Below, piece by piece: positions 1-64,000 of a stretch of DNA of 64,000 nt (positions are counted from its first letter, which is position 1; each line of letters begins with the position of its first letter). Made by a program: the position numbers and the translations under genes. Under the pieces are notes generated by a model. The model was not told the origin of the DNA. It ran no database searches and worked only from the letters and a program-made list of their open reading frames with translations. Source of the stretch: Streptomyces sp. WP-1. GTDB lineage: Bacteria > Actinomycetota > Actinomycetes > Streptomycetales > Streptomycetaceae. The stretch is taken from positions 2,046,001-2,110,000 of the forward strand of contig NZ_CP123923.1 of assembly GCF_030450125.1 (NCBI RefSeq), given 5' to 3'.

Positions 1-44
1 CTGAGCGCGCCCACGCGGCGGAGCCGCACATCGAACACAGCCCC

Positions 45-62
45 GCGCCCCTGAAGGGGCGC
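45..62. terminator. GC hairpin at left edge
   Basis: A perfect 7-bp stem (GCGCCCC/GGGGCGC) closes a TGAA tetraloop. It lies 47 bases before the first gene, so it most likely ends transcription of a gene left of the window. Attenuation of the following operon is an alternative. There is no T-tract, as is usual in streptomycetes. Confidence 0.5.
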
Positions 63-109
63 TCCCATCAACGGCGTTGAAAAGTCCCCTCTCATGGAGT
101 GAGTGACAC

Positions 110-1405
110 GTGACCGTCTTGCACGATTCCCCCCACGCGCCCGTCGTCGACGACGAGGCCGAGATCCTCAACCTGTACCGGGCCCACCTGAGCAAGGGCC
201 GGGCCACGCTCGCGGAGCTGTTCGGCAGCCACATGGAGGTGGCGTCCGAGGGCGCCTGGCTCACCACCAGTGACGGTGAGCGCTTCCTGAACGCGGGCGG
301 CTACGGCGTGTTCATCATGGGCGCCCGGCACCCGATCGTCATGGAGGAGGTGGAGCGCCAGCTGCGCACCCACCCCACCGCGACCCGCATCCTGCTGGAG
401 CCGACGGTGGCCCGCGCCGCCGAGGCGCTGGTGTCGGTGCTGCCCACCGGCCTGGACCGGGTGCACTTCGCGCTGTCCGGCGCCGAGGCGGTGGAGACCG
501 GTCTGAAGCTGGCCCGCGCGGGCGGCTTCAAGCGGACCGTCTCGATGCGCGGCGGCTACCACGGCAAGACGCTGGGCGCCCTGTCGGCGACCGCGAAGGA
601 GGTCTACCAGGCGCCGTTCCGGCCGCTGATCCCCGACTTCCAGCACCTGCCGTTCGGTGACGCCGACGCCCTGGAGGCCGAGCTGAGGGCCCACCCTGGC
701 GAGGTCTGCGTGATCCTGGAGCCGGTCCAGGGCGAGGGCGGCGTGATCATCCCGCCCAAGGGCTACCTCAAGCGGGTCGAGGAACTGGTCCGCGAGTACG
801 AGGGCTTCCTCATCCTCGACGAGGTGCAGTCCGGGTTCGGACGGCTCGGCGAGTGGTGGGGCGCCGACCTCGAAGGCGTCGTACCGGACGTGCTGCTGGC
901 CGGCAAGGCGCTCGGCGGCGGTGTGATGCCGGTGTCCGCGGCCGTCGCCACCCGCAAGGCGTTCCGTCCATTCGACAAGGACCCCTACGTCCACACCGCC
1001 ACCTTCTCCGGGCAGCCGGTGCTGATGGCCGCGGTGATGGGCGCGGTCCGCGCCGTCAAGGAGGAGCGCCTGGTCACCCGCTCCATGGACCTCGGCGCCC
1101 GGCTGCTGCCGCGGATCGCGGAGGTCGCCCACCGCAACATCCCCGAGCTGGTCGTGGACGTCCGCGGCCAGGGGCTGCTCATCGGCGTGGAGCTGGTCGA
1201 GGCGGGCCTCGCCGGCGAGCTGCTGATCGAGCTGTTCAACCACGGCGTGGTCGCCAACCACTCCATGAACGGCAGCTCGGTGGTCCGGTTCACCCCGCCC
1301 GCCGTGCTGAGCGACACCGACCTCGACTACCTCGTCAACTCCTTCGACCTGGCCACCCGGGACCTCATCAAGGGCGCGGCCACTATGCCGGAAGGCGGTA
1401 ACTGA
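110..1405 (+). CDS. Class III PLP-dependent aminotransferase
   Basis: A full-length (431 residues) fold-type I, class III aminotransferase. The PLP-binding lysine is Lys266 in AGKALGGG. The upstream DEVQSGFGR motif supplies the cofactor aspartate, and GGYHGKTLGALSATAK is the typical substrate/PLP region. The GTG start has GGAG about 10 bases upstream. It is the first gene of a tightly packed operon with azoxy-forming enzymes and fatty-acid synthase parts, so the likely job (inference) is amination of a fatty aldehyde to the alkylamine that becomes one azoxy nitrogen. The family also includes ornithine and 4-aminobutyrate aminotransferases, so the substrate cannot be read from sequence alone. 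Confidence 0.85.
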   Translation: MTVLHDSPHAPVVDDEAEILNLYRAHLSKGRATLAELFGSHMEVASEGAWLTTSDGERFLNAGGYGVFIMGARHPIVMEEVERQLRTHPTATRILLEPTVARAAEALVSVLPTGLDRVHFALSGAEAVETGLKLARAGGFKRTVSMRGGYHGKTLGALSATAKEVYQAPFRPLIPDFQHLPFGDADALEAELRAHPGEVCVILEPVQGEGGVIIPPKGYLKRVEELVREYEGFLILDEVQSGFGRLGEWWGADLEGVVPDVLLAGKALGGGVMPVSAAVATRKAFRPFDKDPYVHTATFSGQPVLMAAVMGAVRAVKEERLVTRSMDLGARLLPRIAEVAHRNIPELVVDVRGQGLLIGVELVEAGLAGELLIELFNHGVVANHSMNGSSVVRFTPPAVLSDTDLDYLVNSFDLATRDLIKGAATMPEGGN

Positions 1406-1407
1406 TC

Positions 1408-1890
1408 GTGCGGCACGTCGAACTCGAATCCCTGATTCCCGCGGAGCAGGCCGAGGAGGTACTGCACGCCGTACGGCGCTGGGAGAAGTACCCGGATCTC
1501 GCGCCGCACGTCAACGCGACCACCGTGCACTCCGCGTACCCCGAGCCCAAGCCCTCCTCCAGCTGGGAGCTGCACTTCCGCAGCGGCCTGCTGCGCTGGA
1601 CCGAGGACGACACGGTGCTGCCGGAGGCGGGCGAGATCCGCTTCGAGCAGTCCGACGGCGACTTCGACTCCTTCACCGGCGTCTGGTCGGTCAAGCAGAA
1701 CGGCGACGACGTCGTGGTCCGCTTCGACGCCGACTTCGACTTCGGCATCCCGAGCCTGGAGGGCATCCTCGACCCGATCGCCGAGCGGGTCATCAAGGAG
1801 ACGGTCGCCTGGGCCCTCACCGGCCTGTACCCGGCCGTGCGCATCCAGGGCGGCATCGAGCTGAACACGCCCGCCACGGTCGGCGCGTAG
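1408..1890 (+). CDS. SRPBCC (polyketide cyclase-like) protein
   Basis: A 160-residue protein with the START/SRPBCC pattern: an N-terminal beta strand, a helix with WEKYPDLAPHV, a run of beta strands and a long C-terminal helix around IAERVIKETVAWAL. It starts with GTG three bases after the aminotransferase stop, so the two are translationally linked. Members bind hydrophobic ligands or act as cyclases/aromatases. No aromatic polyketide synthase is present here, so a lipid-binding or intermediate-holding role in the azoxy pathway is more likely. That role is inferred from position only. Confidence 0.7.
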   Translation: MRHVELESLIPAEQAEEVLHAVRRWEKYPDLAPHVNATTVHSAYPEPKPSSSWELHFRSGLLRWTEDDTVLPEAGEIRFEQSDGDFDSFTGVWSVKQNGDDVVVRFDADFDFGIPSLEGILDPIAERVIKETVAWALTGLYPAVRIQGGIELNTPATVGA

Positions 1891-1911
1891 CACCGGCCGA
1901 AGGAGCTGACC

Positions 1912-2445
1912 ATGGACCAGGCGAACCCCTTCGAGACCCCACGCACCTACTCGCTGCACCGCGCCGAGTACCTGGTGGGCCTCGCCGTCACCACCGGGAT
2001 GATCATCTACCACTTCGGTGACATCCGCTGGCTGCCGGCGCTCGGGCTGTTCCTCTACATCGACCTGATCGGCTACATCCCCGGCGCCATCGCCTTCCGC
2101 AAGAGCGGCGGGCGGCCGATCCACAAGGCGTACTACGTCCTCTACAACGTCATGCACAGCCTCATCACCCAGGGCGCGGTCGCCGCGCTGTGGTGCTGGC
2201 TGGTCAAGCCGGAGTGGGCGCTGCTGGTGCTGCCGTTTCATCTCTTCGGCGACCGGGGCCTGTTCGGCAACTTCATGAAGTCCTTCGCGCTGCCCTTCGA
2301 GCCGGTGCGCCAGGCGGGATACCTCCACCTCCTGGACGACCTGGGGCTGGCGCACCCCAAGCCGGTCGGGCACGAGATGGACCCGGTGCCCGTCGGGCAC
2401 GTCCCCGCGCGGCCCGTCGTACGCGAGACGGAGGCCGTACGATGA
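1912..2445 (+). CDS. Membrane protein, candidate N-N bond-forming enzyme (VlmO-like)
   Basis: A 177-residue integral membrane protein with about four hydrophobic segments (roughly residues 22-38, 42-60, 75-95, 98-115). Polar conserved-looking patches lie between them: YNVMHS and PFHLFGDRGLFGN. A histidine-containing soluble tail follows. In valanimycin biosynthesis a small membrane protein, VlmO, joins the two nitrogens of an O-seryl alkylhydroxylamine. This gene sits next to a VlmB-like diiron gene and a flavin reductase in the same operon, so the same role is proposed. Membrane topology is visible; the enzymatic role is inference. GGAG precedes the ATG, and the stop overlaps the next start (ATGA). 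Confidence 0.6.
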   Translation: MDQANPFETPRTYSLHRAEYLVGLAVTTGMIIYHFGDIRWLPALGLFLYIDLIGYIPGAIAFRKSGGRPIHKAYYVLYNVMHSLITQGAVAALWCWLVKPEWALLVLPFHLFGDRGLFGNFMKSFALPFEPVRQAGYLHLLDDLGLAHPKPVGHEMDPVPVGHVPARPVVRETEAVR

Positions 2446-2990
2446 CCACCGCCGCGACCCCGGTGCGCCGGGCGGTGCGCCAGGACCCGGCCGAGCGCCG
2501 GCGGGCCCTGTACCACCTGGCCTCCGCGGTGTCCGTGCTCACCACGGGCCCCGAGGAACGGATGCACGGCACCACCGCGAGCACCGTCACCCTGGTCTCG
2601 CGCTCGCCCCTGCTGGTCGGGGTGGTACTGCGGGCGGGCTCGTCCTTCGCCCGGCTCGCCGCCGCCGAGGGCCGGTTCGCGATCAATGTGCTCGGCGGCG
2701 AACAGGCCGACGTGGCGCGGCGGTTCGCGAACAGCTCGCGGCCCGACGGCAGTGCGGCCTTCGCCGGCCTCGCCTGGACCACCGACCGCTACGCCCAGGC
2801 CCCGCTGATCGCGGGAGCCCTCGCCCACTATGTCTGCCGGTTCCACTCCGCGCACGCCGCGGGCGACAGCGAGCTGCTGCTCGGCCATGTCGTCCGGGCC
2901 ACCGCGGACGAGGGCCTGCCGCTGCTGAGCTACACCGGCGGGCTGTTCGCCGGTTCCCTGCGTCCGGCGAAGGAGACCGCCGCATCATGA
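2442..2990 (+). CDS. Flavin reductase (FMN-binding split barrel)
   Basis: A 182-residue flavin-reductase-like protein. Typical elements are FHLASAVSVLTTG-type N-terminal strands, a TASTVTLVSRSPLLVGV core, SSFARLAAAEGRFAINVL and a C-terminal GGLFAG turn. It supplies reduced FMN/FAD to a partner oxygenase, as VlmR does for the isobutylamine N-hydroxylase VlmH. No VlmH-like flavin monooxygenase lies in the window, so the partner is probably left of base 1 or elsewhere. The ATG overlaps the previous stop (ATGA), and its own stop overlaps the next gene. The upstream in-frame extension was rejected because it would run deep into the membrane-protein gene. Confidence 0.8.
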   Translation: MTTAATPVRRAVRQDPAERRRALYHLASAVSVLTTGPEERMHGTTASTVTLVSRSPLLVGVVLRAGSSFARLAAAEGRFAINVLGGEQADVARRFANSSRPDGSAAFAGLAWTTDRYAQAPLIAGALAHYVCRFHSAHAAGDSELLLGHVVRATADEGLPLLSYTGGLFAGSLRPAKETAAS

Positions 2991-3967
2991 CCGCACCCGT
3001 TGCCCCCGAGGCCGACTGGGAGAAGGCCCCCGGCCTGCTGGACGGCGCGAAGGAACTCACCCTCGGCCCCGAGGAGTGCGACCTCGCCTACTGGTTCACC
3101 TCCGTCGCCCAGGGCACCCTGCGCGACCGGGGTGCCACCGGCCACCATGTGGACGCCCTCACCCCCGACTTCCTGAAGGCCCCCGGCCCGCTGCGCGAGG
3201 CGCTGATCCTGGAGTTCGGCTTCCGGGCCCTCTCCGAGGAACTGGCCACCCGGCTGCTCGGCCACTACGTGACCATCGCGCCCTCCATCCCCGAGATGGA
3301 GTTCTACGCCACCCAGCTGATCGACGAGGCCCGGCACGCCCGCGTCTTCCGCCAGCACCTGGTGGACCTCGGCATCCCGCAGAGCGCCCTGCTGCGGGAG
3401 ATCGAGGAGATGACCCAGGACTACCGCAAGCGGGTCCTGAACCCGGTGGTGGACTTCACCCTGGACATCGTCCGCGACAAGGCCGACTTCCCCGGCGGCG
3501 TCGGCGTGTTCGCCATCATCATCGAGGGCGTCCTCGCCCCCGCCGCCGAGCTGAGCGAGCGCAAGTGGACCCCGCTGTCCCCGGCGACCGGCGAGATCTC
3601 CCGCGGCACCGCCATCGACGAGATCCGCCACCTCACCGTGGCCAGCACCATCCTGCGCGACCACCTCGTCGAGCACCCCGAGTACACCCCCCGGCTCCTG
3701 GAGATCCTGCGCTCCGGCGTCGAGCTGTGGGACGAGCTGCCGGACCGGGAGTTCGTCATCCACCGCGAGGAGCTGTTCCAGGAAGGCATGTTCAAGCACG
3801 CCGACCTGATCGGCGACTACGAGGTCTGGCCGGGCGTCCGCCTCCTCGACACCACTGCCGACCAGCGCTACGACATGGCCGAGCAGTGGACCGACGAGAT
3901 GGCCGAGGTCCGCATGAAGTACATGGGCCTGCCCGTCGAGGTCCTCGCCTCGGAGGCCGGCGCATGA
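2987..3967 (+). CDS. Ferritin-like diiron oxygenase (VlmB/AurF type)
   Basis: A 326-residue helical diiron protein. Two iron-binding motifs are visible: EFYATQLIDEARH in the first half, and EGVLAP followed by TAIDEIRHL in the second. This gives the Glu/Glu-X-X-His pairs of AurF-type N-oxygenases. VlmB of the valanimycin pathway is a diiron enzyme reported to oxidise an N-N single bond to azoxy. Given the VlmO-, VlmA- and VlmL-like genes here, azoxy formation is the leading role. N-hydroxylation of the amine, as AurF does on arylamines, is the alternative. A ferredoxin gene at 10137-10463 could deliver electrons. It overlaps both neighbours by ATGA. Confidence 0.8.
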   Translation: MTAPVAPEADWEKAPGLLDGAKELTLGPEECDLAYWFTSVAQGTLRDRGATGHHVDALTPDFLKAPGPLREALILEFGFRALSEELATRLLGHYVTIAPSIPEMEFYATQLIDEARHARVFRQHLVDLGIPQSALLREIEEMTQDYRKRVLNPVVDFTLDIVRDKADFPGGVGVFAIIIEGVLAPAAELSERKWTPLSPATGEISRGTAIDEIRHLTVASTILRDHLVEHPEYTPRLLEILRSGVELWDELPDREFVIHREELFQEGMFKHADLIGDYEVWPGVRLLDTTADQRYDMAEQWTDEMAEVRMKYMGLPVEVLASEAGA

Positions 3968-4971
3968 GTACCGGGCGGGCGGCGGTCGTCACCGGGATCG
4001 GCTCGTACGTCCCGCCCAACATCGTCACCAACGAGGATCTCTCGCAGCGCCTCGACACCTCCGACGAGTGGATCCGCACCCGTACCGGGATCGCCGAGCG
4101 GTTCTACATCACCCCCGGCACCTCCACCGGCGACCTCGCGGTGGAGGCGGGCCTGAGGGCCCTGAAGTCGGCGGGCGACGAGCAGGTCGGCGCGGTGGTG
4201 CTCGCCACCACCACCCCGGACCAGCCCTGCCCCGCGACCGCCCCCCAGGTGGCCGCGCGGCTCGGGCTCGGCCAGGTGCCCGCCTTCGACGTGGCGGCCG
4301 TCTGCTCCGGGTTCCTGTACGGCCTCGCGTCCGCCGCCGGGCTGATCGCCTCCGGGGTCGCCGACAGCGTGCTCCTGATCGCCGCCGACGCCTTCACCAC
4401 GATCATCAACCCGGAGGACCGCACCACCGCGGTGATCTTCGCGGACGGCGCGGGCGCGGTGGTGCTGCGGGCCGGCTCGCCGGACGAACCCGGCGCGCTC
4501 GGGCCGCTGGTGCTCGGCAGCGACGGCGAGCTGAGCCATCTCATCGAGGTCCCGGCGGGCGGCTCCCGGCAGCGCTCCTCGGGCCGCCCGGCCGCCCCGG
4601 AGGATTACTACTTCAAGATGCTCGGCCGGGAGACGTACCGGCACGCGGTGGAGCGGATGACCAGCGCGTCCACCGAGGCCGTCGAGCGGGCCGGCTGGCG
4701 TCTGGACGACGTCGACCGGTTCGCGGCGCACCAGGCCAACGCCCGGATCCTGGAGGCCGTCTCGGACCGGCTCGGCATCCCCGAGGAGCGGCGGCTCAGC
4801 AATATCGCGCGGGTCGGCAACACCGGTGCCGCCTCGATCCCGCTGCTGCTCGCGGAGGCGACCGCCGACGGGCGGCTGACCGCGGGGAACCGGGTGCTGC
4901 TCACCGCCTTCGGCGGCGGGCTCTCCTGGGGCGCGGCCACGGTCGTCTGGCCCGAACTCCAGACCATCTGA
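3964..4971 (+). CDS. Beta-ketoacyl-ACP synthase III (FabH-like)
   Basis: A 335-residue KAS III with the full triad: Cys114 in AAVCSGFLYG, His in FAAHQANARIL and Asn in RVGNTGAASIPL. The start is the ATG overlapping the previous stop, and the length matches FabH. KAS III enzymes start chains by condensing an acyl-CoA with malonyl-ACP. Here it could prime a dedicated medium-chain fatty acid for the alkyl arm, or extend a seryl-derived acid with a C2 unit as labelling suggests for elaiomycin. The two cannot be separated from sequence. It is followed directly by ACP and KAS II genes. Confidence 0.88.
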   Translation: MSTGRAAVVTGIGSYVPPNIVTNEDLSQRLDTSDEWIRTRTGIAERFYITPGTSTGDLAVEAGLRALKSAGDEQVGAVVLATTTPDQPCPATAPQVAARLGLGQVPAFDVAAVCSGFLYGLASAAGLIASGVADSVLLIAADAFTTIINPEDRTTAVIFADGAGAVVLRAGSPDEPGALGPLVLGSDGELSHLIEVPAGGSRQRSSGRPAAPEDYYFKMLGRETYRHAVERMTSASTEAVERAGWRLDDVDRFAAHQANARILEAVSDRLGIPEERRLSNIARVGNTGAASIPLLLAEATADGRLTAGNRVLLTAFGGGLSWGAATVVWPELQTI

Positions 4972-5006
4972 CCGATCGTCAGAAAAGACCTTCGAAAGGA
5001 ATCGTC

Positions 5007-5237
5007 ATGCTGGAGCAGCTCAAGGAAATCCTGTCCAACAAGCTCAAGGTGTCGCCCGAGGCCATCACCCCCGAGGCCACCCGCGAGGACATCGAGCTGG
5101 ACTCGCTGGCCGTCGTGGAGCTGTCGCTGCTGCTGAAGTCCGAGCTGGACCTGGACGTCAGCGACGACGACCTCCTGGAAGCCGAGACCGTGGCCGACAT
5201 GGTCCGGCTGATGGAGGAGCGGAGCGCGAAGGTCTGA
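5007..5237 (+). CDS. Acyl carrier protein
   Basis: A 76-residue acidic four-helix carrier protein. The phosphopantetheine serine is Ser33 in IELDSLAVVEL, and a typical second half, DVSDDDLLEAETVADMV, follows. GAAAGGA at 4994-5000 sets the ATG at 5007. It has its own ribosome site and a 35-base spacer, as expected for a carrier needed in excess. Its stop overlaps the KAS II start (TGATG). It is a dedicated carrier for the alkyl-chain or chain-extension steps of the cluster. Confidence 0.9.
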   Translation: MLEQLKEILSNKLKVSPEAITPEATREDIELDSLAVVELSLLLKSELDLDVSDDDLLEAETVADMVRLMEERSAKV

Positions 5238-6457
5238 TGGCCGCGATGGACATCGCCGTCACCGGGCTCGGTCTGATCACCCCCGGCGGGATCGGGGTCG
5301 GACCGAGCTGGGCGGCGGTCTGCGACGGCAGGCCGGCCGCGGCCCTCGATCCGGTGCTGGCCGACAACCCCGTACAGCTCTCCTGCCGGGTCCCCGGCTT
5401 CGATCCCGAGAGCCTGCTGAGCGCGCGCCGGGCCCACCGCCTGGACAGGTTCGTGCAGTTCGCGCTGGTCGCCGCGCACGAGGCGGTGGCCGACGCGGGC
5501 CTGGACCCGCAGACCTGGGACGGCGCCCGGGTGGGCGTGGTCCTCGGCTGCGCCGACGGTGGCCCGGGCACGGTCGAGGAACAGCACCATGTGCTGCGCG
5601 AGCAGGGCGCGGACCGGGTGTCACCGCTGCTGCTGCCGATGCAGCTGCCGAACATGCTGGCCGGTCAGACGGCCATCGAGTTCGGGGCGACCGGTCCCAA
5701 CCTGGTGGTGGCCACCGCGTGCGCGTCCGGCGCGACGGCCATCGGCACCGCCCGGGACCTGCTGGCGCTCGGCCGCTGCGACATCGTGCTGGCCGGCGGC
5801 AGCGAGGCCATGATCACCCCGCTGGTCATGGCCGGGTTCGCCCAGATGGGCGCGCTCTCCAAGCGGCACGACGACCCGGCGTCCGCCTCCCGTCCCTTCG
5901 ATGCCGACCGCGACGGGTTCGTGGCCGGCGAGGGGGCCGGGATCCTGGTGATGGAGCGCGTCGCCGACGCGCGGGCCCGTGGGGCGCACATCCACGGGCG
6001 GATCATCGGGTACGGCGCCACGGCCGACGCCCACCACATGACGTCGCCGCATCCCGACGGCGCCGGCATCGAGGCGGCGGTCCGCGCGGCGCTCGCCGAC
6101 GCGGGGGCCGACCCCGACGACGTCGAGCACGTCAACGCGCACGGCACGTCGACGCCGCTCAACGACCTGTCCGAGGCGCGGATGATCCAGCGGACGCTGC
6201 GCGGCGATCCGGTGGTGACGTCCACGAAGGGGGTCACCGGGCATCTGCTGGGTGCGGCGGGGGCGGTCGAAGCCGCGTTCACCGTGCTCAGCGTGGAGCA
6301 CGAGCTCATCCCGCCCACGGCCAACCTGGTGATGCCGGACGCGCGGATGGAGATCAAGCTGGCACAGACCCTGACCGAGATGCCGATCGATCTGGCGCTG
6401 AGCAACTCCCTCGGGTTCGGGGGGCAGAACACCGCTCTGGCGATCGCACCCGCCTGA
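5237..6457 (+). CDS. Beta-ketoacyl-ACP synthase II (FabF-like)
   Basis: A 406-residue elongating ketosynthase with Cys162 in ATACASGATA, His in NAHGTSTPLND and the second His in KGVTGHLLGAAGA. The C-terminal glycine-rich NSLGFGGQN is intact. As a single KS with no chain-length-factor partner it resembles primary-metabolism FabF rather than a type II aromatic PKS. With KAS III, ACP and FabI it would make the alkyl chain, borrowing ketoreductase and dehydratase from housekeeping fatty acid synthesis because none is encoded here. It is the last gene before the terminator at 6475-6514. Confidence 0.88.
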   Translation: MAAMDIAVTGLGLITPGGIGVGPSWAAVCDGRPAAALDPVLADNPVQLSCRVPGFDPESLLSARRAHRLDRFVQFALVAAHEAVADAGLDPQTWDGARVGVVLGCADGGPGTVEEQHHVLREQGADRVSPLLLPMQLPNMLAGQTAIEFGATGPNLVVATACASGATAIGTARDLLALGRCDIVLAGGSEAMITPLVMAGFAQMGALSKRHDDPASASRPFDADRDGFVAGEGAGILVMERVADARARGAHIHGRIIGYGATADAHHMTSPHPDGAGIEAAVRAALADAGADPDDVEHVNAHGTSTPLNDLSEARMIQRTLRGDPVVTSTKGVTGHLLGAAGAVEAAFTVLSVEHELIPPTANLVMPDARMEIKLAQTLTEMPIDLALSNSLGFGGQNTALAIAPA

Positions 6458-6474
6458 GCAGCCGCCCCGCATCG

Positions 6475-6514
6475 CAACAGCCGTCCGCTGAGAACGCTCC
6501 GCGGGCGGCTGTTG
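6475..6514 (+). terminator. Strong hairpin terminator after KAS II
   Basis: A 14-bp stem (6475-6488 with 6501-6514, one wobble pair) with a 12-base loop lies 18 bases after the KAS II stop and is followed by TTGGTCTT. It ends the first operon of the cluster. Confidence 0.75.
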
Positions 6515-6567
6515 GTCTTACGCCACCCCCCACAGTCCCCACCCCACTCCCCATATCTGGAGCACCC

Positions 6568-8052
6568 ATGTCCACCACCAGTGGTTCGCCGCCCGCCACG
6601 GGGCGGCTCGGTACGGCGCACATCCTGTTTCTCATCGTCGCCGCCGCGGCCCCGCTCTCCGCGATGGTCGGTACGGTTCCGCTCGCGTTCGCGTTCGGGG
6701 ACGGGGCCGGGGTGCCGGCCGCGTTCCTGTTCGCCGGGGTGACCCTGCTCTGCTTCTCGGCCGGGTACGCGGTCAGCGCGCGGCGCACCGGCGGGTCCGG
6801 CGGGTTCTACGCCTCCGTCGCCGACGGGCTCGGCCGGCCCCCGGCGGTCGCGGCCGGATACATGGCACTGCTGTCGTACAACTGCGCGACCATCGGGCTG
6901 GCCGGCGCCCTCGGATACTTCACCCGGCTCGTGCTGGCCGCCCATGGGCTGACGGTGTCCTGGGAGTGGTGCGCGGCGGTCGGGCTGGTGCTGACCGCGG
7001 TGCTCGGCTACCGGGAGATCGCGCTGAGCGCCCGGGTGCTGGCCCTGCTGATGCTGGGCGAGATCGGGGTGCTGGCGGCGCTGGACGTGGCGATCCTCGT
7101 CCGGCACGGGGTGCACGCGCTGCCCGCCGCCTCGTTCTCCCCGCACACCGCCGCCGGCCCCGGCGTCGGGGTCTCGCTGATGTTCGCGTTCGTGTCCTTC
7201 ATCGGGTTCGAGTCGGCGGCGCTGTACGGCAAGGAGGCGCGCGACCCGGAGCGCAGCGTGCCCCGGGCGACGTACGCGGCCGCCGCGCTGATCGCCGGGT
7301 TCTACGCGCTGACCAGCTGGCTGGCGGTGGGCGAGATCGGCCCGGACCATGTGCGCGAGGTCGCGGGCAAGCAGATGGGCGACCTGTTCTTCGGACTCGG
7401 CGACGACTTCCTCGGCTCGGCGGGCAGCACGCTGCTCCAAGTCCTGCTGTGCACCAGCCTGTTCGCTGCGACGCTGGCCCTGCACAGCGCCGCCAACCGC
7501 TACGCCCAGGTCCTCGCCCAGGACGGGCTGCTCCCCCGCACCCTGGCCGCCGAGCACAGGCGGCACGGCTCCCCGCACCGGGCGAGCGTCTGGCAGAGCG
7601 TGGTGACCGCGCTGGTGCTGGCCGGGTTCGCGGTCGCGGGCCTGGACCCGTACGCCGACCTGACCACCAGCATGCTCGGCCTCGGCACCCTCGGCATCGT
7701 CACGCTCCAGGCACTGGCCGCGCTGTCGGTGCTCGGGCTGCGGCTGCGCGCCGGGCACGGGCACTGGTGGAAGGAGACCCTCGCCCCGCTGCTGGGCTTC
7801 GCCGGGCTCGCCACCTCCGTGTGGCTGGTGGTCGGCAACTTCGACATGCTCACCGGTTCCCCCTCCGAGGTGATCGCCGCGCTGCCCTGGCTGCTGCCGC
7901 TGGTCGCGCTCGGCGGCCTCATCTACGCGCTCCGGCTGCGCGGCGCCCATCCGCTGCGCTACCGGCTGCTCGGCACCCGGCACACCGCCGCCCCCGCCAC
8001 CCCCGACCTCTCCCCCACCCCGTCAGGAGACCGCCATGCACGATCCCAATGA
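6568..8052 (+). CDS. APC-family amino acid permease
   Basis: A 494-residue permease with about 12 hydrophobic segments beginning near residue 20 (HILFLIVAAAAPLSAMVG), the usual APC opening. FVSFIGFESAALYGKEARDP is the family's conserved region around TM6. The ATG at 6568 has GGAG six bases upstream. The reading frame is open far upstream inside the KAS II gene, but that part is a shadow. Its 3' end overlaps the seryl-tRNA synthetase start by 17 bases, so the two are co-translated. It may import an amino acid precursor such as serine, or export product; the direction is unknown. Confidence 0.82.
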   Translation: MSTTSGSPPATGRLGTAHILFLIVAAAAPLSAMVGTVPLAFAFGDGAGVPAAFLFAGVTLLCFSAGYAVSARRTGGSGGFYASVADGLGRPPAVAAGYMALLSYNCATIGLAGALGYFTRLVLAAHGLTVSWEWCAAVGLVLTAVLGYREIALSARVLALLMLGEIGVLAALDVAILVRHGVHALPAASFSPHTAAGPGVGVSLMFAFVSFIGFESAALYGKEARDPERSVPRATYAAAALIAGFYALTSWLAVGEIGPDHVREVAGKQMGDLFFGLGDDFLGSAGSTLLQVLLCTSLFAATLALHSAANRYAQVLAQDGLLPRTLAAEHRRHGSPHRASVWQSVVTALVLAGFAVAGLDPYADLTTSMLGLGTLGIVTLQALAALSVLGLRLRAGHGHWWKETLAPLLGFAGLATSVWLVVGNFDMLTGSPSEVIAALPWLLPLVALGGLIYALRLRGAHPLRYRLLGTRHTAAPATPDLSPTPSGDRHARSQ

Positions 8053-9313
8053 GCTGATCGAGGCCGGCGAGGACGCCAGGCGCCGCCTGGCCCGCCGCCG
8101 TTACGACCTCGACCTGGACGCCGTGGGCGGTGCGCTGCGCGCCCGTTCGGCCGCCAACGCCGAGGTGACCCGGCTGCGCACCGAGCTGAACAGAACGGCC
8201 AAGGCGCGCCGTTCGGGCCCGCCCAGCGAGGCGGAGAAGGAGGCCGCCCGCGCGCTGCGCGCCGAGGTGCAGCAGGCGGAGGCCCTCGCCCGGGTGGCCG
8301 CGGGAGACCTGACCGAGCTGCTGCTCGGCATCCCCAACCTGCCGCTGGACAGCGTCCCGGACGGCGACTCCGAGAAGGAGGCCGTGGAGGTGCGCCGGGG
8401 CGGACCCGCGCCGCGTCCGGCGAAGGGCGCCCGGCACCACGCGGAGATCGGCGAGACCCTCGGCATCCTGGACCCGCCGGCCGCGGCCAAGCTGTCCGGC
8501 GCCCGGTTCAGCGTGGCGCACGGCGCCGGGGCCCGCCTGGAGCGCGCCCTCGCCGACTTCTTCCTCGACCTGCACACCCGCGAGCACGGCTACACCGAGC
8601 AGTCGGTGCCGTTCCTCGTCTCCCGGGACACCATGACCGGCACCGGACAGCTCCCCAAGTTCGAGGAGGACCTGTTCCGCACCCAGGTCGGCGAGCGGGA
8701 GCTGTTCCTGATCCCGACCGCGGAGGTGCCGCTGACCAACCTGGTCTCCGGCGAGCTGCTGGACGCGCGGGCGCTGCCGTACGCCTACACGGCCCGCACC
8801 CCCTGCTTCCGCGCGGAGGCGGGCGCGTACGGCCGCGACACCCGGGGCGTGCTGCGGCTGCACCAGTTCGAGAAGGTGGAGCTGGTGCGGATCTGCGCGC
8901 CGGAAGAGGCCCAGGAACAGCTGGAGTTGATGGTCGGGCACGCCGAGGAGTGCCTGCGCAGGCTCGAACTGTCCTTCCGTACCGTGCTGCTGCCCGCGGG
9001 CGACATGGGCTTCTCGGCGCGGATGACGTACGACATCGAGGTGTGGCTGCCGGGCGGTGACGCCTTCCGGGAGATCTCCTCGGTGTCCGACTGCGGCACC
9101 TTCCAGGCGCGGCGCGCGGACATCCGGGTCAAGCGGGCCGACGGCCGCAAGACGCCGGCCGCGACGCTGAACGGCTCGGCGCTGCCGATCGGCCGTACGG
9201 TGGCCGCGCTGCTGGAGCAGGGCGTGCAGGACGACGGTTCGGTGCTGCTGCCGGCGGCGCTCCAGCCGTACACCGGGTTCCGGCGGATCCTGCCGGGCGG
9301 CACGACCGAGTGA
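8036..9313 (+). CDS. Seryl-tRNA synthetase, pathway-type (VlmL-like)
   Basis: A 425-residue class II synthetase. An N-terminal helical hairpin (about residues 20-100, rich in Glu/Arg/Ala) would grip the long variable arm of tRNA-Ser. Motif 2 is FRAEAGAYGRDTRG followed by RLHQFEKVEL. Motif 3 reads LNGSALPIGRTVAALLE, slightly off the usual LNGSG-L-V-GRT. Valanimycin producers carry a second SerRS, VlmL, that makes Ser-tRNA for antibiotic assembly rather than translation. With the DUF2156 transferase and an odd class II tRNA 5.5 kb away, the same use is proposed. Whether the genome has another housekeeping serS cannot be seen here. Confidence 0.9.
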   Translation: MHDPNELIEAGEDARRRLARRRYDLDLDAVGGALRARSAANAEVTRLRTELNRTAKARRSGPPSEAEKEAARALRAEVQQAEALARVAAGDLTELLLGIPNLPLDSVPDGDSEKEAVEVRRGGPAPRPAKGARHHAEIGETLGILDPPAAAKLSGARFSVAHGAGARLERALADFFLDLHTREHGYTEQSVPFLVSRDTMTGTGQLPKFEEDLFRTQVGERELFLIPTAEVPLTNLVSGELLDARALPYAYTARTPCFRAEAGAYGRDTRGVLRLHQFEKVELVRICAPEEAQEQLELMVGHAEECLRRLELSFRTVLLPAGDMGFSARMTYDIEVWLPGGDAFREISSVSDCGTFQARRADIRVKRADGRKTPAATLNGSALPIGRTVAALLEQGVQDDGSVLLPAALQPYTGFRRILPGGTTE

Positions 9314-9317
9314 CACC

Positions 9318-9362
9318 ACGGGAAGGGGGCGGGTGCCGGTCCGGCACCCGCCCCCTTCCCGT
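9318..9362. terminator. Bidirectional terminator between convergent genes
   Basis: A near-perfect 20+ bp inverted repeat (9318-9339 with 9341-9362) sits between the convergent seryl-tRNA synthetase and FabI genes. It would stop transcription from both sides. Confidence 0.85.
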
Positions 9363-9372
9363 GTCCGCGCCG

Positions 9373-10140
9373 TCAGGCGCCCATCATGTGCACCCCGCCG
9401 TCCACATGGACGATCTCGCCGGTGGTGCGCGGGAAGAAGTCCGACAGCAGGGCGACGACGCCGCGGGCGGCCGGCTCCGGGTCGGTGAGGTCCCAGCCGG
9501 CCGGGGCCCGCCCGGTGGTCCAGACGTCGGCCAGCTCACCGAAGCCGGGGATGGACTTGGCGGCCATGGAGCGCAGCGGGCCCGCCGCGACCAGGTTGCT
9601 GCGGATGCCGAACTCGCCCAGGTCGCGGGCGAGATAGCGGCTGGTGGACTCCAGGGCGGCCTTGGCGACGCCCATCCAGTCGTAGTGCGGCCAGGCCACG
9701 GCCGCGTCGAAGGTGAGCCCGACGACCGAGCCGCCGCGCTGCTTGAGCAGCGGGAGGCAGGCGGTGGTCAGGGACTTGAGGGAGTACGCCGAGACGTGCA
9801 CGGCGGTCGAGACGTCGTCCCAGGTGCCGTCGAGGAAGCTGAAGGCGCCCTGGGGCCCGAAGGCGATGGAGTGCACCACGCCGTCGAGACCGTCGGTGTG
9901 CGCGCCGAGCCGCTCGGCCAGGGTGTCCAGGTGGTCCTGGTCGGTGACGTCCAGCTCGATGACGGGGGCGGGCTTCGGCAGCTTCGCCGCGAACCGCTCG
10001 ATCAGGGAGAGCCGCCCGAAGCCGGTGAGCAGCACCTCGGCGCCCTCCTCCTGGGCGATCCGGGCCACATGGAAGGCGATGGAGGCGTCCGTGACCACGC
10101 CGGTCACCAGGATGCGCTTGCCCGCGAGGATGCCGCTCAT
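9373..10140 (-). CDS. fabI: Enoyl-ACP reductase (FabI/InhA type)
   Basis: A 255-residue short-chain-dehydrogenase-fold enoyl reductase, the exact length of streptomycete FabI. It has an N-terminal nucleotide site (LAGKRILVTG), SIAFHVA, VVHSIAF and the Tyr-Met-Lys signature in HYDWMGVAK. GPLRSMAAKSIPGF is the substrate loop. It reduces enoyl-ACP in the chain dedicated to the cluster, and may also supplement the housekeeping enzyme. Its ATG overlaps the ferredoxin stop. It is the last gene of the leftward operon desaturase-MFS-ferredoxin-FabI. Confidence 0.88.
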   Translation of the reverse strand: MSGILAGKRILVTGVVTDASIAFHVARIAQEEGAEVLLTGFGRLSLIERFAAKLPKPAPVIELDVTDQDHLDTLAERLGAHTDGLDGVVHSIAFGPQGAFSFLDGTWDDVSTAVHVSAYSLKSLTTACLPLLKQRGGSVVGLTFDAAVAWPHYDWMGVAKAALESTSRYLARDLGEFGIRSNLVAAGPLRSMAAKSIPGFGELADVWTTGRAPAGWDLTDPEPAARGVVALLSDFFPRTTGEIVHVDGGVHMMGA

Positions 10141-10463
10141 GCCGACACCTTCTTCGGCAGGGTGTTCACCAGCGGGGAGTCATGGTCCTGGGGGCCGACC
10201 GCGCTGCCGCCGCCGGGCGAGCCGAGGGCGGCGAAGAAGTCGGCGTTGGAGGCGGCGTGGTCGTCGCCCCACTCCTCGGGCAGGTCGTCCGCGAAGTAGA
10301 TGGCGTCGACCGGGCAGACCGGTTCGCAGGCTCCGCAGTCCACGCATTCCTCCGGATGGATGTACAGGGCGCGGCGGCCCTCGTAGATGCAGTCCACGGG
10401 GCATTCGTCGACGCAGGAGCGGTCCTTGATGTCGACGCAGGGCAGTCCTATGACGTAGGCCAT
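10137..10463 (-). CDS. Ferredoxin, 3Fe-4S/4Fe-4S (7Fe) type
   Basis: A 108-residue ferredoxin. N-terminal cysteines in CVDIKDRSCVDECPVDC and the second cluster CVDCGACEPVCP define the 7Fe FdxA type, followed by the usual acidic C-terminal extension. Translation most likely starts at ATG 10463, where AAGGAG lies seven bases upstream; a slightly longer TTG-initiated form is possible. It is the natural electron donor for the desaturase in the same operon, for the diiron oxygenase at 2987-3967, or both. Confidence 0.9.
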   Translation of the reverse strand: MAYVIGLPCVDIKDRSCVDECPVDCIYEGRRALYIHPEECVDCGACEPVCPVDAIYFADDLPEEWGDDHAASNADFFAALGSPGGGSAVGPQDHDSPLVNTLPKKVSA

Positions 10464-10491
10464 GCTCAACTCCTTGCTCGATAGGTGTTGT

Positions 10492-11865
10492 TCACTTCAG
10501 GGACACACCGGTGGTGCGCTCGCCGAGGGACAGCACGGTGACGGCGAGGACGGCCATGGCGGCGGCGATGACGGCGAACAGCGCGCCGGGGCCGTGCGCG
10601 TCGAGGACCGGCAGCAGCGCGAACGGCAGGGCGCCGGCGCTGAGTTTGGACAGCGAGTACGCGGCGCCCGCGGCGGTGGCCCGGATCTCGGTCGGGTACT
10701 GCTCGGAGAGGTAGACGTGCGAGACGCTGGAGAAGACGTTGCTGAACAGGGTGTAGGCGAACCCGCACAGCACGATGAGTTCCGCGGACCCGGCGTAGGC
10801 GAAGCCGAGCCCCGCGACCACCATCGCGGCGGCCGAGAGGGCGACGAGGGTACGGCGCTCCATGCGGTCCACGATCGGCAGCACCAGCGCGGAGCCCACC
10901 GGGTAGCCGAGGAAGGACAGCGCGGTGAAGCCGAGCCCGGCGACGACGCCGTAACCCTTGGCGGCGACGATCTGCGGGGCGAGGGTGCCGAAGCCGTAGT
11001 AGCCGACGACGGACAGGACGCAGAACACCCAGAGCACGAGGGTGCGGCGCAGCAGACCGGGCCGGAAGATGTCGCGCAGGCGGGTCTGCCCCGCGGGGGT
11101 CCCGGTGTCCTGCTGCGGGGCGGGCGGGTCCAGGGGCAGCCCCTGTCCGGCCGCCTCGGCCTCCAGGCGGGCGACCAGCCGGTCGGCCTCCTCGGTGCGG
11201 CCGGTGGCGGCGAGCCAGCGCGGGGACTCGATCAGCTGGCGGCGCAGCACCCAGACGGCGGCGGAGCCGAGGGCGCCGAGCACGAACAGCCAGCGCCAGC
11301 CGGCCACCCCGAGCGGGGAGAGCGGCACCAGCCACAGGGCGGCGAAGCCGACCGCGGGGACCCCGCAGAAGGCGAGGGTGTAGGCCCAGGCGATGAACCG
11401 GCCGCGCTTGGAGGCGGGCAGGACGTCCGCCAGGTAGCAGTCGGACAGGGCCTGTTCGGCGCCGATGCCGAGGCCGGCGAGGAAGCGGGTGACGATCAGC
11501 CAGGCGGCGTTCGGGGCGAAGGCGCCGAGCAGTGAACAGGCCGAGTAGATCGCCAGGTTGACCAGGAAGGCCCGACGCCGGCCGAACCGGTCCGCGATCC
11601 GGCCGAGCGTCAGGGATCCGATGAACTGGCCGACGAACGCGGAGGCCAGGACGAGTTTGAGCGAGGTCGTGCCGAAGCCGAAGTCGCTCTGCAGCACCTT
11701 GCCGATGGTGCCGGAGAGGTTGTTCTCGAAGGTGTCGAAGAACAGGCCGACACCGATGACCGCGGTGAGTCTTCGGTGCAGGGGAGTGATCGGCATGCGG
11801 TCCAGGCGGGCGCCGATCGGGACGGGAGCGGTGCGACCGCCGGCCGCGGCGGTGGTCTGGGACAT
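10492..11865 (-). CDS. MFS transporter, sugar-porter-like, probable exporter
   Basis: A 457-residue major facilitator with 12 predicted membrane spans. The loop 2-3 motif is GRIADRFGRRRAFL, and a central cytoplasmic loop (about residues 215-265) is charged. It belongs to the metabolite:H+ symporter/sugar-porter branch. Its place between the desaturase and ferredoxin of the SARP-driven leftward operon suggests export of the azoxy product or self-protection. Uptake of a precursor cannot be excluded. Confidence 0.82.
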   Translation of the reverse strand: MSQTTAAAGGRTAPVPIGARLDRMPITPLHRRLTAVIGVGLFFDTFENNLSGTIGKVLQSDFGFGTTSLKLVLASAFVGQFIGSLTLGRIADRFGRRRAFLVNLAIYSACSLLGAFAPNAAWLIVTRFLAGLGIGAEQALSDCYLADVLPASKRGRFIAWAYTLAFCGVPAVGFAALWLVPLSPLGVAGWRWLFVLGALGSAAVWVLRRQLIESPRWLAATGRTEEADRLVARLEAEAAGQGLPLDPPAPQQDTGTPAGQTRLRDIFRPGLLRRTLVLWVFCVLSVVGYYGFGTLAPQIVAAKGYGVVAGLGFTALSFLGYPVGSALVLPIVDRMERRTLVALSAAAMVVAGLGFAYAGSAELIVLCGFAYTLFSNVFSSVSHVYLSEQYPTEIRATAAGAAYSLSKLSAGALPFALLPVLDAHGPGALFAVIAAAMAVLAVTVLSLGERTTGVSLK

Positions 11866-12009
11866 GGGGCTGGCTCCTTGGAAACTGCTGTCGCACGCTT
11901 TCGCTGTGCTTCTGGGGAAGGAACCGCCCGGGTCACCGGCGGACCCGGGCGTGCGGCCCGGGGGCCAGGTGTGGGGGTAAGCAGGAGGTACTCAAGGGGG
12001 GTTGGGGGG

Positions 12010-13110
12010 TCAGGCCGCTTCCACGGCCTGGCGGCGGATCTGCTCCTCGACGTCACCGCGCCGCACCGGCGCGCTGACCTTGTGGAGGAAGGAGGCGACC
12101 TCGCGGTACGAGCGCCAGAAGCCGACCTCGTGGTACGGCACCCCGCGTTCGGCGCAGTACTCCATGGTCAGCTCGCGGGCCCGGGGCAGGCTCTTCTGCG
12201 GCATGGCCGGAAACAGATGGTGCTCGACCTGGTAGTTGAGGCCGCCGTACAGGAAGTCGATGAACAGGCTGGGGCGGATGTTGCGGGAGGTCAGCACCTG
12301 GCGCTGCAGCCAGTCCAGGGTCTCCACCTCACCGTCGCGGACCTCCATGCCCTTGTGGTTCGGGGCGAAGATCATGCCGAAGTACACGCCGAGGGCGGCG
12401 TGCTGGACGACGATGAAGGCGACCGCGAGTCCCGGGGACAGGACGGTGAAGACGCAGGTGAGGTAGATGGCGGCGCGCAGCAGGATGAGGGAGGTCTCCA
12501 GCAGGGGGCGCTTGGTCTTGCCGCCGGTGATGGACACGACCGCGGTCTTCAGCATCTTGAAGCCCTCGAGGACCAGCAGCACGAAGAACATCACGCTCTG
12601 GTAGCGCACCACGAGCTTCTGGGTGCCCTTGCGGGTCGGGTACTGCTTGATGTCGAAGATGGCGGTACGCCGGCCGATGTCCGGGTCCATGTCGAGGTGG
12701 TTGGGGTTGGAGTGGTGCCGGTTGTGGTGGTTGACCCACCAGCCGTAGCTGACCCCGTTGACCAGGTTGGCGTGCACGTAGCCGACGGCGGAGGCGGCCT
12801 TCTTGCTGCGGAACATGGCCTTGTGGCCGGCGTCGTGCCACATGAACGCCGACTGGCCGCCGCACAGGCCCATCCACACGGCGGTGAGCAACTGCCACCA
12901 GGTGTTGCCCAGTTCGAAGAACGCGACGAACCCGATCGCCAGCAGGGCGGTGTTGAGGGCGAGCTTGCCCACGTAGTAGCGCGGGTCCAGATCGAGGAGA
13001 CCCTCGGCCTTGACCCGCTTGAGCAGTTCGGCGAAGGTGGCCGACGCGCCGGTGCGTTCGCCGCCCGGTGCGGCCGCGGCCACGGCTTCCTGTATGTGCG
13101 GACGCTGCAT
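12010..13110 (-). CDS. Membrane fatty acid desaturase
   Basis: A 366-residue desaturase with all three histidine boxes: HDAGH (about residue 90), HNRHH (about 125) and QVEHHLF near residue 290. Membrane spans lie between them. It uses a diiron centre and ferredoxin electrons to place a double bond. Elaiomycin and azodyrecins carry an alkene next to the azoxy nitrogen, so this enzyme is the best candidate for that step or for desaturating the acyl precursor. GGAG precedes ATG 13110. It leads the leftward operon, behind the SARP box at 13329-13357. Confidence 0.9.
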   Translation of the reverse strand: MQRPHIQEAVAAAAPGGERTGASATFAELLKRVKAEGLLDLDPRYYVGKLALNTALLAIGFVAFFELGNTWWQLLTAVWMGLCGGQSAFMWHDAGHKAMFRSKKAASAVGYVHANLVNGVSYGWWVNHHNRHHSNPNHLDMDPDIGRRTAIFDIKQYPTRKGTQKLVVRYQSVMFFVLLVLEGFKMLKTAVVSITGGKTKRPLLETSLILLRAAIYLTCVFTVLSPGLAVAFIVVQHAALGVYFGMIFAPNHKGMEVRDGEVETLDWLQRQVLTSRNIRPSLFIDFLYGGLNYQVEHHLFPAMPQKSLPRARELTMEYCAERGVPYHEVGFWRSYREVASFLHKVSAPVRRGDVEEQIRRQAVEAA

Positions 13111-13328
13111 GCGTTGCTCTCCTTGGGAGAAAGTGCCCGATACCGGGCGGCGGCGCCGCTGCCCCGCGGACCTGCGGACCTGCGGGCGCCGCGAGTCGGA
13201 ACTTCAGCTCCCGCGAGGCGTCACCGCCGCGGGCTGTGGCCCGCCCGGCGGACCCGGGCGACGGGAGTACAGTGCGGCACTCCCGGACCCGGACCACCGG
13301 GCGAACGTACGTCCAGCGTTCCGTGCAC

Positions 13329-13357
13329 CACTGATGTGGCACTGATACCGGTCTGAT
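13329..13357 (-). promoter_or_regulatory. SARP box for the desaturase operon
   Basis: Read on the minus strand, three heptamers ATCAGAC, ATCAGTG and ATCAGTG begin exactly 11 bases apart with 4-base spacers. This is the classic direct-repeat layout bound by SARP regulators just upstream of the -10 region. It faces the desaturase-MFS-ferredoxin-FabI operon, starting about 220 bases downstream. The heptamer resembles those at 14689-14717 and 16003-16031. Confidence 0.75.
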
Positions 13358-13407
13358 CGGGCCAAGCTCGCCCCGACGGCCGGTACCCGGGCCGCCCGTG
13401 CGGCCAC

Positions 13408-13557
13408 TCAGGCGGTCGCCTCGGCGCGCAGACGGTCGTCCAGGGCGCGCACGGCGGCGTCGGCGCTCTCGGCGACCTGGGCGTCGTCGGGGGCGCCGAT
13501 GACGGCCATCAGCTGCTCGACCACGGCGTGCGAGAGGTCCTCGGTGGACTGGCTCAT
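13408..13557 (-). CDS. 49-residue acidic small protein of the azoxy cluster
   Basis: A small open frame of 49 codons with strong third-position G/C. AGGAGA is 9-10 bases before the ATG at 13557. It starts with MSQSTEDLSHAVVEQL and continues as an Ala/Asp-rich helix with no cysteines, no membrane segment and no phosphopantetheine motif. It lies 30 bases after the VlmA-like gene on the same strand, so the two are surely co-transcribed. I do not recognise the family. A helper that holds or folds the seryltransferase is only a guess. Confidence 0.7.
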   Translation of the reverse strand: MSQSTEDLSHAVVEQLMAVIGAPDDAQVAESADAAVRALDDRLRAEATA

Positions 13558-13587
13558 CTCATCGTCTCCTGTCGGTTCGGGCGGGTG

Positions 13588-14595
13588 TCAGAACGCCTTG
13601 CAGGCGCGGAAGATGTGCGCGAAGCCGGGCAGCGAGGCCTGCGGTCCGTCGAAGGCGACGTACTCGGGGATCAGCAGGTCGGGGGCCCACTTCTGCTTGT
13701 ACGACAGCTGGGTCTGCGCCGGGTACAGCGCCGCGCCCTCGGCCCACAGGGCGTGCATCAGCCACTGGAACGCCGGGCTGTGGCCCTCCAGTTCGTGACC
13801 GGCGTCGAGCCCGGTGAACGGCGTGAAACCGAAGTGCAGCCACTCGACGCCCTCGGCGCGGAAGACCTCGATGGCGTGCGCGTTGATGGCCTCCATCAGG
13901 CCCGGGGAGCCCTCGGGGATGCGCCGGCTGAGGTCGTGCATCCAGCCGGCCCGGCTGCCGTAGACCGGCGAGTACGAGATGTAGGCGACCGGCTCGCCGT
14001 CGATGGTGCCGCTGAACAGCCGGCGCTGCGCCTGGGCGGGCCCGCCGATCTGGCCGACCAGGAACTCCAGCTGCTGCGCGCCGCCCTTGGAGCCGAGCCA
14101 CGCCTTGTCGATCACGGCGATGTCGTCGGCGACCTCGGCCGCGTCGACCTCCTGGATCTGGAGGCCGTTGCGCAGCGCGCGGGAGATCTTGTTGCGCAGC
14201 TGCATGAACTTGGTGCCGCGCAGCGTGAAGTCCGCCAGGCTCACCGCCCAGGAGGCGCCGATCTGGTTGACGACACAGCCGCGCGCCGCGTACCGCTCGG
14301 CGTCGGCGCGCTGGAGCTGCACGCCGACCAGGCTCAGGCCCTCGTCCCGGACGTAGGTCCGGAAGGCGTCCAGGAGGGTGTCGTAGTCGCCCTCGGCCGT
14401 GAACGGGCCGCCGAACTGCACGGCCCAGCGGCCGGTGCGGCGGTAGACGACGACACCGTCCACGCCTGGGACGGTGAAGACACTGTTTCCGCTGTTGAGC
14501 GCGAGGAAGGAACTCGGGTTCTCGCTCGTGGTGTGGGCTCGTATCGCGTCGAGAATCAGACTGTCCGCACCGGTCTCGGTGGTGATCGCGGTCAT
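13588..14595 (-). CDS. DUF2156/MprF-C-like aminoacyl-tRNA transferase (VlmA-like)
   Basis: A 335-residue double-GNAT-like protein of the LPG-synthase C-terminal (DUF2156) type. Signatures are KFMQLRNKISRALRNGL in the middle, EWLHFGFTPFTGL and a C-terminal YKQKWAPDLLIPEYVAF. MprF relatives move an amino acid from aminoacyl-tRNA to a lipid. VlmA of valanimycin moves serine from Ser-tRNA to isobutylhydroxylamine. Here it would load serine onto the alkylhydroxylamine. ATG 14595 is preferred because AAAGGGG lies just upstream; an in-frame GTG/ATG extension of 27 residues has no such site. The shared upstream region carries the SARP box and, facing away, the tRNA gene. Confidence 0.85.
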   Translation of the reverse strand: MTAITTETGADSLILDAIRAHTTSENPSSFLALNSGNSVFTVPGVDGVVVYRRTGRWAVQFGGPFTAEGDYDTLLDAFRTYVRDEGLSLVGVQLQRADAERYAARGCVVNQIGASWAVSLADFTLRGTKFMQLRNKISRALRNGLQIQEVDAAEVADDIAVIDKAWLGSKGGAQQLEFLVGQIGGPAQAQRRLFSGTIDGEPVAYISYSPVYGSRAGWMHDLSRRIPEGSPGLMEAINAHAIEVFRAEGVEWLHFGFTPFTGLDAGHELEGHSPAFQWLMHALWAEGAALYPAQTQLSYKQKWAPDLLIPEYVAFDGPQASLPGFAHIFRACKAF

Positions 14596-14688
14596 TCCCT
14601 TACCCCTTTCGGGAGCGTTTTCCGTCAAAGGGAGTACAGCACCGCGACGTTGCCCTGGAAAAGAGCAGTTGGGCATTCATTTACCTGT

Positions 14689-14717
14689 GTCAGAACCGTG
14701 TCAGCATTCCGTCAGCA
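14689..14717 (+). promoter_or_regulatory. SARP box in front of the tRNA-like gene
   Basis: Heptamers GTCAGAA, GTCAGCA and GTCAGCA start at 14689, 14700 and 14711, an exact 11-base period with 4-base spacers. Eight bases after the last repeat is CAATGT, a possible -10 element, placing transcription start near 14738. That is about 35 bases before the tRNA-like gene at 14772. The same repeats could also act on the divergent DUF2156 gene. Confidence 0.8.
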
Positions 14718-14771
14718 GTTACTGCCAATGTGGTTGATGTGAACGGCGACGGAATCCGGAGCCGGACACGG

Positions 14772-14865
14772 GGAGAGGTGCCCGGAGTGGCTGATCGGGG
14801 ACCGTGTGCACCGCGCTGGTCGGGCCTTACGGCCCACGCAGGTTCAAATCCTGCCCTCTCCGCCA
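14772..14865 (+). tRNA. tRNA-Ser-like class II RNA with aberrant anticodon arm
   Basis: Acceptor strands GGAGAGG (14772-14778) and CCTCTCC (14855-14861) pair perfectly. A G discriminator and encoded CCA follow. The T arm is canonical (GCAGG, TTCAAAT, CCTGC). The long variable arm is a perfect 5-bp stem GGGCC/GGCCC with a TTAC loop, the mark of a class II (Ser) tRNA. The D arm fits (CCC/GGG, GG in loop). The anticodon arm does not. The segment 14801-14820 is 20 bases instead of 17 and pairs only four bases (ACCG with TGGT). That leaves a loop of about 12 bases with no serine anticodon centred in it. SerRS reads the variable arm and acceptor, not the anticodon, so charging is plausible while decoding is not. 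Confidence 0.8.
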
Positions 14866-14891
14866 CGGCCGGAACCATGGCTGGACGCGCT

Positions 14892-14911
14892 TCCCGCCCC
14901 GGGCGGCGGGA
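14892..14911 (+). terminator. Hairpin after the tRNA-like gene
   Basis: TCCCGCC pairs with GGCGGGA around a 6-base loop, 27 bases after the CCA end. It is a plausible terminator that would make the tRNA-like gene a separate short transcript. Confidence 0.5.
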
Positions 14912-15151
14912 CGACTCAGGCGTCCGTCCGTGAATTCCGCACCACCAGCCGGTGCCCCTCCGAACGCATTCGGGCACCGGCACCACCCAGAAGCCGCCGG
15001 CCGCCCCCCGTCCCGGCGGAACTAACGCCCCGGCGGGCCGCGGTACAGGTCGAGGCCCGCCGGGGCAAGGCGCGTTCGGCCATTCTTTCTTTCACGGCAG
15101 CACCACTCCGGAAACACCGTCGGCGAGGAATTGTCATCTAGGGGGAAAGAT

Positions 15152-15949
15152 ATGCTGAGGTTCTCCGTTCTCGGAGCGCTGGAGATACGCACCGCCGCCG
15201 GTGAGGCGGACGTGTGCGGCGATCTGCAGCGCACTCTGGTACAGACCCTGCTGGTCAGCGAGGGCCGGCCGGTGTCCGGGGAGAGCCTGGCGGAGGAGAT
15301 GTGGGGCGAGACCCTGCCCGACCACCGGGCCAACGCCCTCCAGGCGCACATCAGCCGGCTGCGGCGCAGGCTGCGCGCGCTGGAGCCGGACCGCCCGGCC
15401 TCCCGGGTGACCATCCATCCGGCCGGCTACCGGCTCAGCGTCGGCGAGGGCGAGCTGGACGCGGCGGAGTTCGTACGGGCCGTACGGCAGGCCGAGTCGG
15501 CCGGGCCCAAGGACCCCGAGCACACCGCGCGGATGCTCGGCGAGGCCCTCGCGCTGTGGCGGGGCCCGGTGTTCGGCGGCTTCCCCGGCGGCACCATGTG
15601 CCAGCTCGCCGGGGCGCGGTACGAGGAGTACCGGATGCGCGCGATGGAACTGCGCTTCGACGCCGAACTGCGCCTGGGCAGACACGCCTCGGTGCTCGCG
15701 GAGCTGGCCGAGGCGCACACCAACCACTCGCTGCGCGAGCGCTTCTGCGAGCAGCTGATGGTCGCCCTGTACTGCTCGGGCCGGCAGGCCGACGCGCTCG
15801 ACGTGTTCCGCCGGATGCGCCGCAGGCTGGACGAGGAGCTGGGGATCCAGCCGTCGCCCGCGCTGCGCAAGGTGGAGCTGGCGATCCTCTCGCACGATCC
15901 GGCGCTCACCGGCGATCACCCGGTCCCGACGGCGTTGCAGCCGGTGTGA
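15152..15949 (+). CDS. SARP-family transcriptional activator
   Basis: A 265-residue Streptomyces antibiotic regulatory protein. An OmpR-like winged helix fills residues 1-95, opening MLRFSVLGALEIR, and a bacterial transcriptional activation domain runs to the C-terminus. There is no NB-ARC or TPR extension, so it is a small ActII-ORF4/VlmI-type activator. GGGGGAAAG sets ATG 15152. It should bind the 11-base-period heptamers found at 13329-13357, 14689-14717 and 16003-16042. No TTA codon was noticed, so direct bldA control is unlikely. No SARP box was seen in front of the gene itself. Confidence 0.9.
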   Translation: MLRFSVLGALEIRTAAGEADVCGDLQRTLVQTLLVSEGRPVSGESLAEEMWGETLPDHRANALQAHISRLRRRLRALEPDRPASRVTIHPAGYRLSVGEGELDAAEFVRAVRQAESAGPKDPEHTARMLGEALALWRGPVFGGFPGGTMCQLAGARYEEYRMRAMELRFDAELRLGRHASVLAELAEAHTNHSLRERFCEQLMVALYCSGRQADALDVFRRMRRRLDEELGIQPSPALRKVELAILSHDPALTGDHPVPTALQPV

Positions 15950-16002
15950 GCGCGGCACCCGGTGTCACCGCGGCAGGCGGTCGGGGCACGGTGGGCCGGA
16001 CC

Positions 16003-16042
16003 GTAAGCGGCCCGTCAGCGCCCGGTCAGACCGCGTTGTCAC
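16003..16042 (+). promoter_or_regulatory. SARP box for the carboxylase genes
   Basis: Heptamers GTAAGCG (16003), GTCAGCG (16014) and GTCAGAC (16025), then a weak TTGTCAC (16036), repeat every 11 bases. CACGAT, eight bases after the third repeat, could serve as -10. The box lies about 85 bases before the carboxylase start and after the SARP gene, tying malonyl-CoA supply to the cluster. Confidence 0.7.
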
Positions 16043-16124
16043 GATCGTGTCCGGATCACCCCGGCGGCGGCCCGGCGCGGGCGGCGTCCGATGTCACGTC
16101 ACCTCACCGCAGAGGCAGGCAGAG

Positions 16125-17669
16125 ATGAAGTCCCATATCGCGGAACTGGCCGGCATACGCGAGAGCGTGCTCGCCGGCCCGAGCGAGAAGGCGACCGCGG
16201 CGCAGCACGCCAAGGGCAAGCTGACGGCACGGGAGCGGATCGAACTGCTCCTGGATCCCGGTTCCTTCCAGGAGGTCGAGCCGCTGCGGCGGCACCGGGC
16301 CACCGGTTTCGGCCTGGAGGCGAAGAAGCCGTACACGGACGGTGTGATCACCGGCTGGGGCACGGTCGAGGACCGTACGGTCTTCGTCTACGCGCACGAC
16401 TTCCGGATCTTCGGCGGCGCGCTGGGCGAGGCCCACGCCACCAAGATCCACAAGATCATGGACATGGCCATCGCGGCCGGCGCGCCGCTCGTGTCGCTGA
16501 ACGACGGCGCGGGCGCCCGCATCCAGGAGGGCGTGACCGCGCTCGCCGGGTACGGCGGCATCTTCCGGCGGAACACCGCCGCCTCCGGGGTGATCCCGCA
16601 GATCTCCGTGATGCTCGGCCCGTGCGCGGGCGGCGCCGCCTACTCCCCCGCGCTGACCGACTTCGTCTTCATGGTGCGCGAGACCTCGCAGATGTTCATC
16701 ACCGGACCCGACGTGGTCAAGGCGGTCACCGGCGAGGAGATCACCCAGAACGGCCTGGGCGGCGCGGATGTGCACGCCGAGACCAGCGGGGTCTGCCACT
16801 TCGCCTACGACGACGAGGAGACCTGCCTGGAGGAGGTCCGCTACCTCCTCTCGCTGCTCCCGGGCAACAACCGGGAGAACCCGCCGCGGGTGGAGTGCTC
16901 CGACCCGGCCGACCGGCGCTGCGAGGCGCTGGCCGATCTGGTGCCGGAGGACGGCAACCGGCCGTACGACATGACGAAGGTGATCGAGGAGATCGTCGAC
17001 GACGGCGAGTACCTGGAGGTCCACCAGCGCTGGGCCCGCAACATCATCTGCGCGCTCGCCCGCCTCGACGGCCAGGTCGTCGGCATCATCGCCAACCAGC
17101 CGCAGACCCTCGCCGGCGTCCTCGACATCGAGGCGTCCGAGAAGGCCGCGCGTTTCGTGCAGATGTGCGACGCGTTCAGCATCCCACTGGTCACCCTGCT
17201 GGACGTGCCGGGCTTCCTGCCGGGCGTCGGCCAGGAGCACGGCGGCATCATCCGCCGGGGCGCGAAGCTGCTGTACGCCTACTGCAACGCCACCGTGCCG
17301 CGCATCTCCCTGATCCTGCGCAAGGCGTACGGCGGCGCGTACATCGTGATGGACTCCCAGTCGATCGGCGCGGACCTGACGTTCGCCTGGCCGACGAACG
17401 AGATCGCGGTGATGGGCGCGGAGGGCGCGGCCAATGTCATCTTCCGCCGCCAGATCGCCGACGCCGAGGACCCCGAGGCCATGCGCGCGCGGCTGGTCAA
17501 GGAGTACAAGTCCGAGCTGATGCACCCCTATTACGCCGCCGAGCGCGGCCTCGTCGACGACGTCATCGATCCCGCCGAGACCCGCGAGGTCCTGGTGCGG
17601 TCGCTGGCGATGCTCCGCACGAAGCACGCGGAGAGCCCCGCCCGCAAGCACGGCAACCCCCCTCAATGA
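16125..17669 (+). CDS. Acyl-CoA carboxylase beta (carboxyltransferase) subunit
   Basis: A 514-residue AccB/PccB-type carboxyltransferase with two crotonase-fold halves. The N half has LNDGAGARIQEGV and GPCAGGAAYSPALTDF; the C half has DVPGFLPGVGQEHGGIIRRG and AYGGAYIVM. It would move CO2 from a biotin carrier to acetyl- or propionyl-CoA. The biotinylated alpha subunit is not in the window and would be shared with primary metabolism. Translation starts at ATG 16125. The SARP box upstream argues it is a dedicated malonyl-CoA source for the KAS III/KAS II/ACP set. Confidence 0.9.
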   Translation: MKSHIAELAGIRESVLAGPSEKATAAQHAKGKLTARERIELLLDPGSFQEVEPLRRHRATGFGLEAKKPYTDGVITGWGTVEDRTVFVYAHDFRIFGGALGEAHATKIHKIMDMAIAAGAPLVSLNDGAGARIQEGVTALAGYGGIFRRNTAASGVIPQISVMLGPCAGGAAYSPALTDFVFMVRETSQMFITGPDVVKAVTGEEITQNGLGGADVHAETSGVCHFAYDDEETCLEEVRYLLSLLPGNNRENPPRVECSDPADRRCEALADLVPEDGNRPYDMTKVIEEIVDDGEYLEVHQRWARNIICALARLDGQVVGIIANQPQTLAGVLDIEASEKAARFVQMCDAFSIPLVTLLDVPGFLPGVGQEHGGIIRRGAKLLYAYCNATVPRISLILRKAYGGAYIVMDSQSIGADLTFAWPTNEIAVMGAEGAANVIFRRQIADAEDPEAMRARLVKEYKSELMHPYYAAERGLVDDVIDPAETREVLVRSLAMLRTKHAESPARKHGNPPQ

Positions 17670-17680
17670 CGGAGGTCCCC

Positions 17681-17881
17681 ATGTCCGTGTCCACTCCCTC
17701 CCCCACTCCCCCCATCCGGGTCGAGCGGGGCGAAGCCACCGACGAGGAACTGGCCGCCCTGACCGTCCTCCTGCTCAGCCGCAGCGCCCTCCCGGGCCCC
17801 GGCACCGACGCGTCCTCCCCGGGTACGACGTCCTGGCGCCCGCATTCCTTCCACGCGCCGCACAGCTGGCAGCGGGCGTAA
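17681..17881 (+). CDS. Acyl-CoA carboxylase epsilon subunit
   Basis: A 66-residue small protein with the actinobacterial AccE/PccE pattern: an N-terminal IRVERGEATDEELAALTVLL helix, then a basic/aromatic tail with tryptophans. GGAGGT at 17671 sets ATG 17681. An earlier ATG overlaps the beta-subunit stop but lacks a ribosome site. Epsilon subunits stabilise the alpha-beta complex. It probably marks the right end of the azoxy cluster. Confidence 0.82.
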   Translation: MSVSTPSPTPPIRVERGEATDEELAALTVLLLSRSALPGPGTDASSPGTTSWRPHSFHAPHSWQRA

Positions 17882-17962
17882 CCACCTGGACGGCCCAGGG
17901 AGGCGCGCCACCGGTACGGGTGCGCCTGCCCTGGACCCCGGCTCCCGCGTGGCCGCCCCGGA

Positions 17963-18568
<606 letters not shown>

Positions 18569-18587
18569 TCACCCGGGCGGTGGCGCG

Positions 18588-18986
18588 TCACGGCAGTACG
18601 GCGAACCCGTCCAGCTCCACCAGCGCCGATTCGTCCCACAGTCGTACGACCTGAACGACGGCCATCGCCGGATAGTCCCGGCCCGCCGCCGCGCGCCACA
18701 GCCGCCCCAGTTCCCGTGCCTGCGCCCGGTACGCGGCGACGTCCGTGGCGTACACCGTGACCCGGGCCAGATCCGCGGGCGTGCCGCCGGCCGCGCGCAG
18801 GGCGGCGAGCAGATTGCCCAGCGCCCGCTCGAACTGCTCGGCCAGGGTGTCGCCGGTGATCTTCCCGTCGGCGTCGAGCGCGGTCTGCCCGGCGAGGAAC
18901 ACCACCGTGGACCCGGTCGCGACGACGGCGTGCGAGAACCCCGTGGGCGGGGCCAGCTCGGGCGGGTTGACGCGTTCGGTGGTCAC
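18588..18986 (-). CDS. RidA/YjgF-family deaminase
   Basis: A 132-residue RidA-like protein: VFLAGQTALDADGKITG, a central helix and VTVYATDVAAY followed by a beta strand. The GTG start has AGGAGG eight bases upstream and overlaps the acyl-CoA dehydrogenase stop. RidA proteins hydrolyse reactive enamines/imines. In an anthraniloyl-CoA route it may release ammonia from an enamine or imine intermediate, which fits its co-operonic place. Confidence 0.85.
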   Translation of the reverse strand: MTTERVNPPELAPPTGFSHAVVATGSTVVFLAGQTALDADGKITGDTLAEQFERALGNLLAALRAAGGTPADLARVTVYATDVAAYRAQARELGRLWRAAAGRDYPAMAVVQVVRLWDESALVELDGFAVLP

Positions 18987-20116
18987 CGGGCCTCCTGGTC
19001 CTGAGCGGCGTACAACTCCTTGGCGATGATGCCCCGCTGGACCTCGCTGGCGCCCTCGTAGATGCGCGGCGCCCGCACCTCGCGGTAGAGGTGTTCCAGC
19101 AGATGGCCGTGTTCGAGGGCGCGCGCGCCGTGCAACTGCACGGCGGTGTCGACGACATACTGCGCGGTCTCCGTCGCGAGCAGCTTGGCCATCGCGGAGC
19201 GGCGGGGCACATCGGGCGCGCCCTCGTCGTACGCGCTCGCCGCCGCGTACACCATCAGCCGGGCCGCCTCGGTGCGCAGCGCCATCTCCGCGACCTGGTG
19301 CGACACCGCCTGGAGATCCATCAACCGGCCCTTGAACGCCTGCCGTTGACGGGTGTGCGCGAGGGTCGCGTCCAGCGCGGCCTGCGCCATGCCGACCGCG
19401 AACGCCCCGACGCTGGGCCGGAAGAGGTTGAGTGTCCCCATCGCGACGGCGAAGCCCCGGCCGACCTCGCCGAGCACGTCGTCGGAGGTGACGGGCACCG
19501 CGTCGAAGTCGAGGGCGCCGATGGGGTGCGGGGAGATCATCTCCAGTGCGCGGCCGGTGAGTCCGGGCCGGTCGGCGGGGACGAGGAACGCCGTCACGCC
19601 CCGGGCGCCGGCGCGGGGCGCGGTGCGCGCGAAGACGGTGTAGAAGTCGGCCTCGGGCGCGTTGGAGATCCAACACTTCTCCCCCGTAAGACGCCACTGC
19701 CCCGGTCCGCGCTCCTCGGCCGCGAGCGCCAGCGCGGCGGCGTCCGAGCCGGCGCCGGGCTCGCTCAGCGCGAAGGCCGCGACCGCGCCGCCCTCGGCGA
19801 CCCGGGGCAGCCAGCGCTCCCGCTGGGCCGGGCTGCCGTGCGCGTGCACGGGGTGGGCGCCGAGCCCCTGGAGGGCGAGCGCGGTCTCCGCCTCCGTACA
19901 GCCCTGCGCCAACGACTCCCGCATCAGGCACAGATCGAGCGCTCCGGATGTGAACAGCTTGGTGAGCAGGCCGAGTTGACCCAGCTCGGCCAGCAGGGGC
20001 CGGTTGACACGGCCGGGGGCGCCCTTGTCGGCGAGCGGGCGCAGCCGTTCGGCGGCGAGCGCCCGAAGTCGCGCGCACCAGGCCAGCCGCTCGGGTTCGA
20101 GTGAGAATGCGGGCAC
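18983..20116 (-). CDS. Acyl-CoA dehydrogenase
   Basis: A 377-residue flavoprotein of normal acyl-CoA dehydrogenase length. FALSEPGAGSDAAAL and WISNAPEAD form the FAD/substrate region. The C-terminal catalytic base region is IYEGASEVQRGIIAKEL. It likely oxidises an alicyclic or acyl-CoA intermediate after the 2-aminobenzoyl-CoA ring is reduced. It leads the leftward pair with RidA and is divergent from the CoA ligase, sharing the control region 20117-20269. Confidence 0.88.
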   Translation of the reverse strand: MPAFSLEPERLAWCARLRALAAERLRPLADKGAPGRVNRPLLAELGQLGLLTKLFTSGALDLCLMRESLAQGCTEAETALALQGLGAHPVHAHGSPAQRERWLPRVAEGGAVAAFALSEPGAGSDAAALALAAEERGPGQWRLTGEKCWISNAPEADFYTVFARTAPRAGARGVTAFLVPADRPGLTGRALEMISPHPIGALDFDAVPVTSDDVLGEVGRGFAVAMGTLNLFRPSVGAFAVGMAQAALDATLAHTRQRQAFKGRLMDLQAVSHQVAEMALRTEAARLMVYAAASAYDEGAPDVPRRSAMAKLLATETAQYVVDTAVQLHGARALEHGHLLEHLYREVRAPRIYEGASEVQRGIIAKELYAAQDQEAR

Positions 20117-20180
20117 TGCCGGTCCTCCCTCCGGGACGGACCACGGCGACCGTCCACCCGTACGACGTTATCGCGCACAG

Positions 20181-20208
20181 TTGACTGCCGTCACCAACAC
20201 GATACGCT
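20181..20208 (+). promoter_or_regulatory. Divergent promoter with TGACTGCCGTCAC operator
   Basis: TTGACT (20181) and TACGCT (20203) form a sigma-70-type promoter with 16-base spacing, about 60 bases before the CoA ligase. TGACTGCCGTCAC (20182-20194) overlaps the -35. It matches 12 of 13 bases of a site at 34090-34102 before the enoyl-CoA hydratase gene. It is the likely operator of the local PaaX-family regulator. Confidence 0.6.
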
Positions 20209-20269
20209 CCCTTCACGAGCCCGCCAGGAATGCCCGTCCGGACGTCCGTCACGGCAAAGGGGCGACGCC

Positions 20270-21862
20270 ATGCATCTCTCGGCCCACGTGGACACCTTCG
20301 CGCGCGACCATCTCCCGCCGCCACAGGAGTGGCCCGAGCTGCGCTTCGACCTGCCGGAGCTGCGCTATCCGGCCCGGCTGAACTGCGCGGTGGAACTCCT
20401 CGGCCACGCCGACGGCACCCGCCCGGCCTTCCGCACCCCGGACGGGTCCCTATGGACGTACGACGAGCTGCGCGCCCGGGTCGACCGGGTCGCGCATCTG
20501 CTCACCGGCGAGCTGGGCGTCGTACCCGGCAACCGGGTGCTGCTGCGCGGCCCCACCACCCCCTGGCTCGCGGCCTGCTGGCTCGCGGTGCTGAAGGCGG
20601 GCGCGGTCGCCGTCACCGTGCTGGCCCAGCAGCGCCCGCACGAACTGGCGACCATCTGCGAGATCGCCCGGGTGGGCCACGCGCTGTGCGACGTCCGCGC
20701 GGTGGACGACCTGGCGAAGGCCGGGATACCCGGGCTGCGCATCACCACGTACGGCGGCGACACCCCTGACGACCTGCTGCGCCGCGCCGCGCCCGGGACC
20801 CCCTACCCCGCGGTCGACACCGCCTGCGACGACGTCGCCCTGATCGCCTTCACCTCGGGCACCACGGGACGCCCGAAGGGATGCATGCACTTCCACCGGG
20901 ACGTGCTGGCCGTCGCCGACACCTTCTCCCGGCACGTCCTGCGCCCCCGCCCCGACGACGTCTTCGCGGGCAGCCCCCCGCTCGGCTTCACCTTCGGCCT
21001 CGGCGGCCTGGTGATCTTCCCGCTGCGGGCCGGCGCGAGCGCCCTCCTGCTGGAGCAGTCCGGCCCCCGCCGGCTCCTCCCGGCGATAGCCGAGCACCGC
21101 GTCTCGGTCCTGTTCACCGCCCCGACCGCCTACCGCGCCATGCTGGACGAGCTGGACGGCCACGACGTCTCCTCGCTGCGGCGCTGCGTGTCGGCCGGGG
21201 AGAACCTGCCCGCGGCGACCTGGCGGGCGTGGCACGAGCGCACCGGGGTGCGGATCATCAACGGCATCGGCGCGACCGAGCTGCTGCACATCTTCGTCTC
21301 CGCCGCGGACGACGGCACCAGACCGGGCGCCACGGGCGTGCCGGTGCCGGGCTGGCAGGCGCGGGTGCAGCATCCGGACGGCACCCCGCTGCCCGACGGC
21401 GAACCCGGGCTGCTGGCCGTGCGCGGCCCGGTCGGCTGCCGCTATCTGGCGGACCCCCGCCAGCGCCAGTACGTGCGCGGCGGCTGGAACATCACCGGCG
21501 ACACGTACGTCCGTGGACCCGACGGCTACTTCCGCTATGTGGCCCGCGCCGACGACATGATCATATCGGCCGGGTACAACATCGCGGGGCCCGAGGTGGA
21601 GGACGCCCTGCTGCGCCATCCGGACGTGATGGAGACGGCGGTGGTCGGCCGTCCGGACGAGGTCCGCGGCCAGGTGGTGGTCGCCTACGCGGTGCTGCGC
21701 GAGGGCGCCCGCCGCGATCCGGAGGCGCTGCGCGCGTTCCTGACCGCCGAACTGGCGCCGTACAAATGCCCGCGCGAGTTCGTCTTCCTCTCCGCCCTCC
21801 CCCGCACCGCCACCGGCAAGTTGCAGCGGTTCCGCCTACGCACCCCGAGTGACCAGCAGTGA
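20270..21862 (+). CDS. 2-aminobenzoate/benzoate-type CoA ligase
   Basis: A 530-residue AMP-forming ligase. The P-loop-like TSGTTGRPKG and core motifs INGIGATE, GWNITGDTYVRGPDGYF and C-terminal lysine region LPRTATGKLQRFRL are all present. The N-terminal layout matches 2-aminobenzoate-CoA ligases rather than acyl-CoA synthetases in general. It would activate anthranilate (for example from kynurenine) to 2-aminobenzoyl-CoA, the substrate of the fused monooxygenase/reductase at 30898-33189. Salicylate or benzoate are alternative substrates. Confidence 0.82.
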   Translation: MHLSAHVDTFARDHLPPPQEWPELRFDLPELRYPARLNCAVELLGHADGTRPAFRTPDGSLWTYDELRARVDRVAHLLTGELGVVPGNRVLLRGPTTPWLAACWLAVLKAGAVAVTVLAQQRPHELATICEIARVGHALCDVRAVDDLAKAGIPGLRITTYGGDTPDDLLRRAAPGTPYPAVDTACDDVALIAFTSGTTGRPKGCMHFHRDVLAVADTFSRHVLRPRPDDVFAGSPPLGFTFGLGGLVIFPLRAGASALLLEQSGPRRLLPAIAEHRVSVLFTAPTAYRAMLDELDGHDVSSLRRCVSAGENLPAATWRAWHERTGVRIINGIGATELLHIFVSAADDGTRPGATGVPVPGWQARVQHPDGTPLPDGEPGLLAVRGPVGCRYLADPRQRQYVRGGWNITGDTYVRGPDGYFRYVARADDMIISAGYNIAGPEVEDALLRHPDVMETAVVGRPDEVRGQVVVAYAVLREGARRDPEALRAFLTAELAPYKCPREFVFLSALPRTATGKLQRFRLRTPSDQQ

Positions 21863-21877
21863 TGCCGACGACCTAAG

Positions 21878-22696
21878 ATGATCATCGTGTCCGAGCAGCA
21901 CGCCCCCAGATCCCTCATCGTCACGCTCTACGGCGCGTACGGCCGCTCCATGCCCGGCCCGATGCCCGTCGCCGAGCTGATCCGGCTGCTGGCCGCGGTC
22001 GACGTGGACGCACCCTCCGTACGCTCCTCGGTGTCCCGCCTCAAGCGCCGCGGCCTGCTGCTGCCCGCCCGCACGGAGACCGGCGCCGCCGGCTACGAAC
22101 TCTCGCCCGAGGCCCTCCAGTTGATGGAGGACGGCGACCGCCGCATCTACGCCGCCGCGCCGCCCGAGGACGCGGGCTGGGTGCTGGCGGTCTTCTCGGT
22201 GCCGGAGACGGAACGCCAGAAGCGCCATGTGCTGCGCTCCCGCCTGTCCGCGCTGGGCTTCGGCACGGCGGCCCCCGGCGTCTGGATCGCCCCGTCGCGT
22301 CTCCACGAGGAGACCGAACACACCCTGCGCCGCCTCCGCCTGGACCCGTACGTCGACTTCTTCCGCGGCGACCACCTGGGCTTCGCCCCCACTTCCGAGG
22401 CGGTCGCCCGCTGGTGGGACCTCGCCTCGATCGCCGAGGAGCACATCCGCTTCCTGAACACCCACGCCCCGCTCCTGCGCGCCTGGGAACACCGCGCGGA
22501 CACCCCGCCGCAGGACGCCTACCGCGACTACCTCCGCACCCTCGACTCCTGGCGCCACCTCCCCTACACCGACCCCGGCCTGCCCACCGACCTGCTCCCC
22601 GCCGACTGGCCGGGCGTGCGCTCGTCGGAGGTCTTCAGGGCGCTGCACGAGCGACTGCGGGACGCGGGCGCGGAGTTCGCACGGCAGACCCCCTGA
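21878..22696 (+). CDS. PaaX-family transcriptional regulator
   Basis: A 272-residue PaaX-like repressor: an N-terminal winged helix (SVRSSVSRLKRRGLL), a central PaaX domain beginning about residue 105 (WVLAVFSVPETERQKR) and a C-terminal PaaX_C helix bundle. These repressors sense aryl-CoA thioesters. It lies 15 bases after the CoA ligase and should control both this group and the genes at 30.9-34.0 kb through the shared TGACTG-YCGTCAC motif. No clear ribosome site precedes ATG 21878. A GTG nine bases later is possible. Confidence 0.85.
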   Translation: MIIVSEQHAPRSLIVTLYGAYGRSMPGPMPVAELIRLLAAVDVDAPSVRSSVSRLKRRGLLLPARTETGAAGYELSPEALQLMEDGDRRIYAAAPPEDAGWVLAVFSVPETERQKRHVLRSRLSALGFGTAAPGVWIAPSRLHEETEHTLRRLRLDPYVDFFRGDHLGFAPTSEAVARWWDLASIAEEHIRFLNTHAPLLRAWEHRADTPPQDAYRDYLRTLDSWRHLPYTDPGLPTDLLPADWPGVRSSEVFRALHERLRDAGAEFARQTP

Positions 22697-22718
22697 GCGG
22701 GCCTCCGCCGACGCCCTC

Positions 22719-23129
22719 TCAGATCCGTCCGCCGGTGAGCCGGGTGATCGGCCCCTGCGTACGGCGTCCCGCCCGGCGCCCCGCGAGATACGACAGCACC
22801 CCCAGCGCGGACAGCCCGACGCCCGCCCCGGCGGCGATGGCCTTCCGCTTCGCGACCACCGTCCACGCGGTCCTGGCGGCGCCCACGGCGTGCCCCGAGG
22901 CGGCGACGACCGCCTGCCGGCCGGCCTGCACCCGCTCGGCCGTACCCCGCACCACCGCGGCCCCCGCCCCGGCCGTACGCTCCGCCACCCCGACGGCCTC
23001 CGCCGCCACCTCGTCCGACTTGTCCGCCGCCTTCCCGGCCGCCTGCGCCGCCGGCGCAGTCACCTTGGCGGTCGCCCGCCGGGCCTTGTCCACGGATTCC
23101 TGATTGGTGCCACTGTTCGTCTGAGTCAT
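22719..23129 (-). CDS. Alanine-rich small membrane-anchored protein
   Basis: A 136-residue protein, Ala/Val/Lys-rich, opening MTQTNSGTNQESVDKARR. It has a long amphipathic helical region and one hydrophobic segment near residues 95-115 (AIAAGAGVGLSALGVLSYLAG), followed by a basic tail. GCGGAG precedes ATG 23129; a longer upstream frame lacks support. The family is not recognised. The pattern resembles phasin-like or envelope-associated stress proteins. Confidence 0.6.
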   Translation of the reverse strand: MTQTNSGTNQESVDKARRATAKVTAPAAQAAGKAADKSDEVAAEAVGVAERTAGAGAAVVRGTAERVQAGRQAVVAASGHAVGAARTAWTVVAKRKAIAAGAGVGLSALGVLSYLAGRRAGRRTQGPITRLTGGRI

Positions 23130-23422
23130 GAACTCCGCGTTGCCGCTGCCACGAAGGGCAAACACGTTTGCCGGGCCCTGGAGTTCCGGTACCGGACGCC
23201 TGACCGGCGGCACGCACCACCGGCAGGAGGGCTTCGGAATCGGATCGGAAGCGGTTGGCAGGTACCGGCGGAAGTGTCCGGGATGGTCTGGTGGACAACG
23301 GCGAGGCCGGGTGCGGCGGCACATGGCGCCGGGCGGCGGGAGATCCGCGAAGGGGGAACTGCGAGATGCGGAGCGGCCCGCAGTCCCGGGGGAAGCGTCC
23401 CGGCCCCCGCCCGGCCTCGCCG

Positions 23423-24835
23423 TCAATCCGTCACGCGCGGTCCGGGCACCAGGTCCTGGAAGCGCTGCTCCACAGGGGTCAGGTCGGTCTGGCCCAGTTC
23501 CTGAGGCCGGACGACGAGCCGGAGTTCGGGGGTCAGAGCGGGGTGACGACGGCAGGCGTCGATGAACGAGTCCACGATCAGGGCGGCGAGCTGGCCACGG
23601 TCCAGATCGGTGACACGGGCCAGTCCGGAGCCGATCAGCGGAACGGCGACCGGCTTGAACATGCCGTGGACCGCCACCGAGGCCCACAGGTTCTCCAGGC
23701 TCAGCCGCAGGTCACTGTCGCTGGACCTGGCCACCAGATCGTTGCCGAGATGCGAATAGGCGGTGGCGAACACCCGGCGGCCGTCGACCGGCACCACCAC
23801 GGTGGTGCCCACCGGGTAACGCACCCTCCGGCCCAGCGGTTTGGACCGCGCACTCTCGGTACCGACCGCCTTCGTCCTGCGCAGCCCCATCCTCAGCTTG
23901 TCGTCCAGCAGCCGGCGCTGTCCGGCGAACAGCCGGTCGACAAGCTGGCTCTGAACGCTTTCGCGGCTGATCACAAGATCCTCGGCGGTCTCCGTGTCGA
24001 AGGTGTCGGAGAACCCGATCACCAGATTGCAGTCCGCCTGATCGAACAGGTCGCCGCGCACCAACACCACATCGGCCCGCTGGCCGGCCAACGGGACCCG
24101 GTGCCGCAGCAGTTCGTCCCCGTGCCGAGCACGCAGCTCCGCACGCAGCGCGTCGAGGACACGCGCGGCCTCAGCGTCTTCGGGGTATTCATGGACAAGC
24201 AGTTCGGCGACCGGCAGCGCGCGTTCGGGATGACCCAAGTCCGTCTGCACACGCACCAGCTCACGGCGCGCGGAATCCTGGAGGGAGGTCAGGCGGCGTA
24301 TGAAGGGCACCGCGAACCCCTCACCGTTCACCTCGGCCAATGGGCGACCGCGCACCAGGGACAGCGCCTCGGTCAGCCGGTGTGCCGCGGTGGCCGGCGG
24401 TGCGAGCAGGGCATCGCTGACGATCGTGGTGAAGCGTGTGCTGTCCAGTTCCTCGGGTCGCAGCACCAGACGGTACGCGGTTTGCGGACCTTGCACGGTG
24501 ACCTGCTGCTCGGTGCGCAGGATGCTCATTCCGACGCCGTCCCGACCGGGGGACAACGCCCGCCGCAATTCCAGGATCCTCTTCTGGACCTCGTTGCGGT
24601 TTCGCTGGTCCAGCTGACGGGGTTCGTCCGCGAGTCCCCATACGTCGCGACGCAGTTGCCGCACCGGTACCGCCTCGCCCCCGGCCACCACCAGACGGAC
24701 CAGCAATCGTACGGTCAGCGGCGTCAGCCGGACCGGAACGCCATCGACTTCGAGCCGGACCGGGCCCAGTACCTTCACTCGGATACGCGTTCCCGCACCG
24801 GACATCCCGTCGCCCCCCGAGCCTTCGTTCATCAC
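23423..24835 (-). CDS. SARP-type DNA-binding module fused to ThsA-type macro domain
   Basis: A 470-residue chimera. Residues about 17-110 are an OmpR-like winged helix opening RIRVKVLGPVRLEVDG. About 120-235 is a bacterial transcriptional activation domain. From about 245 the protein becomes a macro domain of the Thoeris ThsA kind: VVLVRGDLFDQADCNLVIGF, then VAVPLIGSGLARV and a VRPQELG strand. STAND-type SARPs normally carry NB-ARC and TPR here, so this layout suggests transcriptional control by an ADP-ribose-like nucleotide signal (inference). It is divergent from a membrane-anchored macro protein 52 bases away, whose macro half is clearly homologous. Confidence 0.75.
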   Translation of the reverse strand: MMNEGSGGDGMSGAGTRIRVKVLGPVRLEVDGVPVRLTPLTVRLLVRLVVAGGEAVPVRQLRRDVWGLADEPRQLDQRNRNEVQKRILELRRALSPGRDGVGMSILRTEQQVTVQGPQTAYRLVLRPEELDSTRFTTIVSDALLAPPATAAHRLTEALSLVRGRPLAEVNGEGFAVPFIRRLTSLQDSARRELVRVQTDLGHPERALPVAELLVHEYPEDAEAARVLDALRAELRARHGDELLRHRVPLAGQRADVVLVRGDLFDQADCNLVIGFSDTFDTETAEDLVISRESVQSQLVDRLFAGQRRLLDDKLRMGLRRTKAVGTESARSKPLGRRVRYPVGTTVVVPVDGRRVFATAYSHLGNDLVARSSDSDLRLSLENLWASVAVHGMFKPVAVPLIGSGLARVTDLDRGQLAALIVDSFIDACRRHPALTPELRLVVRPQELGQTDLTPVEQRFQDLVPGPRVTD

Positions 24836-24887
24836 TCTGCGTCAGATTGCGGTGGCTGAAACATTACCATCAGATCGTGGGGTACTC

Positions 24888-25874
24888 ATGTCTTCGGATG
24901 ATCCCGCCACTCTAGGCCCGGCGGACCCTGCAGGACCCCCGGGATCCGCCCGGCCACACACCGGGCCGCGCCCTCGACCACGCCCGGGTCGCCGCTGCTC
25001 TCGCGCACTCCCTCGTCCTCGGCGGGGCACACGGCACGCCTGGCATGCCTTTGCACGTGACACGATGACGGCTTTCGGCGGGCTGTCCGCCGTGTTCCAG
25101 ATCGTTGGTCCGTTCGTGCCGCAGATCGCTTCCGGCCTGGTCGTCGGACTGTCAGTGGGGGCCTGCCTCGGGTGGGGGCTGCTCCGGGCCAGACCGGCGA
25201 CCCGGGTGCGACAGGTCTTCCGGCGGCCCGATATGACGGTGGTGGTCGAGGGAGGGGACGTATTCGACCAGCCCGCCCATCTCGTCGTCGGGTTCTGCGA
25301 CACCTTCGACACCCTGTCCGCCGGCGGCCGGGTCATCAACGACGAGACCGTGCAGGCGCAACTGCTGGACCGCGGGTACGGCGGCGACGCGTCCCGCCTG
25401 GACGCGGAGCTGGCCGGGGCACTCGTCTCGGCCGAGCCCACCAGGCGCGAGGCGCGGGCGGACAAACCACTCGGCAAACTCGACCGTTACCCGATCGGCA
25501 CGGTGGCGGTGCTGGGTGCCCGACCACGGCTGGTGTTCGGCGTGGCCTACAGCCGGATCGGCAACGACTACGTCGCCGCCTCCAGCGTGGAGGATCTGTG
25601 GCGGGGCCTCGGCGGTCTGTGGGACGCGCTGCGCACGCACGCCCAACTGGAGCGGGTGGCGATGCCGTTGGTCGGCTCCGGGCTGGCACGGCTCGGGTAC
25701 CTCGATCGGGACAGCCTGCTCCGGCTGATCCTGATTTCCTTCGTGTCCCGATCCAGGGAGAGCGTGATCTGTCGTGAACTACGTGTGGTGATACGGCCCG
25801 AGGAACTGGGGAGCGTCGATATGCGGGAACTGTCCGCGTTCCTCGGCGCCCTGGCGTCAGATACGTACCGCTAG
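24888..25874 (+). CDS. Membrane-anchored macro-domain effector (ThsA type II-like)
   Basis: A 328-residue protein. A Pro/Arg-rich N-tail precedes a hydrophobic hairpin at about residues 60-98 (AVFQIVGPFVPQIASGLV, then a second helix). A macro domain follows from about 112 (VVEGGDVFDQPAHLVVGF, AMPLVGSGLARLG). Type II Thoeris ThsA has this order, two spans then macro. Its macro domain is reported to bind histidine-ADP-ribose made by a TIR protein and trigger membrane damage. A TIR-like gene lies 90 bases away on the opposite strand. ATG 24888 has GGGG upstream; a GTG 36 bases earlier is possible. Confidence 0.75.
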   Translation: MSSDDPATLGPADPAGPPGSARPHTGPRPRPRPGRRCSRALPRPRRGTRHAWHAFARDTMTAFGGLSAVFQIVGPFVPQIASGLVVGLSVGACLGWGLLRARPATRVRQVFRRPDMTVVVEGGDVFDQPAHLVVGFCDTFDTLSAGGRVINDETVQAQLLDRGYGGDASRLDAELAGALVSAEPTRREARADKPLGKLDRYPIGTVAVLGARPRLVFGVAYSRIGNDYVAASSVEDLWRGLGGLWDALRTHAQLERVAMPLVGSGLARLGYLDRDSLLRLILISFVSRSRESVICRELRVVIRPEELGSVDMRELSAFLGALASDTYR

Positions 25875-25963
25875 TACACGTACGGATCTGACGGCGTACG
25901 TACATCCGTTGATGTCGCACGAAGGGCCGGAAGGCCCATGGCCTCCCGCCGTCGCACCGTCCG

Positions 25964-26680
25964 TCAGGCCAGCCGGCGATAGGCCGCCAGATTCCTGAAG
26001 TATGAGAGGTCGCGCCAGTCCGGCCGTGTGTCGTCGAGGTCACACTCGGCCCCCTTGAGCCGCTCGACAATTTTTGCGACGGCGGCTTCGGTGCCGTCGA
26101 AGTGAATCACGTTGCGGCCCGCGAGGTCCGCGGCGGGCCGTACTTGACCGACCTGCACGATGATCGTCCGCTCCGGGTAGGCCATCAGCGCCATGCCGAG
26201 CTCGATCAGCACGTTCTGGCGGGGCTGACCGGTCGACCGAGTCTCGTAGGACGGCTCGTTGTCGCCCGACAAGTGCGGATGGAGCTTGGCGACATCGTCC
26301 GGGGTGAGGAGCACGAGCGCCGCCTGCGCTTGCGACAGTGCCTTCTCGATGACCTCACCGAGGAACGGTGCGGTCCCTCCGGTGGCCCGGACCAGCCGCT
26401 CCCACTCCAGCGGGCGCAGATCCAGCCGGCGCAGCAGCCCGAACATCGCCGTGCGGACCTCCTCGTCGCGGCCGTACACCACGAAGACGCTGCGGCTGCG
26501 ACCGTGGTCCGCGCGCGCCTGGGCCGCCCGCGCCGCCTCCTGCTCGGTGGACGGCTCGCTCTCCTGGGGAGTGTTGTAGACGTTGTATCCGATGCCGCTC
26601 TGCCGGCCGCCGAAGAAGTTCTGGCTCCTGTCGCCGCCGGTGTGTCCCTGGCTCCCGGGCATGTCCCCGCCCTCTCTCAT
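25964..26680 (-). CDS. TIR-like (CAP12-type) nucleotide-binding effector with N-terminal motif
   Basis: A 238-residue protein. Residues 16-33 carry GDRSQNFFGGRQSGIGYN, then a linker. From about 64 there is a TIR-like domain of the PF10137 kind: VFVVYGRDEEVRTAMF, ALSQAQAALVLLTPDD and NVLIELGMALMAYP, whose Glu is the candidate NADase residue. Such domains act in CBASS/Pycsar and other defence systems. The ATG overlaps the stop of the membrane-protein gene (TGATG), so the two are translationally coupled. A start at the internal ATG 26662 has a better purine-rich site and would keep the motif. Confidence 0.78.
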   Translation of the reverse strand: MREGGDMPGSQGHTGGDRSQNFFGGRQSGIGYNVYNTPQESEPSTEQEAARAAQARADHGRSRSVFVVYGRDEEVRTAMFGLLRRLDLRPLEWERLVRATGGTAPFLGEVIEKALSQAQAALVLLTPDDVAKLHPHLSGDNEPSYETRSTGQPRQNVLIELGMALMAYPERTIIVQVGQVRPAADLAGRNVIHFDGTEAAVAKIVERLKGAECDLDDTRPDWRDLSYFRNLAAYRRLA

Positions 26681-26757
26681 CAACTGCTCTGTCGTGGCTG
26701 GAAGTTGTAGCTGATATCGCTCTGCTGGCCGCCGAAGAAGTTCTGGCTCCTGTCGCC
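26582..26757. repeat. Pair of 54-base direct repeats across a gene junction
   Basis: 26582-26635 and 26704-26757 are direct repeats with about 49 of 54 bases identical, 122 bases apart. One encodes the N-terminal motif of the TIR-like protein, the other the C-terminal motif of the membrane protein, each in its own frame. Confidence 0.85.
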
Positions 26758-28269
26758 CAGCAAGATGTTGGTCTGGGCACGGTCGTGATCGGCGAGGTCG
26801 ATGTCGTGTTCATCGAGGAACGCGCGGATGTTCTGGAGCAGACGGCGCTCGACGATCTCCATGTACTTGGTCGCGTCGACCTGCTGGAAGAAGTGATGGT
26901 AGGTCTCGCTGGTGGCCAGTTCCCTGACACTGGCCAATGCTCCGCAGTTGAGCCAGGGACTGGCGTACCGGCCGAGCCGGAACTCGCTGGTGTCCGTCAC
27001 CTGGTCCGTCAGGAGCAGCTCTGCCATCGTCCTCCTGGCCCTCCTGGCCCGCGAAGGCCGGGTCCAGCGGACGGCCCACGTCGGCAGGAACCGCTCCGGG
27101 ACCAGCCGGAGCGGCCATAGCCACAGCATCGTCCACCAGCGCAGCAGGCCCGTGAACATGTCCCACGCCACTCGCACCGCCAGACGCCCGTCGATGGCGC
27201 GGGGCAGCTGGTCCACGAGGTGGAAGTCCTCCACGAGCGGCCCGAGCACATAGGTGTGGAACTCGGTGTGCAGTGTGTTGCCCTTGAGATCGAACCCGAC
27301 GAAGATCGAGGTGACCAGCTCCTCGTTCCACGACCCGACGCGCACGCACAGGTACTCGCGGGCCGCGTCATAGTCCTCCCGCCAGTGGATGCCGGGCTGG
27401 TCGTCCATACCGGGCAGCTCGGACCAGTCGGCGCCCATGGAACGGTCGTTGGTGCGGATCGCGGTGGTGTAGCGGCGCTGCTCGACGGTCAGCCCGTCGA
27501 TCCGCTCGTCGCCGCAGGCCTCGTCACGCAGATCAGCGGCCATCCGGGCGGCGATCTGGCTGGTGATCTCGTGCACGGTGAACGGGATCACCTGCCTGCG
27601 CTCGATCGTGTCGAGGTCGATCGGCGAACCGTCCGCGCTCCTGCGGGACGTGATCCGGGTCTTCGGAGCGCCGAGCAACAACTGCGCGTTGGACCAGTCG
27701 CGCAGCGGCAGGCCCGCACCGACGAAGGGACGGTAGCCGCCGTAGAAGACCAGCCCGCTGCGACTGGCCTGCTCGTGGTCGATCTTGCGCGCGAGTTCGG
27801 CGGTCAGCTTGGTGTGCGACGGGCAGGCACCGTCGAACCCGCCGTCCGGGCCGTTCTCGCGCAGCCGGGTCATCAGGATGTGCAGGGTGACGATCCGCCG
27901 CAGATAGGCCGCCGCCCATAGCACCCAGCACAGCGTGATGACGCCGAGGGGCTCGTTGAGCAACCCGCTGCCCGACGCCAGCAGGAGCACGGCTGCCGCG
28001 CCGCCCGTGATCCCCCACTGGATGCGATGCAGCCGGCGCGCGGCCAGGGCGTGGGCGAGGACCGACACCGCGTCGTACCCGAAAGAGGGCGCGACGACCC
28101 GAAAACGCCTCGTCAGCAGTTCGCGGATGACGGCGCGCCGGTACCCGCGATCCAGGTAGGCGCCCGCTGACAGCAGCCTGGTGGCTCTGGTGCGCGCGTA
28201 CCCGCGGTGTTCCGGCGGCTTCTGAGGTGCCGGGCCGGGCGGACGGGGGGTGGATACTTCTGTGACCAT
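26680..28269 (-). CDS. Membrane protein with C-terminal amyloid-like motif
   Basis: A 529-residue protein. The N-terminal basic region is followed by two membrane spans (about residues 85-123) and a soluble region with RSGLVFYGGYRPFVGAG, seen in a family of actinobacterial membrane proteins of unknown function. A hydrophobic patch follows near residue 385, then helices. The last 25 residues start GDRSQNFFGGQQSDISYN, nearly the same as the N-terminus of the next protein. Such shared short Asn/Gln/Gly motifs on a sensor and an effector encoded side by side are the hallmark of bacterial amyloid signalling. The sensor role is inferred. Confidence 0.7.
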   Translation of the reverse strand: MVTEVSTPRPPGPAPQKPPEHRGYARTRATRLLSAGAYLDRGYRRAVIRELLTRRFRVVAPSFGYDAVSVLAHALAARRLHRIQWGITGGAAAVLLLASGSGLLNEPLGVITLCWVLWAAAYLRRIVTLHILMTRLRENGPDGGFDGACPSHTKLTAELARKIDHEQASRSGLVFYGGYRPFVGAGLPLRDWSNAQLLLGAPKTRITSRRSADGSPIDLDTIERRQVIPFTVHEITSQIAARMAADLRDEACGDERIDGLTVEQRRYTTAIRTNDRSMGADWSELPGMDDQPGIHWREDYDAAREYLCVRVGSWNEELVTSIFVGFDLKGNTLHTEFHTYVLGPLVEDFHLVDQLPRAIDGRLAVRVAWDMFTGLLRWWTMLWLWPLRLVPERFLPTWAVRWTRPSRARRARRTMAELLLTDQVTDTSEFRLGRYASPWLNCGALASVRELATSETYHHFFQQVDATKYMEIVERRLLQNIRAFLDEHDIDLADHDRAQTNILLGDRSQNFFGGQQSDISYNFQPRQSS

Positions 28270-28324
28270 GGTGGTTCAGTGCTCCGCTCGTGGGGCACGC
28301 CCCTCCGGGCACACCCGGTGGGTG

Positions 28325-29023
28325 TCAGCCGGTCTGGGTGCCTTTGCCGCTGGTGATCACACCGCCGCTGACGGTGTAGACGGCGTCGTACGAGTGCGTC
28401 GTACCGTCCGTCTGAAGTGCTTCGATGGTCAGCCGTACCTCGTCACCCCGCACGGACACGATGTGGATGGTGTCCTGCTCGGTGGAGCCATAGCCCGAGA
28501 CGAAGGTGTTGTAGCTGGAGTCGAGGTTCTTGCCGCCGAGGGCCCAGGCGGTCTGGTAGTCGCGGGTGTTGATCGCCTCGAAGTAGGCGGCGACGACCTC
28601 GCCCGGTCCGGCGCTGGCACTCGGGGTGTCCGTGGGATCGGCGTAGCCGTCGTCCCCATAGCTGTCGGTCATGGACGTCTCGGGACTGCTGGGGACATCC
28701 GGTGTACCGGTGTTGTCGTACTGCGACGCGGGCGCCGTCGAAGCCGCGTACGTCGGCTGGTCAGCTGTACCCCGGGGGCCAGAACCGAGGAGGCCGGGCC
28801 CGGAGGAACCGGACGGGCCGGTCGGGCCGGAACCGTCGGCCGAACCGCTGAACAGCGACATCACCAGGACCAGCAGCAGAGGCGTGACGATGACCACGAG
28901 CCCCCAGGTGCGGGCGGGTCCGTTCGGGGGGATCAGCCCTGGTGGCCGATAGGTGGGCGGCGCGCGGTGGGTTGCCGGTGTGTCGGGACGCTCGGCAGGC
29001 GGGGTCGGCCCTGGGGCGGTCAT
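28325..29023 (-). CDS. Single-span protein with extracytoplasmic C-terminal domain
   Basis: A 232-residue protein: a cytoplasmic Pro-rich N-tail, one membrane span at about residues 40-58 (GLVVIVTPLLLVLVMSLF), a Gly/Ser/Pro-rich linker, then a domain of about 100 residues beginning VVAAYFEAINTRDYQTAWAL. The last has the look of an NTF2/SnoaL-like fold. GGAG sets ATG 29023. It lies 55 bases upstream of the membrane sensor gene on the same strand and is probably the first gene of that operon. Function is unknown. Confidence 0.65.
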   Translation of the reverse strand: MTAPGPTPPAERPDTPATHRAPPTYRPPGLIPPNGPARTWGLVVIVTPLLLVLVMSLFSGSADGSGPTGPSGSSGPGLLGSGPRGTADQPTYAASTAPASQYDNTGTPDVPSSPETSMTDSYGDDGYADPTDTPSASAGPGEVVAAYFEAINTRDYQTAWALGGKNLDSSYNTFVSGYGSTEQDTIHIVSVRGDEVRLTIEALQTDGTTHSYDAVYTVSGGVITSGKGTQTG

Positions 29024-29613
29024 GGGGTTCTCCAAGGATCATGGCAGTGCGGCGCATCCGCCCGCTTGCTCTCGTGGCGGGCCTGTACGCGTCCCGTACG
29101 CTACGGCCCTCACGAGCCGGCGGTGGACAGCGTTGTAGGAACGAGAGGTTGACGTCTTGTATGCGACCAGCGCCACCGCTTCCGTGGCCAGAACCGAGCG
29201 GCTTCCGAACCGCTTCCGGACCGCGAGATACGGACGCGCTGCACGCTGCACAACACCGCGTACCGTCGATTCCAACCATGGGGGTGCAGGCGCGCGCGGG
29301 TGAGGGTGATGTGGCGGAGAGCATCGCGAGGTCCGGGATACGGGCCGCTCGCACGCCGGCGGTGATGCTCACAAAGTGGCGCTTCAAGATGGCGGCGCTT
29401 CCGGCCCACGCGCTCACGCGCTCACCAAGGCGTTCCGGCTGCTCGTGGCCCTCTTCGGGGTCGCGGACACTCGCAGGAGGAAGCTGTACTGCGCCGGAGG
29501 TTGCACTCACGAGTGGCACAACCTGCCGGATCCGCGACGTGGTGCGCGCCAGGCGCCTTCTTGACCTGAGTCCCGGCGACCGCCCCCGCCGAGCCCCCCG
29601 CTTGGATCAGTTC
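29024..29613. other. 590-base stretch without a convincing gene
   Basis: Open frames exist on both strands but none shows sustained third-position G/C bias or a recognisable domain. Short palindromic patches such as GTACGCGTCCCGTACGC (about 29085-29101) are present. This may be decayed sequence at the edge of the island. No transposase, integrase or attachment repeat was seen. Confidence 0.5.
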
Positions 29614-29957
29614 ATGGGTTCTGTCGGCTCGTCGGACGCGGCACACCACGAGGCGGAGGTCGCCGTTTGGTTCGGTGGGGCGTCCTTGGTGTGGTGGTTC
29701 TGTTGCCCGTTCTGGGGGCTGGTCTCCTTCGGCGCGCTGCCGTCGGCCCTCATCGGGCTGGTGCGGGCCTGGGTCGAGTACCGGGCGTCGAGAGCAGGAC
29801 GGGCGGGCGGACGGCGAGCCCTGGTGGGCGGGGGGGGGCTCTGCTGGGGGCGACGGCGGCGATCGCCTACCTGGTGTTCCTGGCCCGCCACCCGGAGCTT
29901 CCCGCCCAGGGTCAGGCGCCGCCGGCGTGCGCGGGGCTAGGCCGCCTTGGAGCGTAG
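29614..29957 (+). pseudogene. Small membrane protein frameshifted at a G9 run
   Basis: From ATG 29614 the frame encodes two hydrophobic segments (WFGGASLVWWFCCPFWGLVS, PSALIGLV) and VEYRAS, a pattern common in small streptomycete membrane proteins. At a run of nine G (29830-29838) the frame turns nonsensical. The neighbouring frame continues the expected third span (LLGATAAIAYLVFLARHPEL) to a stop at 29957. So one coding unit is broken by the run. Sequencing error, a real pseudogene or slippage are all possible. Confidence 0.6.
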
Positions 29958-30191
29958 TCCGCGGGTGTTCGAGGTGGGCGGCTGGGCGTCGTCCGGCGGG
30001 AAGGTGTCGGCCTCGCCGAAGTCGGGGGCCTGGAAGGGGTTGGTCGCCGGGGGCGGCGAGGCCGCGGTGGGGCAGCGGGGCTGCCCTTCCGGAGCGGAGA
30101 ACAGCGAGGAGGAATCGATGGGAGGGCTCTCTTTCGTGACAGGTCCCCCGAACGGGGTCCTGGCGTGCCGTGACCGGGCACCGCGGTGTTG

Positions 30192-30413
30192 CTACAGCTT
30201 GGTCATCTTGCTGTACGGGCTCAAGATCCGCATCTGCGAGGAGCCGAAGTCCACGAGGGCCGCGACGCCCTCCTCGATGCCGATCACCCGGCCGAGGCCG
30301 TACATGTCGTGCGTGACCTGATCACCCAGGGCGAAGTGCTTGGGGACCGGTGCGACCGGGGCCTTGAAGGGGCTCGTCGGCAGGTGGCGCTTCGGCGCAG
30401 GAGGCTTTGTCAT
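30192..30413 (-). CDS. Small conserved CarD/tudor-like protein (DUF3553-like)
   Basis: A 73-residue protein. After a basic Pro-rich N-tail it has FALGDQVTHDMYGLGRVIGI, ALVDFG and a C-terminal SPYSKMTKL, the small beta-barrel pattern seen in streptomycete CarD/tudor-like proteins and at the end of UvrD helicases. It may contact RNA polymerase or DNA. After its stop the same frame stays open for 85 codons with strong coding bias but no start codon. Confidence 0.7.
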   Translation of the reverse strand: MTKPPAPKRHLPTSPFKAPVAPVPKHFALGDQVTHDMYGLGRVIGIEEGVAALVDFGSSQMRILSPYSKMTKL

Positions 30414-30897
30414 GACTCATTATGCGCCTTCGCGCAACCCGTTCGCTGTGGCCGTCGGCACAATTCCGGACCATGGCGCCCCCGCACGCCGCTGACCTGG
30501 TGTTTCTAGCGGCGGAGGGGAGAAAATGGACTGCGGGTCCAAGGTCGGGAGGAGGGGTCGGGAGGAGGATGAGGAGGGTTACGGCCTGCTCGCCGTTCCC
30601 TGGTCGTCGTCGTGGGCAGCCTCCGGGGTGGGGTCGTGGGCAGCCTCGGGGTGGGAGTGCCGTTCGGCGGGGCGACGGGAGCGGTGCCGGCGATCGCGCC
30701 GGACTGGTCGGCCCCCCGTCCCCGTTCTCCGCGTCCCCGTCCCCCGTCCCCCGTCCCCCGTCCCCCGCTGTCGCCGCAGCCGTGCCGCAGCGGCGACAGC
30801 GCGGTCGAAGCCGCCGCCACCCCCGGCTGTGGTAGCCGGGAGCACCGCCGTCGTCGTCTCCGGGAGCAGCCCCCGGACAGGGCAAGGACCGGCGTCC
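30414..30897. other. 484-base intergenic stretch with simple repeats
   Basis: No gene is supported. It holds two copies of a 23-24 base repeat beginning TCGTGGGCAGCCTC (about 30611-30656), then a C-rich block with GTCCCCC heptamers. Further on are GC-rich inverted patches that may end the catabolic operon arriving from the right. Confidence 0.55.
30733..30766. repeat. GTCCCCC tandem heptamers
   Basis: One GTCCCC unit and four perfect GTCCCCC units in tandem sit in a C-rich tract. On the minus strand this gives repeated G5 runs able to form a G-quadruplex, downstream of the monooxygenase/reductase gene. Confidence 0.85.
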
Positions 30898-33189
30898 TCA
30901 ATCGTTCAACGACAGGCGGGGTTTGGGGGTGTCCGTGCGGCCCGTCTGGGGGCGGCGGCTGCCCGGGCGGTAGGGGGTGGGCCAGTGGATGCCGGGGCCG
31001 TCGTAGGACTGTTCGGCGGCGGCGTGCAGGGTCCAGTGGGGGTCGTAGAGGTGGGGGCGGGCCAGGGCGCAGAGGTCGGTGCGGCCCGCCAGGATCAGGG
31101 AGTTGACGTCGTCCCAGGAGGAGATCGCGCCCACCGAGATCACCGGGACGCGGACCTCGTGGCGGATGCGGTCGGCGAACGGGGTCTGGTAGGAGCGGCC
31201 GAAGTCCGGCCGCTCGTCGGAGACGACCTGGCCGGTGGAGACGTCGATCGCGTCGGCACCGTGGGCCGCGAAGGCGCGCGCGATCTCGACCGCGTCCTCG
31301 GCGGTCGTGCCGCCCTCGGCCCAGTCGGTGGCGGAGACGCGGACCGTCATGGGGCGTTCGGCGGGCCATACCGAGCGTACGGCGTCGAAGACCTCCAGCG
31401 GGAAGCGCAGGCGCCGCTCCAGTGAGCCGCCGTACGCGTCGGTGCGGCGGTTGGTGAGAGGCGACAGGAAGCCGGAGAGCAGGTAGCCGTGGGCGCAGTG
31501 GAGTTCGAGGAGGTCGAAGCCGACGCGGGCGGCCCGCCAGGCGGCCGAGGTGAACTGCTCGCGGATGTCGGTGAGTTGGGCGCGGGAGACTTCGCGGGGG
31601 GTCTGGCTGCCCGGGCGGTACGGCAGCGGGGAGGGGGCCACGATCGGCCAGTTGCCGGTGGGCAGCGGCTCGTCGATGCCCTCCCACATCAGCTTGGTCG
31701 AGCCCTTGCGGCCCGAGTGGCCGAGCTGGACCCCGATCGCCGTGCCCGGCGCCTGCCGGTGCACGAAGTCGGTGACCCGCCGCCACGCCTCCGCCTGGCG
31801 GCCGTTGTAGAGGCCGGCGCAGCCGGGGGTGATGCGGCCCTGCTCGCTCACGCACACCATCTCGGTCATGACCAGGGCCGCGCCGCCGAGCGCGCGGGCG
31901 CCGAGGTGGACGAGGTGGAAGTCGCCGGGGACGCCCTCGGTGGCCGAGTACATGTCCATCGGGGAGACGACGACGCGGTTGCGCAGGGTCAGGCCGCGCA
32001 GCCGGAACGGGGTGAACATCGGGGGCGTGCCGGGCGGGCAGCCGAACTCGCGCTCCACGGACTCGGTGAAGCGGGCGTCGCGCAGCCGGAGGTTGTCGTG
32101 GGTGACGCGGCGGCTGCGGGTGAGCAGGTTGAAGGCGAACTGGCGGGACGGCTGGTCCCGGTACCGGTCCAGGTCTTCGAACCACTCCAGGCTCGCCCGC
32201 GCGGCCCGCTGGGTCGAGGCGACGACGGGCCTGCGCTCCGCCTCGTACGCCGTCAACGCGGCCGGTACGTCCGGCTGTTCGCGCAGGCACGCGGCCAGGG
32301 CGAGCGCGTCCTCGACGGCCAGTTTGGTGCCGGAGCCGATGGAGAAGTGGGCGGTGTGGGCGGCGTCGCCGAGGAGGACGAGGCTGCCGTGCGACCAGCG
32401 GTCGTTGACCACCGTACGGAAGGTCGTCCAGGCGGAGTTGTTGGAGCGCAGCGGGCGGCCGCGCAGCGCCTCCGTGAAGATCTTGGCGCAGCGGTCGGTC
32501 GATTCGCGCGGGTCCATCTCGTCGAATCCCGCCGCCCGCCAGACCTCTTCCCGCATCTCGATGATGACGGTGGAGGCGTCGGGTGAGAACGGGTAGCCGT
32601 GCAGCTGCATCACGCCGTGCTCGGTCTCCGCGATCTCGAAGCGGAAGGAGTCGAAGGCGAAGTCGGCGGCGAGCCAGATGTAGCGGCAGCGGTGGCCGGT
32701 GATCCTGGGCCGGAAGACGTCGGCGTAGGCCCCGCGGGTGGCGCTGTGGACCCCGTCGGCGGCGACGACCAGGTCGTACTCGGCGAGGAGCCGGTCGGCG
32801 GGCGGGGCCTCGGTGCGGAACTCGATGCGGACGCCCAGGTCCTGGCAGCGGGTGTGCAGGATCTCCAGGAGGCGGTGCCGGCCGAGGGCCGCGAAGCCGT
32901 GGCCGCCGGAGGTGTGGCGGGTGCCGCGGTGCACGATGTCGATGTCGTCCCAGCGGACGAAGTGGCGTTGCAGGGCCTCGTGGACGACGGGGTCGGCGTG
33001 TTCGATGCCGCCCAGGGTCTCGTCGGAGAGGACCACGCCGAAGCCGAAGGTCTCGTCGGGGGCGTTGCGTTCCCAGACGGTCACCTCGCGGGTGGGGTCG
33101 AGGCGTTTGAGGAGGGCGGCGGCGTAAAGGCCGCCGGGACCGCCGCCGATGACGGCGATGCGCGCGGGGTGGTCGGGCGCCGTCGGCAT
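30898..33189 (-). CDS. 2-aminobenzoyl-CoA monooxygenase/reductase (fusion)
   Basis: A 763-residue two-domain flavoenzyme. Residues 1-380 are an FAD aromatic hydroxylase of the salicylyl-CoA 5-hydroxylase type: IAVIGGGPGGLYAAALLKRL, SDETLGGIEHADP and VLLGDAAHTAHFSIGSGTKL. From about 395 is an Old-Yellow-Enzyme barrel: PFRLRGLTLRNRVVVSPMDM, GVQLGHSGRKGST and ELHCAHGYLLSGFLSP. This fusion is the known architecture of 2-aminobenzoyl-CoA monooxygenase/reductase, which hydroxylates and reduces the ring. It completes the route begun by the CoA ligase at 20270-21862, 9 kb away. Confidence 0.85.
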   Translation of the reverse strand: MPTAPDHPARIAVIGGGPGGLYAAALLKRLDPTREVTVWERNAPDETFGFGVVLSDETLGGIEHADPVVHEALQRHFVRWDDIDIVHRGTRHTSGGHGFAALGRHRLLEILHTRCQDLGVRIEFRTEAPPADRLLAEYDLVVAADGVHSATRGAYADVFRPRITGHRCRYIWLAADFAFDSFRFEIAETEHGVMQLHGYPFSPDASTVIIEMREEVWRAAGFDEMDPRESTDRCAKIFTEALRGRPLRSNNSAWTTFRTVVNDRWSHGSLVLLGDAAHTAHFSIGSGTKLAVEDALALAACLREQPDVPAALTAYEAERRPVVASTQRAARASLEWFEDLDRYRDQPSRQFAFNLLTRSRRVTHDNLRLRDARFTESVEREFGCPPGTPPMFTPFRLRGLTLRNRVVVSPMDMYSATEGVPGDFHLVHLGARALGGAALVMTEMVCVSEQGRITPGCAGLYNGRQAEAWRRVTDFVHRQAPGTAIGVQLGHSGRKGSTKLMWEGIDEPLPTGNWPIVAPSPLPYRPGSQTPREVSRAQLTDIREQFTSAAWRAARVGFDLLELHCAHGYLLSGFLSPLTNRRTDAYGGSLERRLRFPLEVFDAVRSVWPAERPMTVRVSATDWAEGGTTAEDAVEIARAFAAHGADAIDVSTGQVVSDERPDFGRSYQTPFADRIRHEVRVPVISVGAISSWDDVNSLILAGRTDLCALARPHLYDPHWTLHAAAEQSYDGPGIHWPTPYRPGSRRPQTGRTDTPKPRLSLND

Positions 33190-33195
33190 GACAGC

Positions 33196-34023
33196 TCACC
33201 TTCCCTGCCATTTGGGGGGTCGCTTCTCCGTGAAGGAGGCGTGGAACTCGCGGTAGTCCTCGCCGTTCATCAGCAGCGCCTGGGTCGCCGCGTCCAGTTC
33301 GACCGACGCGGCCAGCGGCATGTCCAGCTCGGCCGTCAGCAGGGCCTTCGTCTGGGCGTGGGCCAGGGCCGGGCCGTCGGCCAGGCGGCGGGCCAGCGCG
33401 GCCGCGGCCTCGTCGGCGTGCCCCTCCTCGGTCAGTTCGCTGATCAGGCCGATCCGCTCGGCCTCGGGCGCGCGGACCGGCTCGCCCAGCATCAGCAGGC
33501 GGGTGGCGTGGCCGAGGCCGACGACCCGGGGCAGCAGATAGGCCGCGCCCATGTCGCCGCCGGACAGGCCGACCCGGGTGAAGAGGAAGGCGAAGCGGGC
33601 GCTCGGGTCGGCGACCCGGAAGTCCGACGCGAGGGCGAGGACGGCGCCGGCGCCCGCCGCGACCCCGTGGACGGCGGCGATCACCGGGTACGGGCATTCG
33701 CGGATCGCCCGTACCACCTGGCCGGTCATCCGGTTGAAGTCGAGCAGCTGGGCGGTGTCCAGGGCGAGGGTGGCGCCGATGATCTCGTCCACGTCGCCGC
33801 CGGAGCAGAACCCGCGCCCCTCCCCGGCCAGCACCAGGGCGCGCACCGCGCGCTCCCGGGACAGCTCGGCCAGCAGGTCGCGCAGGTCGGCGTAGGCGCC
33901 GAAGGTGAGGGCGTTGAGCTTGTCGGGGCGGGCGAGGGTGACCGTGGCGACCCCGTCGGCGATCCGGAGGCGCAGATGCTCCCAGTCGGCGGTGCGGCGG
34001 GCGGAGCCGGTGAAGGGACTCAT
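33196..34023 (-). CDS. Enoyl-CoA hydratase/isomerase
   Basis: A 275-residue crotonase-fold protein. The oxyanion-hole loops are LVLAGEGRGFCSGGDVDEI and AAVHGVAAGAGAVLALASDF. A C-terminal PPKWQGR tail fits PaaG-like isomerases. Glu/Asp at the usual hydratase positions are partly changed (LSGGDMGAAYLLP), so an isomerase or ring-opening hydrolase role is possible. It lies six bases upstream of the monooxygenase/reductase gene in the same leftward operon. Confidence 0.85.
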   Translation of the reverse strand: MSPFTGSARRTADWEHLRLRIADGVATVTLARPDKLNALTFGAYADLRDLLAELSRERAVRALVLAGEGRGFCSGGDVDEIIGATLALDTAQLLDFNRMTGQVVRAIRECPYPVIAAVHGVAAGAGAVLALASDFRVADPSARFAFLFTRVGLSGGDMGAAYLLPRVVGLGHATRLLMLGEPVRAPEAERIGLISELTEEGHADEAAAALARRLADGPALAHAQTKALLTAELDMPLAASVELDAATQALLMNGEDYREFHASFTEKRPPKWQGR

Positions 34024-34337
34024 GACGTGCGGCCTCCTTGGGCGGCGGTGCCGTACGTTGCGCGATCCTCCGAAGTTATCACTCGTTTGTGACTGTCGTC
34101 ACGGGCACGCGACAAGCCGGGGCGCCGAAGGCGTCTTTCGGCCGGATCGCGTCGATCGTCACCGGTGTCACCGGTCGGCCGCGGCGGCCGTAACAGAGGG
34201 CCCCGGCGTGCGCGGCGGGGCGCCGGGGCGGGCAGGGCGCCGGGCACCGGAGCGGGGGTCCCGGGCGAAGCCCGCCGACCGATTCGGACGACCGGGCCCG
34301 TACCATTCCTACAGTCGAAAGCAGGACAGCCTGCTCC
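34024..34337. other. Intergenic control region of the hydratase operon
   Basis: A 314-base region. It contains the TGACTGTCGTCAC site, an AT-richer patch near 34075-34090 suited to a leftward promoter, and GC-rich low-complexity sequence. It is followed by an AGCAGG/CCTGCT hairpin (34320-34335) just before a tiny leader frame. No other gene was supported. Confidence 0.5.
34089..34102 (-). promoter_or_regulatory. PaaX-type operator of the hydratase operon
   Basis: GTGAC-N4-GTCAC is a perfect 5+5 dyad. The TGACTGTCGTCAC within it matches the 20182-20194 site in 12 of 13 positions. It lies 66 bases upstream of the enoyl-CoA hydratase start, where a repressor would block the leftward operon. Confidence 0.6.
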
Positions 34338-34412
34338 ATGAACGGACTCGCCTTGCACGAACGCCCCGCCCGCCCGTCGCCCGACCACCACCCCCGTCGA
34401 GTCACTTCGTGA
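34338..34412 (+). CDS. Possible 24-residue leader peptide
   Basis: ATG 34338 opens a 24-codon frame (MNGLALHERPARPSPDHH...) whose TGA overlaps the GTG start of the next gene. An AGCAGGACAGCCTGCT hairpin covers its ribosome site. It may couple or attenuate translation of the ATPase gene. Weak as a protein, stronger as a control element. Confidence 0.35.
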   Translation: MNGLALHERPARPSPDHHPRRVTS

Positions 34413-34840
34413 CGCCCTTCTGGTCGGCCTCCTGGCGTATGGCGCTGCCGCACACCGCCGCGGCGGTGCCGGTGGCCCGCGCCCTGGTGCGGACGGCCCT
34501 TTCCGAGGTGGAGCACGCGGCCGACTGCGACACGGCGGAGCTGCTCACGGCCGAGCTGGTGGCCAACGCGGTGGAGCACACCGCGGGCCGCGGCCCGATA
34601 GAGCTGGTGGTGGAGCTGCTGCCGACCGGCTGCCAGGTCGAGGTGCACGACCCCGACCCCGCGCCGCCCGGCCGGCTGACCCAGCCGGTCATGGAAGAAC
34701 CGGACCTGTGGCAGGAGGGCGGGCGCGGACTGCTGCTGATCCGCGCCCTGAGCGCCGCCTGCGGACACCGCCCCACCCCGAGGGGCAAGGCGGTGTGGTT
34801 CACACTGCCTGCGATTCCCGCTCCGCGCCGGCCGCTGTGA
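34409..34840 (+). CDS. RsbW-like ATP-binding regulatory protein
   Basis: A 143-residue HATPase_c protein of the streptomycete anti-sigma/regulatory kind: LLTAELVANAVEHTAG is the N box, VEVHDPDP the G1 box, and GGRGLLLIRALSAACGHR the G2 region, with a final KAVWFTL strand. The GTG start at 34409 overlaps the leader stop (GTGA). Partners (anti-anti-sigma, sigma factor) are not adjacent. Its 3' end overlaps the transporter gene tail-to-tail by 41 bases. Confidence 0.75.
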   Translation: MTPFWSASWRMALPHTAAAVPVARALVRTALSEVEHAADCDTAELLTAELVANAVEHTAGRGPIELVVELLPTGCQVEVHDPDPAPPGRLTQPVMEEPDLWQEGGRGLLLIRALSAACGHRPTPRGKAVWFTLPAIPAPRRPL

Positions 34841-36263
34841 CACCGGCCCGGTCCGCCTCGGCGGCCAGGGCGCGGCCCAGCGTGGAGTGCCGGCGCCCGT
34901 AGGCGACGTAGACGAGGAAGCCCACCGCGAGGAACAGCGCGAACTGGATCCAGGTGCGCCAGCCGGTCTCGTACACCAGGTACAGGCAGAAGGCGATGCC
35001 GAGCAGCGGGACCACGGGGTAGAGCGGCACCCGGAAGCTGCGGGCGAGGCCCGGCTCGCGGCGGCGCAGGGTCATCACCGCGAGGTTCACCACGGCCATG
35101 ATCGCGAGCGTGCCGATGGTGCACAGGTTCATCACCGCGTCGAGCGAGGCGAAGGCCGCCGGGAGCGCGAAGACGCCCGCGACGATCAGGGTGCCGACGA
35201 CCGGCGTGGAGGTCTTCGGGGAGACCTTCTCGAAGACGCGCGGGATCAGGCCGTCGCGGGACATCGACATCAGGATGCGCGTCTGGCCGTACATCACCGC
35301 GAGGACCACGGAGGCGATGGCGACGACCGCGCCGAAGGCGATCACGCCGCCGCCGATGGTGGAGCCGGTGACCTGGTTGACGACGTAGGACAGGGCGGCG
35401 GGGCGGCCCGCGACCTGCTTGCCGCCGATGGCGCCGATGGCCGCGAGCGCGACGGCGCAGTACAGCAGCGTCACGATGCCCATGCAGACCATGATCGCCA
35501 CGGGGATGTCGCGGCGCGGGTTCTTGGCCTCCTCACCGGCGGTGGTGATCGCGTCGAAGCCGATGTACGAGAAGAACGCGGCGGTGGTGCCCGCGCCGAT
35601 GCCGCCGAGGCCGGCCGGGGAGAACGGGGTGAGGTTTCCGTGCTTGAAGGCGCTGTAGCCGATCGCGCAGAAGGCGATCAGGATCACCAGCTTGACGGCG
35701 GCCATGGCGGCGGTCGCGCCGGCGCTCTCGCGCACGCCGCGCACCAGCAGCACGGAGGCCATGGCGATCACGAGCACGGCCGGGAGGTTGACGATGCCGC
35801 CGTCGCCCGGACCCGCCGACAGCGCGGCGGGCAGCTGCCAGCCGATGAGGCTGTGCAGCAGCTCGTTGACGTACTGGCTCCAGCCGACCGCGACGGCCGA
35901 GATGGAGATGCCGTACTCCAGCAGCAGGCACCAGCCGACCAGGAAGGCGGTGGACTCGCCGAGGCCGGCGTAGGCGAAGGAGTACGAGGAGCCGGAGACC
36001 GGGATCGCGCCGCCCAGCTCCGCGAAGGAGAAGGCGGTGAACACGCAGGTGATCGCGGCGAGCACGAAGGAGACGACGACGGCGGGGCCGGCCTGGGCGA
36101 CGGAGTCGGAGAGGCCGACGAAGATGCCGGTGCCGACGATGGCGCCGACGCCGAAGCAGATGAGCTGGAAGAGCCCCATCGTGCGCTTCAGGCCGTGTCC
36201 CTCGCGGTCGGCGCCGGATTCGGCGACGAGCAGGTGGGGGGACTTGATGCGGGGAGCGGGCAT
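34800..36263 (-). CDS. Cationic amino acid transporter (APC family)
   Basis: A 487-residue permease with 12 spans. GVGAIVGTGIFVGLSD and FSFAELGGAIPVSGSSYSF are the CAT/APC signature at spans 1-2, and FSYIGFDAITTAGEEAKNPR follows span 6. Its closest functional context is the ornithine carbamoyltransferase and arginine deiminase genes to the right on the same strand, so arginine/ornithine exchange is the likely role. A terminator at 36377-36409 separates it from them. Confidence 0.85.
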   Translation of the reverse strand: MPAPRIKSPHLLVAESGADREGHGLKRTMGLFQLICFGVGAIVGTGIFVGLSDSVAQAGPAVVVSFVLAAITCVFTAFSFAELGGAIPVSGSSYSFAYAGLGESTAFLVGWCLLLEYGISISAVAVGWSQYVNELLHSLIGWQLPAALSAGPGDGGIVNLPAVLVIAMASVLLVRGVRESAGATAAMAAVKLVILIAFCAIGYSAFKHGNLTPFSPAGLGGIGAGTTAAFFSYIGFDAITTAGEEAKNPRRDIPVAIMVCMGIVTLLYCAVALAAIGAIGGKQVAGRPAALSYVVNQVTGSTIGGGVIAFGAVVAIASVVLAVMYGQTRILMSMSRDGLIPRVFEKVSPKTSTPVVGTLIVAGVFALPAAFASLDAVMNLCTIGTLAIMAVVNLAVMTLRRREPGLARSFRVPLYPVVPLLGIAFCLYLVYETGWRTWIQFALFLAVGFLVYVAYGRRHSTLGRALAAEADRAGVTAAGAERESQAV

Positions 36264-36376
36264 TGCGGACGGTGCTCGTTTCTGGTGGTGCGGGCGGCCG
36301 GGTGACGGCCGCCGGTGCGAGCGGCGGGTGCGACGGGTGGCGTCGCGGGTGCGAGCGACGGGACGACGGTCGCGCC

Positions 36377-36409
36377 GGCGGCCTCGGAATGGGTGGTTCC
36401 GAGGCCGCC
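36377..36409 (-). terminator. Perfect 13-bp hairpin terminator
   Basis: GGCGGCCTCGGAA pairs exactly with TTCCGAGGCCGCC around a 7-base loop, 38 bases beyond the ornithine carbamoyltransferase stop. It ends the leftward arginine transcript. Confidence 0.85.
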
Positions 36410-36446
36410 GATCAGGATAATCCCTGGTCGGCGGAGGGCAACAGAC

Positions 36447-37457
36447 TCAGCGGCCGAGTGTGGCGACCAGCACGGCCTTGATGGTGTGCAGCCGGTTCTC
36501 GGCCTGGTCGAAGACGACGGAGTACGCCGATTCGAACACCTCGTCGGTGACCTCCAGGGAGGTCAGGCCGTACGCCTCGTGGATCTCCTGGCCGACCTTG
36601 GTGCCGAGGTCGTGGAAGGCGGGCAGGCAGTGCAGGAACCTGACGTCCGGGTTGCCGGTGGCGCGCAGGACGTCCATGGTCACGGCGTACGGCGCGAGCG
36701 CCTTGATCCGGTCGGCCCAGACCTCCTTGGGCTCGCCCATGGAGACCCAGACGTCGGTGGCGACGAAGTCGGCGCCGCGGACGCCCTCCGCGATGTCCTC
36801 GGTCAGGGTGATCACCGCGCCGCTGGTCCTCGCCAGCTCGCGGGCGCGGGCCACGATCTGCGGGGCGGGCCAGTACTCCTCGGGCGCGACGATGCGGACG
36901 TCCATGCCGAGCAGGGCGCCGGTGACCAGGTAGGAGTTGCCCATGTTGAAGCGGGCGTCGCCGAGGTAGGCGAAGGCGGTCCCGGTCAGCGGCTTGGCGC
37001 AGTGCTCGGTCATGGTGAGCACGTCGGCCAGCATCTGGGTGGGGTGCCAGTCGTCGGTGAGCCCGTTGTAGACGGGCACGCCGGCCCGGGCGGCCAGCTC
37101 CTCGACCTTGGCCTGGCTGTCGCCGCGGTACTCGATGCCGTCGAACATCCGGCCGAGCACCCGGGCGGTGTCCCCCACGGACTCCTTGTGCCCGATCTGC
37201 GAGCCGGACGGGTCGAGGTACGTCGTGCGGGCGCCCTGGTCGGCGGCCGCGACCTCGAACGCGCAGCGGGTGCGCGTCGAGGTCTTCTCGAAGATCAACG
37301 CGATATGACGGCCCCGGAGGTGCTGGACCTCGGTCCCGGCCCGCTTGGCGGCCTTCAGCTCCGCGGCCAGCTCGATCAGGCCGCGGAACTCCTCCTCGGT
37401 GAAGTCCAGCTCCTTGAGGAAGTGGCGGCCGGCGAGGGCGGTCGGGACTGTCGCCAT
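36447..37457 (-). CDS. Ornithine carbamoyltransferase
   Basis: A 336-residue OTC. The carbamoyl phosphate loop is [27 protein letters not shown], a VSMGEP-type loop and [10 protein letters not shown] (catalytic Cys) complete the active site. The length and the [19 protein letters not shown] opening match catabolic OTCs. With arginine deiminase just upstream it would split citrulline into carbamoyl phosphate and ornithine. No carbamate kinase gene is adjacent in the window. Confidence 0.92.
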
Positions 37458-37553
37458 GGGGGGCGCTCCAGGGGTACAGGGGTACGGCTGTAGATACTCC
37501 GGAATTCTATACGACCTTCAGTAAGTTTATGCAGCCCCGTGAGGTGCGGCTTC

Positions 37554-38777
37554 TCACACAGGATCCCGTTCCACCGGACAGCTCATGCACCGGGGTCCGC
37601 CCCGGCCCCGCCCCAGCTCGCTGCCCGGGATCTCGATGACCTCGATGCCCTGTTTGCGCAGATGGGTGTTGGTGGTGGAGTTGCGTTCATAGGCGACGAC
37701 GACACCGGGTTCGACGGCGAGCACATTGCAGCCGTCGTCCCACTGCTCGCGCTCGGCCGCGTGCACGTCCTGGGTGGCGGTCAGCACCCGGATCTCGCCG
37801 AGCCCGAGGGCGGCGGCGATCGCGCGGTGCATGTGCTCCGGCGGGTGGTCGGTGACCTTCAGCTCCTTCTCGCTCACGCCCGGTTCGATGGTGTACGAGC
37901 GCAGCATGCCGAGCCCGGCGTACTGGGTGAAGGTGTCGCCGTCGACCATCGTCATCACCGTGTCGAGGTGCATGAAGGCGCGCCGCTTGGGCATGTCGAG
38001 CGCCACGATCGTACGGGCGGACCCGGCCGCGAACAGTTTGTGCGCGAGCATCTCCACGGCCTGCGGGGTGGTGCGCTCACTCATCCCGACGAGGACCGCG
38101 CCGTTGCCGATCACCAGGACGTCGCCGCCCTCGATGGTGGAGGGGTAGTCGGCCTGGCCCTGGGACCAGATGTGGAACGGCTCGTCGCAAAAGAGCGGAT
38201 GGTGCCGGTAGATCGCCTCGAAATGCACGGTCTCGCGCTGCCGGGCGGGCAGCCGCATGGCGTTGATGGAGACCCCGTCGTAGATCCAGGCGGAGGTGTC
38301 GCGGGTGAAGAGGTGGTTGGGCAGCGGGGCGAGGAGGAATTCGTCCAGGTCCATCACATGGAAGCGGACGGAGGTCGGCTCCGCGTGCGCCGCGAGGAAC
38401 TCCCGCTTGGTCATGCCGCCGACGAGCGCCTCGGCCAGCTCGCGGGCGGGCAGGTTCTCGAAGGCGGCGCGCAGATGGGAGGTGGCGAGGGGGCCGTACT
38501 CCCGCTCGTCGAAGACGCGGTCGAGGACCAGGGTGCGGGCCTCGGGCAGCTCCAGGGCCTCGACCAGCAGATCGCCGAAGAGGTGGACGGCGACGCCCCG
38601 GTCGCGCAGGACGTCCGCGAAGCCGTCGTGTTCGGCGCGGGCCCGGCGCACCCAGAGGACGTCGTCGAAGAGGAGGGCGTCCTTGTTGCTGGGGGTGAGC
38701 CTTTTGAGCTCGAGATCGGGCCGGTGCAGGATGACGCGGCGCAGCCGCCCGGCCTCGGAGTCGACATGGAATCCCAT
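37554..38777 (-). CDS. arcA: Arginine deiminase
   Basis: A 407-residue arginine deiminase, full family length. Active-site parts are [23 protein letters not shown] and the nucleophile in [10 protein letters not shown] near the C-terminus; an [21 protein letters not shown]-terminal loop is typical. ATG 38777 is chosen because the frame upstream contains nothing of the family. A 96-base gap to the OTC gene holds an AT-rich patch (about 37500-37530) that could bind ArgR or start a second transcript. Confidence 0.92.
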
Positions 38778-38874
38778 GTGACCATCCTGACCACCGGGGA
38801 CCGGATTCACCCTCCCCTCGGCCATTTCGGAGCGCTCTTGTTGCGACTTCAGTTCGATCGCCTCCACCTCGGGA

Positions 38875-38925
38875 GGTTGTCGTCTACTTGACGACAACCG
38901 GATGCCCCGCTTATCGTCTTGACGA
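38875..38925. promoter_or_regulatory. Two dyads in the arcA/SPFH divergent region
   Basis: GGTTGTCGTC and GACGACAACC form a perfect 10+10 dyad with a 5-base spacer (38875-38899). TCGTC-TT-GACGA (38914-38925) repeats the half-site, centred about 32 bases away, three helical turns. The second dyad ends 23 bases before the SPFH start. It looks like a tandem operator of an unknown repressor. Confidence 0.6.
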
Positions 38926-38948
38926 CGAAAAGAAGCGAGGGGGGCCTC

Positions 38949-40004
38949 ATGGCCGACATCACCCGGCGTCTCGGCTGGCGCCATCTGCGGGGCACACCGA
39001 CGGCCCACATCCGCCATCACCGCTCCGGGACGTTGGTGCACGACGGCCCCGGACTCAGCTTCTGGTTCCGCTCGTTGACGGCCGCCCTCTCGGAAGTGCC
39101 GGTGGACGACCGTGAGCTGGCGATGACCTTCCACGCCCGTACGGCCGACTTCCAGGACGTGACGGTGCAGGCGACGGTCACCTACCGCATCGGCGACCCG
39201 GCGCTCGCCGCCGCCCGGCTCGACTTCTCGGTCGACCCGGACACCGGCGCCTGGCGGGGCACGCCGCTGGAGCAACTGGCCACCCTGCTCACGGAGACGG
39301 CGCAGGAGCACGCCCTGGACGTGCTGGCCCGCACCCCGCTGTCGGCCGCGCTGACCGACGGGGTGAGCGCGGTGCGCGAGCGGCTCGCGGCCGGGCTCGC
39401 GGCACAGCCCCGGCTGCCGGACACCGGGGTCGAGGTGGTCGCGGTGCGCGTGGTGGCCGTACGCCCCGAGCCCGAGGTCGAACGCGCGCTGCGCACCCCC
39501 GCGCGGGAGCAGATCCAGCAGGAGGCGGACCGGGCGACGTACGAGCGGCGCGCGGTGGCCGTCGAGCGGGAGCGCGCGATCGCCGAGAACGAGCTGGCCA
39601 GCCGCATCGAACTCGCCCGGCGCGAGGAGCAGTTGGTGGAGCAGCGCGGCACCAACGCCCGGCGCGAGGCGGAGGAGCAGGCGGCCGCGGACGCGGTGCG
39701 GGCGGAGGCCGAGGCGGCCCGCACGGTACGGCTCGCGGAGGCCGAGGCGGACAAGGTGGTACGGCTGGCCCGCGCGGCGGCCGAGCAGGAGCGCGAGGTG
39801 GGCGAGGCGCGGGCGCAGGCGCGGGCGGCGTGGCTGCGGGTGCACGGCGAGGCGGACGTGGCGACGCTGCACGCGCTGGCGGCGATGCGGGTGGCGGAGA
39901 ATCTGCCGGACATCGAGAGCGTGACGATCTCGCCGGATGTGCTGACGGGGTTGCTGGCGAAGCTCGGTGGGGCGGGCTCCGGTTCCGGCGGGGCCGGGGC
40001 GTGA
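38949..40004 (+). CDS. SPFH/Band 7 domain protein
   Basis: A 351-residue protein. After residue 25 an SPFH-like beta domain runs to about 170 ([20 protein letters not shown]). Then comes a long Glu/Arg/Ala-rich coiled coil to about 300 and a Gly-rich tail. There is no N-terminal membrane span, so it would be peripheral or cytosolic. GAGGGGGGC precedes ATG 38949. Its stop overlaps the next start (GTGA), pairing it with a NAD-kinase-like protein. Function is unknown. Confidence 0.78.
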
Positions 40005-40891
40005 GTCTCGCGCCGCGGGCCGTGCTGGTCCATCGCACCACGGAGTACGAGGAGTTGGTGGCCCGGTACGGCACGCACGGCCAGGCCGCGTTCGTGCTCG
40101 CCTCCCGGGGCCGGGACATCGAGGAGATCGCGGCCCGGCACCAAGGGACGCGGCGGGCGCTGGCGGAGGTGGCGGCGGCCGTGCCGCTCACCTGGCGGCA
40201 GGCCCGGGTGGAACGCGCGGACCTCGAACGGTTCCTGTTCGCGCCCGAGGACGTCGTCGTGGTCGTCGGACAGGACGGTCTGGTCGCCAACGTGGCGAAG
40301 TATCTGACCGGGCAGCCGGTGATCGGCATCGACACCGACCCGGGACGCAATCCGGGGGTGCTGGTACGGCACCGGCCGCGGGACGCGGCGAAGTTGCTCG
40401 CTGCACCGAGTACTGGCTGCGAGGAGCTGACGATGGTGGCGGCGGAGGCCGACGACACGCAGCGGCTGGTCGCGCTCAACGAGATCTACCTCGGCGCGGC
40501 GGGCCACCAGACCGCCCGGTACCGCCTGGGTCTCGACGGCGACAGGGGTGCCGTCGAGACCCAGGCCTCCTCCGGGGTCCTCGTGGGTACGGGGACGGGC
40601 GCCACGGGCTGGCTCCGCTCCCTGTGGCAGGAGCGGGGCGCGCACCTCCCGCTCCCCTCCCCCACCGAGCCCCGCCTCCTCTGGTACGTCCGCGAGGCCT
40701 GGCCCTCCCCGGCCACCGGTACGACCCTGGTCGCCGGGCAACTGGACACGTCCGCCACCCTGACCCTCACCGTGGAGTCCGACCACCTCATCGCCTTCGG
40801 CGACGGCATCGAGACCGACGCGCTCCAGCTGACGTGGGGGCAGCGGGTCCGGGTGGGGGTGTGGGGGGAGCGGCTGCGGCTGGTGGGGTGA
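40001..40891 (+). CDS. NAD-kinase-like protein with altered GGDG motif
   Basis: A 296-residue protein with NAD kinase order. [17 protein letters not shown] stands where GGDGT is expected. Then come [25 protein letters not shown] (the NE/D motif) and [15 protein letters not shown] in place of STPTGSTAY. The first Gly-to-Gln change and the loss of Thr make the catalytic loop unusual. It is still full length, so either a divergent kinase or a nucleotide-binding sensor. It is co-translated with the SPFH gene. Confidence 0.7.
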
Positions 40892-40913
40892 GGGCACCCG
40901 GCTCGGGGGCGCC

Positions 40914-43454
40914 CTACAGCCGGGGGTCCACCGGCTCCGACTCCAGGGCCAGGACGCCGAAGACCGCCTCGTGGACCCGCCACAGCGGCTCGCCGCCGGC
41001 CGAGCGGTCCAGTGCTTCCAGACCGAGGGCGTACTCGCGCAGGGCGAGGGAGCGCTTGTGGTTGAGGAAGCGGCGGCGCAGGCGGGCGAGGTTGTCGGGG
41101 CGGGTGTACTCCGGGCCGTAGATGATCCGGAGGTACTCGCGGCCCCGGCACTTGATGCCGGGCTGGACCAGGCGGCCGTCCGGGCGGTGGGCCAGGGCGG
41201 TGAGGGGCTTGACGACCATGCCCTCGCCGCCGCGGCCGGTCATCTCCAGCCACCAGTCGACGCCCGCCGCGACCGACTCGGGGTCGCCCGTGTCGACGTA
41301 GAGGCGGCGGGTGGTGGCCAGCAGGCCGGTGCCGTCGTGTTCCACCAGGCGGTCCAGCAGGGCCAGTTGCTCGTCGTGCGGGAGCGCGGCGAGGCTGCGG
41401 CCCTCGGTGGCGAGGATCTGGAAGGGGGCGAGGCGGACGCCGGAGAGGCCGTCGGTGGTCCAGCAGTAGCGCCGGTACGCGGCGGTGAACGCGGCCGCGT
41501 CCGAGGCGCGTTCGCGCTGCCGGTCGAGCAGCTCGCCCACCTCCGCGCCCCGGGACGCCGCCGCCTCCAGCGCGGCCAGCGCACCCGGGAACACCGCCCC
41601 GGCCGCCGCGCCGACGGCCGCGTACTGGCTGCGCAGCAGACCCGCCGCCTTCAGCGACCACGGCATCAGCTCGGCGTCCAGCAGCAGCCATTCCGTGTCC
41701 AGTTCGGACCAGAGACCGGCGTCCGACACCGCCGTGCGCAGTCGGGTGAGGATCTCCTCGGTCATCGTCCGGTCGTCGAAGAAGGGGCGCCCGGTGCGGG
41801 TGTACAGCGCGCCCGTGGGGCCGTCCACACCGAACCGCTTCACCGCCGCCGCCGCGTCCCGGCACACCAGGACCACGGCCCGCGAGCCCATGTGCTTCTC
41901 CTCGCACACCACCCGCGCGACCCCGTCCGCCGCGTACTGCGCGAACGCCTCCCTCGGGTGCTCCAGATAGCCGTCCACCTCGGAGGTGGCCGTCGGCGCC
42001 ATGGTCGGCGGGAGATACGGCAGCAGGCGCGGGTCGATCGCGAAGCGGCTCATGACCTCCAGGGCCGCCGCCGCGTTCTCCTCGCGGACCGCGACCAGGC
42101 CGGCGTGCCGGGTCTCGACCGCCCGGCGCCCCCGCACATCGGCGAGGTCCAGCGGCCGCCCGTCCGCTCCGCCGGGCGCCTCGGCGCGCAGCGGGCGCGC
42201 CGGCTCGTACCAGACGCGCTCGGCCGGTACGTCGACCAGTTCCCGCTCCGGCCAGCGCAGCGCGGTCAGCTTGCCGCCGAAGACGGCGCCGGTGTCCAGG
42301 CAGATGGTGTTGTTGAGCCAGGTGGCGTCCGGTACCGGGGTGTGGCCGTAGACGACCGCCGCCCGGCCCCGGTAGTCCTCCGCCCACGGGTAGCGCACGG
42401 GCAGGCCGAACTCGTCGGTCTCGCCGGTGGTGTCGCCGTACAGGGCGTGCGAGCGGACCCGGCCGGAGGTGCGGCCGTGGTACTTCTCGGGCAGTCCGGC
42501 GTGGCAGACGACGAGCCTGCCGCCGTCGAGGACGTAGTGGCTGACCAGTCCGTCGAGGAACGTGCGTACCCGCGCCCGGAACTCCTCGCTCTCGCCCTCC
42601 ATCTGGGCGATGGTCTCGGCGAGGCCGTGGGTGTGCTGGACATCGCGGCCCTTGAGGTGACGGCCGTACTTGTTCTCGTGGTTGCCCGGCACACACAGGG
42701 CGTGGCCCGACTCGACCATCGACATCACGCGGCGCAGCACGCCCGGGGAGTCCGGGCCGCGGTCGACCAGGTCGCCGACGAAGACGGCCGTACGGCCCTC
42801 CGGGTGGGCGCCGTCCACATAGCCCAACGTGCCCAGCAGCGACTCAAGTTCGGCGGAGCAGCCGTGGATGTCGCCGATGATGTCGAAGGGGCCGGTGAGG
42901 TGGGTGAGGTCGTTGTAGCGCTTCTCGGTGACGACGGTGGCGCTCTCGGCCTCCTCGGTCCCGCGCAGCACATGCACCTTGCGGAAGCCCTCGCGCTCCA
43001 GGTGGCGCAGGGAGCGGCGCAGTTCGCGGATGTGCCGCTGGACGACCCGGCGCGGCATGTCGGCGCGGTCGGCGCGGGCCGCGTTGCGCTCGGCGCACAC
43101 CTCCTCCGGTATGTCGAGGACGATGGCGATGGGCAGCACGTCGTGCTGCTTGGCCAGTTCGATCAGCCGGCGGCGGCTGTCCTGCTGCACGCTGGTGGCG
43201 TCCACGACGGTGCGGCGCCCGGCGGCGAGCCGCTTGCCGGCGATGTAGTGCAGGACGTCGAAGGCGTCGCGGGTGGCGCCCTGGTCGTTCTCGTCGTCGC
43301 AGACCAGGCCCCGGCAGAAGTCGGAGGAGATCACCTCGGTGGGCTTGAAGTTCCTGCGGGCGAAGGTGGACTTGCCGGAGCCGGAGGCGCCGACGAGGAC
43401 CACGAGGGAGAGGTCGGTGACGGGCAGGGCCCGCCCCTTGCGTGTCTCGGTCAT
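40914..43454 (-). CDS. pnkp: Polynucleotide kinase-phosphatase-ligase of RNA repair
   Basis: An 846-residue bacterial Pnkp with three domains. The N-terminal kinase has P-loop VGASGSGKSTFA (about 20-31). The metallophosphatase is at about 175-400 (GDIHGC, GDLVDRGPDS, GNHENKYG). The C-terminal adenylyltransferase/ligase carries EEKHMGSRAVV as nucleotidyl motif I and GGEGMVVKP later. Pnkp heals broken RNA ends and, with Hen1, seals and marks them with 2'-O-methyl. Its ATG overlaps the Hen1 stop. The long open frame extending upstream is a shadow of the Hen1 and oxidoreductase genes. Confidence 0.93.
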   Translation of the reverse strand: MTETRKGRALPVTDLSLVVLVGASGSGKSTFARRNFKPTEVISSDFCRGLVCDDENDQGATRDAFDVLHYIAGKRLAAGRRTVVDATSVQQDSRRRLIELAKQHDVLPIAIVLDIPEEVCAERNAARADRADMPRRVVQRHIRELRRSLRHLEREGFRKVHVLRGTEEAESATVVTEKRYNDLTHLTGPFDIIGDIHGCSAELESLLGTLGYVDGAHPEGRTAVFVGDLVDRGPDSPGVLRRVMSMVESGHALCVPGNHENKYGRHLKGRDVQHTHGLAETIAQMEGESEEFRARVRTFLDGLVSHYVLDGGRLVVCHAGLPEKYHGRTSGRVRSHALYGDTTGETDEFGLPVRYPWAEDYRGRAAVVYGHTPVPDATWLNNTICLDTGAVFGGKLTALRWPERELVDVPAERVWYEPARPLRAEAPGGADGRPLDLADVRGRRAVETRHAGLVAVREENAAAALEVMSRFAIDPRLLPYLPPTMAPTATSEVDGYLEHPREAFAQYAADGVARVVCEEKHMGSRAVVLVCRDAAAAVKRFGVDGPTGALYTRTGRPFFDDRTMTEEILTRLRTAVSDAGLWSELDTEWLLLDAELMPWSLKAAGLLRSQYAAVGAAAGAVFPGALAALEAAASRGAEVGELLDRQRERASDAAAFTAAYRRYCWTTDGLSGVRLAPFQILATEGRSLAALPHDEQLALLDRLVEHDGTGLLATTRRLYVDTGDPESVAAGVDWWLEMTGRGGEGMVVKPLTALAHRPDGRLVQPGIKCRGREYLRIIYGPEYTRPDNLARLRRRFLNHKRSLALREYALGLEALDRSAGGEPLWRVHEAVFGVLALESEPVDPRL

Positions 43455-44914
43455 GCCGCCTTCGCCTCCTTCTCGGCGCGGAGGGTGAACAGGGCCAGCT
43501 GGGTGGGCGGTCCCACCTCGGGGTCGTCGGGGCCGACGGGCGCGAACTCGACGTCGTACTCGTGCCGTTCGGCGACCTCGGTGGCCCAGGCGCGGAACTC
43601 GGCGCGGGTCCACTCGAAGCGGTGGTCGCCGTGCCGGACGTGTCCGGCGGGCAGGGTCTCCCAGCGGACGTTGTACTCGACGTTCGGGGTGGTCACCACG
43701 ACCGTGCGGGGGCGGGCGTGCCCGAACACGGCGTACTCCAGGGCGGGCAGCCGGGGCAGGTCGAGGTGTTCGACGACCTCGCTGAGCACGGCGGCGTCGT
43801 AGCCCTTGAGCCGCTTGTCGGTGTAGGCGAGCGAGCCCTGCGTCAACCGGACGCGGGACGCCTGCCGTTCGCCCATGCGGTCGAGCTTGAGCCGCCGGGC
43901 GGCGATGGTGAGCGCCCGCACCGACACATCGACCCCGACGATCTCGGTGAACCGGACGTCCTTGAGGAGTTCCTGCACCAACTGCCCCTGCCCGCACCCG
44001 AGGTCGAGCACCCGGGCGGCGCCGCGGGCGCGCAGCACGCCGACGATCACCTCCCGGCGCAGCACCGCGAGCGGGGTCGGCTTCTCCTCCGCCTCGGTCT
44101 CCTCGCCGACCGCGTTGTCGATGGCCTCGACCTCGCTGTCGTCGGCCTCGGCGAGCCGCACCAGCTCCAGCGCCTCGCGCGCCTGCCGGGTCAGCGACCA
44201 GCGGCGGGAGAGATAGCGGCTGGTGATCAGCTGCTGCTCCGGGTGGCCGGGCAGCCAGCCCTCGCCGGCCCGCAGCAGCTTGTCGACCTCGTCGGCACAG
44301 ACCCAGTAGTGCTTGGCGTCGTCCAGGACCGGCAGCAGCACGTACAGGTGGCGCAGCGCCTCGGCGAGGGTCAGCGTCTCGGATTCGAGCACGAGCCGGA
44401 CGTACCGCGAGTCGCCCCACTGCGGGAACTCCGCGTCCAGCGGCACCGGTTCGGCGTCCACGGTCCAGCCCAGCGGCTCGAACAGCTTGCGTACGAGCGC
44501 GGCGCCACCGCGGGCGGGCAGGGCCGGGACCTCGATGCGCAGCGGCAGCGGGGCGGCGGCCCGCTCGGGGCGGGCGGCGCACATCCCGCGCATGGCGCTG
44601 GAGAAGACGCTGCTCAGCGCGACGGCGAGGAGGGAGGAGGCGGCGTAGGGGCGGTCGTTGACGTACTGCGCGAGGGCGGCGTCGGGGGCGCCGCCGCGGC
44701 CCTTGCCCTTGCCGCGCCGCACCAGCGCCGCGGGGTCGGTCTCCAGCAGCAGGGCGGCCGTGCAGCGCGCGTCGTCCGCCTCCGGGTAGAAGACGTGCGC
44801 GGTGCCGTAGGACGTGGAGAAGCGCTGTGCCTTGCCCGGGTGCTTGTGCAACAGGTACCCGAGGTCGGTGGCCGGGTGGGCGGCGTCGCCGCGGAGAGAG
44901 ATCGTCAGGAACAC
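43451..44914 (-). CDS. hen1: RNA 3'-terminal 2'-O-methyltransferase Hen1
   Basis: A 487-residue bacterial Hen1. The N-terminal half (about 1-245) is the Pnkp-binding module. The C-terminal methyltransferase has SAM motif VLDLGCGQGQLVQELL and the metal site EVVEHLDLPRL plus TTPNVEYN. It methylates the repaired 3' end so ribotoxins cannot cut again. The GTG start at 44914 fits the conserved FLTISLRG opening. It is followed directly by pnkp (ATGA overlap), the usual operon. Confidence 0.92.
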   Translation of the reverse strand: MFLTISLRGDAAHPATDLGYLLHKHPGKAQRFSTSYGTAHVFYPEADDARCTAALLLETDPAALVRRGKGKGRGGAPDAALAQYVNDRPYAASSLLAVALSSVFSSAMRGMCAARPERAAAPLPLRIEVPALPARGGAALVRKLFEPLGWTVDAEPVPLDAEFPQWGDSRYVRLVLESETLTLAEALRHLYVLLPVLDDAKHYWVCADEVDKLLRAGEGWLPGHPEQQLITSRYLSRRWSLTRQAREALELVRLAEADDSEVEAIDNAVGEETEAEEKPTPLAVLRREVIVGVLRARGAARVLDLGCGQGQLVQELLKDVRFTEIVGVDVSVRALTIAARRLKLDRMGERQASRVRLTQGSLAYTDKRLKGYDAAVLSEVVEHLDLPRLPALEYAVFGHARPRTVVVTTPNVEYNVRWETLPAGHVRHGDHRFEWTRAEFRAWATEVAERHEYDVEFAPVGPDDPEVGPPTQLALFTLRAEKEAKAA

Positions 44915-45017
44915 ATGTCCGAGTCTGGCGGCCCGAGCACCCCGCTGACCACCGGTTTTCACGCCTCCGGGCGGCTTTGTGCCTGGTTGCGCGCGCAACG
45001 GCAGGCATGATGGACGC

Positions 45018-45941
45018 ATGGATCTTCGAGTCTTCACCGAACCCCAGCAGGGCGCGACCTACGACACGCTGCTGCGTGTCGCCAAGGCCGCCGAGGAACT
45101 GGGCTATGACGCGTTTTTCCGCTCGGACCACTATCTCCACATGGGCAACGCGGACGGTCTGCCCGGCCCCACCGACGCCTGGATCACCCTCGCCGGCATC
45201 GCCCGGGAGACCAGCCGCATCCGGCTCGGCACCCTGATGACGGCCGGTACCTTCCGCCTCCCCGGTGTGCTGGCCATCCAGGTGGCGCAGGTCGACCAGA
45301 TGTCCGGCGGCCGGGTGGAGCTGGGGCTCGGTTCGGGCTGGTACGAGGAGGAGCACAAGGCGTACGGCATCCCGTTCCCGAAGGAGAAGTTCGGGCGGCT
45401 GGAGGAGCAGCTGGCGATCGTCACGGGGCTGTGGGAGACGCCGGTCGGCGAGCGGTTCAGTTACGACGGTTCGTACTACCGGTTGCAGGACTCCCCCGCG
45501 CTGCCGAAGCCGGCGCAGAGCCGGGTGCCGGTGCTCATCGGCGGTCACGGTGCCAAGCGGACGCCGGCGCTGGCGGCGGAGTACGCCACCGAGTTCAACA
45601 TTCCCTTCGCCTCCGTCGAGGACAGCGAGCGGCAGTTCGGCCGGGTGCGGGCGGCGGCCGAGGAGCGCGGGCGCAAGGGCGACGACCTCGTCTACTCCAC
45701 CGCGCTGGTCGCCTGTGTCGGCAGGAACGACGCCGAGGTCGAGCGGCGGGCGGAGGCCATCGGCCGCGAGGTGGACGAGCTGAAGGCCAACGGTCTCGCG
45801 GGCTCCCCGGCGGAGGTCGTGGAGAAGCTGGGGCGCTATGCGGCGGTGGGTTCGGGGCGGGTCTACCTGCAGATGCTGGACCTGGACGACCTGGCCCACC
45901 TGGAGCTGATCGCGTCCGAGGTCATGCCGCACGTCGCCTGA
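45018..45941 (+). CDS. LLM-class F420-dependent oxidoreductase
   Basis: A 307-residue luciferase-like TIM-barrel protein: AAEELGYDAFFRSDHYLHMG, RIRLGTLM, ELGLGSGWYEEEHKAYG and PVLIGGHGAKRTPALAAEYA. These are marks of the actinobacterial F420-linked TIGR03560-type group. The substrate is unknown. ATG 45018 begins MDLRVFTEP, the conserved opening; an earlier in-frame ATG has no site. It is divergent from the Hen1 gene. Confidence 0.85.
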   Translation: MDLRVFTEPQQGATYDTLLRVAKAAEELGYDAFFRSDHYLHMGNADGLPGPTDAWITLAGIARETSRIRLGTLMTAGTFRLPGVLAIQVAQVDQMSGGRVELGLGSGWYEEEHKAYGIPFPKEKFGRLEEQLAIVTGLWETPVGERFSYDGSYYRLQDSPALPKPAQSRVPVLIGGHGAKRTPALAAEYATEFNIPFASVEDSERQFGRVRAAAEERGRKGDDLVYSTALVACVGRNDAEVERRAEAIGREVDELKANGLAGSPAEVVEKLGRYAAVGSGRVYLQMLDLDDLAHLELIASEVMPHVA

Positions 45942-45957
45942 CCGGGCGGCCGGGACC

Positions 45958-45982
45958 GGCACCGTCTCCCGCGGGCGGTGCC
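45958..45982. terminator. Hairpin between convergent genes
   Basis: GGCACCG pairs with CGGTGCC around an 11-base loop, between the oxidoreductase and the DUF6099-like gene. It is a weak to moderate terminator for both strands. Confidence 0.5.
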
Positions 45983-46038
45983 GCGCGCCGACGCGGGGCT
46001 CCCGGCGCGAACCGTCGTACACGGTCCCTGCGCGGCGG

Positions 46039-46539
46039 CTACGCGCAGGGCGCGCCTCCGAAGGGGCTGCGCTGGTTGTCGTCGGCCGATAACACCTCCT
46101 CCCGCGCGGCGAGCTTGCGCAGCATCTCGCGGACCCGGTCGCGGGACTCGTCGGCGGCGTCGATGGCCTCCATGCACTGCCAGTACGTCGTCTCGTCCGC
46201 TGCGGCGCTGGCCATGCCGACCAGGGCCATGCCGACCTCGCCGAGCAGTCCGCCGAGGCAGAGCAGGGTCTCGCGGGCGTCGTCCAGCCGGGTGAGCTGG
46301 GCGGCGCGCAGATCGCCGAGGTCCAGCTCGGGCGGGTCGAGGACGCCGCAGCCCCGGCCCGCCAGCTCGGTCAGCCCGAGCGCCTCGCCGCGCAGTTCCG
46401 GCGGTCCGGAGACCGCGAGCCTGCTGCCGATCGCCTGGGCGAGGGCCTGTGCCTGCCACACCTCCGCCATCAACTCGTGTGTGTCCGCGCCGCTCGCCAG
46501 GGCTCGTCTGCCGGTGAGGATGAGTCGTACCGCGTCCAT
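46039..46539 (-). CDS. DUF6099-like streptomycete protein
   Basis: A 166-residue all-helical protein beginning MDAVRLILTGRRALA. It has QAQALAQAIGSRLAVSGPPE, a centre rich in Asp/Leu, and TTYWQCMEAIDAADESRDRV near the C-terminus, as in DUF6099 proteins. No catalytic motif or membrane span is visible. Function is unknown. ATG 46539 is the conserved start. Confidence 0.65.
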   Translation of the reverse strand: MDAVRLILTGRRALASGADTHELMAEVWQAQALAQAIGSRLAVSGPPELRGEALGLTELAGRGCGVLDPPELDLGDLRAAQLTRLDDARETLLCLGGLLGEVGMALVGMASAAADETTYWQCMEAIDAADESRDRVREMLRKLAAREEVLSADDNQRSPFGGAPCA

Positions 46540-46721
46540 CCGTCGCCCCCGTCCCTCCACGCACTCGCTCGTACGTTCACTGGCTCTCCTGTCCACTACC
46601 CAGAGTGAGGGTCGTTGGTGCGAAAAGCTAGAGGAAGCCCGAAATCTGGGGACAACAATTCGGATTCGACAGGTGAATTGACTTCGGAGAGTGATAATGG
46701 AACCAGGGAGTCCGTCTGTTG

Positions 46722-47054
46722 TCACTTCTCGGGCGCCGGAAAGCGGTGTTCGTTGCGATCGATCTTCTCGGACAGGGCGGTCAGCGGGTCGATGTCCAGG
46801 ACCGCGCAGAACTGGAGGAGATAGGCGAGGACATCGGCGACCTCGTCGCGGACGCGGTGCGCGGTTGCGGGGTCGGACATCACCCGGGCCGACTCCTCGG
46901 GGGTCAACCACTGGAAGATCTCGACCAGTTCGGAGCTCTCCACGCTCAGCGCGGAGGCGAGGTTCTTGGGGGTGTGGTACTGCCCCCAGTTCCGGGCGGC
47001 GGCGAACTCGGCGAGTCGGCGCTGGAGTCGGGGGAGGTCAGGGTGTTCCGTCAC
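46722..47054 (-). CDS. MazG-like nucleotide pyrophosphohydrolase
   Basis: A 110-residue helical NTP pyrophosphatase. The metal-binding acids are ESSELVEIFQW and DEVADVLAYLLQ, the EXXE-N-EXXD arrangement, and the conserved KNLASALSVE leads the first helix. Small single-domain members hydrolyse dCTP or house-clean damaged nucleotides. Its 5' end overlaps the ATPase gene by 17 bases, so they form an operon. Confidence 0.82.
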   Translation of the reverse strand: MTEHPDLPRLQRRLAEFAAARNWGQYHTPKNLASALSVESSELVEIFQWLTPEESARVMSDPATAHRVRDEVADVLAYLLQFCAVLDIDPLTALSEKIDRNEHRFPAPEK

Positions 47055-48246
47055 GGTTCAGGTGTACCACTGTGACGCCCTCGGCCCCCGCGCACCAGGA
47101 GGCGTCGTTCACCGCGGCCACGAGCCGGATGTGCCCGTACTCGCCCATGGCCGCCGCGAGGCGCAGCAGGGACCGGCGCTGGCCCGGGTCGAGGGAGCGG
47201 TCGAAGCCGTCGGCGAGGACGGTGAGGGAGCGCAGGGCGTCGGGGACCTCGCCGGGCGGGTCCATGGCCAGGACGCCGGGGCCGGTCAGCAGGACCAAGG
47301 TGTGGGCGAGATAGCGCAGTTCGCCCTCGCCGAGGCGGGCCAGTTCCGTGCGGTGGCCGTCACCGCGGTCGAGCAGGGCGCGCACCGTGCCGTCGAAGAG
47401 GGGTTCGGCGATCAGGTCGTGCACCGGTCCCGCGCAGCCCGCGCGCAGCGCCTCGACCAGCCGGCCGTGTCTGCGGGCGCACTCGGCGCGGGTGCGCCAG
47501 AGCACGTCGGCGAGGTTGTCGCAGCCGGGCATCAGCCGGCCGGAGCCGGTGGGCACGGGGGTGCGCATGCAGTCGGGGCGGGGATCGCAGACGAAGACCG
47601 AGCGCAGGGCGACGACCATCTGCTCGGCCGCGGCCAGCACCCTGCGCTGGCCGTCGGTCTTGCCGGCCACGCGCAGCGGGAGCAGGGCGGTGCCGAGGCG
47701 GTCGTCGGGCAGCGGCGCGCGGGTCACCGGAGCGGTGCCCGCGGTGTGCCAGGCGGCCTGCACGGCGCGGCGCCCCGGGTCCCGTAACGCGGTCTGGAGC
47801 AGGACGACATCGCCCGCGCTCAGCCGCTCGCCCACGATCCGCAGCTGCGGTTCGGCCTGTACGGCGAGGTCGAGCCGGACCGGCCCCTCGGCGCCGTCGG
47901 CCGTACAGCCGATCCGGAAGCCGCGCCGTCCCTCGCCGTCGGGCCGGGCCCGGTCGGGCACGCAGGCGACGGGATCCGGGAACGCCTCCACGAGCGGGGC
48001 GCCGCCGGAGAGCCGGGCCAGCGCCTCGTAGGCCGCCAGCGCCGTGGTCTTCCCCGAGCCGCTGGGGCCGGCGAACACCGTGACCGCCCCGAGGGGGAAT
48101 CCGGCGCCCCGGTGCCCGGCGAACGCCGACAGGCGCAGCTCGGTGATCCGGGGCCGTACATCGAGGGGCTCGCGGGACTTCGGCGGAAGGGTCCCGCAGA
48201 ACCCCTCGGCCACCGGCGGCTCAGCGGACGCGAAAGGCATGGCCAT
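47038..48246 (-). CDS. AAA-type ATPase (SMC-like, ATP-binding)
   Basis: A 402-residue ATP-binding protein. The Walker A is VFAGPSGSGKTTALAAYEAL near residue 55. The fold continues to an ABC-signature-like LGEGELRYLAHTLVLL and a Walker-B-like PGVLAMDPPGEVPDAL near residue 320. The pattern resembles RecF/OLD-type ATPases without a nuclease domain. The start is placed at ATG 48246; one two codons later is equally good. It overlaps the MazG-like gene. Confidence 0.72.
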   Translation of the reverse strand: MAMPFASAEPPVAEGFCGTLPPKSREPLDVRPRITELRLSAFAGHRGAGFPLGAVTVFAGPSGSGKTTALAAYEALARLSGGAPLVEAFPDPVACVPDRARPDGEGRRGFRIGCTADGAEGPVRLDLAVQAEPQLRIVGERLSAGDVVLLQTALRDPGRRAVQAAWHTAGTAPVTRAPLPDDRLGTALLPLRVAGKTDGQRRVLAAAEQMVVALRSVFVCDPRPDCMRTPVPTGSGRLMPGCDNLADVLWRTRAECARRHGRLVEALRAGCAGPVHDLIAEPLFDGTVRALLDRGDGHRTELARLGEGELRYLAHTLVLLTGPGVLAMDPPGEVPDALRSLTVLADGFDRSLDPGQRRSLLRLAAAMGEYGHIRLVAAVNDASWCAGAEGVTVVHLNRDGTP

Positions 48247-48381
48247 CCCCGGAACGTAGGGCGCCACCGAGGGGGCGAACCGTTTCCCCGGTGGAGGTTC
48301 CCACGATCGGGGGCGTTCACGGCAACAACGGGACCGGCCTCACTCCGGAGAGCTACGGGGAGCCATGGGGTGGGCCCGCGC

Positions 48382-48759
48382 TCACCCCGCGCCCTCCAGC
48401 AGCCCGCTGACCTCCGTGCCCGGCGGGGTCAGCAGGAAGACGTTGCGGTCCACCCGGTGCATCCCGCTGCCCAGGCCGAAGACGACGCCCGTGCTGAAGT
48501 CGAGGACCCGCTTGGCGACGTCCCCCTCGGCTCCGGAGAGGTCGAGGAGGACGGGCGCGCCCGCCATCACCGTCTCGGCGACCTCGCGGGCGTCGGCGAA
48601 GACGTTGACGCGGAGGACCACGAAACGGCGCCGGGTCTCGGTCTCGTCGTCCGGTAGGGAGCGGTGGTTGACCGCCGAGGGCCACGCGTCGCGGCCCCGT
48701 AGTGGCACGACCTGGGCGAGCCCTTCCCACTGTTCATCGGTGACGTCGTAACGGCTCAC
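48382..48759 (-). CDS. SepF-like cell division protein
   Basis: A 125-residue SepF paralogue. The core FADAREVAETVMAGAPVLLD and KRVLDFSTGVVFGLGSGMHR are the SepF signature, with a C-terminal VFLLTPPGTEV strand. SepF polymers bind FtsZ at the division site. Streptomycetes carry extra SepF-like genes. This copy lies away from the dcw cluster. GTG 48759 is chosen because GGGGGAG lies six bases upstream; an ATG ten codons earlier is possible. Confidence 0.85.
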   Translation of the reverse strand: MSRYDVTDEQWEGLAQVVPLRGRDAWPSAVNHRSLPDDETETRRRFVVLRVNVFADAREVAETVMAGAPVLLDLSGAEGDVAKRVLDFSTGVVFGLGSGMHRVDRNVFLLTPPGTEVSGLLEGAG

Positions 48760-48993
48760 CGGCTCCCCCCGACCTTGCTCGCTTTCCATGCCTGCACCAG
48801 GCAATTCTTACGCCAAGTCACCCGTTCGGCCCAACAGCGACACACAACGACACGGAGTCGATCGGTCCGGTGGCGCCGACACCGCCCCATCCATGAGCAG
48901 ATGTGCGAATATGCCCGCTTCTTACCGCCCTCATACCGGACTCTTCACCGCTGGTCGCACACCGGTCACGCACCGCCGCTAGCGTCCGGTCCC

Positions 48994-50757
48994 GTGCACT
49001 TGGCAGAAACACAGCAGGTGACGCCCGGCCGGCGGACGCAGTCGGCGGTGTCCGCCGTACCCGGGCCGCGCGCGCAGGCGTCCGGCGGGCCCGCGCAGTG
49101 GCATCGCGTCCTCACGCTCCTGGCCGACGTGAGCCTCTTCATCGGCACGCGTTCCGTCTGGACGCAGGCGGCCACGCACCGCCTGGTCCTCGCCGGGGTC
49201 ATCTCCCTGTGCTACGCGGCGATCCTGGTGACCGGCGTCCTCGCGCTGACGGTCCGCCGGACCCGCTCGCTGGCGCGCCTCGACCTGGTGGTGCTGGTGA
49301 CCGCGGTCGTCCTCGCCCTGTGCGCGTGGGCGCTGAACCACGGCGGCGGCGACGAGGCGCTGCTGACCACCCAGGCCGCGAAGGAACTCGTCCACGGGCA
49401 CAACCTGTACGAGCATCCGTGGCCATGGCTGTTCCGCGTCAAGGGCGTCGCCCTGACCGCGACGACGACCGGCGGATACGACTACACGTACGGCTATCCC
49501 CCGCTCGCGCCGCTGCTCACCGTCCCGTTCCTGTGGCTCGGCCACGGCGGCGCCCCGGCGACGGCGGTGGGCACCCTCGCCCTGATCGCGGGTGCGATCG
49601 CGCTGTGGCGGCTGGTCCCGGCGCAGTGGCGGTCGGCGGCCACGATGGTCTTCCTCGGCTTCGGCCTGCTGCCCAGCTACGGCCGCCAGGGCTACCCGGC
49701 GATCCTCGCCCTCGCGCTGCTGGTCCCGGTGGTGGTCCGCTGGCCCCGGCTCGGCGCGCGCGGCCGGCTCGGCGCGGTCGGCGTCGCCCGTGCCGCCTGC
49801 CTCGGCGCGGCCTGCGCCGCCCAGCAACTCCCCTGGTTCGTCACGCCGTTCCTGCTCGCCGGGATCTACGCGGTGCGCCGCGGCGAGCTGGGCGGCCGGG
49901 CGGCCGCGCGCGTGGTGCTGCGGATCACCGGGGTCGCCGTCCTGGCCTTCCTGCTGATCGACGCCTATCTGATCGTGACCGAGCCCGGCCCGTGGCTGCG
50001 CGGCATCGTGCTGCCGCTGACCCAGGGCGCGGTGCTGCACGGCCAGGGCATCGTCGGCATCTCGCTGTACTTCACCCACGGCAGCGACCGCCTCGACTGG
50101 TACGGCCACGCGAGCATGCTGCTGGCCGCCGCCCTGCTCGCCCTGTTCGTGCTGTTCGTACGGCGCCTGGGACCGGCCGCGACCGTGCTGCCGTGGTGCG
50201 CGTTCTTCCTGGCGACGCGCTCGCAGGACGGCTACTACCTGATGATGACCCCACTGTGGCTGGCGGCCGCGGTCACCGCGCCCCTGCCGGAGTTCGCGCA
50301 GGCGTGGCAGCCCCGGCCGCGCTTCCTGGCCGGTCCCCGGCGCAGGGCCGTCCGGCTCGCGGCCGTCCCGGTGCTGCTCGCGCCCGCCCTGGTCAGCGCG
50401 GTCCTCGCGGCCACCGGGAGCCCGCCGCTGCGGATGGACATCACGGCGGTACGGCCCCTCACGCCCGGCACGGTCTCCGGGGTGACCCTGAGGGTCGCCA
50501 ACACCGGCGACGACCCGCTCACCCCGCACTACATGCTCACCACCGGCCAGGGCATGACCCGCTACTGGCCGCTCGCCCACGGCCCGGCCACCATCCCCGC
50601 GCACGGCGCGGCGACCGTCGAACTCCGCGCCCCCTCCGGCAGCTTCACGCTCCCGAGGAAACGGAACACCCGGCTGCGGCTGCGGGCCTTCACCGGCGGC
50701 CCCCAGACGCTCTCCACCCGGGACGTACGCCGGTCCGAGCTGCGCGTCAAGGGCTGA
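48994..50757 (+). CDS. Large membrane protein, GT-C-like glycosyltransferase candidate
   Basis: A 587-residue protein with about ten to twelve spans from residue 70 on, then an extracytoplasmic beta-rich C-terminal domain of about 110 residues (GVTLRVANTGDDPLTPHYML). An acidic loop just after an early span (NHGGGDEALLTTQAAKELV) and a following HGHNLYEHPW loop fit polyprenol-dependent GT-C enzymes. The GTG at 48994 follows TAGCGT by about eight bases, suggesting a leaderless transcript. Substrate is unknown. Confidence 0.6.
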   Translation: MHLAETQQVTPGRRTQSAVSAVPGPRAQASGGPAQWHRVLTLLADVSLFIGTRSVWTQAATHRLVLAGVISLCYAAILVTGVLALTVRRTRSLARLDLVVLVTAVVLALCAWALNHGGGDEALLTTQAAKELVHGHNLYEHPWPWLFRVKGVALTATTTGGYDYTYGYPPLAPLLTVPFLWLGHGGAPATAVGTLALIAGAIALWRLVPAQWRSAATMVFLGFGLLPSYGRQGYPAILALALLVPVVVRWPRLGARGRLGAVGVARAACLGAACAAQQLPWFVTPFLLAGIYAVRRGELGGRAAARVVLRITGVAVLAFLLIDAYLIVTEPGPWLRGIVLPLTQGAVLHGQGIVGISLYFTHGSDRLDWYGHASMLLAAALLALFVLFVRRLGPAATVLPWCAFFLATRSQDGYYLMMTPLWLAAAVTAPLPEFAQAWQPRPRFLAGPRRRAVRLAAVPVLLAPALVSAVLAATGSPPLRMDITAVRPLTPGTVSGVTLRVANTGDDPLTPHYMLTTGQGMTRYWPLAHGPATIPAHGAATVELRAPSGSFTLPRKRNTRLRLRAFTGGPQTLSTRDVRRSELRVKG

Positions 50758-50776
50758 ACGGCCCCACCCGCCCCCT

Positions 50777-50806
50777 GCGGCCCGGTCTCCGTCGAGGCCG
50801 GGCCGC
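50777..50806 (+). terminator. GC hairpin terminator
   Basis: GCGGCCCGG pairs with CCGGGCCGC around a 12-base loop, 20 bases after the membrane-protein stop and before mutA. Confidence 0.7.
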
Positions 50807-50922
50807 GCCGTCGTACCAGGGTGATCACCTACGGGAGCGGTGCCGGTCACAGCCGCAAGGGGAGAAAACTCACAAGCGATTGCTCTGCACTCTTTTGAGC
50901 GCCCTGGCCTAGCATCCGAGCC

Positions 50923-52721
50923 ATGACGGTCCTGCCTGACGACGGGCTCCCACTGGCCGCCGAGTTCCCTGACGCGACACACGAGCAGTGGCAACGCCTG
51001 GTCGAGGGTGTGCTGCGCAAGTCGGGCAAGGAAGTCTCGGGCGCGGCAGCTGAGGACGCTCTGTCCACGACGCTGGAGGACGGGCTGCGCACCCGTCCCC
51101 TGTACACGGCGCGCGACACCGCGCCCGACCCCGGTCTGCCGGGCTTCGCCCCGTTCGTACGGGGCGCGCGCCCCGAGGGCGGGGTCGCGGGCGGCTGGGA
51201 CGTACGCCAGCGGCACACGGCGCTCGCCGACGGCGCGGTCCTCGCCGATCTGGAGAACGGCGGCACCTCGCTGTGGCTGGCACTGGGCGAGGGCGGCATC
51301 CCGCTCGCCGACCTGGGCCGGGCCCTGGAGGGCGTCTACCTGGACCTCGCGCCCGTCGTGCTGGACGCCGGGCGGGACACCGCCGAGGCGGCCGAGGCGC
51401 TGCTGGCCCTGTACGCGGACAAGGGCATCGAGCCCGAGGACGTACGCGGCAACCTCGGCGGCGACCCGCTCGGCCACGAGGCCCGCACCGGCGCCGCGCA
51501 GGACTTCGCGCCGTACGCCGCCCTGGCCGCGCGCTGCGCCGACACCTGTCCGGGGCTGCGCGCGCTGACCGTGGACGCGCTGCCGTACCACGAGGCCGGC
51601 GGCTCGGCCGCGCAGGAGCTGGGCGCCTCGCTCGCCACCGGTGTGGCCTATCTGCGCGCGCTCACCGAGGCGGGCCTGACCGTCGAACAGGCCGCCGGGC
51701 AGCTGGAGTTCCGGTACGCGGCCACCGCCGACCAGTTCCTGACCATCGCCAAGCTGCGCGCCGCGCGCCGGCTGTGGGCGCGGGTCGCGGAGGTCAGCGG
51801 GGCGCCCGGCGCCCAGACGCAGCACGTGGTGACGTCGCCGGTGATGATGTCCCGCCGCGACCCGTGGGTGAACATGCTGCGCACCACGGTCGCCACGCTC
51901 GCCGCCGGGGTGGGCGGCGCCGACTCCGTGACGGTGCTGCCGTTCGACCACGCGCTCGGCCTGCCGGACGCGTTCGCCCGGCGCATCGCCCGCAACACCT
52001 CCACGATCCTGATCGAGGAGTCGTACCTCGCCCGCGTCATCGACCCGGCGGGCGGCTCCTGGTACGTGGAGCGGCTGACCGACGAACTGGCCGAGGCCGC
52101 CTGGGAGTTCTTCCGGACGATCGAGCGCGACGGCGGCCAGGCGGCCGTGCTGCGCTCCGGACGGCTGCGCACCGACCTCGCGACGACCTGGGCGGAGCGC
52201 TCCAAGAAGCTCGCCAAGCGGCGCGAACCCATCACCGGGGTCAGCGAGTTCCCGCTGCTGGCCGAGAAGCCGGTGGAGCGCGCGCCCGCGCCGCAGGCGC
52301 CGTCCGGCGGGCTGCCCCGGGTGCGCCGGGACGAGGCGTTCGAGGAGCTGCGGGCCCGCTCCGACGCCCATCTCGCGACGACCGGCGCCCGGCCCCGGAT
52401 CTACCTCGCCACGCTCGGCTCGGCCGCCGAGTACACCGCGCGGGCCTCCTTCGCCGCCAACCTGTTCCAGGCCGGCGGCATCGAGCCGGTTTCCGAGGGA
52501 ACCTTCGAGGACAGCGGCGCCACCGAGGCCGTGCTGTGCTCCGGCGACGCGACGTACGCCGAACAGGCCGAGCGGGCGGCCGGGGCGCTGCGCGCCGCCG
52601 GTGCCCGGCAGGTGTTCCTGGCGGGCCGGGGCGAGTACGCCGGCGTCGACCGTCACGTCTTCGCGGGCTGCGACGCCGTCGATGTGCTGTCCGCGACCCT
52701 CGACCGCATGGGAGTGTCCTG

Positions 52722-52722
<1 letters not shown>
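50923..52722 (+). CDS. mutA: Methylmalonyl-CoA mutase small subunit
   Basis: A 599-residue beta subunit of the heterodimeric mutase. The TIM-barrel part has [21 protein letters not shown] and [20 protein letters not shown]. The C-terminal domain is cobalamin-fold but lacks the DXHXXG histidine motif, as expected for the non-catalytic subunit. It links succinyl-CoA and methylmalonyl-CoA. The stop overlaps the mutB start (TGATG). Confidence 0.93.
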
Positions 52723-54896
<2,174 letters not shown>

Positions 54897-54903
54897 GGCC
54901 GCG

Positions 54904-55914
54904 ATGGCCCCGATCGATCTCGACACGTACGTGAAGGGTGTGCTCGACGGGAAGCGGGCCCTGGTGGCCCGCGCCATCACCCTCGTCGAGTCCACCCGGC
55001 CGCAGCACCGGGTGCTGGCGCAGGAGTTGCTGACCCGGCTGCTGCCGCACAGCGGCCGGGCCCGGCGGATCGGCATCAGCGGGGTGCCGGGGGTCGGCAA
55101 GTCGACGTTCATCGACGCGTTCGGCACCATGCTGACCTCGCTGGGCCACCGGGTCGCGGTCCTCGCCGTGGACCCCTCCTCGACCCGCACCGGCGGCTCC
55201 ATCCTCGGCGACAAGACGCGGATGGAACGGCTGTCCGTCGACCCGGTGGCCTTCGTACGGCCCTCCCCCAGCGCGGGCACGCTGGGCGGGGTCACGAAGG
55301 CCACCCGGGAGTCGATGGTGGTGATGGAGGCGGCGGGCTACGACGTGATCCTCGTGGAGACCGTCGGCGTCGGGCAGTCGGAGACGGCGGTCGCCGACAT
55401 GGTCGACACCTTCCTGCTGCTGACCCTCGCCCGCACCGGCGATCAGTTGCAGGGCATCAAGAAGGGCGTCCTGGAGCTGGCCGACGTGATCGCCGTCAAC
55501 AAGGCGGACGGCCCGCACGAACGCGACGCGCGGGCGGCGGCACGGGAGTTGGCGGGCGCGCTGCGGCTGATGCACGGCAAGGACGCGTTCTGGACCCCGC
55601 CGGTGCTGCACTGCAGCGCGCGCGAGTCCACGGGCCTCGGCACGGTGTGGGAACGGCTGGAGCAGCATCGGGCGCTGCTGGACTCCACGGGCCGGCTCGC
55701 CGCCAAGCGGCGGGACCAGCAGGTCGGCTGGACCTGGGCGATGGTCCGCGACGAACTCCTCGGCCGGCTGCACGCGGACCCTGCGGTACGGGCGGCGGCC
55801 CCGGAGCTCGAACGGCAGGTCAGGGAAGGGAAGTTGACGGCGACGCTGGCGGCGGAACGGATCCTGGGGGCGTTCGGGGGAGGCGGCGGGAGCCGGTCGG
55901 ATCCGGTCGGCTGA
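54904..55914 (+). CDS. meaB: Methylmalonyl-CoA mutase-associated G-protein
   Basis: A 336-residue G3E GTPase. The P-loop is ISGVPGVGKSTFIDAFG, then AVDPSSTRTGGSILGDKTRM, a VETVGVGQSE switch and the NKADG specificity motif. MeaB loads and protects the mutase cofactor. The mutA-mutB-meaB order is standard. Its stop is the first part of a 15-base tandem repeat. Confidence 0.95.
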   Translation: MAPIDLDTYVKGVLDGKRALVARAITLVESTRPQHRVLAQELLTRLLPHSGRARRIGISGVPGVGKSTFIDAFGTMLTSLGHRVAVLAVDPSSTRTGGSILGDKTRMERLSVDPVAFVRPSPSAGTLGGVTKATRESMVVMEAAGYDVILVETVGVGQSETAVADMVDTFLLLTLARTGDQLQGIKKGVLELADVIAVNKADGPHERDARAAARELAGALRLMHGKDAFWTPPVLHCSARESTGLGTVWERLEQHRALLDSTGRLAAKRRDQQVGWTWAMVRDELLGRLHADPAVRAAAPELERQVREGKLTATLAAERILGAFGGGGGSRSDPVG

Positions 55915-55970
55915 GTCTTGATCGGCTGAGCTTTGGTCGACTGAGCTTTGGTCGACTGGGTTTTGGTCGG
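55911..55970. repeat. 15-base tandem repeats after meaB
   Basis: Four consecutive 15-base units begin at 55911, 55926, 55941 and 55956, of the form CTGAGCTTTGGTCGA. The middle two are identical and the outer two differ at three or four positions. They fill the gap between convergent meaB and the GAF-ANTAR gene. Confidence 0.9.
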
Positions 55971-55981
55971 CCGGGGTCCGG

Positions 55982-56671
55982 TCAGCCGAGGCCGCCCCGC
56001 TCGCAGACCCGCCGGGCCACGTCGCGGAGCTTGACGTTCTTGTCCTGGGAGTAGCGGCGCAGCACGGCGAAGGCCTGGTCCTCGGTGAGGTCGCGGCTGC
56101 CCATGAGGATGCCCATGGCCTCGCCGATGACGTGCCGGGTGGCGACGGCCTGCTCCAGCTGGGCGTGGGTACGGGCGCTGGAGAAGGCGACGGCGGCGTG
56201 CGAGGCGAGCAGCCAGCCGGCCGTCTCGCTGGCGTCGCCGAAGGCGCCCGGACTGCGGGAGTAGAGGTTGAGCGCGCCGAGGTCCTCCTCCTCGGTGTAC
56301 AGCAGGAAACCCATCATGCTGCCGAGCCCCAGCTCGCGGGCCTGTCTCACATAGCGGGGCCAGCCCGGGTGCTCCTCGCGGAAATCGGTGATCCGGAACA
56401 CCCGCTCGTCGCTCTCGGGGCGTGCGACGTCGTAGCAGGGTCCTTCCTGGAGGCTCTCCTGCAACTGGTCGCTGTCGATCACCACCTGGTCGGTCGGCGC
56501 GAGGGTGCGGACGCCCTTGGCGTGCAGGATGAGGACCCCGGCCGCGTCACAGCCGGGCACGAGCTCGGTGGCGGAGCGGGTGATCCGCTCCAGGGTGTCG
56601 GTGACCGTCTCCTGCGCCAGCAGATCCCGCGCCAGAGCTGCCATCCGTTCGGCGAACGCGCGCCAGTCCAT
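55982..56671 (-). CDS. GAF-ANTAR RNA-binding antiterminator
   Basis: A 229-residue regulator. A GAF sensor occupies about residues 10-155 (ATELVPGCDAAGVLILHAKG, LNLYSRSPGAFGD). An ANTAR three-helix domain follows at 165-225 (ATRHVIGEAMGILMGSRDLT and AFAVLRRYSQDKNVKLRDVA). ANTAR domains bind paired hairpins in nascent RNA to prevent termination. Targets are unknown. The G-rich block upstream sits in its promoter/leader region. Confidence 0.88.
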   Translation of the reverse strand: MDWRAFAERMAALARDLLAQETVTDTLERITRSATELVPGCDAAGVLILHAKGVRTLAPTDQVVIDSDQLQESLQEGPCYDVARPESDERVFRITDFREEHPGWPRYVRQARELGLGSMMGFLLYTEEEDLGALNLYSRSPGAFGDASETAGWLLASHAAVAFSSARTHAQLEQAVATRHVIGEAMGILMGSRDLTEDQAFAVLRRYSQDKNVKLRDVARRVCERGGLG

Positions 56672-57458
56672 CGTGCTCCTCCCTGCCTGCCTTCACCAGA
56701 CCGACCACCTGCCCTGTTTCCACCATCGCATCCCTTCCCGACCCCGGCCGACCGGGACACACGAGGGCGCGGGGGGCGGGGGCGGGAGGGGGTGTGGGAG
56801 GGGGGAGCGGGGGCTGGGTGGGGAGGGAGGGGGCGCTGGGGGAAGGGGGCTGGGTGAGGGGCAGTGGGGCGCTGGGGGGAGGGAGGGCAGGCGGTGCTGG
56901 GGGGGGAGGCTGGGGCGAGTTTCGGCCGGGGGGAGTGGGGGTCGCATTGGGTGGGGAGGGGGTGCGCCGGGTGGGGAGGGCGGGAGTGGCCTCGGACGGG
57001 GAGGACCGAGCTGCGCGGGTCCGGGTGGGTGGGGGCTTGTGGGCGCGGGCTGAACAGACCGTCCAGGAAAGCGAGATGGAAGGAGCTGTGCTCGACCGGC
57101 GTGGCCGTCATCGGTCCATGGACGGAATCCAAGAGGCCAGCACAGCGCACCACGCTCCGTGATTGCCTCAACTGACCTGTTTGAGCGGGGAGTTATCCCA
57201 TCACTTGGGCCGTACCCGGCCGCGTTCGAGAGCCCGGGGCCTCGGTCCGGGGCGGCCGCCGCGCCCATGTTTCGAGGTCCGCCCGCGTGTCGCAGCCCCG
57301 GGCGAGCGGTGGGACGGCGCACACTGCCCTATTTTTTGACAGATGACCGAAAGGCCAGTTTCGCCGTGCCGTGCCCCGGCCGCTGATGACTCAGGGTCAC
57401 CCCAGGAGGGCGCGATGTACCGCTCCGAGTCCGGGCGTCCGGCCGCGGGGAGTCCCTG
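56672..57458. other. 787-base intergenic region, first half G-rich
   Basis: Bases 56765-57040 are an unbroken purine/G-rich tract. The rest, to 57458, is ordinary non-coding sequence with a TTGACA hexamer at 57336 that might belong to the promoter of the GAF-PP2C gene, though no clear -10 follows. No gene or small RNA could be supported. Confidence 0.55.
56765..57040 (+). repeat. G-rich quadruplex-prone tract
   Basis: About 275 bases with dozens of G4-G8 runs on the plus strand separated by one to five bases. That strand is the template for the leftward GAF-ANTAR gene, whose start is about 95 bases away. It is the most skewed stretch in the window. Confidence 0.85.
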
Positions 57459-58793
57459 ATGGCCGGGCCCGAGAACGGGGCGTCGCCGAGGCCGCCGGAG
57501 GACTCCGCCCTGCATGTCCGCCTGCGGACCGAGCTGGGCCGCATGGACGAGCAGATGCGCAGCCTGCTGGACGCCATGGACCGGCTCCAGGGCCTGCTGG
57601 ACGCGGTGGTCGCCATCACCCGTGAGAACGAACTGCCCTCGGTCCTCTACCGCATCGTGACCACCGCCATGGATCTGGTGGGCGCCCGCTACGGAGCCCT
57701 CGGGGTGCTCGCCCCCTCCGGCGACGAGCTGGAGCAGTTCATCACCGCCGGACTCACCGAGGAGGAACGGGCCGCCCTCGCCGGAACCGACTTCCCCCAT
57801 GGCCGGGGCGTCCTCGGCGAGCTGATCCACCACCCCGAGCCGCTGCGGGTCGACGACATCGCCGCCCATCCGTCCTCCGTGGGCTTCCCGCCCAACCATC
57901 CGTACATGGGCACCCTGCTCGGCGTCGCCATCAGCGTCCGCGGCGAGATCTACGGCGACCTCTATCTCTCCGAGCGCCAGGACGGAGAGCCCTTCGACGC
58001 CGACGACGAGAGCGTGGTCATCGCCCTGGCCGGCGCCGCCGGCATCGCCATCGAGAACGTCCGCCTCTTCGAACGGGTCCGCGAGGGCGCCGAGCAGTTC
58101 CAGCGCCTGCTCCTGCCGACCCTGCCCGATCTGCGCCCCTTCACCGCCGCCGCGGTCTACCGGCCCGCCGCCGAGCCCAGCCAGCTCGGCGGTGACTGGT
58201 ACGACGCCATCCCGCTGCCCGGCGATGTCGTGGCGGTCGTCATCGGGGACGTGGTCGGCCACGATCTGCCGGCCGCGGCCGCCATGGCCTCCACCCGCAA
58301 TATGCTGCGCGCCCTGCTGTTCGACCGGGCCAGCGCGCCCGGCACCATCCTGTCCCAACTGGATCACACCCTTCAGGCCATCACCGACAACCCCATCACC
58401 ACCACCACGCTGGCCCGTATCGAACCGGAAGGGGCAGGCTGGCGGCTGACCTGGAGCAGCGCCGGCCATGTCCCGCACCTGCTGCTCGCGCCGGGCCGCC
58501 CGCCTGAGTACCTGTTCGCCGATCCCGGCCTGCCGCTCGGCGTCGACCCCGGGCTGCCCCGCCCCGACCACTCGTGTCCCCTGCCACCCGGCGCCACCGT
58601 GGTCTTCTTCACCGACGGCCTGGTCGAACACCCCGACCACCCGATCGACCAGAGCCTGGCCGAACTGTCCGAACTCGTCACCGAGTACGCCTCCCTCCCC
58701 CTGGACGACTTCGTCCAGGCCCTCGCCGACCACCACCCCAGCGACGGCCACGACGACATGGCGGTCCTGGCCCTCCGCACCCCGTCGGCCTGA
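57459..58793 (+). CDS. GAF-domain PP2C (SpoIIE-type) phosphatase
   Basis: A 444-residue protein. An N-terminal helix leads into a GAF domain at about 60-215 (YGALGVLAPSGDELEQFITA, HGRGVLGELIHHPEPLRVDD). The phosphatase domain begins about 230 (LGGDWYDAIPLPGDVVAVVI, GDVVGHDLPAAAAMA) with metal aspartates there and near the end (GHDDMAVLAL). Such enzymes dephosphorylate anti-anti-sigma factors. No kinase or anti-sigma gene is adjacent. Confidence 0.9.
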   Translation: MAGPENGASPRPPEDSALHVRLRTELGRMDEQMRSLLDAMDRLQGLLDAVVAITRENELPSVLYRIVTTAMDLVGARYGALGVLAPSGDELEQFITAGLTEEERAALAGTDFPHGRGVLGELIHHPEPLRVDDIAAHPSSVGFPPNHPYMGTLLGVAISVRGEIYGDLYLSERQDGEPFDADDESVVIALAGAAGIAIENVRLFERVREGAEQFQRLLLPTLPDLRPFTAAAVYRPAAEPSQLGGDWYDAIPLPGDVVAVVIGDVVGHDLPAAAAMASTRNMLRALLFDRASAPGTILSQLDHTLQAITDNPITTTTLARIEPEGAGWRLTWSSAGHVPHLLLAPGRPPEYLFADPGLPLGVDPGLPRPDHSCPLPPGATVVFFTDGLVEHPDHPIDQSLAELSELVTEYASLPLDDFVQALADHHPSDGHDDMAVLALRTPSA

Positions 58794-59072
58794 CCCGCCA
58801 CCGGCCCACCCCGGCCCCGCCAGGTCCGGGCCCGCCCCTCGACCCTGGCCCCGAGACCAGGCCCCACCGCCGCCCAGACTCCATGTCCGCCCCCGCCCCC
58901 GCCCCAGGCGCCAGCACAGGCACCGCCCCCGGCCCCGGCCCCGGCGAAGAGCACCACCGCTCCCGCTCCACCTACCGACCGGCACCCACCCGCGCAGACC
59001 GGCCGACCCCGGCTGAGACGGGGAGCACGACCGGAGCCGTACCGCCGCTCCCCCGCGCTCCAAGGCGACCGG

Positions 59073-60014
59073 TCAGGCCGCCCGGAGTCTCGGGAAGAGG
59101 GCCTCAGCGCTGCCCCGGTTGATCGCGTCGAGCCGTCCCGGTTCGTATCCGTCGTAGCCGTCGAGCATCGAGTCGAAGACTGTGCCGTACTCCTCGGCCG
59201 CGAAGGGCCAGTCGCTGCCGTAGAGGACATGGCCCGGAGCCGCGAAGGCGAGCAGGGAGGGCAGGGCGGACGGGCTGGCGGAGAGGGCGGTGTCGAAGTA
59301 GAAGCGCCGCAGGTCGGCCAGGATGCCCTCGGGTGTGGTGCCGGGGTTGAACTGGGCGCCGGCGGTGAACCGCCAGGCCGCGTAGGGCAGGAAGCCGCCC
59401 GCGTGGGAGAGGATCACCTTCATCCGGGTGTGCCGGCTCATCACCCCGTTGACCGCCATGTGCAGCGCGGTGCGGGTGGTGTCGAAGGGGAAGTCGACCA
59501 CGGGGCCGGGCAGGCCGTCGAGCATGGGCAGGGCCGAGCCGGTGGGGTGGATGAACACCACGGCGCCGCGGGCGTCCAGCTCTTCCCAGAGCGGGGCGAA
59601 CTCCTTGTCGCCGAGGTAACGGCCGTGGGCGTTGGACATCAGCACCACGCCGTCGGCACGCAGTTCGTCCAGTGCGTACGCGGCCTCGGCGAGTGCGCCG
59701 TCCACGTCCGGCAGCGGAAGGCTCGCGAAGAGTCCGAAGCGGTCGGGGCGGTCCTTGACCAGCTCCGCGCCGTACTCATTGACACTCCGGGTCACCGCGC
59801 GCGCCTCCGCGTCGTCACCGAAGTGAGTGCCCGGCGAACTGACCGAGAGGACACCAGTGGCGATCGAGCGGCGGTCCATCATCGCGATCGCGCTCTCCGC
59901 GTCCCATGCGGGGGTGGGCCAGCCCGCGGCTGTGGCGCCATGCCGCTCCATCACCTCCCGATAGGCCCCTGGAATGAGGTGCTGGTGGACATCGATACGT
60001 CGAGAAGCGGCCAT
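59073..60014 (-). CDS. Amidohydrolase (ACMSD-like)
   Basis: A 313-residue amidohydrolase-2 protein. The metal site opens with IDVHQHLIPGAY, then VVFIHPTGS, VILSHAGGFLPYAAWR and YGSDWPFA for the final Asp. This group decarboxylates or hydrolyses ring-cleavage products such as aminocarboxymuconate semialdehyde. It is divergent from a MarR regulator that probably represses it. The substrate is unknown. Confidence 0.85.
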   Translation of the reverse strand: MAASRRIDVHQHLIPGAYREVMERHGATAAGWPTPAWDAESAIAMMDRRSIATGVLSVSSPGTHFGDDAEARAVTRSVNEYGAELVKDRPDRFGLFASLPLPDVDGALAEAAYALDELRADGVVLMSNAHGRYLGDKEFAPLWEELDARGAVVFIHPTGSALPMLDGLPGPVVDFPFDTTRTALHMAVNGVMSRHTRMKVILSHAGGFLPYAAWRFTAGAQFNPGTTPEGILADLRRFYFDTALSASPSALPSLLAFAAPGHVLYGSDWPFAAEEYGTVFDSMLDGYDGYEPGRLDAINRGSAEALFPRLRAA

Positions 60015-60026
60015 CCCCTCTTACCC

Positions 60027-60071
60027 TCCTAACATTTAGTCTGCTAACGATTGCTTTGCTAAAGTAGCACC
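60027..60071. promoter_or_regulatory. 15-base repeats in the amidohydrolase/marR control region
   Basis: TCCTAA, TGCTAA and TGCTAA begin at 60027, 60042 and 60057, an exact 15-base period, and the last forms a GCTA-AAG-TAGC dyad. The region is AT-rich for this genome and lies between divergent starts. It is a good operator candidate for the adjacent MarR protein. Confidence 0.6.
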
Positions 60072-60072
60072 C

Positions 60073-60630
60073 GTGAGTGACAGACGCAACAACCTTTTCG
60101 ACGACGGCGACGGCGACGGCATCGGCGACCGGCCGACCGCGGACGACGACCGCCCCCCGACGGCCGACACCTCCCGGCCGACGGCGCACGGCGACATCGG
60201 CGCGGAGGAGATCTCCCAGGCCGCCGACGCCCTCTTCTTCGCGATGCGCCGGGCCCGTACGACCGGCGCGGAGCGCTACGGCGGCCTCTCCCTCCCCCAG
60301 GTCGCCCTCCTCGAACCGCTGGCCACGGAGCCGCACCTGCCGGTGGGCCGGCTGGCCGGCAGCGCGGACGTCAGCGTCCCGACCGCGACCCGGATGCTCC
60401 AGCAGCTGGAGTCGAAGGGGATCGTCGTACGCCGCCGCTCCCCCGAGGACGAACGGCGCGTCCTCGTCAGCCTCACCGACGACGGCGCCGAGCGGCTCGC
60501 CGTGCTCCGGAGCCATCTGCGCGAGCGCCAGGCGCGCGCCTACGAGGCGTTCACCCCGGCCGAGCGCGCCCTGCTGGTCACGCTGCTGCACCGCCTCACG
60601 GACCTGGTCGCCGACACGGGCACGAGCTGA
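60073..60630 (+). CDS. MarR-family regulator
   Basis: A 185-residue winged-helix regulator. About 45 acidic residues precede the dimer helix. The recognition segment is AGSADVSVPTATRMLQQLE, and the wing is VVRRRSPEDERRVLVSLT. The acidic N-tail is unusual. A GTG start at 60073 directly follows the operator-like repeats. It likely controls the divergent amidohydrolase and itself. Confidence 0.88.
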   Translation: MSDRRNNLFDDGDGDGIGDRPTADDDRPPTADTSRPTAHGDIGAEEISQAADALFFAMRRARTTGAERYGGLSLPQVALLEPLATEPHLPVGRLAGSADVSVPTATRMLQQLESKGIVVRRRSPEDERRVLVSLTDDGAERLAVLRSHLRERQARAYEAFTPAERALLVTLLHRLTDLVADTGTS

Positions 60631-60679
60631 GTCGTCCGGCCGGTTTGGCCGACCCCCCGCCCCGGTCACCCATGGCCGC

Positions 60680-61450
60680 ATGATCCCCAACGAGGTCGCC
60701 GAGACCCTGCCGGAACTCGTCCCCTTCGTCCGCGCCGTGCAGGCGCGGCGGCCCGACGACGGCACGTGGTGCGAGGCGTGGACGGTACGGGACGTGCTGA
60801 TCCACCAGACGGGGAACGCCGAGGAACTGGCCCGTGTCCTTCAGGCGTTCCTCGCGGGCACGCCTGTGGAGACCCGCGGCTTCGACCGTGAGGCCCCCTA
60901 CCGCCGCCTGTCCGACGCCGACCTCTGGTCGGCCTTCCTGCGCAACTGCGCGCACCTGACGGACATCACCGCGGCCGCCGCGCGGGACCTCTCGCCGGAC
61001 ACGGAGATCACATGGACCGGCCGGACGGTGACGGCCCCCTTCTTCGCCGAGCACATGCGCGAGGAGCTGATCCTGCACCGCTGGGACCTGACCGGCGACG
61101 ACCGTACGGCCGTACGAGCGCTCGACGAGCCCTGGATGACGGAACACAGCGTCGTCTCCGTCGGCCGCCCCCTGCTGGCCCGCGGCCGAGCCGATCTGAA
61201 CCTCGGCCCGGACGAACGCCTCGAAGCCCGGCTGCGTACACCCGGCACGGACGACGTCGTGCTGACCGCCGACGCCGACACCGCCGGCATCCGCCTGGCC
61301 GCTCCGGAGGGTCCCGCCACCATCGAGAGCGACGCGGCCACCCGGCTCCTCCTCCTGTGGGGCCGCCGCCCCGCCGACCCCTCCCGCTGGCACAGCGCGG
61401 TGGGCCCGGAGACCCTGCGCCGGGTGCGGACCTTGCTGGGCGGCTACTGA
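60680..61450 (+). CDS. Maleylpyruvate isomerase-family (DinB-like) protein
   Basis: A 256-residue protein of the mycothiol-dependent maleylpyruvate isomerase family. The N-terminal helical half holds TWCEAWTVRDVLIHQTGNAE and later EHMREELILHRWDLTG, giving the histidines of the DinB metal site. The C-terminal half is the MDMPI C domain. Function within the family varies. ATG 60680 is the only good start. Confidence 0.75.
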   Translation: MIPNEVAETLPELVPFVRAVQARRPDDGTWCEAWTVRDVLIHQTGNAEELARVLQAFLAGTPVETRGFDREAPYRRLSDADLWSAFLRNCAHLTDITAAAARDLSPDTEITWTGRTVTAPFFAEHMREELILHRWDLTGDDRTAVRALDEPWMTEHSVVSVGRPLLARGRADLNLGPDERLEARLRTPGTDDVVLTADADTAGIRLAAPEGPATIESDAATRLLLLWGRRPADPSRWHSAVGPETLRRVRTLLGGY

Positions 61451-61514
61451 AAGCCCGCGCTTGCGTGAGCCCCACGACGGACAGTGAAGCGCACGGCACT
61501 GACAGCGCGGCGTG

Positions 61515-62194
61515 TTACTGCTCGGTAACGAGCGCGGGCAGCTTGCGCATGTCGTGGAAGACGATGGTGTCGGGTCCCGCGAGCCGCTCGGCGGGCGTGA
61601 GCCCCCCCCCCCGGCGTACCCGCACGCACGCATCCCCGCGCGCGCGGCCCGCACACCGGGCCCGCTGTCCTCGACCACCACACAGGCGGCCGGCTCGACT
61701 CCCATGCTCCGGGCGGCGTGGAGGAAAAGATCCGGCGCGGGCTTGCCGCGGGCGACCTCGGAGGCGCTTTGGATGCGGCCCGCGAACCGGTCGTACAGTC
61801 CGGTACGGCCCAGAGTGTGCCGCATTCCGGTACGGCCCAGAGTGTGCCGCATTTTGTCATGGGAACCGCTGGAGGCCACGCACGTCGGCAGCGTGATCGC
61901 GTCGAGGGCCTCCACCAGCCCTTCGACGGGGGCGAGTTCGGTGTCGACGGCCTCGTGGTGCAGCTCCTCGAAACGCTCCGACCAGATCGCGGCGGTCTCC
62001 GCGCCGAGCCGGTCGGCGACCTGTGCGCGGATCGCGGCGTGCGAGCGGCCGATGAACCGGCCGACGACGTCGTCCTCGCTCAACGGCCGGCCCAGTGCGG
62101 CGCCGAGGACGACCTGGAGGCGGACGGCGATGCGCTCGCTGTCGACCAGGACACCGTCGCAATCGAACATGACGAGCTCGATCGGCTTGATCAT
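61515..62194 (-). pseudogene. HAD-family phosphatase, frameshifted at a C11 run
   Basis: A beta-phosphoglucomutase-like HAD protein: VMFDCDGVLVDSERIA (nucleophile Asp), CVASSGSHDKMRHTL, GKPAPDLFLHAARSMG and VVVEDSGPGVRAARAGM. After GYAG, an 11-base C run (61602-61612, plus strand) shifts the frame. The expected ending (TPAERLAGPDTIVFHDM...) lies in another frame and stops at 61515. Upstream, a 27-base tandem duplication adds nine residues (RHTLGRTG twice). Error, slippage or decay are possible; the catalytic core is intact. Confidence 0.75.
61801..61854. repeat. 27-base tandem duplication inside the HAD gene
   Basis: 61801-61827 and 61828-61854 differ at one base. In frame, the unit encodes RHTLGRTG plus one residue, duplicated. 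Confidence 0.92.
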
Positions 62195-62370
62195 CCCGGC
62201 AGAACAGACGCTTGCCCGGCGTGCCGCCCCTCTCCCCCGAAGAGCCAGCACGCCGGGCCTGGTGTCCAGCCGCCGCGGCGCTACGTGTCCGAGCCCGGGT
62301 CCCTCCCCCGTGCGGATCTGGCCTCGAACCCCCCGCGCATTCCCCGGCCGCTGGTTCTCCTCATCGCCGT

Positions 62371-62559
62371 TCAGCGGATATGAAGCGTGAGCGAGTCGGC
62401 CGAGACGATTTCGCCGTCTCGGTCGTCCTCCTCCATCTGATCCTCGACGCGATCCAGCAGCGCCTCCCAGCTCACCGGATCAATCTCCTCCGGTGGCCGC
62501 CGAGTCGGCGCCCGGCATGCCTCCGCCGCCTGGCGGAGTAGTTCGAATGTTTGATACAT
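62371..62559 (-). CDS. 62-residue acidic small protein
   Basis: A small frame with good coding bias. It starts MYQTFELLRQAAEACR and contains PVSWEALLDRVEDQMEEDD and a polar tail. GAGGGAA lies ten bases upstream of ATG 62559; a longer upstream start would cross the terminator at 62630-62665. Not recognised. It follows the sigma-like gene on the same strand but behind a hairpin, so it is probably transcribed separately. Confidence 0.55.
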   Translation of the reverse strand: MYQTFELLRQAAEACRAPTRRPPEEIDPVSWEALLDRVEDQMEEDDRDGEIVSADSLTLHIR

Positions 62560-62629
62560 CCCGCGTGTTCCCTCCCGAGGTGCGTGTGTGACCCTTGTCG
62601 TTCTCCGGGTCGCTAGGACCCAACCTGGG

Positions 62630-62665
62630 CTCACGGGAGGCGACTTGTGGGCCCCCTCCCGTGAG
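62630..62665 (-). terminator. Hairpin after the sigma-like gene
   Basis: CTCACGGGAGG pairs with CCTCCCGTGAG (11 bp) around a 14-base loop, 15 bases beyond the sigma-like stop. Confidence 0.75.
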
Positions 62666-62679
62666 TCCGAGTAGCGGCA

Positions 62680-63330
62680 CTAGCTCGTCACGTCGCCCAG
62701 TACCTCGTCGTAGATCGTTTCCTTGTAGGGCTCCAGGGCCTTGCACACGTCCTTGAACCGGCGGCCCACCGTATGCCGGTCGATCCTGAGGCAACGCGCG
62801 ATCTCCGCCTGGCCGAGACCCTCGACGATCGCGAGCCTGCCGACCGGGTACAGCTTGTCCGTCAGCTTCTCGGCGAGGAACCGGTCGATGGCCTTGAGCC
62901 GGACCTCCCGTGCGTGGTCACCCTCGTCCGCCTCGACCGGCACCTCGGGGAACTCGCGCACCGGGGACGAGAGATCACGGTCCCTGCCGCGCACCGCGTC
63001 CGCGATGACATCGCGCATGACCTTGCGCGCGAAGGCCCGTCCGCCGTCCCGTCGGTCCAGGGCGAAGTCCGGCCTCGACCAGGCGCGCACCAGCTGGAGC
63101 ACGCAGCTCTGCACCAGGTCCTCCGGCATGTACTGCATGCGCGCCTGGCGCACCATGCCTTCGAGGAACGGCTTCAACCGCCGCAATTCCTCGACCTGTT
63201 CGGCCGTCAGCCACCGACGGGGCTTGGACTCCGGGGCGGGACGGGTGCCGGGGACGGGGACGGAGTCCGGCGGGATACTCGGTGGGTCGTTCGGCTCCGT
63301 CGGCCCTCGAACATCGGGGGCATTGCGCAT
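62680..63330 (-). CDS. Sigma-70-like (ECF-type) factor
   Basis: A 216-residue protein. A Pro-rich N-tail precedes region-2-like helices (VRQARMQYMPEDLVQSCVL, ARKVMRDVIADAVRGRDRDL). A C-terminal helix-turn-helix follows (GLGQAEIARCLRIDRHTVGR, then RFKDV) as in sigma region 4. Both parts are diverged from standard ECF sigmas, so a sigma-like regulator is a fair name. ATG 63330 has AAGGA nine bases upstream; a TTG ten codons earlier is possible. No anti-sigma gene is adjacent. Confidence 0.7.
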   Translation of the reverse strand: MRNAPDVRGPTEPNDPPSIPPDSVPVPGTRPAPESKPRRWLTAEQVEELRRLKPFLEGMVRQARMQYMPEDLVQSCVLQLVRAWSRPDFALDRRDGGRAFARKVMRDVIADAVRGRDRDLSSPVREFPEVPVEADEGDHAREVRLKAIDRFLAEKLTDKLYPVGRLAIVEGLGQAEIARCLRIDRHTVGRRFKDVCKALEPYKETIYDEVLGDVTS

Positions 63331-63461
63331 AGGGACCAGTCCTTCCCGTCGGTCAGCCAACTCGGCACTGTCCTGCGGCGGTTCACCGCTTCATCCATCC
63401 ATGCCGTGGGGCGGACCCGGTACGGTGCGTTTTCGGACCACGAGTTCGAGCGACCGGACGC

Positions 63462-63611
63462 TCAACTCAGCACCTGGTGAACGAAGACGGCGACGCCGAC
63501 GCCCACGAGCAGGGCTACGCCGAGCGGCGGGTTGAGGAAGGCCACGTAGGTGACCAGCCCCGCGACGACCAGGATCAGCAGGGCACGTTGAAGCTTCTGG
63601 ACGGGGTCCAT
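63462..63611 (-). CDS. 49-residue membrane protein
   Basis: A small frame encoding MDPVQKLQRALLILVVAGLV, then a short turn (NPP) and a second hydrophobic helix. This is a two-span hairpin protein. GGAG is about eight bases before ATG 63611, and codon bias is typical of real genes. Function is unknown. Confidence 0.65.
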   Translation of the reverse strand: MDPVQKLQRALLILVVAGLVTYVAFLNPPLGVALLVGVGVAVFVHQVLS

Positions 63612-63724
63612 TCGGTCTGCTCCGAGGGAGAGTTACGACACCGGCCCTGAGCCGGCACGACCGGCCGACCACCGGTCCACCAGAGCAGGCCGCACGGACG
63701 AAACCCCGAGGGAGCACGGCGCAC

Positions 63725-63740
63725 GGTGACCATCGTCACC
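63725..63740. promoter_or_regulatory. GGTGAC-N4-GTCACC dyad
   Basis: A perfect 6+6 inverted repeat 114 bases before the small membrane-protein gene. It is a possible operator. The inner GTGAC/GTCAC arms match those at 34089-34102, but the spacers differ. Confidence 0.4.
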
Positions 63741-63854
63741 TCGCGCATCGCGCCTGGCGTACCCGGCCTTCAGGGAAGGAGATGGGAAACGGCGTCGCTC
63801 GTTTCGTCCCCGCGTCGTCAAGGAGCAGAACCGGTACGAGACGGCCTAGGACGC

Positions 63855-63899
63855 CGAGAGGCGTGCCACCGGCCCCACCCGGGGGTCAGGGCACGCCTC
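63855..63899. terminator. Hairpin before the right-edge gene end
   Basis: GAGGCGTGCC pairs with GGCACGCCTC (10 bp) with a 25-base GC-rich loop. It lies just past the stop of the leftward partial gene and fits its terminator. Confidence 0.6.
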
Positions 63900-63908
63900 G
63901 CGTTCGGT

Positions 63909-64000
63909 TCAGATTCCGGCCGCGTACCGTACGAACCGCGTCCAGCCCTCCGGCCCGACGGCGAAGTCCGGGCGCGTGATGTCCTTGGAGTCGCGTACGT
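63909..64000 (-). CDS. DUF397 protein, C-terminal part (cut by window)
   Basis: The last 30 codons, read leftward, end VRDSKDITRPDFAVGPEGW then TRFVRYAAGI and stop. This is the typical tail of streptomycete DUF397 proteins, which usually sit beside a DUF5753/Xre regulator as a small effector. The rest, and any regulator partner, lie right of base 64000. Confidence 0.85.
   Translation of the reverse strand, partial: VRDSKDITRPDFAVGPEGWTRFVRYAAGI

Follow-up and report, generated by a model that had tools for sequence, protein, structure and literature searches.

In staphylococci, a non-proteogenic tRNA-Gly that keeps its anticodon serves the pentaglycine bridges and is reserved for a non-ribosomal transferase. 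tmRNA and viral tRNA-like structures have a chargeable tRNA-like end and no anticodon. A cell-wall role has been mentioned for pseudo-tRNAs, and tRNA-Other of Bacillus cereus is a tRNA-like gene outside translation that has a Trp anticodon, is poorly aminoacylated and has been proposed to be a regulatory RNA (PMC3399842). The closest described system is that of valanimycin, in which VlmA, a member of the LPG_synthase_C family (PMC9379638), transfers serine from seryl-tRNA to give O-seryl-isobutylhydroxylamine (PMC9379638, PMC12945691, PMC11705231), and in which an extra seryl-tRNA synthetase (SerRS), VlmL, and a SARP regulator, VlmI, are present (PMC9379638, PMC7040171). The available portions of these last two reports mention no cluster tRNA gene. 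A search of the open PMC literature returned no description of an azoxy-cluster tRNA gene or of an anticodon-less biosynthetic tRNA.

The locus described here lies in a 64-kb stretch of Streptomyces sp. WP-1 DNA, the whole of which we call the window (Table 1). It resembles the valanimycin system in its seryl-tRNA transferase of the same Pfam family, its extra SerRS and its SARP, but differs from it in having a dedicated class II tRNA-like gene without an anticodon loop and in that the SerRS is optional among related loci. In contrast to the staphylococcal tRNA-Gly, the RNA is of the serine type, has a sealed hairpin in place of its anticodon, and occurs in scattered copies with a common SARP-type promoter; nor does it have the Trp anticodon of tRNA-Other. 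Unlike tmRNA and the viral structures, it is a full four-arm tRNA of ~94 nt that has no mRNA part and does not form the 3' end of a genome. It has the class II shape of tRNA-Sec, whose model (RF01852) matches sister copies weakly, but has no UCA anticodon. This identity was rejected because every copy scored fell below the gathering score of 47 bits, the best reaching 30.4. We propose, with a probability of roughly 0.78, that the product of this gene is a seryl carrier dedicated to azoxy biosynthesis and unable to decode.

Table 1. Features of the tRNA-like gene and its surroundings (window positions)
Feature	Position	Strand	Basis or remark
Small protein, VlmO-like (name inferred)	1912..2445	+	No Pfam match
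Ferritin-like oxygenase, VlmB-like (named by inference from gene order and the literature)	2987..3967	+	Weak AurF match below cut-off
Second seryl-tRNA synthetase, VlmL-like	8036..9313	+	TIGR00414, 399.2 bits, over cut-off
VlmA-type aminoacyl-tRNA transferase (LPG_synthase_C)	13588..14595	-	PF09924, 225.9 bits, scanned as 13588-14676; divergent from tRNA-like gene
SARP-type operator, three GTCAG direct repeats, 11-bp spacing	14689..14715	+	Upstream of tRNA-like gene
Class II tRNA-like gene without anticodon loop	14772..14865	+	G73 at 14862, CCA at 14863-14865
Acceptor, GGAGAGG/CCTCTCC	14772..14778 / 14855..14861		Window sequence
D arm	14781..14799		
Anticodon arm, closed hairpin with 3-nt loop	14800..14821	+	Minimum-energy fold; consensus fold of 10 copies
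Long variable arm, GGGCC/GGCCC	14822..14835	+	Sequence; compensatory A-U/G-C changes among copies
T arm	14838..14854		
SARP-family activator gene	15152..15949	+	Trans_reg_C + BTAD; directly downstream of tRNA-like gene
Further three-repeat SARP-type site, one mismatch	16003..16029 (genome 2062003-2062029)	+	Before carboxyltransferase gene
Acyl-CoA carboxyltransferase-type gene	16125..17669	+	PF01039 in ORF 16047-17669; ATG at 16125; behind second SARP-type site

The original prediction for this gene had described an intact class II (Ser-like) body with a discriminator G and an encoded CCA, joined to an anticodon arm that pairs only four bases, shows no serine anticodon and leaves the RNA unable to decode normally. 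The body was confirmed in the sequence, with its 7-bp acceptor, D arm, long variable arm (present in all family copies checked) and T arm, the last of which is ordinary in appearance and so, against our reading, gives no sign of reduced EF-Tu binding. The anticodon arm of a normal tRNA is 17 nt long, and that of the window copy is 22 nt. Four base pairs understate this arm, as the minimum-energy fold places an inner GUGC/GCGC helix, capped by the 3-nt loop ACC, inside the closing GACC/GGTC. On this predicted fold, the sealed arm argues for an RNA that is kept off the ribosome. ARAGORN reported the gene as the sole tRNA gene in the window, forced into a tRNA-Cys(GCA), and the Rfam tRNA model scored it at 28.8 bits under a relaxed threshold, against a gathering score of 29; no Rfam family reached its gathering score anywhere within the 64 kb.

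A canonical reading of the arm can be made for the window copy, with four of five pairs (one mismatch), a 7-nt loop, U33 and a GCA anticodon, and together with the ARAGORN call it would favor a tRNA that decodes or recodes with an unusual anticodon arm, reading Cys codons through GCA, for example. The family as a whole speaks against such a tRNA. All 14 ordinary class II tRNAs have a canonical arm, defined by at least four of five pairs, a 7-nt loop and U33. Among 88 distinct members of the family, only 5 have one (arm-shuffled mean, 10.4; four copies with N gaps or truncations were left out) and 83 do not. None of the 88, the five with a canonical arm included, has a serine anticodon in a 7-nt loop, and the RNA is thus not a decoding tRNA-Ser. 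Folding gave separate anticodon and variable hairpins in the region after the D arm in all 120 distinct copies that start with GGAGAGG in the loci studied, drawn from Streptomyces, Kitasatospora, Actinokineospora, Actinacidiphila and Salinispora records. Their anticodon-arm loops measure 3 (19 copies), 4 (68), 5 (25), 6 (2), 7 (2) or 8 nt (4), so that 112 of the 120 have loops of 3 to 5 nt, and there are 19 GNRA and 10 UNCG loops among them. Judged from these sequences, the pattern is one of a required stem with the decoding constraint absent. The ARAGORN identity, moreover, changes from copy to copy (Cys, Ala, Val, Leu, Ile, Arg or undetermined among relatives). Arm structure and these changes rule out an ordinary tRNA-Ser, tRNA-Cys or recoding tRNA, and we give a decoding role almost no credence; what was originally predicted about lost decoding and the missing serine anticodon stands. 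Leu and Tyr tRNAs carry A73; G73 was found in all 101 family copies that reach that end, two truncated copies being left out.

Searching the host genome with an RNA model (R1) returned ten strong copies, of 94 to 115 bits, and a decayed copy at 0.58 Mb as the next match, with 37.6 bits; because R1 was built on the ten copies of this one genome, very divergent relatives may be missed and end conservation is favored. The window copy lies at 2.06 Mb, and the other nine strong copies lie in the chromosome arms, at 0.45-0.58 and 7.37-7.59 Mb of a 7.62-Mb genome. These nine, like the tandem arrays of related clusters and the SARP-type promoter described below, go beyond what had originally been predicted. 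The acceptor, D and T arms are common to the ten aligned copies, while the anticodon and variable arms vary. RNAalifold, run unguided on the ten, gave the same cloverleaf, with the extended anticodon arm as two short helices. Paired cells amount to 97.9% in the 10-copy alignment and to 97.8% in a 28-row alignment fitted to the model, and pairing in the latter drops sharply once partners are slid by one column. Covariation is modest in the ten copies, where two pairs show changes at both positions, a number also reached in 110 of 500 shuffles and hence not significant, and only the cell count is significant (0 of 500 shuffles). It is clearer in the 28 distinct rows, where five pairs change on both sides, as in 3 of 500 shuffles, as do 17 cells, as in none of 500.

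Copies also multiply in other genomes, up to 17 in one Kitasatospora genome, and such numbers, like the nine arm copies of the host with their differing flanking genes, would be expected of a tRNA-derived repeat that spreads as a functionless passenger, in the manner of a SINE or MITE, and whose VlmA-side copy is an old insertion. Apart from synteny, no neighbor gene is common to the scattered copies, and the transferase adjoins the azoxy copies only. Several of the scattered copies, however, have identical neighbor genes in the host (G000) and in a second genome (G003), which indicates that they are old and have been retained. Divergent copies likewise preserve base pairing and the sealed arm, the promoter is retained where the outer and downstream flanks differ, and the RNA is nearly absent from genomes without VlmA (1 of 234 and 1 of 59, below). 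We consider a passenger repeat quite improbable and return to the carrier reading.

Copies in two further genomes show a symmetrical placement: G062 (S. griseofuscus) has equal-scoring pairs mirrored near its chromosome ends (30535/8690213 and 32880/8687868), and G407 has equal-scoring pairs at both ends, as expected of terminal inverted repeats. The family also occurs on plasmids, at 33 places in 14 Streptomyces plasmid records, with no annotated feature under the best matches listed (from a gene table without RNA genes). A phage or integration-site origin was rejected, as no phage record matches and the copies, plasmid matches notwithstanding, are full length with their own promoter. N runs interrupt two tandem arrays (L120:2702-2894 and L143:9561-9749), whose true copy numbers may differ from those counted.

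The distribution of the RNA family follows that of the VlmA-type transferase. With a VlmA match defined at E 1e-60 and, in Streptomyces, presence of the RNA at E 1e-8, 31 of the 61 Streptomyces genomes that have VlmA carry the family, against 1 of the 234 that do not (Fisher p 7.6e-24). In Kitasatospora, the genus of K. griseola, the figures are 9 of 11 and 1 of 59 (p 8e-9). All p-values are nominal, owing to relatedness among the genomes and to the presence of some of them in more than one collection. The recurring genomes are G033 = G064 and G190 = G066, which have identical coordinates, with G003/L101 and G035/L133 also overlapping. The VlmA and RNA searches were taken to cover an identical set of 295 Streptomyces genomes on the basis of agreeing handles, and stricter filters were applied to whole-genome RNA counts. 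The RNA was seen without a VlmA match at E 1e-60 at G212:C51:1306353 and at G379:C38:72169, the latter copy looking divergent. Conversely, 30 of the 61 VlmA-positive Streptomyces genomes had no family member at E 1e-8; a more sensitive search found weaker matches of 61-62 bits in three VlmA-positive genomes (G153, G330 and G186) and nothing above ordinary-tRNA level in eight others (G117, G130, G123, G308, G107, G251, G321 and G034).

By its transferase and its VlmB-, VlmO- and VlmH-like neighbors, names that rest here on weak domain matches, gene order and the literature, the window locus is predicted to be an azoxy (VlmA-type) cluster, and relatives of the VlmB-like and VlmO-like genes adjoin VlmA in many of the 80 VlmA loci that we obtained by scanning species genomes with the window transferase. 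The original placement of the tRNA-like gene in such a cluster, beside a DUF2156/VlmA-type transferase, is borne out by linkage across these loci: when the related clusters were searched for the same RNA, it was present in 50 of the 80 (74 matches in locus DNA), so that its absence from related clusters, which had been named among the grounds for refutation, does not apply. At least two copies occur in 16 loci, 15 of which hold them in tandem, up to a maximum of four (L141); in the remaining one (L148), the second copy lies ~11 kb away.

Thirty VlmA loci have no nearby copy. Fifteen of them make up one VlmA clade that includes S. rochei (support 100/100), and six genomes of this clade, searched whole, held nothing above ordinary-tRNA level, four of them giving one 40-bit match each, which is that level. 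Such transferases can therefore do without the RNA. Among the 15 other loci, 14 have 1 to 15 strong copies elsewhere in the genome; in the fifteenth (L118), the locus DNA ends 188 bases before the transferase gene, and the draft genome has no copy. One strong copy was seen in G073, the genome of Streptomyces sp. NRRL S-455 (L113). In two near twins of the window cluster that have no copy close by, L103 of S. griseofuscus and L099 of S. murinus, the promoter repeats remain and the local tRNA gene has been deleted except for a decayed 3' piece, with 15 and 9 strong copies elsewhere, respectively. Since loss of the local gene can leave the remote copies in place, the RNA appears from these genomes to act in trans. 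The same loss, together with the differing downstream flanks, led us to reject a cis-acting leader.

The clade that works without the RNA would also suit a different role during activity of the azoxy cluster, in which the charged RNA is not a donor but a decoy or regulator that protects tRNA-Ser or SerRS, or a sensor of serine charging. Donation does not follow from co-occurrence and co-regulation alone, and VlmA is reported to have accepted ordinary labelled Ser-tRNA-Ser (PMC12945691), which counts against a dedicated carrier. We nevertheless regard a decoy or regulator as unlikely. The closest partner of the RNA is the tRNA-using transferase itself, 43 of the 50 loci with a nearby copy having it divergent from the VlmA-type gene and less than 700 bp away, and the tRNA ends are near invariant among 103 copies. 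Sensing of the T-box type, furthermore, needs an anticodon, which this RNA does not have. Donation of serine to the transferase is the role that we prefer.

The second SerRS is less constant than the RNA itself. The cluster SerRS, whose usual N-terminal tRNA-binding domain is matched weakly (30.8 bits), may have a changed tRNA partner, which such a match could reflect. It had been put forward as the charging enzyme, a role not supported for the family in general, and we also rejected the need for a second SerRS: two full-length SerRS genes are present in six of nine RNA-bearing genomes and only one in the other three (G035, G026 and G068), and 22 of the 50 RNA-bearing loci have none in their locus DNA, although 5 of those 22 are less than 20 kb long. 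All eight genomes without the RNA have one full SerRS. A SerRS lies within the locus DNA of 35 of the 80 VlmA loci, none of which belongs to the 15-member clade. On this distribution, VlmA has a steadier partner in the RNA than in the SerRS, and the second SerRS looks optional; where it is missing, charging of the RNA, should it occur, must fall to the housekeeping enzyme.

A common promoter connects the copies to the neighboring regulator. Of 80 copies that stand alone or first in an array, 76 are preceded by the triple GTCAG repeat with at least 12 of its 15 positions matched (shuffled mean 0.2, maximum 3; L101 and L133, which duplicate L076 and L077, were left out), and the remaining four (L009:16586, L009:2970, L068 and L114) score 10 to 11 of 15. 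It mostly ends 54-63 bp before G1 of the tRNA-like gene. None of the 23 internal tandem copies is preceded by the operator, an arrangement that fits transcription of each array as a single unit. The SARP PapR2 has as its consensus GTCAGSS heptamers separated by 4-bp spacers (PMC7040171), and AfsR/SARP-type NCBIfam models match the activator gene of the window below their cut-offs. We infer that the cluster SARP binds the predicted sites. In the host genome, 13 sites match the triple repeat with no more than one mismatch, and the reversed control has none. Seven sites precede tRNA-like copies, one precedes the carboxyltransferase gene in the window, four are found 16-22 kb to the left of the window in the vicinity of a P450/transporter region, and one stands apart from all of these (see below).

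With operators before nearly all first copies, the scattered copies could be mainly binding sites that soak up the SARP, the RNA being incidental to this sponge. Such a reading is very improbable, in that the RNA fold is kept and not the operator alone, and in that the additional copies of tandem arrays bring more RNA but no more operators. As for the sites outside the window, four minus-strand SARP-type triple repeats lie to its left (genome 2027620-2029116 and 2023741; L093), three of which directly precede a 464-aa gene and a P450 gene, and the sites on this side may belong to a further part of this regulon. At G000:C1:5716307-5716333, far from any tRNA-like copy or known cluster part, there is an exact match to the triple GTCAG site.

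SerRS recognizes the acceptor end and the variable arm of its tRNA, not the anticodon. In the mechanism that we propose, the SARP encoded beside the tRNA-like gene would switch on transcription of the azoxy cluster and of the tRNA-like genes, scattered copies included, and the transcript would be cut and CCA-ended as a tRNA is. SerRS, the cluster's own if present and otherwise the housekeeping enzyme, would charge the RNA by way of its acceptor end and long variable arm. The anticodon arm being a closed hairpin, the charged RNA should be unable to read codons, and with its anticodon so replaced, its serine would most likely be handed to a cluster enzyme and not to the ribosome. The VlmA-type transferase would then take this serine for formation of the N-N (azoxy) bond, so that the pathway would have its own pool of serine carriers apart from translation. 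We think it probable that these RNAs constitute a new class of tRNA, with a sealed-hairpin anticodon arm, 1 to 17 copies per genome, a trans-acting regulon under the pathway SARP and a private seryl-tRNA pool beyond the ribosome's reach.

An enzyme that draws its amino acid from aminoacyl-tRNA does so in competition with the ribosome. If our reading is true, this competition has been solved by a tRNA that keeps its charging end and drops its decoding end, with its dosage tied to the pathway activator, and how serine is partitioned between pathway and ribosome becomes directly testable. The tRNA-like gene and its promoter offer a sequence tag for finding azoxy clusters. Our reading would also mean that the control exerted by a SARP can extend to RNA genes at a distance from its own cluster, and that a natural orthogonal tRNA body is on offer.
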